NCBI GenBank assembly: GCA_902607945.1
Contig: CACLMD010000001.1
Location: forward strand, 24,272-88,271
From: an uncultured Pelagibacteraceae bacterium
GTDB taxonomy: Bacteria > Pseudomonadota > Alphaproteobacteria > Pelagibacterales > Pelagibacteraceae
Length of the DNA: 64,000 nucleotides
Direction of reading: 5' to 3'
The notes beneath the pieces were generated by a model that worked only from the letters and a program-made list of their open reading frames with translations, was not told the origin of the DNA and did not search any database. The position numbers and the translations under genes were made by a program. Shown here piece after piece: positions 1 to 64,000 of the stretch (the first letter of the stretch is position 1; every line of letters begins with the position of its first letter).

Positions 1-1071
1 CAAAATAATAATAAAGATAGAAGTCAACCTAAATATAAAGGAGCTGGTGACATTTTTGAAATTTTTTCAAAAAGCGTTGTTTATATAGGTAATAGAAAGA
101 ATAATAGAATAAATGGAGTAGGTTCTGGATTTATAATAAGTCAACAAGGAAAATTAAAAATTATAACTAATTGGCATGTCATAGATGGAGCTGATAGCTT
201 AAGTGTTTGGATTGAACCAGACAAAGAAGTTGATGAAAATTTTTTAATTACAAAAATTGATTCATATTCTGCCAAATTAATTAAGGTAAATAAAACAAAA
301 GATTTAGCGATGCTTGAGGTTGAAGAATTACCGATAAAAATAGAACCAGTTACTTATGGAAAATTTTCTAAAAAATTAATTGGAAAAAATGCCTATGCTA
401 TTGGTCACCCTAAGGGACATTTATGGACTTTTACACAAGGAATGATAAGTCAAGTAAGACCAAATTATAAGTGGCCTTATAAAGGATCAAGACACCAGGC
501 AGATGTGATTCAAATACAAGTCCCAATTAACCCTGGTAATTCTGGTGGACCTCTATTTAATGAAAATAAAGAATTAATAGGTGTAAATACTTTTACAAGT
601 GATGGAGAAAATTTGAATTTTGCTATAGCTATTAGTGATGTAGTCAAATTTATTAATGAGAAACCAAAACCATTAAAAAAGAAAAAAAGTAAATATATTC
701 AAAAAAAAGAAAAAGGTAATACTTGGATAAAGAAAAAGAAAAAGAAAAACTCTGAAAAAGGATCGATTGATTTATCTAATGCAAAAGAAGTTGATTTAAA
801 TAAAAATGGAATAATAGATACATGGTTAATAGACGATAATAATAACGGAATTTATGAAAAAGCTTATCATGATCAAAATGAAGATGGAATAATTGAAGTT
901 GTTGGAATAGACAAAAATGAAGATGATAATTTTGAAATAATCTTAATTGACACTAATAATAATGGTAATCCTGATGAGGCAGAAATTGATGATAATGAAG
1001 ATGGTAAAACTGATGTAATAGCCTATGACTTCAATGAAGATGGAGAATGGGATAAGTTTGAAAACGTCTAA
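1..1071 (+). CDS. Trypsin-like (S1C/DegP-like) serine protease with C-terminal acidic DxNxDG repeats; 5' end truncated by window edge
   Basis: Frame 1 is open from base 1; the listed ORF starts at an internal Met (310). Triad motifs: ITNWHV (His), DLAMLEV (Asp), NPGNSGGPL (Ser). Lys-rich linker, then 7 x 13-aa repeats. Confidence 0.85.
   Translation, partial: QNNNKDRSQPKYKGAGDIFEIFSKSVVYIGNRKNNRINGVGSGFIISQQGKLKIITNWHVIDGADSLSVWIEPDKEVDENFLITKIDSYSAKLIKVNKTKDLAMLEVEELPIKIEPVTYGKFSKKLIGKNAYAIGHPKGHLWTFTQGMISQVRPNYKWPYKGSRHQADVIQIQVPINPGNSGGPLFNENKELIGVNTFTSDGENLNFAIAISDVVKFINEKPKPLKKKKSKYIQKKEKGNTWIKKKKKKNSEKGSIDLSNAKEVDLNKNGIIDTWLIDDNNNGIYEKAYHDQNEDGIIEVVGIDKNEDDNFEIILIDTNNNGNPDEAEIDDNEDGKTDVIAYDFNEDGEWDKFENV
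790..1062 (+). repeat. Seven tandem 13-residue (39-bp) EF-hand-loop-like repeats within the protease CDS
   Basis: VDLNKNGIIDTWL/IDDNNNGIYEKAY/HDQNEDGIIEVVG/IDKNEDDNFEIIL/IDTNNNGNPDEAE/IDDNEDGKTDVIA/YDFNEDGEWDKFE, no indels. Confidence 0.9.
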
Positions 1072-1072
1072 C

Positions 1073-1537
1073 TTATTTTTGATCTACAGTAATTTTAATT
1101 TTCATAATTTTATCTTCTAAATTTTTGATTGCTTCCATTATTTCTTTTTTTTCTAATTTTGAAATATCTATTCCTCGATCACTTTTTTGATCCTCAGCTA
1201 ACTTTACAACTTCTATCAATTTTCCATGTAAGATTGTTGATTTAACAAGTAATTCATCAATATCATTATTTTTATGAGAACTTGAATTTTCAAATTCATT
1301 AATCACTATATATTCATGCGCATCATATAGTGGTGGTGCTTTACCTTTTTTAATACAAGCTAAATCAAGTTTAATAGAGTCGTTATGATCAATTTGTTGT
1401 TGTAGATCGGGATTACTACATTTTCTTAAATATGAAGAGCCTTTACCAATGGCCTCTTGAATTTCTTCTTCATTTAATATCTTTAAAACCTGCATAATCC
1501 CATTCTCAATAGATGCTGTTTTTCTGATTTTAGCCAT
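1073..1537 (-). CDS. Hypothetical protein, possibly a phage CII-like/HTH regulator
   Basis: 154-aa ORF; N-terminal layout ...ALGKGSSYLRK.NPD...I....SIKLDLACIKKG loosely resembles CII-type regulators. Confidence 0.5.
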   Translation of the reverse strand: MAKIRKTASIENGIMQVLKILNEEEIQEAIGKGSSYLRKCSNPDLQQQIDHNDSIKLDLACIKKGKAPPLYDAHEYIVINEFENSSSHKNNDIDELLVKSTILHGKLIEVVKLAEDQKSDRGIDISKLEKKEIMEAIKNLEDKIMKIKITVDQK

Positions 1538-1588
1538 AATATTAATTCTTTAATTTACATCTTTATTATAAATAATTAAATTAAATTT

Positions 1589-3079
1589 GTGAAAATTAAA
1601 AATATAATTAGATTTATTTTGTTTTTATTAGTGTTGAATAAGGCACTCTTTTTTTCATCAATCTCATTTTCAGATGAGTACATCTGTGAAAATAAAACAA
1701 TAGATTATCTAATCAATAACGACCCTAGGAATACAGAGTATAATGAGACAAGAAATGATGCTGGAATTCATTTTGATTTTGATTGGAATGGAAAAGATTT
1801 AATAATTATTAAAAGAAATAAAAAAAATTATCCAATAGTGAGATATTCGTTATTTGATAGTAAAAATTTTGAAACTTCAAAAACAGCTATAATAAAAATA
1901 AATAATCAAGATTTATCTAAACTATCGGATAACGAGTTAACAAAACTTACTTATTTAAGTGGTGAAAATAATTATGAAATTGATAATGGTAAATCTATTT
2001 CAATTTTATCAAGACCTTACAAATTTAATAATTTTAAATTAGAAAACTTTGACATTTTAAGTATTCAAAATATCGATACAAATATTGGTATATTAGAAAT
2101 GTCATTTAATTCTAAATTTACAAATGTTAGAAAAGACTTGCTTAAAACTTTAAAAGGAACAGATCTCTTTAGCGATCAATTAATAAATATATGTCGTGAA
2201 GCTAGAGATAAAAATAATTGGCCTTTAGAAACAGTTAAATTTGAAGAATTTAGATATGATGCAGATGTTAGAGAGGGATTAAAAAATAAAGAAATTCTAG
2301 TAAATCCTGTTTTTCAAATTACTATTGATGATGATTTGTTAAGAACTCTAAGAACAGAAAAAGGAGTTGGTTTTTTTAGGCAGTCGTTCGATTTTAGGAA
2401 CTTTCCTTTTGATACTCAAAAACTTATCATAAGAATTAAAACTGGAGTTAAAAATTTTACAAATCGTAATTTTGAAAATGATAAAGACATTGGTACTATC
2501 ACTTTTATTTCCCCAAAGTCTGGTGTATTTGTTAATCTAGAAAATTTTATAAAACCTGAGGTAAATAAACTTAAGGCTTGGAAAATTCCTAATAATGGTA
2601 TTTCTGTAAAAAGTAAAGTTTTATACGGTAATGAATGGAATATTTATAATCAAGAAATTGAGGATGTTGAAGAAAATGTTTTAGATATTGAAATTATAAT
2701 ACAGAGAAATTTTGCACATTATTTATGGAAGATAATGTTACCAGTTTTTTTAATCCTTTGTGTTGCTTGGTATGTTCTTTGGATACCTACAGAAAAATAT
2801 GAAGTAAGATTAAATACTTCTATAATAGCTTTGTTGGCTTTAATTGCTTACAATTTTGTTTTTCAAGATGATATTCCAAAACTGCAGTATTTAACTGATA
2901 TGGATAGATTTATATTATTATCATATATATTTTGTTGTATTCCTGTTTTTTTAAGTATCGCCTTTAGCAAATTCATATCTAAAAACCAAATTAAAGTGAT
3001 GAAAATAAATCGAATAATAAAAATTTGGGGGGGGATTATTTATCTTTTATTAACTGCACAAATATTTTATAGTTATTGA
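1589..3079 (+). CDS. Pentameric ligand-gated ion channel (Cys-loop receptor-like) homologue with N-terminal extension
   Basis: GTG start, signal-like N-terminus, FDFRNFPFDTQKLIIRI motif, then four TM segments with M1 Pro (KIMLPVFLILCVAWYVLW), M2 (EVRLNTSIIALLALIAYNFVF), M3 and M4. Confidence 0.8.
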   Translation: MKIKNIIRFILFLLVLNKALFFSSISFSDEYICENKTIDYLINNDPRNTEYNETRNDAGIHFDFDWNGKDLIIIKRNKKNYPIVRYSLFDSKNFETSKTAIIKINNQDLSKLSDNELTKLTYLSGENNYEIDNGKSISILSRPYKFNNFKLENFDILSIQNIDTNIGILEMSFNSKFTNVRKDLLKTLKGTDLFSDQLINICREARDKNNWPLETVKFEEFRYDADVREGLKNKEILVNPVFQITIDDDLLRTLRTEKGVGFFRQSFDFRNFPFDTQKLIIRIKTGVKNFTNRNFENDKDIGTITFISPKSGVFVNLENFIKPEVNKLKAWKIPNNGISVKSKVLYGNEWNIYNQEIEDVEENVLDIEIIIQRNFAHYLWKIMLPVFLILCVAWYVLWIPTEKYEVRLNTSIIALLALIAYNFVFQDDIPKLQYLTDMDRFILLSYIFCCIPVFLSIAFSKFISKNQIKVMKINRIIKIWGGIIYLLLTAQIFYSY

Positions 3080-3080
3080 T

Positions 3081-3443
3081 ATGAACTTTGGACAATCAAT
3101 ATCTTACTGTTTTTCAAACTATTTTAATTTTAATGGTCGTGGATCAAGATCAGAATATTGGTGGTTTGTTTTGTTTTGTTTGATTTTAGAATTTGGAGGA
3201 AGTGTTTGGGATGCTTCAATGGGTGATACAAGCGGCAACGGATTTATGTACTGGATTGCTGTAGCTGCAACTTTTTTTCCAAGTATAGCTGCTGCTGCTA
3301 GAAGACTACATGATGTTAATAAATCAGGATGGTGGCAACTAATTGCATTTACTATTATAGGATTGATACCATTAATCATTTGGCTAGCTAGTGTTGGTGA
3401 AAAAAAGAAAAATAAATACGGTCAACCAATTAAACTAAGGTAG
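3081..3443 (+). CDS. DUF805 family membrane protein
   Basis: YFNFNGRGSRSEYWWFVLF...AAARRLHDVNKSGWWQL is the DUF805 signature. Confidence 0.9.
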   Translation: MNFGQSISYCFSNYFNFNGRGSRSEYWWFVLFCLILEFGGSVWDASMGDTSGNGFMYWIAVAATFFPSIAAAARRLHDVNKSGWWQLIAFTIIGLIPLIIWLASVGEKKKNKYGQPIKLR

Positions 3444-3452
3444 ATAAAATAA

Positions 3453-3977
3453 TCAATTTCTAACTGATTTTCTAAATTCCCAAGGAAATTGGAATTCTGT
3501 TTGCCATAAACCAAGTTTATTTGTTTTAGCATACTCTTCATCTTCAACAAACTTCTTAGAATATCTTCTATAAGCAAATGCATATCCACTTCTAACTAGA
3601 TATTTAGATAAACTCTCTTCTTTGACAAAACATTCTGCTAAAATTCTATTATATTGGTCAGCTTCGTCTTCTTTGATGCAGGAAACTATATTGTTATTTA
3701 TTTTTTCAATAAGAATAATTTTTGACCAATAACCACAATAAACTTTTACTTTATCAAAAGTACATTGCTGTTTTTTTCCACGATAATAAATCTCCGGTGA
3801 GTCTATCCCTGAAAATCTTATTTTATTACCACTAATTTTGATACTATCACCATCTGTTACAATAGCTTTGCCCGAGATAACATTGTTTTCATTAGATCTA
3901 ACGTCATTATAAGTTAGAAAAAAAAATATTAGACAGGTGCTAATAGCTAAAAAGAGCTTTATTTTGCTTAAATACAT
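3453..3977 (-). CDS. Thermonuclease (SNase-like) family protein with signal peptide
   Basis: VTDGDSIKISGNKIRFSGIDSPE; hydrophobic N-terminus; start overlaps the MATE 3' end. Confidence 0.85.
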   Translation of the reverse strand: MYLSKIKLFLAISTCLIFFFLTYNDVRSNENNVISGKAIVTDGDSIKISGNKIRFSGIDSPEIYYRGKKQQCTFDKVKVYCGYWSKIILIEKINNNIVSCIKEDEADQYNRILAECFVKEESLSKYLVRSGYAFAYRRYSKKFVEDEEYAKTNKLGLWQTEFQFPWEFRKSVRN

Positions 3978-5310
3978 TGTTTAAAAAATAACCAATAAAT
4001 ATTAATAGCGCAATTCCCATTAACCAATTGGTGACCATTATTGTGTAAAAAATATCCTCATAATCCCCTCCTCTAATATTAATTACATACCACAGGCTCA
4101 AAAAAGGAAACGCTGTTAATCTCATTATACTTAAATAAAGACTATAAAGAGGTTTTTTAACCGCTTGAAATACAGCTGTAGTAATAAAAAATGCTGGGTA
4201 TATAGGCCCTATTAATGCTGCTACTTTTAAATAGATAGCACCGTGTTTTATAGCTTCTTGATTGTCTGTAAATAAAGATACAAAAAACTCTGCACCAAAA
4301 AATAATATTATTCCTGCTACTATCATAAAAGAACATCCAAAAAACAAAGCTTTAGTGTACAATTCTCTTATTCTATCAAAGGCTTTAGCTCCGAAGTTTT
4401 GACCTCCTATAGATAGAACAGCAGTATTTAAACCAATAACTGGTAATAAAAAAACTTGTTCAACTCTTAAAGCAGCACCGTATCCTGCAGTAGCTAAATC
4501 ACCAAACTGACCAATGAAATATAAGATATTAAATATACCAACTCCAATAAACAACATGCTAAACATAACAGGGACCGACTGCCTTGTTAAAGGATTTAAA
4601 TATTTAAACTTAGGAATAAAACATACTAATTTTAAGTATTCTCTAATTTTACAATTATTAACTTTATAGGCTAAATAAATTGTTCCGATCAGTTGCGAAA
4701 TTACCGTTGCTATAGCAAGTCCAGCTATACCAAAAGCAGGAATTATTCCATATCCCCATATAAAAAGAGGGTTTAAAAAAATATTTAAGAAAAAACTAAA
4801 TATTAAAACATTTCTATAACTTTTAGTGTCACCTTGAGCATTTAAGGTTCCATTCAAAGAAATCTGAATTAAAACAATGAAAGTTCCATAGAATATGATG
4901 TCCAAATATTCTCTAGTTAATTTTATTCCATCAGCGTCTGATCCCATAATACCTAGAAGATAATCTGATGCATTTAAACCAAAAATTGTTACCAATACTG
5001 AAATTACTAAAGCAAAAATTAAAGATTGTGCAATATACATAGATGCAACTCTCTCTTTTTTTTCACCGATGGAATTACCAATCATTGCATTAGTAGCAGC
5101 ACCTATTCCAACTCCAACAGCAATTATAGTAAAGTAAATTGGAAATGACTTAGCTATTGCACCTATTGCTTCTGCTGAGATTTTTCCTGCAAACCAAGTA
5201 TCAACTAGATTATAAAATGTTTGAAAAAGAGATCCTACACTTGCAGGTATTGTGACTTTACGAAGTAAAAACCATATTGGATCTTTAGTAAGCTTGTATG
5301 AAGTAGACAA
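3940..5310 (-). CDS. MATE family efflux transporter
   Basis: 456-aa polytopic protein; IPASVGSLFQTFYNLVDTWFAGKI N-terminus. Confidence 0.9.
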   Translation of the reverse strand: MSTSYKLTKDPIWFLLRKVTIPASVGSLFQTFYNLVDTWFAGKISAEAIGAIAKSFPIYFTIIAVGVGIGAATNAMIGNSIGEKKERVASMYIAQSLIFALVISVLVTIFGLNASDYLLGIMGSDADGIKLTREYLDIIFYGTFIVLIQISLNGTLNAQGDTKSYRNVLIFSFFLNIFLNPLFIWGYGIIPAFGIAGLAIATVISQLIGTIYLAYKVNNCKIREYLKLVCFIPKFKYLNPLTRQSVPVMFSMLFIGVGIFNILYFIGQFGDLATAGYGAALRVEQVFLLPVIGLNTAVLSIGGQNFGAKAFDRIRELYTKALFFGCSFMIVAGIILFFGAEFFVSLFTDNQEAIKHGAIYLKVAALIGPIYPAFFITTAVFQAVKKPLYSLYLSIMRLTAFPFLSLWYVINIRGGDYEDIFYTIMVTNWLMGIALLIFIGYFLNNVFKQNKALFSY

Positions 5311-5318
5311 AAATATCC

Positions 5319-6227
5319 TTATTTAAATTCTTTTTGAAAAATATATTTTTTTCCAGATTGTTTTGCTTTGTATACCTGACTTTGTCTCATTCTAAAACGT
5401 GATTTTTGTGACTCAGTTAAGTTGTTATGGCAGTTTGGACAGGAAACCCCTTCTTCAAATTTTTTAGATCTTTTGTCTTTTGTTGAAATTGGCTCTCTAC
5501 ACCCACTACAAATAGAATATGACCCTATTTTTAAACCGTGTTTAAGGCTAATTCTGTTATCAAAAACAAAACACTCACCCTTCCACAAGCTTTCTTTTTT
5601 CTTAATTTTTTTGAGATAATTTAAGATCCCACCATTTAGTTGATATATATTTTTGAAACCCTTCTTTTTTAGATATGCTGAAGTTTTTTCACAACGTATT
5701 CCTCCAGTACAAAACATTGCCACAGGTTTGTTTTTTTTTAGTTTATTTAAGTATTTAGGAAAATCTTTAAAATTATTAACATTTGGATTTACTGATTTTT
5801 TGAATGTTCCAACTTTGTATTCAAATGGTTTTCTAGTATCAATAATGTGTGTGTCTTTATCTTTAATTAGTTTATTCCATTCTTTTGGATCTAAATGAGA
5901 TTTAATATTTCTTTTTTTAGAATCTAATATGAAATTCATTGGAACAACTTCCTTTTTAATTTTTACTTTGGGTTTATGAAATGGTTGGAATTTAGATTTA
6001 GACTCGTTGTTATTATCAAAGTATTTAAATGAAAATAAAAATTTAAGTCTTTTAATTGTTTTATCTATATCTTTGATATGACCAGAAATAGTCCCGTTTA
6101 ATCCTTCTTTAGCAATGATTATAGTTCCTCTTATATTATTTGATGTAAGAAATTTTTGTAGAAGAGCTTTGTTTTTTTTTAAAGATTTAATCTTAATAAA
6201 TTTATAAAAGCCAAAAACTTTAAACAT
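5319..6227 (-). CDS. trhO: tRNA uridine(34) hydroxylase (rhodanese-related, YceA/TrhO)
   Basis: FCTGGIRCEKTSAYLKKKGF rhodanese loop; C-terminal Cys-rich motif CSGCREP...CPNCH. Confidence 0.88.
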   Translation of the reverse strand: MFKVFGFYKFIKIKSLKKNKALLQKFLTSNNIRGTIIIAKEGLNGTISGHIKDIDKTIKRLKFLFSFKYFDNNNESKSKFQPFHKPKVKIKKEVVPMNFILDSKKRNIKSHLDPKEWNKLIKDKDTHIIDTRKPFEYKVGTFKKSVNPNVNNFKDFPKYLNKLKKNKPVAMFCTGGIRCEKTSAYLKKKGFKNIYQLNGGILNYLKKIKKKESLWKGECFVFDNRISLKHGLKIGSYSICSGCREPISTKDKRSKKFEEGVSCPNCHNNLTESQKSRFRMRQSQVYKAKQSGKKYIFQKEFK

Positions 6228-6877
6228 TATAAAACTCTACAAATAGTCATTCCATCACCCAATGGTATAATAATTTGTTCTACTCTTTTATCTTCTGATA
6301 CAAATTTATTAAATTCTCTAATAGAGACTGTAAATTCATCGTTATTTTTTTCATCAACTACTTCACCGTGCCATAAAACATTATCTATTATAATTAACCC
6401 TCCTTGATTAAGCATTCTTAAAGATTTTTCATAATATTCTTTATAATTCATTTTATCTGCATCTATAAAAACCATATCAAATTTTTTATCTTTTAATTCT
6501 TCTAAACTCTTAAGTGCTGGTTTAATTATGGTTTTAATTTTATGAGATTGATTTGCTTTTTTAAAAAAGCTTAGTGCTATTTTATTAGTTTCATCATTTT
6601 TATCTAATGCAATTAATTTTCCATCATCTGGTAAAGCAAGTGAAATTGAAAGTGCACTAAGTCCTGTAAAAGTTCCTATTTCAAGTACATTTTTAATATT
6701 AGAAACCTTTATCATTAAATGTAGAAACTGACACTGAGTAGGATCAACTTGCATTCTTTTAATGTCTCCCAGTGATTTATTGTAATTAATTATTTCTTCT
6801 TGAACTGGATTTAGCTTTAGACCAAAATCATTAATATAATTTTGTAATTTCTCGGTAATATCAAGGTTTGCACCCAT
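6227..6877 (-). CDS. O-methyltransferase (SAM-dependent, CCoAOMT-like)
   Basis: VLEIGTFTGLSALSIS; MVFIDADKMNYKEYYE; IIIDNVLWHGEV. Confidence 0.88.
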   Translation of the reverse strand: MGANLDITEKLQNYINDFGLKLNPVQEEIINYNKSLGDIKRMQVDPTQCQFLHLMIKVSNIKNVLEIGTFTGLSALSISLALPDDGKLIALDKNDETNKIALSFFKKANQSHKIKTIIKPALKSLEELKDKKFDMVFIDADKMNYKEYYEKSLRMLNQGGLIIIDNVLWHGEVVDEKNNDEFTVSIREFNKFVSEDKRVEQIIIPLGDGMTICRVL

Positions 6878-6881
6878 TGAG

Positions 6882-8357
6882 TTAAAGCTTTTTCTTTAAT
6901 ATCTCATTTATTAATTGAGGATTAGCTTTACCACCAGACGCTTTCATTGCCTGTCCAACAAAAAATCCAAATAGTTTTTCCTTACCTTGTTTATATTCAA
7001 TGGCTTTATCTCTGTTGTCATTAATAATCTTATCTATTAGAGCCTCTAGTGCTTTGGGATCACTTTGTTGTTTCAATCCTTTTTCTTCAACAATTTTTTG
7101 AGGGTCCTGATCTCCATCCATCATTAATTCAAATACTGTTTTAGCTATTTTTCCTGAGATTGTTCCATTTTTAATTAAGTTCACTAGTATTGCCAAATTC
7201 TTTGCACTTATAGGACTTTGAGAGATTTCCAAATTTTTATTATTTAAAACAGCAAACAACTCACCAGTAATCCAGTTGACTGCTAATTTTATATCCTTAT
7301 TTTTTCCCATCTTAGTCACAACTTCTTCAAAATATTTTGCTGTTTCAATATCTGAGACTAAAATATTTGCTTCATATGATGATAGTTTAAACTCTTCTAT
7401 AAATCTCTTCTTTTTATCATCTGGTAATTCAGGTATATCAGTTTTAAGTAGATTTATGAATTCATCGGAAACTTCTAATGGTAATAAGTCTGGATCTGGA
7501 AAATATCTATAATCATGAGCATCTTCCTTTGATCTCATAGATCTTGTTTCATTTTTTTTTGTGTCAAATAATCTTGTTTCTTGATCAATTGATTTGCCTT
7601 CTTCTATTAAATCAACTTGTCTATTAGCTTCATATTCAATAGCCATTTGCATAAATTTAATTGAGTTTACATTTTTGATTTCACATCTTGTTCCAAATTC
7701 TTTTGATCCCTTTGTTCTAACTGAAACATTTACATCAGCTCTTAATGATCCTTCTTGCATATTTCCATCACATGTATCTAAATATCTCATTATTGATCTT
7801 AGTTTCTTAATATACACACTCACTTCATCAGGAGATCTTAGATCAGGTTTGCTTACTATTTCCATTAAAGCTACTCCAGATCTATTTAAATCTACAAAAG
7901 TATTTTGTGGGTCTAGATCATGAATACTTTTTCCTGCATCCTGTTCTAAATGCAATCTTTCTATGCCAACTTCTTTCTGACCTTCGGGCATATCTAAAAT
8001 AACTTTACCCTCTCCTACTATTGGATCTTTAAATTGAGAAATTTGATACCCTTGAGGTAAATCTGCATAAAAATAATTTTTTCTATCAAATACTGAACGA
8101 TTATTGATTTTTGCTTTAAGACCAATGCCAGTTTTAATTGCTTGTTTTATACAAAATTCATTTATTACAGGTAGCATTCCTGGAAATGCTGCATCAACTA
8201 AGCTTACTTGGGTATTTGGTTCAGCACCAAATTTAGTTGACGATGTTGAAAATAATTTTGATTCTGAGGTGACTTGTGCATGTACTTCTAATCCAATTAC
8301 AACCTCATATTGATTATCTTTTCTGTTAATTAGATATTCTGATTTATTTTTACTCAT
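6882..8357 (-). CDS. gatB: Asp-tRNA(Asn)/Glu-tRNA(Gln) amidotransferase subunit B
   Basis: [21 protein letters not shown]; full-length; downstream of gatA. Confidence 0.97.
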
Positions 8358-9814
8358 TTAATCCACCAATCAGTTATCTTATTTTTAAAATTAATCTTTT
8401 CTTCCATTGCATATGCAATGTTTAGTATATTTTGTTCATCAAAAGCTTTACCAATTATTTGTAAACCTAATGGATATCCTTTGGCATCATGACCTGCTGG
8501 AATAGAAATTCCAGGTAAACCAGCTAAATTAACTGGTACAGTAAAGATATCATTTAAATACATTGATACTGGATCATCTTTCTTCTCTCCGATTTTAAAT
8601 GCTGAGCTCGGTGTTGAAGGAGTTAATATTGCATCAACCTTTTTATATGCCTCATCAAAATCATTTTTAATCAATTTTCTAACTTTTTGAGCTTTAAGAT
8701 AATAAGCATCATAGTAACCAGATGACAAAACATAAGTTCCAATCATTATTCGTCTTTGAACTTCTGCACCAAAACCTTCTGACCTAGTTTTTTCATACAT
8801 TTCTGTAAGGTTCTCTCCTCCTTTAGCTCTAAATCCATATTTTACACCATCATATCTAGCTAAATTAGATGAGGCCTCTGCTGGTGCTACAATATAATAA
8901 GTTGGCAAGGCGTAACTTGTGTGAGGAAGTGATATATCTAATATTTCTGCTCCACAGTCTTTTGCATACTGAATACCTTTTTGCCAAAGTTCTTCAATTT
9001 CTTTTGGCATTCCATCAACTCTGTATTCTTTTGGTATTCCAATTTTTTTACCCTTAATATTTTTTGATAATTCTTTACTGTATTCATTTCTTTTAAAATC
9101 AATTGAAGTAGAATCTTTAGGATCATAGGTGCTAATTACTTCTTGAAGTAACGCACAATCTTTTACATTCTGCGCCATAGGACCTGCTTGATCTAGAGAT
9201 GATGCAAATGCAACTATACCGTATCGTGAACAACTTCCATAAGTTGGTTTAAGACCTACTGTTCCCGTAAAAGAAGCTGGTTGTCTAATTGAACCACCTG
9301 TGTCTGTTCCAATAGTTATTGGAGTTAATTGACCAGCAACTGCTGATGCTGAGCCTCCTGAAGAACCTCCAGGGACTAAATTTTTATCAATTGGATTTTG
9401 AACATTACCAAAGAAACTAGTTTCATTCGATGATCCCATTGCAAATTCATCACAATTTAGTTTTCCAAGAAGTATGGCTCCTTCATTCCAAATATTTTGT
9501 GTAACAGTAGACTCATAAGTAGGCACAAAATTATTCAAAATTTTACTTCCAGCAGTTGTGCGAATACTGTCTGTACAAAACAAATCTTTAACTGCCATAG
9601 GTATACCTGGTAACTTTAGTTGAAGATTGGGTTTTTGATCAAATTTTTTAGCTTTTTCTAATGCAGATGAATAATCTTCAGTAATGTATGCATTTAACTC
9701 TTTAGATTTTTCAGACCTATTAATAAAAGCTTTTGTAACTTCTTCTGAGGATAATTTTTTATCTTTTATGTTTTTAACTAATTCTGAAAGTGATTGTTTT
9801 GTAATATCTGACAT
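8354..9814 (-). CDS. gatA: Asp/Glu-tRNA amidotransferase subunit A
   Basis: Amidase signature [34 protein letters not shown]. Confidence 0.97.
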
Positions 9815-10101
9815 TATTCAATAACCTTTGGTACAACAAAATAATCTTCATTATCTTGAGGTGAATTTTTTAATATTTGTTTACGAATATCTTCACTTTT
9901 AATCTCATCAGATCTTAATTTAAGAGTAGTTTCAGCAACAGATGTCAGGGGCACAACGTTGTCTGTTTTTAATTCATTAAGTTTTTCGATGAATTTGAAA
10001 ATTGAGTTTAAATCACCAGCTAATTTCTCTGCTTTTTGTTCATCAACTGATATCCTTGATAGTTTAGATATATGCTTTATTGTTTTAAGATCTATGCTCA
10101 T
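9814..10101 (-). CDS. gatC: Asp/Glu-tRNA amidotransferase subunit C
   Basis: [22 protein letters not shown]; internal Met (10101) preferred over listed start 10131. Confidence 0.9.
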
Positions 10102-10151
10102 ATGATATTTAAATATGACGCAAACTACCACTTAAGTTTAAATTATACAAT

Positions 10152-10607
10152 ATGATCACCTTAGAGGAATTCAAAAAAAAACAGTTAGATAAGTCTAGAT
10201 TAATAGGTTTAGATCTTGGCTCTAAAAGAATTGGTGTGTCGATATGTGATGAAAAACAATTAATTGCTACACCATTTAAAACTATTAATAGAACCACTGC
10301 TAAAGAGCTCATAAATGAACTTAAAATTATAATTGAAGAAAATAATATTAAAGGGATTATTATAGGAAATCCTCTGAATATGGATGGATCATCAAGTAGC
10401 TCGACTCAGTCTGTAAAAGATACCTCTGACAATATAGAAAAAAGTATTGATATACCTATTTGTCTGTGGGATGAAAGATTATCAACTGTTGGAGCTTTCA
10501 ATTTATCTAGTCAACTTGATGTTAATGTAAGTAAAAGAGAAAAAAAAATAGATGAAAATGCTGCTGCATTTATATTGCAAGGTGCAATAGATTTTTTAAA
10601 TAATTAA
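10152..10607 (+). CDS. ruvX: YqgF/RuvX Holliday-junction-resolvase-like protein
   Basis: LIGLDLGSKRIGVSICDE; GNPLNMDGS; WDERLSTVGA. Confidence 0.92.
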   Translation: MITLEEFKKKQLDKSRLIGLDLGSKRIGVSICDEKQLIATPFKTINRTTAKELINELKIIIEENNIKGIIIGNPLNMDGSSSSSTQSVKDTSDNIEKSIDIPICLWDERLSTVGAFNLSSQLDVNVSKREKKIDENAAAFILQGAIDFLNN

Positions 10608-10640
10608 TACTTGCTATTATAGAGGTTTATAGTTATAGAG

Positions 10641-11591
10641 TTGGTTTTAATGGCAATTAAAACCGATAAAGCTGTTAAAATTTCCCAAAAACATCTGTTA
10701 GGTATTCAAGATTTATCGATCAATGATGTTAATTTGATATTAGATGAAGCTCAATCTTTTATAAAGCTAAACCAAAGTAAAAATAAAAAAATTGATACAC
10801 TTAGAGGTAAGACTCAAATAAATCTATTTTTTGAACCCTCAACTAGGACGCAAAGTTCATTTGAACTAGCGGGTAAAAGGTTGGGAGCAGATGTCATGTC
10901 AATGAATATGGCTAATTCAGCTATCAAAAAAGGTGAAACGTTAATAGATACAGCAATGACTTTAAATGCCATGCATCCAGATATTATTGTTGTAAGGCAC
11001 CAAGACTCAGGTGCTTGTAACTTGCTATCTCAAAAAGTTAATTGTTCCGTTTTAAATGCAGGTGATGGCCGAAGAGAACATCCTACTCAAGCGCTATTAG
11101 ATGCTTTAACAATTATAAATAGGAAGAAAAAAATTGAAGGTCTTAAAATAGCAATTTGTGGTGACATCCTTCATTCAAGAGTTGCGAGATCAAATATTTA
11201 TTTACTTAATATGCTTGGTGCTGAAGTAAATATTATAGCACCAACAAATTTAATGCCAAAAGAAATAGAGAAATTTGGTGTAAATACTTTCACCGATATG
11301 AATAAGGGTTTAAAAGATTGTGACATCGTTATGATGTTACGGTTGCAAAATGAAAGAATGACTAGCTCGTTCCTTTCATCAAACAGGGAATATTATGAAT
11401 ATTACGGTTTAACTCCAAACAAGTTGGAGCACGCTAAACCTGATGCTTTAATTATGCATCCAGGCCCAATGAATAGAGGTATTGAAATTGATACAATATT
11501 AGCAGACGACATTAATAAAAGTGTAATTAAAGAACAAGTTGAACTTGGAGTGGCAGTAAGAATGGCTTGTTTAAAAATGTTTTGTATATAG
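10641..11591 (+). CDS. pyrB: Aspartate carbamoyltransferase catalytic subunit
   Basis: [52 protein letters not shown]. Confidence 0.96.
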
Positions 11592-12878
11592 ATGAAAAAA
11601 CAATATTTTATAAACGCTAATATAATTGATCCTTTTAACTCAATTAATGAAAGTGGTGGTTTAATTATTGGAGAGGATGGCAAAATTGAAGCTGTTGGAA
11701 AAAAAGTTAATACAAATAATCTTCCTACAAGAGAAAAACCAATTGATTTAAAAGGAAAATATATATTTCCTGGACTTGTTGATATGCGAGTTTTTGTGGG
11801 TGAGCCAGGTTACGAATATAAGGAAAATTTCAAAACTCTTAGCAATGCTGCTTTATCAGGTGGTGTTACCTCAGTGGTTACAATGCCTAATACAGATCCA
11901 ATTATAGATAATGTTTCAATTGTAGATTTTTTAAAAAGACGAGGAAGAGATAAATCTAAGATTAATATTTTTCCCTGTGCGTCTCTAACAAAAAATATTG
12001 AGGGCACTAACATGACAGAATTTGGTTTATTACAAAAAAAAGGAATAGTCGCATTTACGGACGGTATTAAAACAATTCAAAACCCAAGACTAATGTCCAG
12101 AATAATGAACTCTGCAAAAGACCTTGGCTGTCTAATAATGCAGCATGCTGAAGACTACGAACTGGCAAAAAACGGTATGATAAATTCAGGGATAATTGCT
12201 TCAAAATTAGGTTTATCTGGAATACCAGAAATTGCTGAAAGAATTTTAATTGAAAGAGATTTAACTTTATTAGAAAAAGTTAAATGTAGATATCACATAT
12301 CTCAATTGTCCTCACAAAAATCTATTGATGTGATTAAACAAAGAAAAGAAGTAGTTAAATTTACTTCAGGAGTGTCTATAAATAATCTCTCATTAAATGA
12401 AAATGATATAGGTGACTTTAGAACTTTTTTAAAATTATCTCCTCCTTTAAGAAGAGAGGAAGATCGTGAAGCATTAGTTCAAGGGTTAAAAGATGAATTA
12501 ATCGATGTTATCGTTTCAGATCATAAACCAGAAGATGAAGAGTCAAAAAGATTAACCTTTTCTCAAGCTGCGACTGGAGCTTCTGGAATAGAAACTCTTC
12601 TTTCTTTAAGTTTAGAACTTTATCATAATGGATCTCTTAAATTAGAAACCATAATAAAGGCACTAACATCTAATCCAGCCAAATTACTTAAAATTAATAA
12701 AGGCAATCTTTCAATTGGAAATGATGCTGACTTATGTATTGTTGATATAGATAAACCGTGGATTGTAAAAAAAGAAAAATTAGTTTCAAAGTCTAAAAAC
12801 ACCTCTATAGAAGACAAAAAACTTCAAGGCAAGGTAACTAATACCTTTGTAAAAGGTAAGGAATTATTTAAAATATAG
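11592..12878 (+). CDS. pyrC: Dihydroorotase-like protein (PyrC/PyrC' type; metal ligands altered)
   Basis: Amidohydrolase-family sequence next to pyrB; DMRVFVGEPG replaces the usual DxHxHxREPG. Confidence 0.85.
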   Translation: MKKQYFINANIIDPFNSINESGGLIIGEDGKIEAVGKKVNTNNLPTREKPIDLKGKYIFPGLVDMRVFVGEPGYEYKENFKTLSNAALSGGVTSVVTMPNTDPIIDNVSIVDFLKRRGRDKSKINIFPCASLTKNIEGTNMTEFGLLQKKGIVAFTDGIKTIQNPRLMSRIMNSAKDLGCLIMQHAEDYELAKNGMINSGIIASKLGLSGIPEIAERILIERDLTLLEKVKCRYHISQLSSQKSIDVIKQRKEVVKFTSGVSINNLSLNENDIGDFRTFLKLSPPLRREEDREALVQGLKDELIDVIVSDHKPEDEESKRLTFSQAATGASGIETLLSLSLELYHNGSLKLETIIKALTSNPAKLLKINKGNLSIGNDADLCIVDIDKPWIVKKEKLVSKSKNTSIEDKKLQGKVTNTFVKGKELFKI

Positions 12879-12880
12879 TA

Positions 12881-13459
12881 ATGGAATACTTAATTGTAGG
12901 TATAGCATCATACCTAATGGGATCTATTCCATTTGGTTTAATCTTAACAAAAATTTTTTTAAAACAAGATATTAGAAATATAGGTTCTGGTAATATTGGA
13001 GCTACAAATGTCTTGAGGGCTGGAAATAAACTTATTGGATATTTAACTTTAGTACTTGATATAACTAAAGCTATAATCCCTGTGATTTATGTAAAGATTA
13101 ATTTTCCTGAACTAATATACATTGCTTCATTATGTGCTTTTTTAGGACATGTATTTCCAATATGGCTCAAATTTAAAGGTGGTAAAGGAGTTGCTACTTA
13201 TGTTGGAATATTGTTTTCAATAAACATTTTGTTGGGTATTGTTTTCATATCATCTTGGATAATTATTTTTTTATTAAGTAGATACTCTTCACTTTCATCG
13301 ATAATTGCTTCTTTATCAGTGCCTATTTATCTTTTGATAATGGATAATATAAATAACCTCATTTTTTTTATAATAATGTTTGTTTTAATTTTTTTCACAC
13401 ATAGAGAAAATATTAAAAGACTGAAAAACAAAGAAGAAAGTAAGTCACAAATTTATTAA
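12881..13459 (+). CDS. plsY: Glycerol-3-phosphate acyltransferase PlsY
   Basis: YLMGSIPFGLILTK; GSGNIGATNVLRAG; FPIWLKFKGGKGVAT. Confidence 0.96.
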   Translation: MEYLIVGIASYLMGSIPFGLILTKIFLKQDIRNIGSGNIGATNVLRAGNKLIGYLTLVLDITKAIIPVIYVKINFPELIYIASLCAFLGHVFPIWLKFKGGKGVATYVGILFSINILLGIVFISSWIIIFLLSRYSSLSSIIASLSVPIYLLIMDNINNLIFFIIMFVLIFFTHRENIKRLKNKEESKSQIY

Positions 13460-13496
13460 ATTGACTATCAGACTCTTTTAAGTAGTTTGTTAAATT

Positions 13497-16079
13497 ATGA
13501 ATCTGGTCATAGTTGAAAGTCCTGCTAAAGCTAAAACAATAAATAAATATTTAGGTGATAATTATACTGTCTTGGCAAGCTATGGTCATATAAGAGATTT
13601 ACCGTCTAAAAATGGATCGGTAGATCCTGAGCAAAATTTTAAGATGGAATGGGAAGTTGATAGTTTTTCAAAAAAATATCTAAAAGAAATTACTGATGCT
13701 GCAAAAGAATCCTCTAAGATTATTTTGGCCACTGACCCAGATCGTGAAGGAGAAGCGATTGCTTGGCATGTAAAGGAATATTTAAATGAAAAAAAACTTT
13801 TAAAAGATAAGCAAATTGAAAGAGTTGTTTTTAACGAAATAACAAAAAAAGCGGTAACTCATGGAATTGAAAATCCTAGACAAATTGAACCTTTATTAGT
13901 TGATGCTTATATGGCTAGAAGAGCACTAGACTATTTAGTTGGATTTAATATCTCACCAATACTATGGACAAAACTACCTGGTTCTAAATCTGCTGGAAGA
14001 GTCCAATCTGTTGCTTTAAAATTAATTACTGAACGTGAACATGCAATTGAATCTTTTCAGCCTGATGAATTTTGGACATTAACCGTAAATTTTCAAAATG
14101 ATAAAAATGATAAGATATCTTCAAGCATCTCACAACTTAATGGAAAAAAAATAGAAAAATTTTCTTTTAAAAATAAAAATGATGTAGACGATGCAATTTC
14201 AGAAATCAAAAATAAAAAATTTCAGATTACTGATATTTCGTCTAAAGTAATAAGTAGAAACCCATCTGGTCCTTTCACAACTTCTACGCTTCAACAGGTT
14301 GCTTCAAGCAGACTAGGTTTTGGTGCTTCAAGAACAATGCAAATTGCACAAAAATTATATCAAGGTATTGAAATTGATGGAGAAACAATTGGTTTAATTA
14401 CCTATATGAGAACAGATGGTACAAATTTATCTGCTGATGCAATTTCAGATTTTAGAGATTTCATAAAGAATGAATATGGTGAAGAGTACGTACCAGAAAA
14501 TCCTTTAAATTATTCTGGTAAAAAAGCTAAAAATGCCCAAGAGGCTCATGAAGCTATAAGACCAACTGATATTACTAGATCACCTGACTCAGTTAAAAAG
14601 TATTTAAGTCTGGACCAACAAAAACTATATAATTTAATTTGGAGTCGAGCCTTATCTTCTCAAATGGAAACAGCAAAATTTGATAGAAATACAATTACAA
14701 TTTCTTCAGAAGATAATCAAACAATCTGCAAAACAAGTGGTTCTGTTTTAAAATTCGATGGATACTTGAAGGTATTTCCAAGTCCAAATAAAGATGATGA
14801 TGAGGAAATACTTCCAAAAATGTCAAAAGGACCAATTAACATTGAGGCACTTCTTGATGAACAACATTTTACACAACCACCTCCAAGATACTCGGAAGCT
14901 AGTCTCGTAAAAAAATTAGAAGAACTTGGCATAGGAAGACCATCAACATATGCGAGTATAATTTCAACAATAGCTAATCGAGGATATGCTGAAATAGTTA
15001 ATAAAAGATTTTTTCCTACAGATAGAGGAAAGCTTATTTCAGCCTTTTTGGAAAAATTATTTTCTAAATATGTTGATTATAATTTTACAGCTGGATTAGA
15101 AGATCAGCTTGATGAAATTACATCAGGTAAAGAAAGCTGGATAAAAGTTTTAGAAATGTTTTGGAAAGATTTTAATACTAACGTTTCTGAAGTTAAGGAA
15201 AAAAGAACAAGAGAAGTTTTAGATTTATTAAATGATAGTTTGGGTACTTTAATTTTTGACAAAGACAAAGATGGTAAAGTTGTTAGAAAATGTCAATTAT
15301 GTGAAACAGGATCTCTTAGTTTAAAAAATAGTTTTAGAGGAGGAGCATTTATTGGTTGCTCAAATTATCCTGAATGCAAATTTACAAGACCATTATCTAA
15401 GGCAAAAGCAGCAGCTCAATCTCAATTAGCAGAACCTAAATTTATTGGCAAACATGAAAATGGAAACGATATTTTTTTAAAAAATGGGAGATTTGGACCT
15501 TATCTTCAATATGAAAAATTGCTGGAAACAATAACAGATGAAAAAATTTTAAAGAAAAAAAAGAAAACCAAGAAAAATAAAATAAATGTTAACGAACTTT
15601 TAAAAAATGTTTCAATTCCTAAAGGCTTAGAATTAGAAAGTATCGATTTGGAAAAAGCTAAATTTTTATGCTCACTACCAAAGTCTCTAGGAACTAATCC
15701 TGAAAATCAAAAAGAAATTATATTAAATACAGGAAGATTTGGTCCCTACTTAAAATGTGAAAATAAATCTGCAAGAATTGAAAATATAGAGGATTTATTT
15801 TCGATAGGGCTTAACAGAGCTATTACTTTAATCGCTGAAGCAAAACCTGGTAGAATGTCATCTTCAATTATTAAAGAATTAGGTGAACATCCAGAAGATA
15901 AGAAACCTGTAAGAGTAATGAAGGGTCAATATGGACCTTATATTAAATACAAATCCGTAAATGCAACTATACCTGAAGAAAAAGACCCTACAGAACTTAC
16001 AATGGAGGAAGCGTTGATTTTAATTGAGAAAAGAAGAGAATACGATAAAAGTAAAAAAAATAAAAAAAGGAAAAAATGA
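13497..16079 (+). CDS. topA: DNA topoisomerase I
   Basis: MNLVIVESPAKAKTINKYLG; active-site GLITYMRTDGTNLS; C-terminal zinc motif CQLCETG...CSNYPEC. Confidence 0.97.
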   Translation: MNLVIVESPAKAKTINKYLGDNYTVLASYGHIRDLPSKNGSVDPEQNFKMEWEVDSFSKKYLKEITDAAKESSKIILATDPDREGEAIAWHVKEYLNEKKLLKDKQIERVVFNEITKKAVTHGIENPRQIEPLLVDAYMARRALDYLVGFNISPILWTKLPGSKSAGRVQSVALKLITEREHAIESFQPDEFWTLTVNFQNDKNDKISSSISQLNGKKIEKFSFKNKNDVDDAISEIKNKKFQITDISSKVISRNPSGPFTTSTLQQVASSRLGFGASRTMQIAQKLYQGIEIDGETIGLITYMRTDGTNLSADAISDFRDFIKNEYGEEYVPENPLNYSGKKAKNAQEAHEAIRPTDITRSPDSVKKYLSLDQQKLYNLIWSRALSSQMETAKFDRNTITISSEDNQTICKTSGSVLKFDGYLKVFPSPNKDDDEEILPKMSKGPINIEALLDEQHFTQPPPRYSEASLVKKLEELGIGRPSTYASIISTIANRGYAEIVNKRFFPTDRGKLISAFLEKLFSKYVDYNFTAGLEDQLDEITSGKESWIKVLEMFWKDFNTNVSEVKEKRTREVLDLLNDSLGTLIFDKDKDGKVVRKCQLCETGSLSLKNSFRGGAFIGCSNYPECKFTRPLSKAKAAAQSQLAEPKFIGKHENGNDIFLKNGRFGPYLQYEKLLETITDEKILKKKKKTKKNKINVNELLKNVSIPKGLELESIDLEKAKFLCSLPKSLGTNPENQKEIILNTGRFGPYLKCENKSARIENIEDLFSIGLNRAITLIAEAKPGRMSSSIIKELGEHPEDKKPVRVMKGQYGPYIKYKSVNATIPEEKDPTELTMEEALILIEKRREYDKSKKNKKRKK

Positions 16080-16213
16080 TAAAAAAAATTTCATCTATAT
16101 TGTTTATTTTAATTTTTACTGGTTGTGCGGGCATTAAAGATAAAATGCCAACTAGAAAAGCATGTACTGGTGAAAAAGATACAATTGCAGACATCTTTTG
16201 TAAAAAAGATTAG
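16076..16213 (+). CDS. 45-aa predicted lipoprotein, ATGA-coupled to topA
   Basis: Manual translation MIKKISSILFILIFTGCAGIKDKMPTRKACTGEKDTIADIFCKKD*; lipobox FTGC; start overlaps topA stop. Below the ORF-track length cutoff. Confidence 0.75.
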   Translation: MIKKISSILFILIFTGCAGIKDKMPTRKACTGEKDTIADIFCKKD

Positions 16214-16224
16214 ATTATTCTAAA

Positions 16225-16686
16225 ATGAGTTCTGAAAAAAGAATCAAAGAATTAAGTATAAAATTACCAGAAGCTAAAGCACCGGTTGGTAATTATGTGG
16301 CTACCAAAATAATTGGTAAATTACTTTACATATCAGGACAAATTTCAATAGATGAAAAAGGAGAATTAATTAAAGGTAAGGTTGGAAAAGATTTAGATAC
16401 TGACCAGGCTTACCAAGCAGCAAAAAGATGTGGTCTGAGTATTATTTCTCAAGTTAAAAAAGTATGTGATGATGATTTATCAAAAGTAAAATCATGTGTA
16501 AAATTAACAGGTTTTGTAAACTCTATTGATACCTTTACTGAACAACCCAAAGTAATTAATGGAGCTTCAGATTTGATGGCTTCAATTTTTGGTGATGCAG
16601 GAATGCATACTAGGGCCGCTGTTAGCACTAATAGTTTGCCACTAGGTGTAGCAGTTGAAATAGATGCAATTTTTGAATTAAATTAA
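16225..16686 (+). CDS. RidA/YjgF family protein
   Basis: APVGNYVATKIIGKLLYISGQI...HTRAAVSTNSLPLGVAVEIDAIFEL. Confidence 0.9.
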   Translation: MSSEKRIKELSIKLPEAKAPVGNYVATKIIGKLLYISGQISIDEKGELIKGKVGKDLDTDQAYQAAKRCGLSIISQVKKVCDDDLSKVKSCVKLTGFVNSIDTFTEQPKVINGASDLMASIFGDAGMHTRAAVSTNSLPLGVAVEIDAIFELN

Positions 16687-16687
16687 T

Positions 16688-17995
16688 TTATTTAAATCCT
16701 CTACCTACGCTAAAATATTTAAGATTTTTTTTAATCATTTCTTGTGGAGAATATAAATTTCTCATATCAAAAATTATAATTTTTTTGTTTTTAACTAATC
16801 TTTTAAAATCTAATGATTTAAAATCATTCCATTCAGTATGAATTATTACCAAGTTAGATTTTTCTAAACAGTTTGATATCGATTTAGCATTTCTTACATT
16901 CTTATAATTTTTAAATTCTTCCTTGAAACCTGTGGGATCATAGTATTGAACTTTAGCACCTTTTCTAGACAACTCAGGTATCATTTTTAAACTTGATGAG
17001 TCTCTCATATCATCTGTATTTGCTTTAAAGGTAACACCTAAAAAACTAATCTTTTTATTCTTTATTTTATTATTTAGAATCCCATAAATTCTTTTTAATA
17101 ACAAATTTGATCTATCTTTATTTGATTTTATAACTGATTTAATAATTGATAAATTTGTTTTAAATTTATCTGCAGTTGAAATTATAGCTTTTGTATCTTT
17201 AGGAAAACACGAACCACCATAAGCAGGGCCAGCTCTTAAAAATCGGCTACCTATTCTTTGGTCTAAACCCATGCCTATTGAAATATCATCTACATTAATG
17301 TTTGTTTTTTCACATAAATTAGCAATTTCATTTATAAATGTAATTTTTGTCGCAAGAAATGCATTTGATGCGTATTTAATCAATTCAGCAGCTCTTCTAG
17401 ATGTATTAACATATTTTGCACCTTTGGCAATTAAGGGAGAATATAAATTTTTTAAAATTTTATTCGATTTTTTATCGTTAGAACCAACAATTATTCTATC
17501 AGGATAAACAAAATCTCTTATTGCTTCACCTTCTCTTAAAAATTCTGGATTAGAGACTACTGCAAATTTATTCTTTGAATTTTTTGTTAATAAAATTTTT
17601 TCGATCTCATCTCCAGTAGTTACTGGTACAGTTGATTTGGTAATTATAATTTTAAATTTGTTTAAAGATTTAGATAGATCTTTAGCAACGCCATATATCT
17701 GTCTTAGATCAGCACTACTACCACCTTTCTTGGTTGGTGTGCCTACACATATAAAAATAATATCTGATTTTTTTATAGAGTCTTTAAGATCATTTGAAAA
17801 AGACAATCTTTTATTCTTAATATTTCTTTTAACCAGTTCATCAAGGCCAGGTTCATATATTGGAATTATTCCATTTTGAAGTTTATTTATTTTTACTAAA
17901 TCTTTATCTACACAAATAACTTGATTTCCTAAGTCAGAAAAACAAACACCACTAACTAAACCAACATAACCTGTGCCAATCATGCAAAGCTTCAT
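16688..17995 (-). CDS. ugd: UDP-glucose/GDP-mannose dehydrogenase family (UDP-glucose 6-dehydrogenase)
   Basis: IGTGYVGLVSGVCFSDLG; AYGGSCFPKDTKA active-site Cys; next to galU. Confidence 0.92.
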   Translation of the reverse strand: MKLCMIGTGYVGLVSGVCFSDLGNQVICVDKDLVKINKLQNGIIPIYEPGLDELVKRNIKNKRLSFSNDLKDSIKKSDIIFICVGTPTKKGGSSADLRQIYGVAKDLSKSLNKFKIIITKSTVPVTTGDEIEKILLTKNSKNKFAVVSNPEFLREGEAIRDFVYPDRIIVGSNDKKSNKILKNLYSPLIAKGAKYVNTSRRAAELIKYASNAFLATKITFINEIANLCEKTNINVDDISIGMGLDQRIGSRFLRAGPAYGGSCFPKDTKAIISTADKFKTNLSIIKSVIKSNKDRSNLLLKRIYGILNNKIKNKKISFLGVTFKANTDDMRDSSSLKMIPELSRKGAKVQYYDPTGFKEEFKNYKNVRNAKSISNCLEKSNLVIIHTEWNDFKSLDFKRLVKNKKIIIFDMRNLYSPQEMIKKNLKYFSVGRGFK

Positions 17996-18807
17996 AATTT
18001 TCCAATTTCTAAATTTGATTTAATATAACCATCCATACTTCCACAATCTAAATACTTTCCTGAAAAATTATGAGCAATAAATTTATTTTTTTCCTTAATC
18101 AATAATTGAATTGCATCCGTTATATGAATTTCACCACCTTTACCTGGCATTTGTTTAATTAACTTTGAAAAAATAGTTTTGGGTAAAATGTATCTTCCAA
18201 TTACTGCTTTAGTAGATGGGGCTGTTTTAATAGATGGTTTTTCTACTACATCTTTTATAAAATAATTTTTTTTATCTATTTTGTTATTCAGCTTATAGAT
18301 ACCCCATCTTGAAACTGCTTTTTTATCAACTTTCATACTGGCCATAACGCTAGAATTAAATCTCTTATGAACTTTAATCATTGATTTGGAACAATTTTGT
18401 TTGATTATGAGATCATCAGGTAATAACATTAAAAAAAATTTATCTTTAATTAATCTTTTAGTTTTTAACACTGCATCACCTGTACCAAGAGGTTTATTCT
18501 GATATACAAACCTAATCATTTTTTTATATTTTAAAATTTTTTTATATTCTTTAATTATTCTTGGATCTTTTTTTTTTTTAAGTATCTTTTTATAGAAACT
18601 GTCATTAAAAAAATAATTCTTAATCATTATTTTTTTTTTTGAAATTATAAAAATAACATCTTTAATTCCCGCTTCAATACATTCGTCTAAAATATACTCA
18701 ATTCCTGGTTTTCCATTAATTGGTAAAAGTTCTTTAGCAAAAACACTTGTCAGTGGTAATAGTCGAGTGCCTAAACCTGCTAGTGGAATAATTGCTTGTT
18801 TAATCAT
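17992..18807 (-). CDS. galU: UTP-glucose-1-phosphate uridylyltransferase
   Basis: AIIPLAGLGTRLLPLTSVFAKELLPINGKPGIEYILDE. Confidence 0.93.
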   Translation of the reverse strand: MIKQAIIPLAGLGTRLLPLTSVFAKELLPINGKPGIEYILDECIEAGIKDVIFIISKKKIMIKNYFFNDSFYKKILKKKKDPRIIKEYKKILKYKKMIRFVYQNKPLGTGDAVLKTKRLIKDKFFLMLLPDDLIIKQNCSKSMIKVHKRFNSSVMASMKVDKKAVSRWGIYKLNNKIDKKNYFIKDVVEKPSIKTAPSTKAVIGRYILPKTIFSKLIKQMPGKGGEIHITDAIQLLIKEKNKFIAHNFSGKYLDCGSMDGYIKSNLEIGKL

Positions 18808-18841
18808 TTAAATGTTTTACTTATTAAATTATTTTATACAA

Positions 18842-19654
18842 ATGAAAATTTTATTAACTAATAATGATTTAAATGAGGCATTATATGATGTTTCAAACTT
18901 GGGGTTTGTGCCAACGATGGGCAGTTTACACAAAGGTCATATTTCATTGATAAAAAAATCTTTAAAAGAATGTAAAAGAACTATTGTTAGTATTTTTGTA
19001 AATCCTACTCAATTTAATAATAAAAATGATTTTATAAATTATCCAAGAAGTAATAATAAAGATCTTTTAATTTTGAAAAAATTAAAAATAGATTTTTTAT
19101 ACATGCCAAGAGTAAAAGACATATATTATTTAAAAAGAAAATCTTCAATCAAGCTGAGAGAGAAAGACAAGATACTATGTGCAAAAGTTAGAAAAGGACA
19201 TTTTGAAGGAGTTATTGATGTTATTAAAAGGCTTACTAAATTAATAAAACCATATAAAGTTTATTTTGGAGAGAAAGATTTTCAGCAACTTTATTTAATC
19301 AAAAAATATATCCCAAAAAAACGAGATATTAAGATTATTTCATGTAAAACAATTAGAGATAATAATAAACTCGCATTTTCTTCGAGAAACAAGCTTTTAA
19401 GTAAAAATGAATTAATAAAAGCAAGAAAAATAACTAAACAATTGTTTTTATTAAAAAAAAGACTTTCTAAAAGTAAAAATATTAATCAACTTATATTTAA
19501 AAAAAAAAATGAACTAATAAATTTATTCAATATAAGGTTTGACTACATAGAATTAAGAAATATTTTTAACCTTAGAACTTCAAATAAGGTTAAAAATTCA
19601 AAGTTATTTATTGCTTATTATATTAATAAAGTAAGATTAATTGATAATTTTTAG
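18842..19654 (+). CDS. panC: Pantothenate synthetase (pantoate-beta-alanine ligase)
   Basis: LGFVPTMGSLHKGHISLI; FVNPTQFNNKNDF; VYFGEKDFQQL; start at internal Met. Confidence 0.93.
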   Translation: MKILLTNNDLNEALYDVSNLGFVPTMGSLHKGHISLIKKSLKECKRTIVSIFVNPTQFNNKNDFINYPRSNNKDLLILKKLKIDFLYMPRVKDIYYLKRKSSIKLREKDKILCAKVRKGHFEGVIDVIKRLTKLIKPYKVYFGEKDFQQLYLIKKYIPKKRDIKIISCKTIRDNNKLAFSSRNKLLSKNELIKARKITKQLFLLKKRLSKSKNINQLIFKKKNELINLFNIRFDYIELRNIFNLRTSNKVKNSKLFIAYYINKVRLIDNF

Positions 19655-19655
19655 T

Positions 19656-21029
19656 TTATAAAAAATAAGCACCTACACCTAAAAAAGATACAAAACCAAT
19701 TACATCGGTAATTGTAGTAACAAAAACACTTGAAGCTATTGCAGGGTCGATATTCATCTTTTTAAGTGTTACAGGTACCAAAATTCCAAATAAACCGGCA
19801 ACAACCATAGTTAGTATCATTGAAATTGATATTATTAATGAAAGTAAAATATCTTGAAACCATAATTGTACAATTAAAGAGCTGATAATAGCAAAGATAA
19901 TACCATTCAAAATACCTATATTAAATTCCTTAAATATATTTTGATTAAAATTATTTTTAGTTAAATCATTTGTAGCCAACGTTCTTACTGTAACTGCAAG
20001 AGTTTGCATCCCAGCATTCCCCCCCATTGAAGCAACGATGGGCATTAAAAATGCTAAAACTACCATTTGTTCGATAGTTGCACCAAATAAACTTATACAA
20101 TAAGTTGCCAAAAAAGCTGTAAATAAATTTAAAAGTAACCAATTAAATCTTCTTTTAGTTTTTTTTATAACACCATCAGTAATTTCTTCGTCGCCTACTC
20201 CGGCTAACCTTAATGCGTCTTCTTCAGCCTCTTCTTTTAATACTGTTAATACATCATCTGAAGTGATCATTCCTACTAACTTATTTGTTTTATCTACAAC
20301 ACATGCTGAATTAAGGTTGTAGTTCTCAAATAAATTACCAACTTCTTCTCTATCCATGTCAACAGGAATTAAAAAAGTAGTATCATCCATAATTGATGAC
20401 ATCTTGGTTTCTCTAGCGGTTCTTAAAACTTTAGATGATGGTACGGTACCAATCGGCTTGAAATTTTCATCTACGATATATATTTCTAAGAATTGTTCTG
20501 GTAAATCCTTGTTTTCTCTTAAATAGTCTATAGTTTGACCAACAGACCAATTGCTAGGAGTTGCTGTAAATTCTCTTTGCATTATTCTAGCAGCACTATC
20601 CTCTGGATAACTTAGACCTTCTAACAAAGCAAAACGGTCTTTTGGAGGTAATGAACTTAATATCGAGTTTTTGTCTTTTTCTTCGACATTTTCTAAGATT
20701 GAAATTGCATCATCTGACTCTAAATTTTTTAGTATTCTTACAATTGCATCAGATGAAAGATATTTAATAATTTCTGATTGAACAGACTCATTTAGTTCAA
20801 CAAAAACTTCTGGGTCGATTCTAAAATTATTTAACTTAATTAGTTTTTCCCTATCATTTTCACCTAAATGCTCTATTATATCAGCTGCATCTGCAGGGTG
20901 CATTTCCTTAAAAGAATTTGTGATAAATAAAGCATCATTATTAGTGATCTTGTCAGTAACTACTTTGATGTACTCTTTATTAAATTCAAAATTGACTTTT
21001 TTATCTTTGATTTTTTTTATTAAAGTCAT
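19656..21029 (-). CDS. mgtE: Magnesium transporter MgtE
   Basis: MgtE N-domain, CBS domains, TM motif VASMGGNAGMQTLAVTVR. Confidence 0.95.
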   Translation of the reverse strand: MTLIKKIKDKKVNFEFNKEYIKVVTDKITNNDALFITNSFKEMHPADAADIIEHLGENDREKLIKLNNFRIDPEVFVELNESVQSEIIKYLSSDAIVRILKNLESDDAISILENVEEKDKNSILSSLPPKDRFALLEGLSYPEDSAARIMQREFTATPSNWSVGQTIDYLRENKDLPEQFLEIYIVDENFKPIGTVPSSKVLRTARETKMSSIMDDTTFLIPVDMDREEVGNLFENYNLNSACVVDKTNKLVGMITSDDVLTVLKEEAEEDALRLAGVGDEEITDGVIKKTKRRFNWLLLNLFTAFLATYCISLFGATIEQMVVLAFLMPIVASMGGNAGMQTLAVTVRTLATNDLTKNNFNQNIFKEFNIGILNGIIFAIISSLIVQLWFQDILLSLIISISMILTMVVAGLFGILVPVTLKKMNIDPAIASSVFVTTITDVIGFVSFLGVGAYFL

Positions 21030-21089
21030 AAATATACCTATTATTCTGTCGGAACTTTTAATAGATAATTTAGAGAATACAATTTTTTT

Positions 21090-21719
21090 ATGGATATAGA
21101 GATCAAAAAATCAATAAAACCAGTAAAATATGATGATGCTATAACTCGACTTGAAGCTAGATCAAAATTAGTTAATCAATATAAGGATAGAGAACTGATC
21201 TGGATATTAGAACATGAGCCGATTTTTACAGCGGGTACAAGCTTTTCAGAAAGAGATATTATTGATAAATCAATAAATATATATGAAACTAATCGTGGAG
21301 GTAAAATTACTTACCACGGGCCAGGTCAATTAATGTTTTATTTTGTTATTGATTTAAGAAATAAAAAAAAAGATATTAGAAAATTTATTTCAGTAATTGA
21401 AAATTCTATTATTGAAACCTTAATGGAATTTAAAATAAAATGTCATGCTGATAGAAAAAATATTGGCATTTGGTATAATAATAAAGGCAAACTAGAAAAG
21501 GTTGCTGCTATAGGTTTAAGAGTGAGTAAATGGATTGCATATCATGGTTTTTGTTTAAATATAAAAAATGACCTTGAGCCATACAAAAAAATAATACCCT
21601 GTGGGATTTCAGACAAAAATGTTACTAATTTGACAAAAATTTCAAAAATAAAATTTAATAAAATTGATAAAATTTTAATAAACAAATTTATTTCAAACTT
21701 GAAAAATCTAAACGTTTAA
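21090..21719 (+). CDS. lipB: Octanoyltransferase LipB
   Basis: [44 protein letters not shown]. Confidence 0.95.
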
Positions 21720-22605
21720 CTTTTAGTAATTTCTTAAAATAATCTGGCAATAAAGCAGTATATGTATGTTTTACATCATTAATCTTAAATCTAATTTGAT
21801 AAGAATGAAGCATTAAATTTTTGTTAAGACCCTTGCTAGAATTTGATAATTTGTATTTAATATCACCAAATATTGGCTGTCCTATCGCATATAGTTGTTT
21901 CCGTAACTGGTGTTTCCTTCCAGTAATAGGTTTTAATTCAATCAAACTTGCCTCTGAATTTTTATCAATGACCTTAAATAGAGTTTTAGCTTTTTCTGTT
22001 ATTTTTTTTTCTCTATCATATCTAATTAAATCATCATTCCACTCTCCATAATCTTCATTAAGTTCGCCGTGACAAATAGCTAAATATGTTTTATGAACTT
22101 TTCGTAATCTGAATAACGAAGTTAATAATTGTGCACTTTCACGTGTTTTGGCCATGATAAAAACTCCTGATGTATCTTTATCCAATCTATGAACAGAGTA
22201 AGGTTTGGTATTTTTAAAAACATCACTTTTGGCAAATATATCAATAAGATTTTTTTTAGATTTAGTTCCACCTTGAACAGAAATCCCAGAACTTTTATTT
22301 AAAACAATAAAGTCATCATTATCATCTATAATTTGATCTTCATTAGATTTAATAATTTCTTTTGAAGGTTCAAATTTAATTTTTTTCTGAATTATAGTCT
22401 CTTTAAAGTTTATATTAAATAGATCTACTTTATCTTTAGGTTTAATTTTATGTGAGCTTTTAATTTTTTTTCTATTAAGTTTAATATTTCCCGATCTTAA
22501 ATGTTTTTCAATTAAGCTTTGTGGTATTTTTCCTAATAAAAGTCTGATCCATCTATCTATACGCATGTCATTACACGTTGAATCAACGATGTATGACTTT
22601 TTCAT
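21688..22605 (-). CDS. rluC: RluC-like 23S rRNA pseudouridine synthase
   Basis: S4-like N-terminus; [19 protein letters not shown] catalytic motif. Confidence 0.92.
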
Positions 22606-22615
22606 GGTTTAAGAA

Positions 22616-23071
22616 TTATGCTGTAGCTATATTTTTGTCTTCAACTTTAGGTGTAACTTTAGTTGTTTTTGCTGTTGTATCTTTTTTCTTTCTATCAATT
22701 CTTTTTGCTTCTAAGTCTCTATCCACAAATTCAATGATTGCCATTGGTGCATTATCACCATACCTAAAACCAGCTTTAATAATACGTGTATATCCACCAT
22801 TTCTTTTTTCATATCTTTTTGATAATGTCTTTTTTACTTTATTTGCTAATTTAATGTCTTGTAGTTTTGAAACTAAAATTTTAGTTGTTTGTAAAGTTTC
22901 CTTTTTACCAATAGTTATAATCTTATCTGCTTGAGGTTTTAAAAATTTTGCTTTTGGCAAAGTTGTTTTAATTTGTTCGTACTTTATTAGCGAATTAAGC
23001 ATATTTTTTAAAAGAGCTTTACGATGTTCAGAAGTTCTATTTAACTTCTTATTTGCCATTCCGTGTCTCAT
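22616..23071 (-). CDS. rplQ: 50S ribosomal protein L17
   Basis: [24 protein letters not shown]; after rpoA. Confidence 0.97.
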   Translation of the reverse strand: MRHGMANKKLNRTSEHRKALLKNMLNSLIKYEQIKTTLPKAKFLKPQADKIITIGKKETLQTTKILVSKLQDIKLANKVKKTLSKRYEKRNGGYTRIIKAGFRYGDNAPMAIIEFVDRDLEAKRIDRKKKDTTAKTTKVTPKVEDKNIATA

Positions 23072-24099
23072 TAGATAGTTTCCTCTAATTTTTTAGACAT
23101 TTCAGCAATATTATCTGGTGGCCAGTTGGGTATTTCCATGCCTAAATATAATGACATACCAGTTAGAACTTCTTTAATCTCATTAAGAGATTTTCTACCA
23201 AAATTAGGTGTTCTCAACATTTCACCTTCCGATTTTTGAACAAGATCACCAATATAAATTATATTATCATTTTTAAGACAATTCATTGATCTTACAGATA
23301 ATTCTAATTCGTCAACTTTTCTTAATAGATTTTTATTGAATTCTGGTTCAGTTGAAACTTCTTTAATAGGAGCTTCAACAGGTTCATCAAAATTAATAAA
23401 CATTTTAAGTTGATCTTGAAAAATTCTTGCTGAATAAGCAACAGCATCCTCTGCTGAAATAGAACCATTGGTCTCAACTTCCATAATAAGCTTGTCATAA
23501 TCAAGTGCTTTACCCTCTCTGGCAGTGCTTATTGAAAATGAAACTTTTTTAACTGGACTATACAATGAGTCTATTGCAATTAAACCCAAAGGTGGTTCTT
23601 CTGGTTTATTCAAATCCGCTGGGACATAGCCTTTTCCAGTATTAACATTCATTTCCATATGAAAATTTGTATTTTCATCTAGATTACAAATTACTAAATC
23701 AGGATTCAGTATTTCAACATCAGCAACAGTTGTGATGTCTGATGCTTTAATCTCTCCTGGTCCTTTTGCATCTAAGATTAATTTTTTTGTCCCCTCAGCT
23801 GAACATTTGAGAGCTAAAGATTTTACGTTTAAAACAATATCTGTAACATCTTCTCTTACACCTTTAATTGAAGTGAATTCATGTAAAACACCATCTATAT
23901 GAATTGAAGTTACAGCTGCACCTCTAATTGAAGACAATAGTATTCTTCTTAATGAATTACCTAATGTTAGACCATAACCTTTTTCCAGAGGTTCAGCTAC
24001 AATTTTAGCATGAGAAAGATCTTCACTTATTTTGACATCAAGCTTTGCAGGCTTGATTAAAGATTTCCAATTTTTAACATTAACATTTTCTGTTTCCAT
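23071..24099 (-). CDS. rpoA: RNA polymerase alpha subunit
   Basis: [30 protein letters not shown]; alpha-CTD. Confidence 0.98.
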
Positions 24100-24548
24100 T
24101 AAACTCTCCTTTTTTTTGGTGGACGTGTACCGTTATGAGGCATTGGCGTTGTATCTTTAATAGATAAAATTTTAAATCCGCGAGCTTGTAATGCTCTTAA
24201 GGCTGTTTCTCTACCTGATCCTGGTCCTTTAACTTCTACAGATAAAGTTTTCATACCATAATCTAAAGCCTTTGAAGCAGCAGCATCAGCAGCTATTTGT
24301 GCTGCATAGGGAGTCGACTTTCTAGAACCTTTAAAGCCTTTTTGCCCTGCAGAAGCCCATGATATTACATTGCCATTCGTATCTGCGATTGAAATTATTG
24401 TATTATTAAATGTGGACTGAACAAATGCAATACCATTTAAAATATTTTTTTTGACTTTCTTTTTTTTTGAATAAGTGCTTTTGTTTGATTTTTTAGATGA
24501 TTTTTCTGTCTTTTGATCTTTGTTTTCAACTTTCTCTACTTTAGTCAT
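24099..24548 (-). CDS. rpsK: 30S ribosomal protein S11
   Basis: [40 protein letters not shown]. Confidence 0.98.
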
Positions 24549-24550
24549 TA

Positions 24551-24934
24551 TTATTTTTTAGTTGGAGTTAATTTTTTTCCCGCGATAGCAATGGCTTTAC
24601 CTTTTCTAGTTCTAGCATTACATCTAGTTCGTTGCCCTCTTGCTGGTAATTTTTTTCTATGTCTTGAGCCTCTATAACAGGCAAGGTCAATAAGTCTTTT
24701 TATGCTTAATGAGTAGTCTCTTCTAAGATCACCCTCAACCTTATAGTTTTGGTCTATATACTCTCGAATCTTTAAAATTTCTTCATCAGTTAAATCATTT
24801 ACTCTTTTTTCTCTAGGTATTTCTAATGATGAACAAATTTTTTGTGAAAATTTATCTCCAATTCCATAAATATAAGTTAAGCCTATATGAACAAGCTTAT
24901 TTTGTGGAATGTTGATACCTGCTATCCGAGCCAT
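24551..24934 (-). CDS. rpsM: 30S ribosomal protein S13
   Basis: [26 protein letters not shown]. Confidence 0.98.
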
Positions 24935-24991
24935 ATATTAAGTGATAAATTTTGAGCCTTTTATATAATAAGTTATTTTAATGTCAACGTC

Positions 24992-25555
24992 TTAAACATT
25001 TATAAAAGTGTCTATTTTCCTTGTTATTTCATCAATTTGAAGAGTTCCGTCAATCTCATGAAAATTTAAATTTTTAGAATAGAAATCTAAGACAGGTCTG
25101 GTTGTTTCCATATAAATGTCGTATCTTTTAAGAATAGTTTTCAACTCATCGTCAGATCTTTTTTCTATAGTTTTTCTCTTATTAATTCTTTCAATTATTG
25201 TATTTTTATTTACGTTCAAATAAAAAATACATCCTATTTTTTGATTAGATTCACCTAATAATAAGTCTAAATTTTTAGCCTGACTTAATGATCTAGGATA
25301 ACCATCAAATATTAATTTATTTTTTTTTTGAGGATCAAATATTGATGTTTTTATAAGATTGTTAACAATTTCATCACTTATATATTTCCCGTCATTCATA
25401 TCATTAATTATGACTTTTCCAATTTGTGTATCTTTTTTGATTTCATCTCTAAGCATATCTCCTGTTGAAAGTTGAAAGCCATTAATTTTTTTTACTAAAT
25501 ATTTAGCTTGAGTACCTTTTCCAGCTCCAGGAGGACCAAATAAAATAATATTCAC
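24992..25555 (-). CDS. adk: Adenylate kinase
   Basis: MNIILFGPPGAGKGTQAKYL; FDGYPRSLSQA. Confidence 0.97.
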   Translation of the reverse strand: MNIILFGPPGAGKGTQAKYLVKKINGFQLSTGDMLRDEIKKDTQIGKVIINDMNDGKYISDEIVNNLIKTSIFDPQKKNKLIFDGYPRSLSQAKNLDLLLGESNQKIGCIFYLNVNKNTIIERINKRKTIEKRSDDELKTILKRYDIYMETTRPVLDFYSKNLNFHEIDGTLQIDEITRKIDTFINV

Positions 25556-25560
25556 AGAAA

Positions 25561-26841
25561 CTATCTTCCAAATTTTGTCTTTTTGATTAACTGTTCATAC
25601 TGTGAGCTCATGAGTCTAGTTTGAATTTGTGTTACTGTATCGATTGCAACTACAACAACAATTAAAATTGAAGCACCACCTAGATAAAATGGAATTGGAT
25701 AGTTTGCTATTAAGAATTCAGGCATTAAACAAACTAACGTAAGATATAAAGCCCCTATTGTTGTTAATCTTGTAAGAATAGTTTCTATATATATTGCTGT
25801 ACTCTCACCTGGTCTAATACCAGGTATGAAACCACCATATTTTCTTAAGTTGTCAGCAGTCTCCGTTGGATTAAAAGTTATTGAGGTATAGAAAAATGTA
25901 AAAAAAATAATACCTGATCCGTAAAGCAACATATAAAGTGGCTGACCTTGAGTGAAATACGAGCTTAAATTTAAAAAAGTTTCATTATCAGAAAAATTAA
26001 AATTAGAAAATGTAACTGGTAGTAATAATAATGCAGATGCAAAAATTGCTGGAATTACACCAGCTTGATTTATTTTTAAAGGCAAGTGAGACGACTCTCC
26101 TCCGTACATCTTGTTACCCATTTGTCTTTTAGGATAATTAATTAAAATTTTTCTAAGTGCTCTTTCCATAAAAACGATAAAAAGAATTGTTATTATCAAT
26201 AATACAAACAATGCTAAAATCATTATTGTAGAAACAGCTCCAGTTCTTCCAAGTTCAAAAGTAGCAACTAAAGCTCTTGGTATTTCAGCCACAATTCCAG
26301 CAAAAATAATTAAAGATATTCCATTTCCAATACCTCTTTGAGTGATTTGTTCACCGAGCCACATTAAAAATAAAGTACCCGCAACAATTGTTGTTACTGT
26401 GGAAATTTTAAAAAATAGACCAGGATTGATAACTAAATTGGCTGAAGACTCTAGACCAACTGCTAAACCATAACCTTGAACTGTTGCTAATAAAACGGTT
26501 CCATACCTTGTAATTTGGGTAATTTTAGCTCTTCCTGCTTCACCTTGAGATTTTAGATTTTTAAAATAGTCTGATACTCCCGTTAATAATTGAACTATAA
26601 TTGATGATGAAATGTAGGGCATAATACCCAAAGCAAAAATTGCCATTCTACTTACCGCTCCACCGGCAAAAACATTAAACATTCCAAGTAATCCTTTTTG
26701 ATTACCATCCATTAAAATTTTTAATTGTTCAGGATCAATTCCAGGTAATGGAACAAATGTTCCAAATCTATAAACAGCCAATATAGCTATAGTAAATAAT
26801 ATTCTATTTCTTAAATCATTTGAGGTAGAAGAAGCGCTCAT
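25561..26841 (-). CDS. secY: Preprotein translocase subunit SecY
   Basis: ALGIMPYISSSIIVQLLT; NYPKRQMGNKMYGGESSHLPLKINQAGVIPAIFASA. Confidence 0.98.
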   Translation of the reverse strand: MSASSTSNDLRNRILFTIAILAVYRFGTFVPLPGIDPEQLKILMDGNQKGLLGMFNVFAGGAVSRMAIFALGIMPYISSSIIVQLLTGVSDYFKNLKSQGEAGRAKITQITRYGTVLLATVQGYGLAVGLESSANLVINPGLFFKISTVTTIVAGTLFLMWLGEQITQRGIGNGISLIIFAGIVAEIPRALVATFELGRTGAVSTIMILALFVLLIITILFIVFMERALRKILINYPKRQMGNKMYGGESSHLPLKINQAGVIPAIFASALLLLPVTFSNFNFSDNETFLNLSSYFTQGQPLYMLLYGSGIIFFTFFYTSITFNPTETADNLRKYGGFIPGIRPGESTAIYIETILTRLTTIGALYLTLVCLMPEFLIANYPIPFYLGGASILIVVVVAIDTVTQIQTRLMSSQYEQLIKKTKFGR

Positions 26842-26853
26842 AATTAAAATGAT

Positions 26854-27309
26854 CTATTTTTTAAGCTGGATAGATCCACCAATTTTTTCTAGTTTTTCAA
26901 TTGCAGATTTGGATGCTAAATTTGCTTCAATATTTACTTTATTTTTTATTTCACCAGTTCCAAGAATTTTTAATTTAGATGAATTTTTATTAATAATCTT
27001 AAGTTTTTTTAATAAATCAGCATTTAAAACATTATCAGTATTGATAGTTTTTTTATCTATATATGATTGAATCTTTTCTAAATTTATAATTGCAATTTGA
27101 TTTTTTGAAATTGGATTAAACCCTCTTTTAGGCAATCGTCTATATAAAGGCATCTGACCTCCTTCAAAACTTTTAATTGCAACACCAGATCGTGATTTTT
27201 GTCCTTTCACGCCTCTTCCAGAAGTTTTACCTTTTCCAGATCCTATGCCTCTTCCAACTCTAATTTTAGATTTGTTAATTTTTTGTCTATTATTTAATAA
27301 AGTAGTCAT
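26854..27309 (-). CDS. rplO: 50S ribosomal protein L15
   Basis: RVGRGIGSGKGKTSGRGVKGQKSRSG. Confidence 0.97.
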   Translation of the reverse strand: MTTLLNNRQKINKSKIRVGRGIGSGKGKTSGRGVKGQKSRSGVAIKSFEGGQMPLYRRLPKRGFNPISKNQIAIINLEKIQSYIDKKTINTDNVLNADLLKKLKIINKNSSKLKILGTGEIKNKVNIEANLASKSAIEKLEKIGGSIQLKK

Positions 27310-27824
27310 TAGCCTCTTTTTTCAATTATTTCAGAGATTTTTTTGTTTCTAATTGCTGAAATTTGTTTTGGTGAATTTTGCTTCATCAGTGCTTTTATTG
27401 TAGCTCTTATGACATTATGTGCATTAGATGTTCCCATAGATTTAGCAACGATATCTTTAACACCTAGAACTTCACAAACAGCTCTGACAGGACCTCCTGC
27501 AATAATTCCTGTACCTTTTGAAGCAGCTCTTAGAACAATTTTTCCTGATCCATCTTTTGCTTTTACATCGTGATGAATCGTTCTTCCCTCTCTTAAAGGT
27601 ATTTGTATAAGTTTTCTTCTTGCAGTTTCATTTGCTTTTTTAATTGCATCTGGAACTTGCTTTGCTTTAGCGTGTGCAATACCAATTTTACCTGCTTGGT
27701 TTCCAACAACAACTAAAGCAGAAAATCCAAATCTTCTTCCTCCCTTAACAACTTTAGTAATTCTGTTAATGTGAACAAGTTTTTCTAATATGTCGTCAGT
27801 TTTTTTATCTTTATTATTTTCCAT
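27309..27824 (-). CDS. rpsE: 30S ribosomal protein S5
   Basis: [35 protein letters not shown]. Confidence 0.98.
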
Positions 27825-27826
27825 AA

Positions 27827-28183
27827 TTAAAAGTCCATTCCGTTTTTACGAAGAGTTTCAGCAAATACTTTCACACGTCCATGATATTTATAAATACCAC
27901 GATCAAAAAAAACTTTAGTTATTTTTTTTTCTTGAGCTTTTTTTGCCAATTTTTCAGCCACAATTTTTGAAAGTTCAGTTTTATTTACTTTAGACCCTGA
28001 TTTAATATCTTTTTCTACTGATGAAGCAGACAATAATGTTGTATTTTTATTATCATCTATGATTTGAGCTGAAATATTTTTAGCTGATCTTGAAATACAT
28101 AGTCTATATCGATCATTAGAAGCAACTTTTTTAACTTTGTTAGTCACCCTAAACTTTTTTCTTATAGTGGTTGTCAATTTCAT
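27827..28183 (-). CDS. rplR: 50S ribosomal protein L18
   Basis: [20 protein letters not shown]...[17 protein letters not shown]. Confidence 0.96.
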
Positions 28184-28722
28184 TATTTTTTCTTTCCTTC
28201 TTTTTTAAGAACATATTGTCCTTTTTCTCTAATGCCTTTACCCTTATACGGTTCGATCTTTCTAAAAGTCTTAATTTTTGAAACAACCACGCCAACTAAT
28301 TGTTTATCTGAACCAGAAATTTTTAAAGTGGTTTGTTTTTCAACTACAATCTTGATACCTTCTGGAATATCAAAATTAATGTCATGACTATAACCTAATT
28401 GTAGGTTTAATTGATTTCCTTTTAAAGCTGCCCTATAACCAACTCCAACTAATTCTAAAGTTTTTTCGTAACCAGTACTTGAGCCAACAACTGCATTGTT
28501 TATTAGACTTCTTTTCATACCCCATATGCGTTTTATATTTTGATCAATTTTTTTTGGTTTAATTAGTATTTCTTTTCCATCTTTAATTTCCAAATTAAAT
28601 ATATCTAAATCTATATCTAGGGATTTTTTTCCCAGCGGACCCTCTATATTTATTATATTACCTGCCAATACAACTTTAACTTTGTCAGGTATTACAATAT
28701 TTGTTTTTCCAATTTTAGACAT
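28183..28722 (-). CDS. rplF: 50S ribosomal protein L6
   Basis: [17 protein letters not shown]...[24 protein letters not shown]. Confidence 0.97.
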
Positions 28723-28724
28723 AA

Positions 28725-29120
28725 TTAAAATACCTTACAGATAATTTCTCCACCTACTTTTTGTTTCCTTGCATCCATATCTGTCATTACACCTTTGGGA
28801 GTAGATATAATTGCAATACCTAAACCATTATTAATTTTTGGTAAGCCACTAGCACTTGAAAAAATTCTTCTACCTGGTTTCGATATTCTTTCAAAATTAC
28901 TTATAACTGGGTTTCCAGAATGGTATTTAAGCTCAAGAGATAAAATAGGTTTTTTTTCTTCATTAGCTACTTTAAAATCTTTGATAAACCCTTCATTTTT
29001 AAGTATATCTGCAATTTTCGCTTTAAAATTTGAAGATGGCAGTTCTACTTTTTTATGGCTTCTTGCTTGAGCATTTTTTACCCTTGCTATCATATCACCA
29101 ATTGGATCACTTAAACTCAT
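28725..29120 (-). CDS. rpsH: 30S ribosomal protein S8
   Basis: MSLSDPIGDMIARVKNA...GLGIAIISTPKGVMTDMDARKQKVGGEIICKVF. Confidence 0.98.
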   Translation of the reverse strand: MSLSDPIGDMIARVKNAQARSHKKVELPSSNFKAKIADILKNEGFIKDFKVANEEKKPILSLELKYHSGNPVISNFERISKPGRRIFSSASGLPKINNGLGIAIISTPKGVMTDMDARKQKVGGEIICKVF

Positions 29121-29130
29121 ATTTTCCTTT

Positions 29131-29436
29131 CTACCAGCTTGACTTAGTCATACCTGGGATTAATCCAGCTAAACCTAAATCTCTTAATGCTATTCTTGAT
29201 ATTTTTAATTTTCTATAAACTCCGTGTGGTCGTCCTGTAATTTTACATCTATTCATAACTCTACTCTTGGCAGAATTTCTCGGCATTTTAGAAAGTTTTT
29301 GTTGTGCTTTAAATCTTTCTTCTAAAGGTAATTTTTTATTCATGATTATTTTCTTGAGGTCTTGTCTTTTTTTATAAAGTTTATCCGAAAGTTTAATTCT
29401 ACTATTATTCTTATTTATAGCACTTAGTTTAGCCAT
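29131..29436 (-). CDS. rpsN: 30S ribosomal protein S14
   Basis: MPRNSAKSRVMNRCKITGRPHGVYRKLKISRIALRDL. Confidence 0.97.
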   Translation of the reverse strand: MAKLSAINKNNSRIKLSDKLYKKRQDLKKIIMNKKLPLEERFKAQQKLSKMPRNSAKSRVMNRCKITGRPHGVYRKLKISRIALRDLGLAGLIPGMTKSSW

Positions 29437-29438
29437 TT

Positions 29439-29993
29439 TTAATTATCTCCTTTTTTTATAAATGGAAAATTCATTTTTTCCAATAAAGCTAAACTATGTT
29501 CTTTACTTTTAGCTTTAATTACAATTACCACATCTAAACCTCTGACTTTATCAGCTCTTTCAAAACTAACTTCAGGAAATATAATATGTTCTTTAATACC
29601 AAAGGTATAATTGCCAAATTTATCAAACCCCTTACTAGATAATCCTCTAAAATCCTTAATTCTTGGTAGTGCAATATTTACAAGTCTATCAATAAACTCA
29701 TACATTTTATTTTTTCTTAATGTAACTTTTAAACCTGCGTTAGAACCTTTTCTAGTTTTAAAATTTGCAACTGATTTTTTAAATTTTGTAACAACTGGTT
29801 TTTGACCAGTAATTTTTGCCATGTCTTCTTCACTTGCTTTTAATATTTTAGAATCAGCTCCATCTAAACCTAAGCCCATATTTAAAACTACTTTTTGAAT
29901 TTCTGGAGTCATAAAAATGTTTTTAAGACCAAGACTATCTTTTAAAGATGGCTGAATATCTTTTTTATATATTTCTTTTAATCTAGGTGTCAT
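29439..29993 (-). CDS. rplE: 50S ribosomal protein L5
   Basis: ITGQKPVVTKFKKSVANFKTRKGSNAGLKVTLR. Confidence 0.98.
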   Translation of the reverse strand: MTPRLKEIYKKDIQPSLKDSLGLKNIFMTPEIQKVVLNMGLGLDGADSKILKASEEDMAKITGQKPVVTKFKKSVANFKTRKGSNAGLKVTLRKNKMYEFIDRLVNIALPRIKDFRGLSSKGFDKFGNYTFGIKEHIIFPEVSFERADKVRGLDVVIVIKAKSKEHSLALLEKMNFPFIKKGDN

Positions 29994-30238
29994 TATTTTT
30001 TAGCCTGAACTTTCTTAGTATTTTTTTCAACAATTAACTGTAAATTTGATAAATTAATAAAGTTTTCTTTAGATATAATTCCACCTTTTTTTTCTTTTGT
30101 AGTTTTAATGTGCTTCTTAACCATGTTTATATCTTTAACTTTTGCTCTGTTATTTGGCCTATCTATCTCAATTACTTCACCTTCTTTTTTTTTATCTTTG
30201 CCAGTTAAAATTTTTACCTTTAAACCTTTTTTAATCAT
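29993..30238 (-). CDS. rplX: 50S ribosomal protein L24
   Basis: [40 protein letters not shown]. Confidence 0.95.
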
Positions 30239-30607
30239 TTATAAAACCTCCGGAGCTAAAGAAATAATTTTCATTTGACCTTTATTTCTTAATTCTCTAG
30301 TAACTGGACCAAAAATTCTAGTTCCTACTGGTTCACCTTTATCATCTACTAAAACTGCTGCATTATTATCAAATTTTACTTTAGAACCATCGTCTCTATG
30401 AATTCCTTTTTTAACTCTAACCACTACAGCTTTGTGAACTGTTCCCTTTTTAACTTTTCCTTTTGGAATAGCTTCTTTTATAGCTATTACAATGGTATCT
30501 CCAATGCTAGCGTATCGTCTTTTTGATCCACCTAAAACCTTGATACATTCAATCTTTTTTGCACCAGTATTGTCTGCAACCATTAATTCTGTTTGTACCT
30601 GAATCAT
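30239..30607 (-). CDS. rplN: 50S ribosomal protein L14
   Basis: [37 protein letters not shown]. Confidence 0.98.
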
Positions 30608-30843
30608 TATTTGTTATTCTCCATTACTTGAAATTTTTTATTTTTCGAAAAAGGTTTACTTTCAATAATTGAAACTTTATCTCCAGCTTTAAATTTATTA
30701 TTTTCATCATGAGCGTTATATTTTTTTCTAACTTTAATAACTTTTTTTAATACAGGATGAGAAAATTTTCTCTCAACCATAACTGTAATAGTCTTGTTAG
30801 GTTTATCACTTACCACAATTCCTGTTAAAATTTTCTTAGGCAT
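30607..30843 (-). CDS. rpsQ: 30S ribosomal protein S17
   Basis: [31 protein letters not shown]. Confidence 0.97.
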
Positions 30844-31027
30844 TAATTTTTTCCTTTAATGTAGTTTTTAATCTTGCTATTGTTTTTTTTGTTTCTCCAA
30901 TTTTTGAAGGATTTGTGACTTGAGAATTTATTTTTTGAAATCTAAAATTAAATAAATCTTTTTTAAGTTTATCAATATTTTTTGATAATTCATCTTTAGA
31001 TAGTTTTTTAATTTCTTGTTTTTTCAT
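30836..31027 (-). CDS. rpmC: 50S ribosomal protein L29
   Basis: [47 protein letters not shown]. Confidence 0.95.
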
Positions 31028-31437
31028 TATGCAAATCTTTTTATTGTTTTAGTTTTAATTGGCAGTTTTGCTGATGCTTTATATAAAGCTTCTTTTGCAA
31101 TTTCTTCAGACACTCCATCAACTTCAAATAATATTCTTCCTGGTTTAACACGGCATGCGTAAAATTCTGGGTTTCCTTTACCTTTACCCATTCGAACTTC
31201 AATTGGTTTTTTTGATACTGGTATATTTGGAAAGACTCTGGTCCATACTCTACCTTGTCTTTTCATGTGCCTTGTAAGAGCCACTCTAGCAGCCTCTATT
31301 TGTTTTCCTGTTACTCTTTCTGGTGACATTGCTTTTAATGCAAATGCTCCATAATTTATGAAATTTGCTCTAGAAGCAGTTCCATGAATTCTGCCCTTAT
31401 GAGCTTTTCTCCATTTTGTTCTGACTGGTTGTAACAT
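31027..31437 (-). CDS. rplP: 50S ribosomal protein L16
   Basis: [19 protein letters not shown]...[43 protein letters not shown]. Confidence 0.98.
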
Positions 31438-31438
31438 C

Positions 31439-32119
31439 TTATTCTTTTACCTCTTTTGGTGAAACCTTGTTTGTCTCTTGGCTAAATTCTTTAGCAAATA
31501 CTTCACCTTTATAAATCCATACTTTAATTCCAATAATTCCATAAGTAGTTAATGCTTCGGCTTCGGCATAATCAATATCAGCTCTCAATGTATGAGAAGG
31601 AATGCTACCATCTCTTAACCATTCAGTTCTCGCAATCTCATTTCCACCTAATCTTCCACTACATGAGACTTTAATTCCTTTTGCACCCAGTCTTATACAT
31701 GATTGCATAGCTCTTTTCATAGCTCTTCTATAAGAAATTCTTTTTACTAGTTGTTGAGCAATATTTTCAGCTACTAAATAAGCATTAGTCTCTGGTTTTT
31801 TAACTTCTTTGATATTTAAAGTAACTTCGTTTTTAGTGAATTTAGATAAATTATTTTTAATTTTGTCAATATCACTCCCTTTTTTTCCAATAACAAAACC
31901 AGGTCTAGAAGTATAAATTGTTACATAACATTTATTAGAAGTTCTTTCGATCATTACTTTAGAAACACCAGAGTTAATAACATTTTTTTTTATATATTCT
32001 CGAATTTTAAAGTCTTCGATTAAATAATTTCCAAAATCTTTTTTCTTAGCAAACCAAACAGAGTCCCAGCCTCTATTCACTCCTAATCTAAAACCTACCG
32101 GATTAACCTTTTGTCCCAT
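31439..32119 (-). CDS. rpsC: 30S ribosomal protein S3
   Basis: [26 protein letters not shown] motif [14 protein letters not shown]. Confidence 0.98.
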
Positions 32120-32501
32120 GACTCTCCATTTTTTTTGCTTCTGATAATATTATTGTTACACTTGAATAAGGTTTAAGAATAGGAGCGGCTCTTCCTTTTG
32201 CTCTAGGTCTAAATCTTTTCATTATAATTTTTTTTCCACAATAAGCTTCTTTAACTATTAGGTTATCAATATCATACTGAAAGTTATTTTCTGCATTAGC
32301 TATTGCTGAGTTTATTGTTTTTCTAATGTCTTTTGTAATTCTTTTTTCTGAAAATTGTAAATCTCTAATTGCAATATCAACTTTTTTTCCAACAATACCT
32401 TTTAAAATTGGATTTAGTTTCCTTACACTTGATCTTATATTGTTGTTTATAGACCTAACTATTTTGTCTTTATTATTGTCAATTTTCTTTTTTTTACTCA
32501 T
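32103..32501 (-). CDS. rplV: 50S ribosomal protein L22
   Basis: [30 protein letters not shown]...[24 protein letters not shown]. Confidence 0.95.
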
Positions 32502-32503
32502 AA

Positions 32504-32806
32504 TTATTTTTTAACTCCAGTTTCAGCAGGTTTTGCTGCTTTTTTATCTGCAGGCGTATGACCAAAGAATGTTCTTGTTGGAGAAAATTCACCAAGTTTG
32601 TGACCAACCATATCTTCTGAAATTGTTATTGGTATAAATTTTTTACCATTATAAATTTGAAAACTAACACCTACAAAGTCTGGTATAATTGTGGATTTTC
32701 TTGACCAAGTCTTAATAGGTATTTTTTTTGGATCTTCTTTATATTTATCTACTTTTTTCATTAAACTTTCTTCAACAAAAGGTCCTTTCCAAACTGCTCT
32801 AGCCAT
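32504..32806 (-). CDS. rpsS: 30S ribosomal protein S19
   Basis: [19 protein letters not shown]...[18 protein letters not shown]. Confidence 0.98.
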
Positions 32807-33645
32807 TATTTTGTATCCTTCCTTTTGTTTCTTCTTTTAACAATAAATTTATCAGTTCTTTTATTATCTCTAGTTTTTAAACCTTTTGCGGATTGACCTG
32901 TGGGTGATACAGGATGTCTACCACCAGCTGATTTACCTTCACCGCCTCCGTGGGGGTGATCAACAGGATTTTTTACTACACCTCTTGTGTGAGGTCTTCT
33001 TCCTAACCATCTAGATCTTCCTGCCTTACCTATTTTGATATTTTTTTGATCAGGATTACTTAAAACGCCAATTGTTGCTAGTGATCTTGAGTCTATTTTT
33101 CTAACCTCTCCTGATGAAAGTTTAATTAAACTATAATTTCCATCTAAACCACTTATGATTACTGATGTACCAGCAGATCTTGCTATTTTGCCACCACCTC
33201 CTGGTTGGATTTCAACATTGTGAATATCTATTCCTACAGGTATATCTTGTAAAGGCATACAATTACCTACTTTAATTTCTTTTTTGGATCCATTCTCAAT
33301 GGTGTCACCAACTTTAACTTTTTGTGGTGCTAAGTAATAGGCAAAAGTATTATCTTCGAATTTTACTAACATTATGTAACAAGATCGATTTGGATCGTAT
33401 TCAATTCTTTCTACATTAGCTGGTATATCAAATTTCTTTCTATAAAAATCAACATGACGGTACATTTTCTTGTGACCACCAGCTCTATTTATAGAGGTAA
33501 TATGCCCATTGTTGTTTCTTCCTTTCATTGAATTTTTTGGAGAAACCAATGTTTTAAAAGGTTTGCCTTTCCACAATCCAGTTCTATCAACTAAAATTGT
33601 TCCTCTAGTTGATTTTGTATAAGGTTTAAAAGTTTTTAATGCCAT
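32806..33645 (-). CDS. rplB: 50S ribosomal protein L2
   Basis: [30 protein letters not shown]. Confidence 0.98.
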
Positions 33646-33649
33646 TAAA

Positions 33650-33943
33650 TTAAACTCCAGTTGTTAGATCAATACTTTGACCTTTTTTTAATGTTACGAT
33701 TGCTTTTTTAAATCCAGAGACTTTAACTTTTTTTCCTCTAGTTAATTTTGTTCTATTTTGTTTATTTATAATATTTATTTTTGTAACATTTACTTTGAAA
33801 ATTTTTTCAATATTAATTTTTAAATTTTTTTTGTTTGCACTTGATGGGACTTTAAAAACTACCTTATTTTGTTCCGATAAATTAGTTGTTTTTTCAGTAA
33901 GCAGTGGGGATAAAATTTTATCGTATAAGTGAATTTTTTCCAT
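33650..33943 (-). CDS. rplW: 50S ribosomal protein L23
   Basis: ILSPLLTEKTTNLSEQNKVVFKV; position between rplB and rplD. Confidence 0.95.
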   Translation of the reverse strand: MEKIHLYDKILSPLLTEKTTNLSEQNKVVFKVPSSANKKNLKINIEKIFKVNVTKINIINKQNRTKLTRGKKVKVSGFKKAIVTLKKGQSIDLTTGV

Positions 33944-34566
33944 TATGAATATCTCTTTTCTAGTTCTTTTATTGAGCTTTCTGTAAAGACTACTCTTTTA
34001 AACTTAACAATATCAAAGGCACTAAAATGGTTAATGTCAGTTACTTTTATATTTGGAATATTCTTTATTGATCTCTCAATTTTTTCTTTTGAATTTTTAT
34101 CCAAAACTATAAGAGAATTCGTAATTTCAAACTTTTTAATTATTGAGTACATTTCCTTAGTTTTTTTTATCTCTTTAATGAAATCATTGAAAATTAGTAA
34201 ATCATTATTAATATTTTTTTCTGTAATTATTGACGCTACACTTAGTTTTTTTTCACTTTTATTTAGTTTTCGTTTTTTGTATGCTAATTCACCTTTAGGA
34301 CCATGTGCTATACCACCACCAACAAAAATTGGTGCCTTTTTACTTGCGTGTCTCGCTCCGCCAGTGCCTTTTTGGGCATAAATTTTTGATGTAGGTCCAG
34401 AAACTTCATTTTGTTGTTTTGTTTTAGCATGTCTACCTTTGTAGTTTGCATTTGTTTTATACAAAACACTATTAACTAATTTTGAGTTTATTTTTGCTGA
34501 AAAAATTTTATCTAAAACTTCAATCGAGCTCTTTTTTCCATCTAAATTTAATTTATCTAATTTCAT
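33943..34566 (-). CDS. rplD: 50S ribosomal protein L4
   Basis: SGPTSKIYAQKGTGGARHASKKAPIFVGGGIAHGPK. Confidence 0.97.
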   Translation of the reverse strand: MKLDKLNLDGKKSSIEVLDKIFSAKINSKLVNSVLYKTNANYKGRHAKTKQQNEVSGPTSKIYAQKGTGGARHASKKAPIFVGGGIAHGPKGELAYKKRKLNKSEKKLSVASIITEKNINNDLLIFNDFIKEIKKTKEMYSIIKKFEITNSLIVLDKNSKEKIERSIKNIPNIKVTDINHFSAFDIVKFKRVVFTESSIKELEKRYS

Positions 34567-35276
34567 TATTTTTTCTTTTTATCTGGTGTTTTTTTAGCCT
34601 GCTCAGCAACTTTAATTTTTTCTTCAATAGTCAACTTGTTTATATTTTTAATTGATTTTCTTACCAACACTTCAGAATTTTTTGAACCTGGAATTGAACC
34701 TTTCAAATAAAGTAGCTCATTCTCAATGTCAGTCTTAATTATTTCTATATTAAGCATAGTTCTAGGTTTACTACCCATATGACCAGCCATTTTTTTTCCT
34801 TTAAACACTTTACCAGGATCTTGCCTTTGACCTGTTGATCCATGTGATCTGTGAGAGACTGACACTCCATGTGTAGCTCGTAAGCCACCAAAATTGTGTC
34901 TTTTCATCGCTCCTGCAAAACCTTTACCAATTGTTTTTGAACGAGTATCTACAAATTTTATATCTTTAAATATTTCTAAACCAAATTCGTTGCCTTCTTT
35001 ATAATTATCTGTATTTTCAATTCTGACTTCTTTTAGTTTTTTCTTTGCTTCTGTATTTTTTTTTGCAAAAAATCCTTTCATGGCCTTAGTAAGTTTTGAG
35101 TTTTTTACTTTACCAAATCCTAATTGAACTGCTTTGTACCCTCTTTTATTTTCTTCAATAACCTGTATTACTCTTCCTTTCTCCATCTTTAAAACAGTCA
35201 CGGGTACTAATTGACCAGTTTTATAAAACTCTCTAGTCATTCCGATTTTCTTTCCTATTAGAGCTAATTCGTTCAT
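34566..35276 (-). CDS. rplC: 50S ribosomal protein L3
   Basis: LIGKKIGMTREFYKTGQLVPVTVLK...SHRSHGSTGQRQDPGKVFKGKKMAGHMG. Confidence 0.97.
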   Translation of the reverse strand: MNELALIGKKIGMTREFYKTGQLVPVTVLKMEKGRVIQVIEENKRGYKAVQLGFGKVKNSKLTKAMKGFFAKKNTEAKKKLKEVRIENTDNYKEGNEFGLEIFKDIKFVDTRSKTIGKGFAGAMKRHNFGGLRATHGVSVSHRSHGSTGQRQDPGKVFKGKKMAGHMGSKPRTMLNIEIIKTDIENELLYLKGSIPGSKNSEVLVRKSIKNINKLTIEEKIKVAEQAKKTPDKKKK

Positions 35277-35277
35277 G

Positions 35278-35586
35278 TTAAATTTTTATCTCCACATCAA
35301 CACCTGATGCTAAGTCTAGTTTCATTAAAGCTTCAACAGTTTGAGGGGTTGGTTCTATTATATCAATCAATCTTTTGTGTGTTCTAGACTCAAATTGTTC
35401 TCTACTTTTTTTATCAATATGTGGAGAACGTAATACCGTATATCTTTCAGTTTTAGTCGGCAAAGGGATTGGTCCTTTTATAGTCGCCCCAGTTCGTTTA
35501 ACTGTATTAACAATTTCTTCAGTTGAGGCGTCTAAAATTTTATTATCGTATGCTCTAAGTTTGATTCTAATATTTTGTTTTTCCAT
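35278..35586 (-). CDS. rpsJ: 30S ribosomal protein S10
   Basis: [40 protein letters not shown]. Confidence 0.98.
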
Positions 35587-35588
35587 TA

Positions 35589-37667
35589 TTAACCTGCTAT
35601 CTTTTTAGTTACTTCATCCTGGACATTCTGAGGTACTTTTGAATAATGATCAAAAAACATGGAATACTGTGCTCTACCTTGAGACATAGATCTCAAATTG
35701 TTTATATATCCAAACATATTAGCTAAGGGAACCATTGCTGTAATAACAGTTGCATTTCCTCTTTGTTCTTGAGTGCTTATTTGACCTCTTCTACTATTTA
35801 AATCACCTATAACATCACCCATGTAATCTTCAGGAGTTACTACTTCAACTCTCATTACAGGTTCTAATAATTTTAAAGTACCTTTAGTACAAGCTTCCTT
35901 AAAACAAGCTCTGCTAGCGAGTTCAAAAGCAAGTACACTGGAGTCGACATCGTGGTGTAATCCATCTAAAATAGTTACTTTATAATCTATCATTGGAAAT
36001 CCAGCCAATATTCCAGTGTCAGAAATTGTCTCAATTCCTTTTTCAACACCTGGTATAAATTCCTTGGGAATAGCTCCACCTTTAATTTTACTTTCAACAG
36101 ATCTGCCAGCACCTGGCTCCTGGGGTTCCACAAGTAATTTAACTTTAGCAAATTGTCCCGCACCACCACTTTGTTTTTTATGTATGTATTCTACTTCGGA
36201 AGCATTTTCTAATGTTTCTCTATAAGCAACTTGAGGAGCTCCTACATTTGCTTCAACTTTAAATTCTCTTTTCATTCGATCAACAATAATATCTAAGTGT
36301 AGCTCTCCCATACCTTTAATGATTGTTTGACCTGACTCTTCGTCTGAGGTAACTCTGAAGGAAGGGTCCTCTTTTGCAAGTCTTCCTAATGCTTCACCCA
36401 TTTTTTCTTGATCAGCTTTTGTTTTTGGTTCAACAGCAATTTCAATTACTGGATCTGGAAATTCCATTGGTTCTAATAATACTGGCTTTTCTTCATCACA
36501 AAGTGTGTGACCAGTTATTGTATACTTCAATCCAGCTAGTGCTACTATATCACCTGCGTTAGCTTCTTTAATGTCTTCTCTAGAGTTAGCATGCATTAAA
36601 AGCATCCTGCCAACTCTTTCTTCTTTTTCTTTTGATGAATTATAAATACCTGTTCCAGTTTTTATTGTTCCTGAATAGACTCTAATAAAAGTTAAAGATC
36701 CAACAAAAGGATCATTAGCAACTTTAAAGGCAAGTGCTGAAAAACCTGCACCATCTTCAAATTTCATTTCTATCTCTTCCTCTGATCCTGGTTTTGTTCC
36801 TTTAATTGAACCAATGTCTATAGGGCTAGGTAAATAATTTATAACAGCATCAAGTAAAGGCTGAACACCTTTGTTTTTAAAAGCTGAACCTGTTAAAACT
36901 GGTACAAAACTAAAATTTAAAGTACCTTTTCTGATACATTTTATTAAATCTTCTTCTTTAATTTCATCACCATTAAGATAGGACTCCATTAGTTTTTCAT
37001 CCTGTTCAACAGCCATTTCAACTAACTCGGTTCTATATTTTTGAGTTATTTCTTTTAAATCATCAGGAATTTCTTTGTATTCCCACTCTGCTCCTAAAGC
37101 CTCATTCTTCCAAACTTGAGCTTTCATTTTCACTAAATCTACAACCCCTGTTAAAGAAGCCTCAATACCGATTGGAACTTGAGCTACCAATGGTTTAGCT
37201 CCTAATCTATCTCTAATCATGTCTACACATCTAAAAAAATCAGCTCCTGTTCTATCTAATTTATTAACAAAACAAATTCTAGGAACCTTATATTTGTCAG
37301 CTTGTCTCCATACAGTTTCAGATTGAGGTTCTACGCCTGCAACCCCATCAAAAACAGCTACTGCACCATCTAAAACTTTTAATGATCTTTCAACTTCAAT
37401 TGTAAAATCTACATGTCCTGGTGTATCAATAATGTTAATTCTATGATCTTGCCAAAAACAGGTTGTTGCAGCTGAAGTAATTGTAATTCCTCTCTCCTGT
37501 TCTTGTTCCATCCAGTCCATAGTTGCAGCTCCATCATGAACTTCACCAATCTTGTGGCTTTTTCCTGTGTAATATAAAACTCGTTCTGTAGTAGTTGTTT
37601 TACCAGCATCAATATGGGCCATGATCCCAATATTTCTATATTTATCTAAAGTATGAGTTCTAGCCAT
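35589..37667 (-). CDS. fusA: Elongation factor G
   Basis: [35 protein letters not shown]; true start is 20 aa inside the listed ORF (37727), which overlaps rpsG. Confidence 0.97.
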
Positions 37668-37674
37668 AATTTTT

Positions 37675-38145
37675 TTACCACCTAAAATGCGCAAAAGCTT
37701 TATTTGATTCAGCCATCTTGTGCACATCCTCTCTTTTTTTTACTGCAGCACCTTTTTTTTCGTACGCATCATAAAGTTCATTAAAAATTTTATCTGACAT
37801 ATGTTTATCTTTTCTTTTTCTTGCAGAATCTACTAACCATCTAATTGCTAAAGCTTGAGCTCTTTTACTTTTAACCTCTACTGGCACTTGATAGGTTGCA
37901 CCACCTACTCTTCTTGATCTAACTTCAACTGTGGGTTTGATATTATTAATTGCTTCATTAAATATATTTATTGGTTCATCTTTAGATTTTGTTTTAATTT
38001 TATCTATAGCATCATATACTATTTTTGCTGCAACACCTCTCTTACCATCATACATAATGTTATTAATAAGTTTTGGGATAATTGTTGACTTAAATTTTGG
38101 ATCTGGAATAACATTTTTTTTTGGTTGAGTTTTCTTTCTAGACAT
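37675..38145 (-). CDS. rpsG: 30S ribosomal protein S7
   Basis: [22 protein letters not shown]...[26 protein letters not shown]. Confidence 0.98.
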
Positions 38146-38516
38146 TATTTACCTTTTTTAGTTCCATAAAGAGATCTTCTCTTTTTTCTATTTGCTACTC
38201 CTTGAGTATCAAGATTGCCTCTTAAAATATGATAACGAACTCCAGGTAGGTCTTTAACTCTACCTCCTCTAATTAAAACTACAGAGTGTTCTTGAAGATT
38301 ATGTCCTTCTCCGGGAATATATGCCGTCACTTCAAAACCATTTGACAGTCTAACTCTTGCAACTTTTCTTAGAGCTGAGTTTGGTTTTTTTGGAGTGGTT
38401 GTATAAACCTTAACACAAACTCCTCTTTTTAAAGGTTGCTTTTCTAGAGCAGGAACTTTGTTCCTTTTTGCTTGTTTAACTCTTCTTTTTTTTAACAACT
38501 GGTTAATAGTTGGCAT
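38145..38516 (-). CDS. rpsL: 30S ribosomal protein S12
   Basis: [58 protein letters not shown]. Confidence 0.99.
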
Positions 38517-38683
38517 ATTTTAAAATTTTAATTATTTAAATGTTTTTGAAAGAAATAACTGACAGGTTATTATTGGCAGCGTTTAGTGTCTTAGATTAAC
38601 ACTACATTCCAACCAAAAACACCGCCAAATTACTTATTAATTTGACTTTGTCAAACTAAAACTAAGTTGAGATAATTAAATTT

Positions 38684-41600
38684 CTATTGATTTACTGGGG
38701 TTTCTGACGCTTCAATCTTTTCTTGTTCTGACAGAAATTTATTGTCATCTTCAAGAGCTTTTTTGTTCCATTTATTCTTTATATTACCTGTTCCAGCAGG
38801 GACCAATCTACCAACAATTACATTTTCTTTAAGTCCATTTAATGGATCAATTTTACCTTTAATAGCAGCATCAGTAAGCACCCTTGTTGTTTCTTGAAAT
38901 GAAGCTGCTGATATAAATGACTCTGTTTGTAGTGACGCTTTTGTAATACCCATTAATACTCTTTCACCAACTGCAGGGGTTTTCCCTTCAGCTTTTAATT
39001 TTTCATTATTAATGTCAAACTTAATTCGATCTATAATTTCTCCTGGTAAATATGACGAATCTCCTGAATTCTTAACTTCAATTTTTTTCAACATTTGTCT
39101 TAATATTGTTTCTATATGTTTATCATTAATAATTACACCTTGTAATCTATAAACTTCTTGGACTTGATTTACAAAATATTCAGTTAAATCTTTAATACCC
39201 ATAATTCTTAAAATGTCATGAGGCAAAGGTTGGCCATCTAGAAGATATTCACCTTTTTTAATTCTTTCACCTTGATTAAAATTAATATGTTTTCCTTTAG
39301 GAATTAAATAATTTGATGGTTCAGCTCCATCTTCAGGAACAATTGAAACTTTTTGTTTTCCTCTTACTTCTTTTCCAAAAACTACTTGTCCATCATTTTC
39401 TGCGATGATAGCACTATCTTTTGCTTTTCTTGCTTCAAATAATTCAGCAACTCTTGGTAGTCCTCCAGTGATATCTTTAGTTTTTGTGGTTTCTTTTGGA
39501 AGTCTAGCAATTACATCTCCTGCTGAAACTTTTTGTCCATCTTTGACTGAAAGAATTGAATCTGGCACTAAGTAATATCTCGCTTCATTATCATCAGCTT
39601 TTTTAATTACATTTCCCTTATCGTCTCTTAATGTAATTCTTGGTTTTAAATCAGTGCTTTTAGATTGAGATCTCCAGTCTATAACAGACTTTGATGAAAT
39701 ACCTGTTGCATCATCTGTTGTTTCTTGAATTGAAACACTGTCAATTAAATCAACATAACTCGCAACACCACTTTTTTCGGCAATTACTGGAGTAGTGTAA
39801 GGATCCCATTCACAAATTTTAGTGTTAGCTTTTACCTTATCGTCATTTTTAAAAAATAATTTTGATCCGTAAGCTACTTTGTATATTGCAACTTGAACCC
39901 CATTGTCGTCTTCAATTGATAATTGAGTATTTCTTCCCATTACAATTAAGTTTTTCTTAGAGTCTTCTAAAATATTTGAATTAATAATCTTTAAAGTTCC
40001 CTCATTTTTAGTAACTATTTGAGAATCTTGTTTAACTGATGCTGTTCCACCAACGTGGAATGTTCTCATCGTTAACTGAGTTCCTGGTTCACCTATTGAT
40101 TGTGCAGAAATCATTCCGATTGCTTCACCTACATGAACCATTTTACCTCTCGAAAGATCTCTACCATAACATGTGGCACACACACCTTCTTTAGAACTGC
40201 ATGTCATTACTGAATAAACTTTTAGAGATTTAACACCACCTGCATCAATTTGATCGCATCCTGCTTCATCAATCATAGAAGATTTTTTAATTATAATATC
40301 ACCAGTAATAGGATTTTTCACATCAGCAGCTGTTACTCTACCAAGTGCTCTTTCTGATAGACTGACTACTACATTACCACCTTCTAAAATTTCAGATAAT
40401 TCAATAAATCCTGGGTTTTCACAATTAACTTTAGTTACTGTTAAGTCTTGAGCTACATCACAAAGTCTTCTAGTTAAGTAACCTGAACTTGCAGTTTTTA
40501 AAGCTGTATCAGCCAATCCTTTTCTAGCTCCGTGCGTAGAATTAAAATACTCTAAAGCTGTTAAACCCTCTTTGAAATTAGATATAATTGGACTTTCAAT
40601 AATTTCTCCTGATGGTTTTGCAATTAATCCTCTCATACCAGCTAATTGCTTCATCTGAGCAGCTGAACCTCTGGCTCCACTATCAGCCATCATAAATACT
40701 GAGTTAATTTTTAATCCTTCAGATGTTTTTTCTGTTGCTGAAATACCCTTCATCATTTCGCCAGCAACTTTGTCAGTACATTTTGACCATGCATCAACAA
40801 CTTTATTATATTTTTCACCTCTAGTAATTAAGCCTTCTGAATATTGAGTTTCATATTCAGCAATTAATTTTTTTGTATCATCAATAAGCTGTGTTTTGCT
40901 CTCTGGAATAACTAAATCATCTTTACCAAATGAGATACCTGCTTTAAAAGCGTGCTTAAATCCTAAATCTTTTAATTTATCACAAAAAATAACTGTGGTT
41001 TTTTGTCCACAAAATCTAAATACAATATCAATCACTTCCGAGACAACCTTTTTAGGCAATAATCTATCTATTAATGAAAATTTAATATCTTTATTTTTTG
41101 GTAATAGATTAGCTAATAAAAACCTTCCGGCTGTTGAAGTATATTTTTCAAATTTTTTGTTACCTTTATCATCTATTGTCTCAAATCTAGAGATTATTGT
41201 AGTATGAACCTTTATTTGTCCAGATGATAAAGCAAATTCAATTTGGTCAGCGTCAGTAAAATAACCTGCTGATTTATCAGTTAATGGCTCTTGAGATAAA
41301 TAATAAATTCCTAAAATCATATCCTGACTAGGAACAATTATAGGTTTTCCATTCGAAGGAGATAAAATATTATTTGTTGAAAGCATTAAAATTCTAGCCT
41401 CTAACTGTGCTTCCAAACTTAATGGAACATGAACTGCCATTTGATCACCGTCAAAGTCAGCATTAAATGCAGCACAAGTTAATGGGTGTAATTCTATCGC
41501 ATCACCTTCAATTAATTTTGGTTCAAATGCTTGAACACCTAATCTATGCAGTGTTGGAGCTCTATTAAGTAAAACTGGATGCTCTCTTACAATAAGTTCA

Positions 41601-42847
41601 AGTGCATCCCAAACCGCATTAGTTTCTTTTTCAACTAATTTTTTTGCCTGTTTAATTGTAGAAACTAGCCCTAATTTATTTAATCTTGCATATAAAAATG
41701 GTTTAAATAATTCCAAAGCCATTTTTTTTGGCAGACCACATTCATGAAGTTTTAAATCAGGTCCAACTACAATCACCGATCTTCCTGAATAATCAACACG
41801 TTTTCCAAGTAAGTTTTGTCTAAATCTACCTTGTTTACCTTTTAACATTTCCGCTAAAGATTTTAGAGGTCTTTTTCCAGTTCCAGTAATAACCCTGCCT
41901 CGTCTACCATTATCAAATAATGCATCAACAGACTCTTGAAGCATTCTTTTTTCATTTCTAACAATAATATCTGGTGCTTTAAGATCCATTAACCTTTTCA
42001 AACGATTGTTTCTGTTTATTACTCTTCTATATAAATCGTTTAAATCTGATGTAGCAAACCTTCCACCATCCAATGGTACAAGTGGTCTTAATTCAGGTGG
42101 GATTACTGGTACAACTGTCATAATCATCCATTCAGGTTTTTGACCTGTTTCAATAAACGACTCTATTAGTTTTAATCTTTTAATTGCTCTTTCTTCATTA
42201 ACTTTAGACTTTGTTTCTTTGATATAATTAACTAAATTTTTTCTTTCTTGTTCTAGATCTAAGTTTTTAAGCATCTCAAGAACAGCTTCTGCGCCAATAC
42301 CTGCGGTGAAAGACTCTTCACCAAATTCATCTTGATATTTCGCTAATTCTTCCTCATTTAAAAGTTGGTTTTTTTGTAAACCAGTTAATCCAGGTTCTAC
42401 AACTATAAAGTTTTCAAAATATAATACTCTTTCAATTTCTTTTAACTTCATATCAACTGCTAAGGCAATTCTACTAGGTAAAGATTTTAAAAACCAAATA
42501 TGAGCAACTGGAGTAGCAAGATTAATGTGGCCCATTCTTTCTCTTCGAACATTAGATTTTGTAATCTCAACACCACATTTTTCGCAAATAATTCCTCTAA
42601 ACTTCATACGTTTGTATTTTCCACACAAACATTCATAATCTTTTATTGGACCAAAAATTCTTGCACAAAATAAACCATCTTTTTCTGGTCTAAATGTTCT
42701 ATAATTAATTGTTTCTGGTTTCTTAATTTCCCCATACGTCCATGATTTTATCTTTTCAGGACTTGCTAAAGAAATTTTAATACTACTAAAATTTTGAGCT
42801 TCTGAGATTTCTGTATTTTTAAAAAGGTCAGCTAATTCTTTTTTCAT
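38684..42847 (-). CDS. rpoC: RNA polymerase beta' subunit
   Basis: [16 protein letters not shown] catalytic motif; N-terminal Zn motif [22 protein letters not shown]. Confidence 0.99.
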
Positions 42848-42849
42848 GA

Positions 42850-45800
42850 TTAGTTTAACTCCACATTTAATGCTAGGGATTTGATTTCTTTTACTAAAAC
42901 GTTAAATGACTCAGGTATACCTGACTCAAAGTTTTCTTCACCCTTAACAATTGTTTCATAAACTTTTACCCTGCCAGCTACATCATCTGATTTAACAGTT
43001 AAAATTTCTTGTAAAGTATAAGATGCACCATAGGCTTCAAGTGCCCAAACTTCCATTTCACCAAATCTTTGTCCTCCTAATTGAGCTTTACCACCTAATG
43101 GCTGCTGAGTTACTAGACTGTAAGGTCCTGTTGATCTTGCATGAATTTTATCTTCAACTAAATGATGAAGTTTTAACATGTAGATAATCCCAACTGTTAC
43201 AGGTCTATCAAACTTTTCACCTGTTCTTCCATCCCATAAATATGTTTGACCTGAGCCTGGAAGATTAGCCAGTTCTAGCATTTTTGTTACATCTCTTTCT
43301 TTAGCTCCATCAAATACTGGTGTTGAAATTGCAATACCATTTTGCAAATTTTCACACAAATCTCTAAATTCTGTTTTGTTTAATTTTTCAACTTTTTCAT
43401 CAAATATTTCTTCACCATAAACTGATTTTAAAAATTTTGAAATTTTTTCAGTTTTTTCAAATTTTTTATTGTTTTCATTAACTAATTTTCTAACCTCTTC
43501 ACCAAATTCTTTACAAGCCCAGCCTAGATGAGTTTCTAAAATTTGTCCTACATTCATACGACTTGGTACACCTAATGGATTTAAAACTATATCAACTGGT
43601 CTTCCATCTTCTCTGTATGGCATGTCTTCTACTGGTACAATTTTACTTACAACACCCTTATTTCCATGTCTTCCAGACATTTTATCTCCCGGCCTTAATC
43701 TTCTTTTTATGGCTACAAAAACTTTAACCATTTTCATAACACTTGGTAATAAATCATCACCACTTCTGATTTTTAAAACTTTATCTTCAAATCTTTCTGT
43801 AATGTCTTGTTTAGCTTTATTATATTGATCTTTAAGCTGAGCTAGAGTTGCTTCGTTTTTGTCATTTCCCACAACAATCTTAAAAACATCATTAATTGTT
43901 AATTTATTGATATTTTCAAAATTAAGCTTTGAACCTGATTCAAGGTCTTTGATTTTTTTGGTTAAAGACTCTCCTGATAAAAACTGGGCAGCTCTTTGCT
44001 TAATACTTCTTTCAAGAATCTCTTCTTCAACAATTTTATCTTGTTGAACTTGATCAATTTCAGCTCTTTCGATTGTAATTGATCTTTCATCTTTTTCAAT
44101 ACCATGTCTATTGAAAACTTTAACATCAACAACAGTACCACTGCTACCTCTAGACATTCTCAAGGAAGTATCAGTAACATCAATTGCTTTTTCACCAAAA
44201 ATTGATCTCAATAATTTTTCTTCTGGTCCTGAAGCTGAGTCACCTTTAGGAGTAACCTTACCAACCAATATATCACCAGCATTGACCTCTGCACCTATAT
44301 AAACTATTCCTGATTCATCTAAATTTTTTAAAGCCTCTTCATTTACATTAGGAATATCTCTTGTAATTTCTTCTTCTCCTAATTTTGTATCTCTCGCCAT
44401 AATTTCATATTCTACAATATGTACTGAAGTAAAAACATCATCTGTTACGCATCTTTCAGAAATTAAAATTGAGTCTTCAAAATTATATCCTTGCCATGGC
44501 ATAAAAGCTACCGTCACATTTTTACCTAATGCTAACTCACCTAATCTTGTTGATGGTCCATCTGCAATTATATCACCTGATTTTACTTTATCTCCAACTC
44601 TAACTAAAGGTCTTTGATTAATACAAGTATTTTGATTTGATCTTTTAAATTTTTGTAAGTTATAAATATCTACACTTGATTTTGTAAAGTCTGTTTCTTC
44701 AGTAACTTTAACAACAATTCTTTTACCATCAATTTTGTCAACTACTCCTTCTCTCTTTGCAACAATTGTTACGCCTGAGTCTAAAGCAACATCACTTTCA
44801 ATTCCAGTTCCTACTAATGGGGACTCGGGCTTTAACAGTGGCACTGCTTGCCTCATCATATTTGATCCCATGAGAGCTCTATTTGCATCATCATTTTCTA
44901 AAAATGGTATCAGTGAAGCTGCAACTGAAACAAGTTGTTTAGGTGATACATCAATATAATCAATTGTTTCTGGTTTTGATAATAAGAAGTTTAAATTTTG
45001 TCTGCAAGAAACTAGTTCTTCTATAATTTTACCATTTTTATCAATTTTGGTATTTGCTTGTGCAATTGTAAATTTAGTTTCCTCCATTGCAGATAAGTAT
45101 TCAACCTTATCCTGTACAACGCCTTCTTTTACTCTTTTATACGGACTTTCAATAAAACCATATTTATTAATCTTTGCATAAGTTGATAAACTATTAATCA
45201 ATCCAATGTTTGGGCCCTCAGGTGTTTCAATTGGGCAAATTCTTCCATAATGAGTTGGATGAACATCACGCACCTCAAAGCCTGCTCTTTCTCTGGTTAA
45301 TCCACCTGGACCTAATGCAGAAACTCTTCTTTTGTGAGTAATTTCAGATAATGGATTTGTTTGATCCATAAATTGAGATAATTGAGAGCTTGCAAAAAAA
45401 TCTTTTAACGAAACAGTTAATGGTTTTGCATTGATTAAATCTTGAGGCATAGCAGACTCAACATCTAAGGTAGTCATTTTTTCCTTGATAGCTCTTTCCA
45501 TCCGGTAAACACCAATTCTGGCTTGGTTTTCGACTAGCTCTCCAACTGATCTTACTCTTCTATTTCCTAAATGATCAATATCATCAACTTCATCTTTACC
45601 ATCTCTTAAATCTAACATTTTATGAATAATAGCTATTATGTCATCATTTCTTAAAATTGTAATTTTGTCTGAACATTCTAAATTTAATCTAGAGTTCATT
45701 TTAACTCTTCCAACATCAGAGAGGTCATATCTATCTGAACTAAAAAAAAGATTATTAAAAATTTGAGTAGCAATTTCTATTGTAGGTGGTTCACCAGGTC

Positions 45801-46935
45801 TTAACATTTTATAAATTTCGGTAATTGCTTCTTCTTTTGAATTATTTTTATCATTTAAAATTGTGTTTAATAAATAAGGGCCTTTATTTATTAAATTTGT
45901 AACTGAAATTTCTAAAGTATGAATTTTTGCATCTAGTATCTTTTCGATAATAGTATCATTTAGCTCGGTGCCAATCTTAAATATATCACCATCTTCTTCA
46001 CTAACTTTAATATCACTATGTAAAAATTTACCATATAAGGTCTCTCTTGATACTAAAATATCTTTTAATCCATCATTTGAAAGTTTTTTTGCATTTAGAT
46101 AGTTAATTTTTTCTCCTAGCTTAATTACTACTTTACCAGTTTTTGCATCAATTACTTCCTCAGAAAAATTTTTAGCCTTGTAATTCTCAGGGTTAAATTT
46201 TGTTTTCCATTTTTCAGTCTTTGAATCAAATGTAAATTGTTCTTTTTTATAAAACTCATTGGCAATTTCTGATTTTGTATGACCTAAAGCTATTAATAAA
46301 GTAGAGGCAAAAATTTTCTTTTTCCTATCAATTTTAAAATATAAAAAATCTTTAACATCATACTCAAAATCTAACCAAGAACCTCTATTTGGAATTACTC
46401 TGCAATTAAAGAGTAGTTTACCACTTGCATGCGTTTTACCCTTATCATGATCAAAAAATACACCTGGACTTCTATGCATTTGGTTCACAACTACTCTTTG
46501 CACACCATTGGTTATAAAAGTACCGCTATTAGTCATCATAGGTACTTCACCCATGTAAACTTCTTGTTCTTTTGCCGACAAAATATCTTTAGTGTTGTCA
46601 TCTTGATTGATGTCATAAACAACTAATCTTAAAATACATTTTAATGCTGATGAATAAGTAAGACCTCTTGCAATACATTCATCAACATCAAATTTAGGTT
46701 TATCTAATTTATATGATACGTATTCTAATGTTGCTTTGTCATTTAAATCTTCAATGGGAAATATACCTTTAAAAACTCTATCAAAACCTTTTGATAGTTC
46801 CGCTTCTGCGTTAAAATCTGTTAGCTCATCGTAAGAGTTTTTTTGAACCTCAATAAGATTAGGAATAGATAAACTTTCTTTTAGCTTACCAAAACTTTTT
46901 CTAATATTTTTTTTTTCAGTAAAAGATATTTGCAT
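42850..46935 (-). CDS. rpoB: RNA polymerase beta subunit
   Basis: [61 protein letters not shown]. Confidence 0.99.
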
Positions 46936-46947
46936 CTATATTTTAAA

Positions 46948-46967
46948 CTGATTAACGAATTAATCAG
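46948..46967 (-). promoter_or_regulatory. Perfect 8-bp hairpin with UUCG loop between rplL and rpoB (possible attenuator or processing site)
   Basis: Minus strand CTGATTAA-TTCG-TTAATCAG followed by TTTAAAATATAG. Confidence 0.55.
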
Positions 46968-46989
46968 CTTGTGAAATCTTTCTATTAAT

Positions 46990-47355
46990 TTACTTAAGTT
47001 CTACTTTTGCGCCAGCTGCTTCTAACTTAGCTTTAATTTCTTCAGCTTCTTTTTTTGGAACACCGGCTTTAACTTCTTTAGGTGCACCTTCAACTAAATC
47101 TTTAGCTTCTTTTAATCCAAGCGAAGTTGCTGCTCTTACTTCTTTAATAACATTAATTTTTTTATCACCAGCTGACACTAACATGATTGTAAAGTCATCT
47201 TTATCCGCTGCTGCTTCGCCACCAGCTGCTGCTGCTGGAGCTGCTGCGGCCATTGGAGATACACCCCATTTTTCTTCTAATTGTTTTGAAAGATCTGCTG
47301 CTTCAGCAACAGTCAAACTTGATAAGTCTTCTATAATTTTATTTAGGTCAGGCAT
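46990..47355 (-). CDS. rplL: 50S ribosomal protein L7/L12
   Basis: [56 protein letters not shown]. Confidence 0.98.
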
Positions 47356-47360
47356 ATTGT

Positions 47361-47882
47361 CTACTCTTTAGGTTTTGTTTCAGAAATTTCTGGGGTCAAA
47401 CTACTCATTTTTTCTGAGTGTGCAAGTAAAATACTTACTATTTTTGACGCTGAAGCATTTAATATTGCTATAATATTAGCTCGAGCTTCATCTAATGTAG
47501 GTAAATTAGCAACTTTTTCTACCCCTGCTTGATCTAAAACTTCATTGTCCATTATTCCGCCAATAAGCTTTAAATTTTCATTGTCTTTTGCAAATTTAGA
47601 AAGAATCCTTGCTGACATTATTGCATCTTCTCCAAAAGCGACTGCTGTAGGTCCTGAGAATAAATTTGATAAATCTTTGCACTTAGTTTTTTCTAAGGCT
47701 AATTTTGTTATTCTATTTTTTGTGATTTTAAAAATAATACCCTTTTCTCTCATTTTAGCTCTTAACTCATCAAGCTGAGGCATGGTTAAACCTTGGTAAT
47801 GTGTAACCATTACTGCTTTGCTATTTTCGAACTGAGTAGCCATCTCAGAAATATAATTTTTTTTCTGTTCCTTGTTCATCAT
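47361..47882 (-). CDS. rplJ: 50S ribosomal protein L10
   Basis: [27 protein letters not shown]...[12 protein letters not shown]; between rplA and rplL. Confidence 0.96.
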
Positions 47883-47884
47883 GA

Positions 47885-48574
47885 CTATAATGCCTTACCT
47901 AATTTAACTTTATAAGAAACACCCATTGTTGATGTAGCAAAAGTATTTTTAATTAAATCACCTTTTAGAGTATTGTTAGATTTTTCTTTCTCTAGAGAGT
48001 CTAAAATTGCATTATAATTTTTTAATAATTGATCATCATTAAAAGATTTTTTACCAATACTTACTCCAATATTTCCATCTTTATCGTTTCTAATTTCAAC
48101 TTGACCAGATTTTGCATTTGTTACAGCTTCTTTTATATTTTCTGAAACAGAACCGAGTTTTGGGTTCGGCATTAATCCTTTTGGTCCCAAAACCTTTCCA
48201 AGTTTTGAAAGCTTAACCATCATACCTGGCGTACAAATTAATTTTTCAAAGTTTAATTCACCAGATTTAATTTTTTCTATAAATTCGTCACTTCCTACCA
48301 AATCTGCTCCAGCATCTTTTGCTTCTTGAGCTTTATTGTCTTCACAAACAACAGCGACTTTTACCTTTTTTCCAGTTCCACCTGGTAAGTTAACAACAGT
48401 TCTAATATTTACTTCACCTTTTTTTTGTTTGTTATTTATTTGAAAACTTAAATCTAAGGACTCATCAAACTTAGTTGTACAATTCTTTTTAAGTTCTGGT
48501 AATAACTTCTCTATAGGCTGAGCATTTTGATCTCTTGTTTTTTCAGGTAGTTTTTTAAATCTTTTAGATTTCAT
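47885..48574 (-). CDS. rplA: 50S ribosomal protein L1
   Basis: CTPGMMVKLSKLGKVLGPKGLMPNPKLGSVS. Confidence 0.98.
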   Translation of the reverse strand: MKSKRFKKLPEKTRDQNAQPIEKLLPELKKNCTTKFDESLDLSFQINNKQKKGEVNIRTVVNLPGGTGKKVKVAVVCEDNKAQEAKDAGADLVGSDEFIEKIKSGELNFEKLICTPGMMVKLSKLGKVLGPKGLMPNPKLGSVSENIKEAVTNAKSGQVEIRNDKDGNIGVSIGKKSFNDDQLLKNYNAILDSLEKEKSNNTLKGDLIKNTFATSTMGVSYKVKLGKAL

Positions 48575-49005
48575 TACTCTTTAACCTCTATACCCATTGA
48601 TCTTGCTGATCCTGAAATTATCTTAACTGCTTGATCTAAATCTAGAGCATTCAAGTCATTCATTTTTTGTTTAGCAATCTCTTCTGCTTGTTTTTTTGTA
48701 ATCGAAGCAACAATGCTTCTACCTGGTTCTTTTGATCCACTTTTTAATTTTGCTGCCTCTCTAATAAAAAAAGAAGCTGGTGGTGATTTAATTTTAAAAT
48801 CAAATTTCTTGTCCTTATAAACTGTAATTTCAACTGGAACAGGTTTACCTGCCATTGATTTAGTTTTGTCATTAAATGCTTTACAGAATTCCATGATATT
48901 AACACCACGTTGACCTAATGCAGGTCCTACTGGTGGAGCAGGATTTGCTTGACCACCTTTGATCTGTAACTTTATAAATCCACTAATTTCTTTTTTTGCA
49001 GCCAT
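48574..49005 (-). CDS. rplK: 50S ribosomal protein L11
   Basis: [36 protein letters not shown]. Confidence 0.98.
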
Positions 49006-49535
49006 TAACTTGTTTTCTCCACTTGATTATATTCTAATTCTACTGGTGTTGGACGACCAAATATAGAGACTGAAACCTTAAGTCTAGATTTATCTTCATC
49101 AATTCCTTCTACCATTCCACTGAATGAAGCAAAAGGTCCATCTACTACCTGAACTTTTTCACCAATGCTATACTCTATACCAGATTTCGGCTGAGCCACA
49201 CCATCTTTTATTTGACCTAAAATTTTCTCAATTTCTTTATCAGAAACAGGAACAGGCATTCCTTTTGTGCCCAAAAAACCACTTACTCTCTTTATATTCT
49301 TAATCATATGGTAGATGCTATTATCCATTTCACTCTTAATTAATACATATCCTGGAAAATATTTTTTTTTTCTTTGAACTCTTTTTCCTCTTTTTACTTC
49401 AGTTACATCGTGAGTTGGAACAACAATCTCCTCAAATTTTTCTGAAATTTTAGCTTTTTCAGCTTCTTCTTTTATTAACCCAGCAACTTTATTTTCAAAA
49501 CTTGAGTGCGATTGAACAATATACCAATTTTTCAT
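49005..49535 (-). CDS. nusG: Transcription termination/antitermination protein NusG
   Basis: [22 protein letters not shown]...[19 protein letters not shown]. Confidence 0.97.
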
Positions 49536-49726
49536 TATATACTTACCTTTAACAAGAGTTCTAAAAAAAACTTTAAAACTTGATCAAGAAGTAAAAAAAA
49601 TAAAGACATTACAACCGCCATGATAAAAACCATCAAAGCACCTTGTAAGGTTTCTTTCCAAGTAGGCCATGAAACTTTAAATGCTTCTTGTTTTACTTCT
49701 TGAATAAATTTAATTGGGTTTCTCAT
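49535..49726 (-). CDS. secE: Preprotein translocase subunit SecE
   Basis: FIQEVKQEAFKVSWPTWKETLQGALMVFIMAVVMSLFFLLLDQ. Confidence 0.95.
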   Translation of the reverse strand: MRNPIKFIQEVKQEAFKVSWPTWKETLQGALMVFIMAVVMSLFFLLLDQVLKFFLELLLKVSI

Positions 49727-49743
49727 ATTAATTAAGCTCTAAT

Positions 49744-49819
49744 TGGCAGGAGCGGAGGGACTCGAACCCTCAGCCTCCGGTTTTGGAGACCGGCGCTCTA
49801 CCAATTGAGCTACACTCCT
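49744..49819 (-). tRNA. tRNA-Trp (CCA anticodon), 3' CCA encoded
   Basis: Reverse complement AGGAGTG...CTCCAAA loop...CGCTCCTGCCA; 7-bp acceptor stem pairs. Confidence 0.95.
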
Positions 49820-49829
49820 ATATATAGAG

Positions 49830-51020
49830 TTACTCTATAATTTTAGTTACTACTCCAGCTCCAACAGTTCTTCCACCTTCTCTAATGGCAAAATTTAATT
49901 TTTCAGACATTGCAATTGGTGTAATTAACTTAACTGTAAATTTAGCATCATCACCTGGCATAATCATTTCTGTACCAGCAGGTAATTCTACTTCCCCAGT
50001 AACATCGGTAGTTCTAAAATAAAACTGTGGTCTATACTTAGTAAAGAATGGAGTATGTCTTCCGCCTTCCTCTTTTTTAAGTACATAAGCTTGAGCTTCA
50101 AATTTAGTATGTGGCGTTACTGAACCAGGTTTACAAAGAACTTGACCTCTTTCGATATCATCTCTTTCAACACCTCTTAAAAGAACACCAACGTTGTCAC
50201 CAGCTTCACCTGAGTCTAAAAGCTTTCTAAACATTTCAACACCAGTACAAACTGATTTTTTGGTATCTCTAATACCAACAATTTCTATTTCATCACCAGT
50301 TTTAAGAATACCTGACTCAACTCTACCAGTTGCAACTGTACCTCTCCCAGAAATTGAGAAAACATCCTCTACAGGCATTAAGAAATCTTTATCTTTTGGC
50401 CTATCAGGTTGAGGAATAAAAGCATCAACATTTTTCATCAATTCTAAAATTGAATTTTTTCCAATTTCATCATCTCTTCCTTCCACTGCAGCAAGAGCTG
50501 AACCTTTAGCAATAGGAGTTTTATCTCCTGGGAATTTATATGAAGTTAATAACTCTTTTATTTCCTCTTCAACTAGATCAATCATTTCTTTATCGTCAAC
50601 TTGATCTACTTTATTTAAATAAACACATATCGCTGGAACACCAACTTGTCTTGCTAAAAGAATATGCTCTCTAGTTTGGGGCATTGGTCCATCAGCAGCG
50701 TTAACAACCAAAATTGCTCCATCCATTTGTGCAGCACCAGTAATCATGTTTTTTACATAGTCAGCATGTCCTGGACAATCTACGTGTGCGTAATGTCTTT
50801 TTTCAGTTTCATATTCAACATGTGCAGTAGAGATTGTAATACCTCTTTCTTTTTCTTCTGGAGCTTTATCAATTTGATCGTAAGCAACTGCTTTAGCACC
50901 ACCAGTTTCTGATAAAACTTTAGTGATAGCTGCAGTTAAAGTAGTTTTACCATGGTCAACATGGCCAATTGTACCAATATTACAATGCGGTTTATTTCTT
51001 ACAAATTTTTCTTTAGACAT
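49830..51020 (-). CDS. tuf: Elongation factor Tu
   Basis: [61 protein letters not shown]. Confidence 0.99.
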
Positions 51021-51064
51021 TACTTTTATTCCTCACATTCTTTTTTTTTATAATTTTTAATTCT

Positions 51065-51138
51065 TGGAGCGGGTAAAGGGAATCGAACCCTTACATCCAG
51101 CTTGGAAGGCTAGCGTTCTACCATTGAACTACACCCGC
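51065..51138 (-). tRNA. tRNA-Gly (TCC anticodon), 3' CCA encoded
   Basis: Reverse complement GCGGGTGTAGTTCAATGGTAGAACGCTAGCCTTCCAAGCTGGATGTAAGGGTTCGATTCCCTTTACCCGCTCCA. Confidence 0.95.
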
Positions 51139-51183
51139 ACAACCCCAAGAGTAACACTCCATATTATTTAAAATTTTATTGAG

Positions 51184-51269
51184 TGGTGGAGGGGGAAAGA
51201 TTCGAACTTTCGAAGACCGAAGTCAACGGGTTTACAGCCCGCCCCATTTGACCGCTCTGGAACCCCTCC
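51184..51269 (-). tRNA. tRNA-Tyr (GTA anticodon), long variable arm, 3' CCA encoded
   Basis: Reverse complement GGAGGGGTTCCAGAGCGG...CGGGCTGTAAACCCG...GGTTCGAATC-like T arm...CCCCCTCCACCA. Confidence 0.95.
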
Positions 51270-51318
51270 TTTTTGGGGAAGTGTCCCCTTGTTCAATAAA
51301 GCTTCAAACAACACGCGT

Positions 51319-51346
51319 TTTATATATTTTATTCATGTAATTGCAA
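51319..51346 (-). promoter_or_regulatory. Predicted sigma70-type promoter upstream of tRNA-Tyr/tRNA-Gly/tuf
   Basis: Minus strand TTGCAA - 16 nt - TATAAA followed by GC-rich ACGCGTG. Confidence 0.6.
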
Positions 51347-51399
51347 TATGAGAATTATTAAGAAAATATAGTAAAAAAAGGGTAAAACTAGGGAAAATT

Positions 51400-52149
51400 A
51401 TGAACAAATCAACTTTTTTTATTGTTGGCCAACATGCTGTAATTGAGGCTCTTAAAAATCCAAGAAGAAAAGTTTTAAGACTATTTTTAACTGAAGAAAG
51501 TAAAAAAAATATTCACAGAAATAGCCCTAAAAAAAACTTACTAGAGGATATTAAGGTTTATTTTAAAACAAAGAAAGAGTTGGATAAATATTCTACTAAA
51601 GAAAATTTACTTCACCAAGGATATGTGGCTGAAATTGAACATTTAAACAAACCTATACTTAAAGAGTTTATAAAAGATAAAGATAATGAAGAAATTACTT
51701 TAGTATGTTTAGATAGTGTTACTGACCCAAGAAATATCGGTTCTTTAATTCGAAGTGCATTGTCATTTAATATTGATGGAATTATTATAAAAGAAAGACA
51801 TTTTCCAGATGAAAGTAAACTTATGTACAAGGCTGCAAGTGGAGCGATGGAATATATTAATATATTTGAGGTATCTAATATAAATTCTACTCTAAAAAAT
51901 TTAAAAGATAAAAACTTTTGGATTTATGGTTTTGATGGAAAAGGAGATAAAAAATTTACAGAAATTGAATGGCGAGGAAATAATATTCTTGTTTTTGGTT
52001 CAGAAGGATCGGGCATGCATGAACATACATCTAAATATGCCGATTTTTTAGTAAAGATCGATATTAATAAAAAAATTGAAAGTTTAAATATATCTAACAG
52101 TGCTGCAATTGTTTTTCATCATTTAAGTTACTTAAAAAAAAATGATTAA
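51400..52149 (+). CDS. rlmB: 23S rRNA (guanosine-2'-O)-methyltransferase RlmB (TrmH/SpoU family)
   Basis: IVGQHAVIEALKNPRRKVLRLFL; DSVTDPRNIGSLIRSALSF; VFGSEGSGMHE; LNISNSAAIVFHHL. Confidence 0.92.
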   Translation: MNKSTFFIVGQHAVIEALKNPRRKVLRLFLTEESKKNIHRNSPKKNLLEDIKVYFKTKKELDKYSTKENLLHQGYVAEIEHLNKPILKEFIKDKDNEEITLVCLDSVTDPRNIGSLIRSALSFNIDGIIIKERHFPDESKLMYKAASGAMEYINIFEVSNINSTLKNLKDKNFWIYGFDGKGDKKFTEIEWRGNNILVFGSEGSGMHEHTSKYADFLVKIDINKKIESLNISNSAAIVFHHLSYLKKND

Positions 52150-53168
52150 TGAATTTTTACCAAAAATCTATGAGCTTTCATATTAGAAATCTTTGATTTC
52201 ATAACTTTTGAAACATCTTTTAATTTTATTACTTTTACTAATTTAGTTAAATCTTTTTTAAATTTTAATGAATTAAATCTTTTAAATATTTTTTTTCTTT
52301 CATTCAGGTTTGTGAGCTCTGCATTAATTCCTTTAATGTTTATACCTCTTAAAATCAAAGGTAAAATATTTATTTTAGAAACGTTATTTAAGATGTTTCC
52401 TATAGAAACAAACATGCCACCTTTGATTAAATACTTCAAACTATTGTCTATTATATCACCCCCTAAATTATCAAATATAACAGAATATTTTTCATTCAAT
52501 AATCCAAAATTATTTGATTTAAGAAACTTTTTTGGTGAATGTATCTTTTTTATATTTAAAATTTTGAAAATGTTACTTGTCTCTTTTTTTGAACTTATTA
52601 CTTCAACATCTATTCCATATGTTTTGAGTAAAAATACTATAAACATTCCAACATTACCTGATGCTCCAGTAACCAATACAGGTTTTTTTTTATTTGTCTG
52701 AATTATTTTTAGAGAATTGTTAAAAGCCTTAATGGCTGTAAAGCCAGATGTGCCTATTATCATTGACTCCTTCAAAGTTAATCCTCTAGGTAATTTATCA
52801 ACCCAGCTTTCTGGAACTAAAATAAATTCTGAAAAAGATCCATTTCTTTCAATGCCCAAAGGTCTAGCTATCACCATAACTTTATCATTTCTTTTAAATT
52901 TTTTTGAGTTTGAATAATAAATAATTCCACTAGCATCAATCCCAGGTATGTGGGGAAATCTTTTAATAAGATTAGGACTATTATTTAAAATTAGAATATC
53001 TTTATAATTTATATTTGTATAAGAAACTTTAATTACAACAAAATTTTTTTTAATATCATTTTTGTATAAATAGTTATTCTTAGTAATTCGATTAGTAATT
53101 TTACCCTTGTGCATTTTAAATATTTTTAATGCATTATAATTTATTGGAAATATCTTATCTAAGCTCAT
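52146..53168 (-). CDS. Zinc-independent MDR reductase, YhdH/AcuI (acrylyl-CoA reductase)-like
   Basis: HIPGIDASGIIYYSN; GTSGFTAIKAF; VLVTGASGNVGMFIVFLLKTYG. Confidence 0.8.
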   Translation of the reverse strand: MSLDKIFPINYNALKIFKMHKGKITNRITKNNYLYKNDIKKNFVVIKVSYTNINYKDILILNNSPNLIKRFPHIPGIDASGIIYYSNSKKFKRNDKVMVIARPLGIERNGSFSEFILVPESWVDKLPRGLTLKESMIIGTSGFTAIKAFNNSLKIIQTNKKKPVLVTGASGNVGMFIVFLLKTYGIDVEVISSKKETSNIFKILNIKKIHSPKKFLKSNNFGLLNEKYSVIFDNLGGDIIDNSLKYLIKGGMFVSIGNILNNVSKINILPLILRGINIKGINAELTNLNERKKIFKRFNSLKFKKDLTKLVKVIKLKDVSKVMKSKISNMKAHRFLVKIH

Positions 53169-53599
53169 TTTTTTGATATAAAATAATTATAGTTCCCACT
53201 AGCAATCTTAATATTTTTTTGATCCTTAACAATTCCAAAAGTTTCAATTTTAATTTTATTAATTTTTAATATCTTTATATAAATATTTAGAATAGTTGGA
53301 TTATTAATTTTAGCATAAAAATTTGTTTTTGAGCTAGTAATAAGACATATTTTATCTTTGAACATTCTATTTGAATAAAGAGTTGATACTATAGTTTGAA
53401 GTATTGACTCCTCTATTAAAGTTCCGGGCATCATTGGATTATCAAAAAAATGACATTTTAAAAACCAGGAATTTTTTTTAACATGTTTAATGCCGGTAGC
53501 CGATTTAAGAGAAATGATATTTTTAACTTTATCTATCATAAGAAAAGGTTCTTTAATTTTTGTTAATGAAATAATCTTTTTTTTATCTAGGTTTTTCAT
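53165..53599 (-). CDS. FabZ-like hotdog 3-hydroxyacyl-[ACP] dehydratase
   Basis: FLMIDKVKNI...CHFFDNPMMPGTLIEESILQ. Confidence 0.75.
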   Translation of the reverse strand: MKNLDKKKIISLTKIKEPFLMIDKVKNIISLKSATGIKHVKKNSWFLKCHFFDNPMMPGTLIEESILQTIVSTLYSNRMFKDKICLITSSKTNFYAKINNPTILNIYIKILKINKIKIETFGIVKDQKNIKIASGNYNYFISKK

Positions 53600-54789
53600 T
53601 ATTTAGCAATTGTTCTAGATAAAGTTGCAATTATATCAACACCATCCCACTCAGGAGTTAAATCAAAAGCTCTACCAACTGGTACAATTCTATCTATACC
53701 TTTTAACTTATTCTTAATAATAAATTTTTTTAAGACATCAAACTTTGTTCCATGATAAGTTATTGTTTGCAATTTTTCACTCACATAGTCTTTTAATTGG
53801 TCAATGTTTTTAAGGTCAATTTCAAAAAAAGTCCCAAAATTTACACTATTTAAATCATCTAATGTAAATCTTTTACTTTTTAATTTCACCAAGTTAAAAT
53901 CATCTATATCTATTTTGAATTCTTCTTTTTTATTCAAAGAAAAATTCATTAAATTTGAAATCTTTTTATTTGCTCCAGATAGATCTAAATCATACTTCTG
54001 ATTTACTATTTTTTTCAATTTAGTCCAAAAAAAATTTTTATTTTCTTTTTTTTTTCCAAGCCAAAAAATAATATTAGGGGAAGAACAACCAAATTGATCC
54101 ATCGTATAGGTGTCATTAAAAAATTTTTGTGCTAAATTTAACATTTGATTATCATTTAATTTATTTAATTTATCTGAGTCTAAAATAGAAATAGAATACC
54201 TATCAGCAAATGTAAGATCTATACATCTTGGTTTTGTCGTAAAAGTTTTAAATTTATTGATTGTTTTATCTCCACCCCAAATTATTCGTGCTTCGACATT
54301 TTTAGATATTTCTGAAGAAATAGTGTCAGAATTCTCATATTTTATTAACAATAGTTTATTAAATATTTTTTTTAGTTTTCTTTTTTTTGATAGTTTTTTT
54401 AAGATTTTACAAAGTATTTTAACTTGAAAAAAATTTTTACTTGGAAGACGAATTATATTGTTATTACCAGATAATAATCCAAAAACCATTGAATATGCAA
54501 AATTGGTTGGCACGTTTGATGGTGCAATATGTAAAACAGTACCGCGACCTACCCTATCTTTAAAGAAATTATAATTATTAAATAAAGATCTTATATTACT
54601 ATTCCTGCACCAAAAACCAAAGCTAATTAAATCAGGAAATTTTTTGCATTCAATATTAGTCATAATATATTTTGAAATTTCATTTAAAAAGAAAATCACA
54701 TCTTCACTAAAAATTTCAAATGGGCCCTCTTTGAAATCATAATTTCCAATAATTACTTTTATTTCTTTTTTAATTTTAGCTAACATCAC
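53599..54789 (-). CDS. LuxC-family acyl-CoA/acyl-protein reductase
   Basis: VLHIAPSNVPTNFAYSMVFGLLSGNNNIIRLPSK; catalytic-Cys-type motif MDQFGCSSPNIIFWLG. ATG alternative start at 54786. Confidence 0.85.
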   Translation of the reverse strand: MMLAKIKKEIKVIIGNYDFKEGPFEIFSEDVIFFLNEISKYIMTNIECKKFPDLISFGFWCRNSNIRSLFNNYNFFKDRVGRGTVLHIAPSNVPTNFAYSMVFGLLSGNNNIIRLPSKNFFQVKILCKILKKLSKKRKLKKIFNKLLLIKYENSDTISSEISKNVEARIIWGGDKTINKFKTFTTKPRCIDLTFADRYSISILDSDKLNKLNDNQMLNLAQKFFNDTYTMDQFGCSSPNIIFWLGKKKENKNFFWTKLKKIVNQKYDLDLSGANKKISNLMNFSLNKKEEFKIDIDDFNLVKLKSKRFTLDDLNSVNFGTFFEIDLKNIDQLKDYVSEKLQTITYHGTKFDVLKKFIIKNKLKGIDRIVPVGRAFDLTPEWDGVDIIATLSRTIAK

Positions 54790-55840
54790 TGCAGCCTCTA
54801 AGTTCAGAGTCTGGAACTCTGCCTAAAACAGTAAAATATTTGCCTAATTTACCACATTTGCAATTATCTTCTCCATGAATTATTCCAATATCTTCAGTTA
54901 ATAAACTTTGTCCAGGATAACTTGCTGGTAATAAGGATAAAGTTTGAATCAATCCTGCTTGATTTGTTTTACATAATTCTAATTTTGAATTTCTAATTAG
55001 AATGTCTGAAAAAAGTGAGCAATGAAAATATCCTTTTTCGCATTCAAGAAAAACAGAACCAGTTTGTTCGATCATACCATAATAATTATAAATTTTATTT
55101 ACACCAAGTACATTTTTAGCTTCATTTTTAAATTTAGTATTGTTTACTCTAAATTTGGTCATTTTTTTCCAACCACCACCATGAATTATCATTCCTGAAT
55201 TTTTTTTAAGTCTAATTTTTTTTCTTTTCATCTCATTGATTAAATCAAACCAAATAGAACTGGTAAATCCAAAAATAATAAACTCTTTATCTTTATTAAA
55301 TCGCATATATTTTTTCAATATTGATAAGTCTAATTTTTTTTTTTTATCTAATAAAAAAAATTTATTTCTACATAGTTGTCCAAAACCTTTAATTGCTGCT
55401 CCTTTGGCTGACATTGCTTCTTTTGATTTTAAAAAGCTTTTGCTTTCTAAGAAAAAAATATCCACATCTTTACGAATGATATTTGAAAAGATTTTATTTA
55501 AAGCTTTGGACTGCAAAATAGCAGTTTTATAATCCAAATGAATATTTGATTTCTTTGCATTAGTTGTTCCTGATGAATTAAATGTTGAAACTTTGTTTTT
55601 ATCTTTTTTTGAAATTAAATTAAAATTTTTAAATAGTGAAACATGTAAAAATGGTAGATCTGAAATTGTTTTTGTTTTGGAAATTGACTTAAATAAATTA
55701 TTCGAGATTAACTTATATTCTTTAGAATTATTATAATGAAATTTTGATAATCTTTTAATATTAGAAAAAAAAAGTTTATTTTTTTTTTCAACTGGTAAGC
55801 TAAAAGAATTTAAATTAAATAATTTCTTATAGTTTAACAT
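54776..55840 (-). CDS. LuxE-family acyl-protein synthetase
   Basis: STFNSSGTTNAKKSNIHLDYKTAILQSKALNK; YGMIEQTGSVFLEC; C-terminal ELRGCSDVS with terminal-region Cys. Confidence 0.85.
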   Translation of the reverse strand: MLNYKKLFNLNSFSLPVEKKNKLFFSNIKRLSKFHYNNSKEYKLISNNLFKSISKTKTISDLPFLHVSLFKNFNLISKKDKNKVSTFNSSGTTNAKKSNIHLDYKTAILQSKALNKIFSNIIRKDVDIFFLESKSFLKSKEAMSAKGAAIKGFGQLCRNKFFLLDKKKKLDLSILKKYMRFNKDKEFIIFGFTSSIWFDLINEMKRKKIRLKKNSGMIIHGGGWKKMTKFRVNNTKFKNEAKNVLGVNKIYNYYGMIEQTGSVFLECEKGYFHCSLFSDILIRNSKLELCKTNQAGLIQTLSLLPASYPGQSLLTEDIGIIHGEDNCKCGKLGKYFTVLGRVPDSELRGCSDVS

Positions 55841-57248
55841 TTATTTTTTTAAGCTCGTTGTAACTTATTTTTTTGTTTGGTGTTCTCGGAAAATATTTTA
55901 GCTTAATCACTTCAAAAGATCTAACACTAAAGGTGGTAATTTTTGATATTATATTTATTAATCTTTTTTTTTCATAGTTTTTTTCCATATAAATAAAAAT
56001 TTTTTTATCATCACTATGACAGGCAATTTTATATCCTTTTTTCCTCATTAAATTCTCCAAAGCACCTAGGTCAACTCTATTACCAAAAATTTTAGCAATT
56101 TTATTTTTTCTACTTGTTATAAAATAAAATCCATCCTTATCAAAATAACCTAAATCTCCTGTTGCAAGTTTAAATTGATTTGTATTATCAAATTTTAAAT
56201 CTTTAAAGTTTTTGGAGTACCCCATAAATACATTTTTTCCTTCACAAATTAATTCTCCTTGTTTAAAGGGTTTTAAGATTTTTTTTCCGTATTCATCAAC
56301 TAAATAAATATTATTTCCAGGTATTCCTTTACCAATGCTTCCAATTTTCTTTTTTAAATATTCTGGTTTTAAATATGAAATTCTTGGTGATGCTTCTGTT
56401 TGACCATACATACTATAAAATTTTAAATCATTATTATCACAAAATTTAATTATCTCTCTAATATTTGTTTCTTCTAGTTTTCCTCCAGCTTGAGTAAGAT
56501 ATCTTAATGTTTTAATTCTAATATTTTTAAGACCAATTTTACTTAGGATTTCATATGCATAGGGAACACCATTGAATGAGGTAATTTTATTCTTTTTGAA
56601 AACCTTCCAAAAATTTTTTTCAATTAAGGAATTATTTATAACTATTATTGATCCACCTTTTTCTAAATGGGTATTAATTACAGAAAGCATGTAGCTATAA
56701 CTGATTGGTAAATTTGTTATTGCGCAATCATTTTTTTGAATTTTTAAATATTTGATAATAGAGTCTGTATTATTTTTAAGGTTGGATTTAGATAATTTAA
56801 CGAATTTAATAGTCCCCATCGATCCAGAAGTGGATAACAACAAGGATAAGTTTTTGTTAAGATTTATTTTTTTGATAGATTTATTTTTTAATAAAATTTC
56901 ATTATAAAAACTATACTTTTCTTCACATTTTCTGTGAAATATTGACTCATTTTTTTTTGATAAAAAAATATAGTTAGGTTTATAATTTTTAAAGATCTTA
57001 AGAATATCTTTTTTTTTTGTTTTTGAGTCTACAATTATTGCAGCATGATTATTAATTATACAAAAAATGTATGCTATTAAAGAACCAATACTATTTTCTG
57101 AAATTATTAAGATCAAAGACCTTTGATTAACTTTTTTTTTGATCTTATTTAATTCAATTAATAAATCTTTATAAGTAAGTTTTAAAAAACTTCCATCACT
57201 TATAGCTATTCTGTTACGATGATGAACAAAAGATTTAAATAATCTCAT
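55827..57248 (-). CDS. AMP-dependent acyl-CoA/ACP ligase (ANL superfamily)
   Basis: LLSTSGSMGTIKFVKLS; YGQTEASPRI; ATGDLGYFDKDGFYFITSR; RTPNKKISYNEL. Confidence 0.88.
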   Translation of the reverse strand: MRLFKSFVHHRNRIAISDGSFLKLTYKDLLIELNKIKKKVNQRSLILIISENSIGSLIAYIFCIINNHAAIIVDSKTKKKDILKIFKNYKPNYIFLSKKNESIFHRKCEEKYSFYNEILLKNKSIKKINLNKNLSLLLSTSGSMGTIKFVKLSKSNLKNNTDSIIKYLKIQKNDCAITNLPISYSYMLSVINTHLEKGGSIIVINNSLIEKNFWKVFKKNKITSFNGVPYAYEILSKIGLKNIRIKTLRYLTQAGGKLEETNIREIIKFCDNNDLKFYSMYGQTEASPRISYLKPEYLKKKIGSIGKGIPGNNIYLVDEYGKKILKPFKQGELICEGKNVFMGYSKNFKDLKFDNTNQFKLATGDLGYFDKDGFYFITSRKNKIAKIFGNRVDLGALENLMRKKGYKIACHSDDKKIFIYMEKNYEKKRLINIISKITTFSVRSFEVIKLKYFPRTPNKKISYNELKKINVKL

Positions 57249-57257
57249 TTGAAAGAT

Positions 57258-58229
57258 TTATTTAATCTTCAATAAGTTGGATATTTTTTTTGTAATACCA
57301 AGAGCATCAAGTCCGTAGTATTTTAACAAATGATCATATTTTGCAGTCGGTCCAAATTTATCTGGTAATGATAGCGAATAAAGTTCTGATCTAATTTTAT
57401 TTTTTAAAATCTTTTCAGCAATTATACTTCCTAGCCCTCCTACTGAAGTGTGTTCCTCTATTGTGATAATCTTTTTAAACTTTCTCATTAATTTAATTAT
57501 ACTTTCATCTATAGGTTTTAATGAGACAACATTTACTAATTCTGCATTAATCTTTTGTTTTTTAAGGTAATTCAAAGATAGTTTAATTTGACCTAATATT
57601 GAGCCATGTGAAAGAATTAAAATATCATTTCCTTTTGATAATGTAATATTTTTTCCAAATTTATATTTATAATTTTTTTCATAAACATTTAAAGATCCAG
57701 GTACACCTGTAAGCCTGATATAACTGGGTCCCCTATTATTAAAAGCATAATCATCTAAAACCTTACCTAATTCTGAACAATCTGCAGGACAAGTTATGTT
57801 AAGGTTTGGAATGGTCCTCATAATTGCCAAATCTTCGAGTCCAAAGTGGCTATTGCCTAAAAATCCCATTGACAACCCACTGCCTAATGCCACAAGGTTA
57901 ACGTTTTGTTTCATATAGCCTAAATTCATTCTTATTTGTTCACTTGCTCTCATTGATAAAAATGGAGCAAAAGAAGTCACGAACACTTTGTATCCCTCAT
58001 TAGCAAGACCTGATGCAACCCCAATTAAATTTTGTTCACTTATTCCTATTGAAATATATTGTTTTGGAAACTCTATTTTAAATCTTGCTAAACCTGAAGA
58101 TCTTCCTAGATCTGCACTAAGAACAATTAGTTTTTTATTTTTCTTAGCAATATCAAGCATAAATTTACCAAACATTGCTCTTGGACCTAATCTCGACCAT
58201 TGTTTTGTGTCAGTAGAACTAAAATTCAT
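57258..58229 (-). CDS. Transketolase C-terminal (Pyr + C) half
   Basis: ISIGISEQNLIGVASGLANEGYKVFVTSFAPFL; HFGLEDLAIMRTIPNL. Confidence 0.92.
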   Translation of the reverse strand: MNFSSTDTKQWSRLGPRAMFGKFMLDIAKKNKKLIVLSADLGRSSGLARFKIEFPKQYISIGISEQNLIGVASGLANEGYKVFVTSFAPFLSMRASEQIRMNLGYMKQNVNLVALGSGLSMGFLGNSHFGLEDLAIMRTIPNLNITCPADCSELGKVLDDYAFNNRGPSYIRLTGVPGSLNVYEKNYKYKFGKNITLSKGNDILILSHGSILGQIKLSLNYLKKQKINAELVNVVSLKPIDESIIKLMRKFKKIITIEEHTSVGGLGSIIAEKILKNKIRSELYSLSLPDKFGPTAKYDHLLKYYGLDALGITKKISNLLKIK

Positions 58230-58231
58230 TT

Positions 58232-59038
58232 TTAATTTAAATTTATTGATTTAATCGATTGTAAATATAGTTCTTTAGTTAATCTTCCATGATGCCAATC
58301 ATTATTGTTCTCCATGAAATTAACACCTTTGCCTTTTATAGTTTTAGTAATTATTGCAGTTGGTTTTGATTTTGATCCTTTTTTAAATGCATTAATTAAT
58401 GCAAGAACATTGTGGCCATTGCAGCTGTTAACATTCCATCCAAAGCCTTTCCATTTTTTTTTCATTTCTTCATAACTCATCATTTTATCTATTGCGCCAT
58501 CATTTTGATGACCGTTACAATCTACAACTACAAATAAATTATTTAAATTTTGTTCTGTTGCTGTTATTGCTGCCTCCCATATAGACCCTTCATAACATTC
58601 TCCGTCTCCAACAACGACTATAACCGAATTATCTTTATTCTTTTTTTTATAAGAAATTGCCAAACCAACTCCAAATGACAAACCTTGTCCTAAACTTCCA
58701 TTAGAAGTTTCTATGCCTATTGATTTATTCATAATTGGATGAGCAATAAATTCACTCTCATTTTTCTGAAATTGCATTAAATCTTTTTTTTTCTTGATAA
58801 AACCTTTGCAATGAAGAATTGACAGCAATGCTAAAAAACCATGTCCTTTACTTAATATAAATCTATCGAATGGTTTATTAATTTTAATATCAAAAATTGA
58901 ATATATTACTGATAAAATTTCAACTATGGATAACGCTCCACCTATATGTGAAGGCTCTCCACAATTATAACTAATATCTAGAATAATTTTTCTAATTTTA
59001 TAACTCAATTTTTTTATTTGATTTACTTTTTTTAACAC
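58232..59038 (-). CDS. Transketolase N-terminal (TPP-binding) half
   Basis: SKGHGFLALLSIL; VVVGDGECYEGSIWEAA...VDCNGHQNDG. Confidence 0.92.
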   Translation of the reverse strand: MLKKVNQIKKLSYKIRKIILDISYNCGEPSHIGGALSIVEILSVIYSIFDIKINKPFDRFILSKGHGFLALLSILHCKGFIKKKKDLMQFQKNESEFIAHPIMNKSIGIETSNGSLGQGLSFGVGLAISYKKKNKDNSVIVVVGDGECYEGSIWEAAITATEQNLNNLFVVVDCNGHQNDGAIDKMMSYEEMKKKWKGFGWNVNSCNGHNVLALINAFKKGSKSKPTAIITKTIKGKGVNFMENNNDWHHGRLTKELYLQSIKSINLN

Positions 59039-59763
59039 TCCATTCCTCCATCTAAATAAATGATTTGCCCATTTATATATTGTGAATTTTTAGATGATAA
59101 AAAGAGTATTAAATTTGCAACTTCAATTGGCTCACAGGCTCTTTTCATGAATGATTTAGAAATTAATTCATTTCTAGATCTAGGATCCATTTTTTTTAAC
59201 ATTTTTGTATTCGTTGCACTAGGACAAATACCGTTAACTCTTATGTTATAATTTGAAAATTCATTAGCCATTATTTTTGTTGCGTGCATCAATGCTGTTT
59301 TACTGCAACCATAAGATAGAGTACCTTTATCTGCTGTTTTAGTCACAACAGATCCAATATTTATAATAGATGCTCTTTTAGATTTTTTTAAGTACTTAAG
59401 TAAAAGTTGAGTCAATCTTATCTGTGAAAAAAAATTCACATCAAAAATTTCTTTTAAATTTTTTTGAGAAGTCATCTCTATTGTCGATCCAGAGGCCTTA
59501 CCAGCGTTATTTATTAATAGATCTAACTTGTTCTTAGTTGAAAAAATTTTTTCTATTTTTTCTTTTAATTGAGACTCATTAGTTAGATCAGCTTCAATAA
59601 TTTGTATTCTTTTAGAAAATTTTTTAACATAATTTTTAAATTTGTTATCTGATTTTCTTATTAAACAAATAACGTTGGCATTATTTTTAAGAAATAAATC
59701 TAAAATTGATTTTCCAATACCTCCATTTGCACCTGTAATTAAAGCTGTTTGACCTTTTAACAT
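59032..59763 (-). CDS. SDR family oxidoreductase (FabG-like)
   Basis: ALITGANGGIGKSI; LINNAGKASG; YGCSKTALMHATKIMANE; YINGQIIYLDGGMEC. Confidence 0.9.
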   Translation of the reverse strand: MLKGQTALITGANGGIGKSILDLFLKNNANVICLIRKSDNKFKNYVKKFSKRIQIIEADLTNESQLKEKIEKIFSTKNKLDLLINNAGKASGSTIEMTSQKNLKEIFDVNFFSQIRLTQLLLKYLKKSKRASIINIGSVVTKTADKGTLSYGCSKTALMHATKIMANEFSNYNIRVNGICPSATNTKMLKKMDPRSRNELISKSFMKRACEPIEVANLILFLSSKNSQYINGQIIYLDGGMEC

Positions 59764-59769
59764 TTTATT

Positions 59770-60141
59770 TTATTCTCTAAAAAATTGTTTTTTATGTTTA
59801 GCTTTTTTTAGTAATTTAAACACATTTTCTTTTTTAATATCTTTTAAATAATATTTTTTTCTTAAATTAAGTGAATTTATAACTGAATTTGATGTAAAAT
59901 ATGTATCTAAAATATCATTACCTAAAAGTTTTTGATAAATTTCAATATCTTTTTTTTTAAATATTTTGATTTTTTTTTTTTTTAAATTGAGTAAGAGCTT
60001 ATTTTTTAAATATTTTTTTATTATAGTTTCAATTTTTACAGCATGCGAAAAACAAGGCATAAATTCATCACCCGGTATCATATTGTTTAAAATATTTTTT
60101 AGATTATTTTTAAAAATATATCTTTTTTTTGAATCAGTCAT
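59770..60141 (-). CDS. Small protein coupled to the GMC oxidoreductase; possible gluconate-2-dehydrogenase-subunit-3-like partner
   Basis: MTDSKKRYIFKNNLKNILNNMIPGDEFMPCFSHAVKIETIIKKYL; ATG overlaps GMC stop (ATGACTGA). Confidence 0.5.
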   Translation of the reverse strand: MTDSKKRYIFKNNLKNILNNMIPGDEFMPCFSHAVKIETIIKKYLKNKLLLNLKKKKIKIFKKKDIEIYQKLLGNDILDTYFTSNSVINSLNLRKKYYLKDIKKENVFKLLKKAKHKKQFFRE

Positions 60142-61702
60142 TTCTAGCAATTAATCTTTTAAAATTTTTTTTTATATAATCCGATATCATTAAAGACACA
60201 GCCTGTACAGTTGATGCAATATTTACTCCAGACGATGAAGGAAATATACTGCTATCAATTATAAATAAATTTTTAATATCATGACATTGTCCAAATTTAT
60301 TTACTACTGAATTGTTTTTATTTGTACCCATTTTGGCAGTACCTACCAAATGCCATCCTGTATTTTTGACTGGACCAAAAGCTTTAATACTTTTTGCACC
60401 AGCTATATTAAGTAATTTTTTACAATGATAAATTCCGTGTGTTAACATTTTCTTTGAATTTTTTGATAGTCTATAATTTATTTTTATACCTGGCATTCCA
60501 TCACTGTCTTTATTTTTATGATCTAACTGTATAAAATTATTTTTATTAGGTGTATCTTCGCAAATTATTGCTAAGGGTATTGTTTTTCCATAATAAGCAA
60601 ATAAATCATTAAAAAATGATTTGCCAAAATTAATCTTTTTAAATTTTTTTAAATAATGAAAAGACTCAATGGGTCCTGGTGATTTTAAAAGTTGAATAGT
60701 ATAACCTCTTTTGAAGTTTCTTTTTTTTTTTGTTTCATAAAATTCATGACTATATATTGAGCATCCTTCAGGACCTTCATTTGAATTTAAAAACTTATTA
60801 AAATGCCCTTCTACAAAGCCTAGTGGATGAAGCATCAAATTTTTACCAAGTTGTCCAGAGTTATTTGCAAGCCCATTAGGAAAATCTTTATTTTTAGAAT
60901 TCATTAATATTCTTGGCGTACCAATGCCGCTAGATGCTAAGAGTATTAATGATGCTTTTAAGAATCTTTTCTCTTTTCTTTTATTTGAGTATATTACTCC
61001 AGTTGCAATTTTATTTTTAGATATCTTAATCTTTAAAACTCGAGAATTAGGTTTTATAATTACTCCATTTTTAACTGCTTTATTTAAGTAAGTCTCTACT
61101 ACAGTTGGTCTAATTCCTTTTTTAAATTTGTTAGATTTTTTTATTGCTGCATAAGATGGCCACCAGTGCCATCCAAGTTTATTAAACGATCTAGCTATTA
61201 AACTTCCTGAATAACCTATGTCTAGTGGCGATTGCAAATTATTAATTCTAGGGTAAGCAGGATCGCCAGCCATTCCAGAAACACCAACCATTTTATCATT
61301 AAGATTATAATATTTTTCTAAGTCATTATAATTAAATAACCAATTAGATCCTATGTCATCAATTTCTTTTGTTTTAAAATCTGAAGGATGAAATCTTGGA
61401 TAATGTCCAGAATAAATAAGTGTTGAGCCACCAACTGCGTTATAATTAGAAATGGAAATTGGTGAGTTATCATTATTTATAGGATAATCAGAGTCAAATT
61501 TTCTTTGGTTTGGATCTATATTAAATTTTTTAAATTTACTTATTTCACGATCTTTATTATTAAATGAATATTCTTTTTTATTTATTAACGGGCCTTGGTC
61601 TATACACACTATTTTAAGATTTAATTTGCTCAAATTCCATGCTGAAGCAGCTCCTGAAGCTCCAGCTCCTATTATAAGGATATCTGTTCTCTCTTTTTTC
61701 AT
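60134..61702 (-). CDS. GMC-family FAD-dependent oxidoreductase
   Basis: DILIIGAGASGAASAWNLS; GWHLVGTAKMGTN; LFIIDSSIFPSSSGVNIASTVQAVSLMISDYI. Confidence 0.9.
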   Translation of the reverse strand: MKKERTDILIIGAGASGAASAWNLSKLNLKIVCIDQGPLINKKEYSFNNKDREISKFKKFNIDPNQRKFDSDYPINNDNSPISISNYNAVGGSTLIYSGHYPRFHPSDFKTKEIDDIGSNWLFNYNDLEKYYNLNDKMVGVSGMAGDPAYPRINNLQSPLDIGYSGSLIARSFNKLGWHWWPSYAAIKKSNKFKKGIRPTVVETYLNKAVKNGVIIKPNSRVLKIKISKNKIATGVIYSNKRKEKRFLKASLILLASSGIGTPRILMNSKNKDFPNGLANNSGQLGKNLMLHPLGFVEGHFNKFLNSNEGPEGCSIYSHEFYETKKKRNFKRGYTIQLLKSPGPIESFHYLKKFKKINFGKSFFNDLFAYYGKTIPLAIICEDTPNKNNFIQLDHKNKDSDGMPGIKINYRLSKNSKKMLTHGIYHCKKLLNIAGAKSIKAFGPVKNTGWHLVGTAKMGTNKNNSVVNKFGQCHDIKNLFIIDSSIFPSSSGVNIASTVQAVSLMISDYIKKNFKRLIARND

Positions 61703-61711
61703 TATTTTTTC

Positions 61712-62173
61712 TTATTTTTTAGGTATGTATTGATCTAAAATTTCTGGAATTGTAATAGTCATCTCGGCTTCACATGCAATTTCTCCAGAAACAATACCTA
61801 TGCCTGTGCCTTTACACAATCCTCTTTTCCAAGATAACACTTTAGTTTCTATCTCAAGTTTTTCTCCTGGCAATATCTCTCTTTTAAATCTCACATTATG
61901 GGAAATTGCATGAGTCACCTTACCCTTGTTACCTGGTAGTGTTGTGATTGCAACTGTCAACATTTGTGCTAGAGCCTCCAACTGAAGAGCACCTGGAACA
62001 TTTGGATGGCCTGGAAAATGAATTGGAAAAAACCATTCATTATTTGTAAAATTTTTATAACCATTAGCTAATTTTCCAGGTATTACTTTTGTAACATAAT
62101 CTATCATTAAAAAAGGATACCTATTAGGTTGATAATCAAGGAGTTCGACGCTATTTAGAGTTTTTTTTTTCAA
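61712..62173 (-). CDS. FabZ-like 3-hydroxyacyl-[ACP] dehydratase
   Basis: NRYPFLMIDYVTKVIPGKLANGYKNFTNNEWFFPIHFPGHPNVPGALQLEALAQ. Confidence 0.88.
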   Translation of the reverse strand: MKKKTLNSVELLDYQPNRYPFLMIDYVTKVIPGKLANGYKNFTNNEWFFPIHFPGHPNVPGALQLEALAQMLTVAITTLPGNKGKVTHAISHNVRFKREILPGEKLEIETKVLSWKRGLCKGTGIGIVSGEIACEAEMTITIPEILDQYIPKK

Positions 62174-62177
62174 ATTA

Positions 62178-62414
62178 TTAAATTTTAACTTTATATTTTT
62201 TTAAAATCTTTTTACCTTTTTCAAATGAACTGAAATCAATTATATCGTCCATATCCAAAGTAATTTTAAATGTATCTTCAAGAGACCCAACCATTGACAT
62301 GTGACCAACAGAGTCCCATTGTGGAATGGATTGATACTTTAATTTCTTTAACTTAGACTTATCAACTGAAAATGTTTTTATAAAAACTTTGCTATATTTA
62401 TCTAGATTATTCAA
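62178..62414 (-). CDS. Acyl carrier protein
   Basis: 78 aa with phosphopantetheine motif WDSVGHMSMVGSLEDTF. Confidence 0.85.
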   Translation of the reverse strand: MNNLDKYSKVFIKTFSVDKSKLKKLKYQSIPQWDSVGHMSMVGSLEDTFKITLDMDDIIDFSSFEKGKKILKKYKVKI

Positions 62415-62447
62415 AACGTTATTATTTAATATTTTTAGTTAAGATAT

Positions 62448-63323
62448 TCACTTATAAAGATTAATTTCATTATTTAAATACTTTTTTTCAATAAAATCAA
62501 CATTTTCATAAGAGATTATTTCATTATTTTTTTTATTTTTTTTTATTACTGATACAAGTTTTGGTATTTTGTTTCCTAAATCTTTAAGTATTAATTGAGA
62601 GGATTTTCTAATATCCACTTTAAAACAGATTAATTTTCTATATTTATAAAATTTTGAAATTTCATTTTTAAGTAGTAAATAATCGCATTGCTTTGTTATC
62701 GCAGAATATTCACATAGTTTTCTATTTCTGACATATAAAATAATTCTATTTTTTTTTGTTTGATTATCTAAATTCGTACAGAGTAATTCAAAATTTTTAT
62801 CATATCTATATTTAACCTTAGCAAGATATTCAAGATGATGAACGTGGGTAAAAGATCTGCTATAATGATGACCAAGTGTTAATAAATAAAAATTATCATT
62901 AATAAAATATTTCCATAAAGAATTTTTACCTACCGTATGGGGGTCTTTAACTTTTTTATAGATATTGATTTTTTTTCCAAAACATAAAAAAGAATAAAAA
63001 GGCGTTCCAATTCTATATTTATAATAATCTTTGAGTAATAGTGCACCAAGAGCTCCACTATCACTCGAGCTTAATCTTTGGTTAAATTTTTTTTCCTTAA
63101 CTGAATTAAAGTCAAAAACTGGGATTATTAAGTTACCATTTTTGCCTAAAATTTTTAAAAAAAAATCTAATATTTCTTTTACAAAATCAAAACGGTTAAT
63201 TTTTTTGATATTTAAAGTTTTATATAGTTTGAAAATATCTAAACCAAGATAGATATTATCACCTTTCTTTACTTTCAAATTACCTAAAATTTTTTTTAAA
63301 ATCTTTATACTACTTTTTTCCAT
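62448..63323 (-). CDS. AAC(3)-family N-acetyltransferase-like protein
   Basis: GKNGNLIIPVFDFNSV...SDSGALGALL...RIGTPFYSFLCFG...FTHVHHLEYLAKVKYR. Confidence 0.75.
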   Translation of the reverse strand: MEKSSIKILKKILGNLKVKKGDNIYLGLDIFKLYKTLNIKKINRFDFVKEILDFFLKILGKNGNLIIPVFDFNSVKEKKFNQRLSSSDSGALGALLLKDYYKYRIGTPFYSFLCFGKKINIYKKVKDPHTVGKNSLWKYFINDNFYLLTLGHHYSRSFTHVHHLEYLAKVKYRYDKNFELLCTNLDNQTKKNRIILYVRNRKLCEYSAITKQCDYLLLKNEISKFYKYRKLICFKVDIRKSSQLILKDLGNKIPKLVSVIKKNKKNNEIISYENVDFIEKKYLNNEINLYK

Positions 63324-63457
63324 CTTATTTTAATTAATAATTATTATCTTAAAAACTTCATAATTTAAGTGTATATGTTTAAGTATTAAATTAAATTATA
63401 AATATTTTTGGCATTTAAATAATTTAGTAACTTTAATTTCAAGAAAAATACAAATTT

Positions 63458-64000
63458 ATGAATAACTATAGAATTGGAGAAAAGATCTATAAAACAATAA
63501 AAGAACTTTATCCAATAAACAGAAGTTTAACGGGTGATGGAAACAGAAAAACTTTAAGAATCTTTCAAAAAATATCAAAAAAACTCAAAATATTAGAGTT
63601 TAATTCTGGTAAAAAAGTTTTTGATTGGACTATACCACCAGAGTGGAATGTTAAAAGTGCCTACATAGAATCTGATGGTAAAAAGATAATCAATTTTAAA
63701 AAAAATAATTTACATTTAGTATCTTATTCACAACCAATAGATAAAATAATTAGTTATAAAGAATTAAATAAACATCTTTATTCTATTAAAAATAAACCAA
63801 ATGCTATCCCATATATAACATCATATTACAAAAAAAGATGGGGTTTTTGTTTAGCGCATAATGATAGAAAAAAACTTGATAAATTAAAATCTTACAAAGT
63901 TTTTATTGACTCTTGTTTTAAAAAAAAAGGAAAACTATCTGTAGGGGAAATATTAATCAAAGGTAGGTCAAAAAAAGAAATAATTCTAAGTACAAATATT
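63458..64000 (+). CDS. DUF4910/DUF2172 aminopeptidase-like protein, 3' end beyond window
   Basis: Manual translation MNNYRIGEKIYKTIKELYPINRSLTGDGNRKTLRIF...FDWTIPPEWNVKSAYIES...AIPYITSYYKKRWGFCLAH...VFIDSCFKKKGKLSVGEILIKG; open to window end, absent from the ORF track. Confidence 0.85.
   Translation, partial: MNNYRIGEKIYKTIKELYPINRSLTGDGNRKTLRIFQKISKKLKILEFNSGKKVFDWTIPPEWNVKSAYIESDGKKIINFKKNNLHLVSYSQPIDKIISYKELNKHLYSIKNKPNAIPYITSYYKKRWGFCLAHNDRKKLDKLKSYKVFIDSCFKKKGKLSVGEILIKGRSKKEIILSTNI

Follow-up and report, generated by a model that had tools for sequence, protein, structure and literature searches.

The roles that prokaryotic pentameric ligand-gated ion channels (pLGICs) play in their native cells are poorly known. 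ELIC, GLIC, and sTeLIC have the same core as the SAR11 channel described here, with a ligand-binding domain, the Pro-loop FPFD, the M1 proline, the M2–M3 loop, and four transmembrane helices. Unlike this channel, however, they hold no N-terminal extension, and their alignment with it covers only the channel core. DeCLIC is the one pLGIC known to have a partly characterised N-terminal domain (PMC12664993), and its combination of a pLGIC core with a periplasmic N-terminal domain is also found in this channel. The extension of DeCLIC, a Ca2+-sensitive channel, consists of two jelly-roll lobes (PMC12664993), whereas the one described here is a single PDZ-like domain of ~90 residues. Other prokaryotic pLGICs carry a fused PBP-I, Cache, or MCP-N domain (PMC549065), so that a sensor-type domain precedes the channel, as here, although those domains bind small molecules while this one is PDZ-like. 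The presence of pLGICs in Pelagibacter was recorded by Jaiteh 2016 (PMC4795631), in an analysis that discarded terminal regions. The PDZ-pLGIC is a domain architecture that goes unmentioned in the prokaryotic pLGIC surveys PMC549065 and PMC4795631, in neither of which PDZ domains appear. No description of it was found in a full-text literature search with most subscription journals and preprints outside its scope.

On the protease side, the PDZ domain of HtrA/DegS proteins reads peptides and controls the activity coupled to it. The PDZ domains of HtrA/DegS and of Ctp (S41) are of the same bacterial type as the channel extension, to which Ctp and Deg are the nearest folds. In those proteins, however, PDZ domain and protease form one polypeptide, whereas here the PDZ-like domain is on the channel and the neighbouring trypsin-like protease has none. 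Bacterial conflict systems bring caspase-like and/or trypsin-like proteases into one gene system (PMC7159879; PMC12799240), and at this locus both lie side by side. The abstracts of those two papers mention no pLGIC partner, while here the secreted-looking proteases adjoin a pLGIC.

The locus lies in a stretch of 64,000 nucleotides (the window), where a SAR11 Pro-loop pLGIC with a PDZ-like domain sits in a conserved module that also holds a trypsin-like protease, a CII-like protein, and, in most cases, a caspase-like protease. The channel is tentatively read here as a protease-linked sensor of a peptide or protein, an interpretation preferred to its rivals while being held with considerable doubt.

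Channel gene and predicted structure

The channel gene (Table 1) is an intact, uninterrupted ORF with the start codon GTG, which is also read in the orthologues L092, L021, L093, L094, and L095, and it is present in a single copy in its draft SAR11-type genome. Orthologues share 68–89% identity, and the closest named relative, at 89%, belongs to a Pelagibacteraceae MAG. A channel fragment of 77% identity was also found on a contig labelled Chloroflexi (L022, PBWZ01000008.1), which is probably a mis-binned SAR11 contig.

Table 1. Features of the channel locus; positions refer to the window unless prefixed with L092.
Feature	Position	Strand	Details
Caspase-like gene	L092:4567-6063		Just left of the window; overlaps the trypsin-like gene
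Trypsin-like protease	1..1071	+	5' part lies left of the window; complete gene L092:6060-7343, 427 aa
Phage_CP76/CII-like family protein	1073..1537	-	154 aa; divergent from the channel gene, 51-bp gap; adjoins the majority of PDZ-channels
pLGIC homologue: N-terminal PDZ-like domain, ligand-binding domain, 4 TM helices	1589..3079	+	496 aa
Signal peptide, predicted	1589..1675	+	Residues 1-29; helix 2-21, low confidence 23-29; model and sequence reading
PDZ-like domain, divergent	1745..2017	+	Residues ~53-143; G59 almost invariant across the family
Extracellular ligand-binding domain	2039..2704	+	Residues ~151-372; model, Foldseek
Pro-loop motif FPFDTQ, without flanking cysteines	2402..2419	+	Residues 272-277; FPFD = 272-275
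TM helices M1-M4	2711..3067	+	Model helices 375-398, 404-428, 437-462, 467-493; P385 in M1
M2 pore helix (E405 almost invariant)	2798..2872	+	Homologue alignment and model
DUF805 membrane protein	3081..3443	+	Begins 1 bp past the channel

Among the solved pLGICs, sequence searches with the channel returned ELIC (1.3e-13), DeCLIC (~2e-13), and GLIC (~1e-11), and among the NCBIfam models, LGIC_1 (2.4e-18) and TIGR00860 (3.1e-9). The scores fall below the curated cut-offs of Pfam Neur_chan_memb (19.2 vs 28.1 bits) and LGIC_1 (66.6 vs 500 bits), which are annotation thresholds that do not define structural features. On sequence comparison, the homology of the channel to solved pLGICs is beyond doubt, chance being excluded. 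Its Pro-loop follows the Y/FPxD pattern as FPFD, and no cysteines occur in its sequence near residues 265–282, so that the protein is a Pro-loop receptor rather than an animal-type Cys-loop receptor. Both the M1 proline and M2 are present, and the M2–M3 loop reads DIPKLQYLTDMDRF. Over 36 homologues, the residues P273, D275, P385, P430, L432, T436, and D439 are invariant, and the Pro-loop, the M1 proline, and the M2–M3 loop are invariant or almost so. The nearly invariant E405 lies at the inner end of M2, presumably in the position of the cation-selecting glutamate of the family, which would point to cation selectivity. Loop alignments with ELIC were too unreliable for placing the ligand-box residues. 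The first-pass annotation had proposed a pLGIC homologue of 496 residues with FPFDTQ, the M1 proline, M2, and the M2–M3 loop as hallmarks, and it is borne out by the ORF reading and by the matches to solved channels and NCBIfam models, down to the exact position of FPFDTQ.

An AlphaFold2 model of the full-length protein, built on a 36-sequence alignment (pLDDT 82, pTM 0.76), predicts in this order a signal helix, an ordered domain (~53–143), the ligand-binding domain, and the four transmembrane helices, and the signal peptide would be cleaved at about residue 29. The best PDB matches of this model in Foldseek are DeCLIC, at the top, sTeLIC, GluCl, and GABA-A receptors, with E-values of ~1e-17 to 1e-18. 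A different fold, or disorder in the N-terminal segment, had been named beforehand as counting against the assignment; the model has the beta-rich extracellular domain and the four transmembrane helices of a pLGIC, and the segment is predicted to be ordered (pLDDT ~90). Two cysteines, C33 (~1685) just past the signal peptide and C202 (~2192) within the ligand-binding domain, are conserved in most of the channel family and possibly form a disulphide bridge between the N-terminal extension and the ligand-binding domain.

The PDZ-like N-terminal domain

The extra N-terminal residues noticed in the first-pass annotation resolve into a predicted signal peptide to about residue 29 and a compact domain, both ahead of the ligand-binding domain. 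Modelled alone (residues 46–150), this extension reaches a pLDDT of 89, and all 50 of the 50 Foldseek matches listed for it are PDZ proteins, with Ctp and Deg proteases nearest at a probability close to 1. Among these 50, the top 35 mostly have a probability >0.9, although the matches are weak by E-value (best 0.015, none <0.001). A profile of 30 N-termini of the family, compared with the PDB, retrieved mainly PDZ chains, with the tandem PDZ domains of site-2 protease aq_1964 (7e-7) ranked first and Deg/DO, GRIP1, harmonin, and PSD-95 behind them. Pfam PDZ (PF00595) is matched by 13 of the 30 N-termini (best 1.4e-6), and in several paralogues these matches fall at the same position as the channel extension.

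The copy in the window is harder to place. Its N-terminal segment matches no family in Pfam, PDZ families included, and a direct hhalign comparison of the window-clade domain with bacterial PDZ profiles gave a non-significant probability of 0.3–2%. The connection runs through the paralogues, whose domains are reached from the window-clade domain with 96.8% and lead on to alphaproteobacterial PDZ domains with 92.3%, while the ligand-binding domain, as a negative control, gave 0.1–0.3%. The 'GD' usually found ahead of a beta strand in PDZ domains is replaced in the window clade, whose copy is the least PDZ-like in sequence. Since the window copy alone matches no PDZ family, the domain would be a divergent one, and it is assigned because of its paralogues and its predicted fold; a claim made from the window clade alone was abandoned, given the negative direct Pfam and hhalign comparisons. 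The PDZ-like segment of the first-pass annotation thus holds as far as fold, family profiles, and paralogues are concerned, but not by its own sequence, which matches no PDZ model. Taken together, the extension is read as a divergent PDZ-like domain, and in the window clade its groove may have lost binding.

The high structural confidence of this domain despite the degenerate signature of the window clade would also fit a part that only helps the pentamer to assemble or to stay stable, or anchors it in the periplasm, without signal content, in which case the widely conserved C33 and C202 might fix the extension on the ligand-binding domain as a rigid scaffold. Such a role is considered highly improbable, with a PDZ fold that is kept despite deep divergence and a domain that travels with peptidases.

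Genes beside the channel in the window

The trypsin-like protein matches Trypsin_2 (6.5e-26) and keeps the triad motifs TNWHV, KDLAML, and GNSGG, and a profile search detected no PDZ domain in it. Its C-terminus (~760–1071 in the window) holds Asp/Asn-rich repeats that, by eye, look Ca2+-binding. The caspase-like protein matches Peptidase_C14 (2.2e-15), with the motifs YYSGHG and VDSC. Simple catalytic motif patterns are absent from some of the orthologous caspase-like proteins, so that not all of these proteins in the clade can be assumed to be active. Both proteins start with a signal-peptide-like stretch, which suggests that they may share the periplasm with the extracellular domains of the channel. 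In the CII-like family, 14 of the 18 members match Phage_CP76 (best 3.6e-7), which makes DNA binding plausible. Both protease genes lie on the channel strand, with the opposite-strand CII-like gene between them and the channel, so that co-transcription of proteases and channel is unlikely in the window. The DUF805 gene adjoins the channel in some orthologues only (L092, L021, L094), and it was discarded as a member of the module.

Genes of this kind might also form a cell-suicide or anti-phage module, in which activation of the proteases would open the channel and collapse the membrane potential, with the CII-like protein as a phage-type regulator or trigger. Pairs of caspase and trypsin are described in the conflict systems cited above, the caspase-like protein matches the PADLOC caspase model (1.3e-11), and the trypsin-like protein matches PADLOC protease models; the likeness of the CII-like family to a phage regulator family and the patchy presence of the channel, found in 18 of 201 relatives, lean the same way. 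However, both proteases look secreted by their N-termini, whereas phage defence is usually cytoplasmic, and neither an NTPase nor a nucleic-acid sensor nor an effector-associated domain was noticed next to them. This explanation ranks third and is judged improbable. For the channel itself, membership in a defence system was rejected, with no PADLOC model matched, as was a phage origin, since tblastn against phage records gave no match.

Seven divergent proteins of ~200 residues (c0), secreted-looking and encoded in a tandem array, lie immediately to the left of the window (L092:17-3337; G000:C1:16766-21318); they bear the motif IEGMSIGDSLL and match no Pfam family clearly. Arrays of this kind flank many channel loci of the window clade and are also present in the genomes G070 and G087; as they occur there without a detected channel, they are claimed neither as members of the module nor as protease substrates.

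Conservation across loci and the possible nature of the signal

Gene neighbourhoods were compared at 61 loci, including 12 complete loci of the window clade, which is monophyletic (100/100). The trypsin-like gene lies beside the channel in all 12, and in 10 it is preceded or overlapped by the caspase-like gene, the contig ending first in L095 and L102. The CII-like gene, missing in L103, stands on the opposite strand between protease and channel in the other 11, with a divergent spacing of 38–86 bp to the channel. The outer flanks vary among these genomes (c0 arrays, the MATE/gatB side, and others), which argues that the set of protease, CII-like, and channel genes is kept as a unit.

In sister branches, the gene order is CII-like, PrsW protease (3e-35), and channel, with junctions that are often short or overlapping, so that two unrelated protease solutions, trypsin plus caspase and PrsW, are found in one channel family. 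A literature search on PrsW with pLGICs returned nothing relevant. Some of these operons also include a gene for a flavin amine oxidase and one for a second channel, which is short. The amine oxidase adjoins a short pLGIC (~400 aa) in L109, L110, L124, L125, L126, L127, and L135, most of which hold PrsW and a PDZ-pLGIC as well; an enzyme that degrades amines here stands beside an ELIC-like channel.

A protease gene lies within three ORFs of the channel in 31 of the 34 PDZ-channel loci, the exceptions being L106, L119, and L121. Within the same distance, a CII-like or protease gene is found at 32/34 of these loci vs 5/18 of those where no PDZ domain was scored (Fisher 1e-6), and across 201 genomes the CII-like gene co-occurs with a pLGIC (3e-7) and the caspase-like gene with the window-clade channel (7e-7 in SAR11-type genomes, 1.6e-5 over all 201), all of which are Fisher values that overstate independence, as the loci share ancestry. 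Three of the latter five loci (L107, L150, L151) have N-termini that look PDZ-like by eye and fall below the cut-off. The 13 stand-alone SAR11 channels of 413–430 residues (L131, L136, L137, L139–L148) form a deep, separate clade, mostly with YPFD, and none has the PDZ domain or the protease and CII-like neighbours. Another locus, L118 (G079), shows caspase and CII-like genes without a channel, and it was dismissed as a counter-example because it is a chimeric-looking contig of 4 kb, with the caspase split at both ends.

Next after the protease-linked sensor ranks an ordinary pLGIC gated by a small molecule, as ELIC is by amines and GLIC by protons, in which the PDZ-like domain would be only a structural or tuning cap, as the jelly-roll domain of DeCLIC seems to be, and the gene neighbours would be there through common regulation or because a genomic island happened to retain them. 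The channel is closest in sequence and fold to ELIC, sTeLIC, and DeCLIC; ELIC is activated by primary amines (PMC3119659), and the N-terminal domain of DeCLIC modulates gating (PMC12664993). The degenerate PDZ copy of the window clade and the amine-oxidase genes in the related operons would also agree with such a channel. However, no amine oxidase is found at the window locus, and the pairing of the PDZ domain with protease and CII-like genes across a diverse clade, both missing from the stand-alone SAR11 channels, is left unexplained. Gating of this kind is therefore regarded as rather unlikely, while remaining the strongest competitor.

Given the PDZ-like domain and the protease neighbourhood, peptides or proteins may act on these channels besides, or instead of, small molecules. 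The conserved proteases next to the channel, which the first-pass annotation does not discuss, make a peptide or protein as plausible a signal as a small molecule, and the proximity of their genes to the channel gene is not the same as interaction. As a protease-linked sensor, the channel would be a cation-conducting pentamer of the inner membrane whose ligand-binding and PDZ domains project into the periplasm. There, the PDZ domains would bind an exposed or protease-made peptide, either a C-terminus or a loop, or would alternatively dock the neighbouring trypsin-like protease, and their engagement would bias the ligand-binding domain and thereby gate the pore, in a split arrangement of the HtrA/DegS logic. 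The CII-like protein is probably a transcriptional regulator of the channel gene divergent from it. Against the sensor reading, the site of action of PrsW is the membrane and not the periplasm. It is a conjecture, and an unlikely one, that the secreted caspase/trypsin-like or membrane PrsW proteases act on proteins of the envelope, the products being read by the PDZ domain so that the cation pore opens, as an electrical response of SAR11 cells to attack or to damage of the envelope.

A PDZ branch tied to proteases offers a concrete lead on the native ligands of pLGICs, which would be peptides or proteins rather than transmitters, and it places PDZ-channels in some of the most abundant bacteria of the ocean. 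The PDZ-pLGIC is also a natural system for the steering of pLGIC gating by an accessory domain.

At two loci (L114:5595-6831 and L116:5265-6442), a CII-like gene without a channel stands next to the gene of a protein that looks, by eye, like a RecB/Cas4-type nuclease. In another alphaproteobacterial family, the CII-like gene directly adjoins a pLGIC (L150 and L151, from G736 and G813) with a PDZ-looking N-terminus (LEVGDRILAVDQKPV) that scores only 5–6 bits against the profile. As L150 and L151 lie outside SAR11, the channel, the PDZ-looking domain, and the CII-like gene appear to be linked there too.
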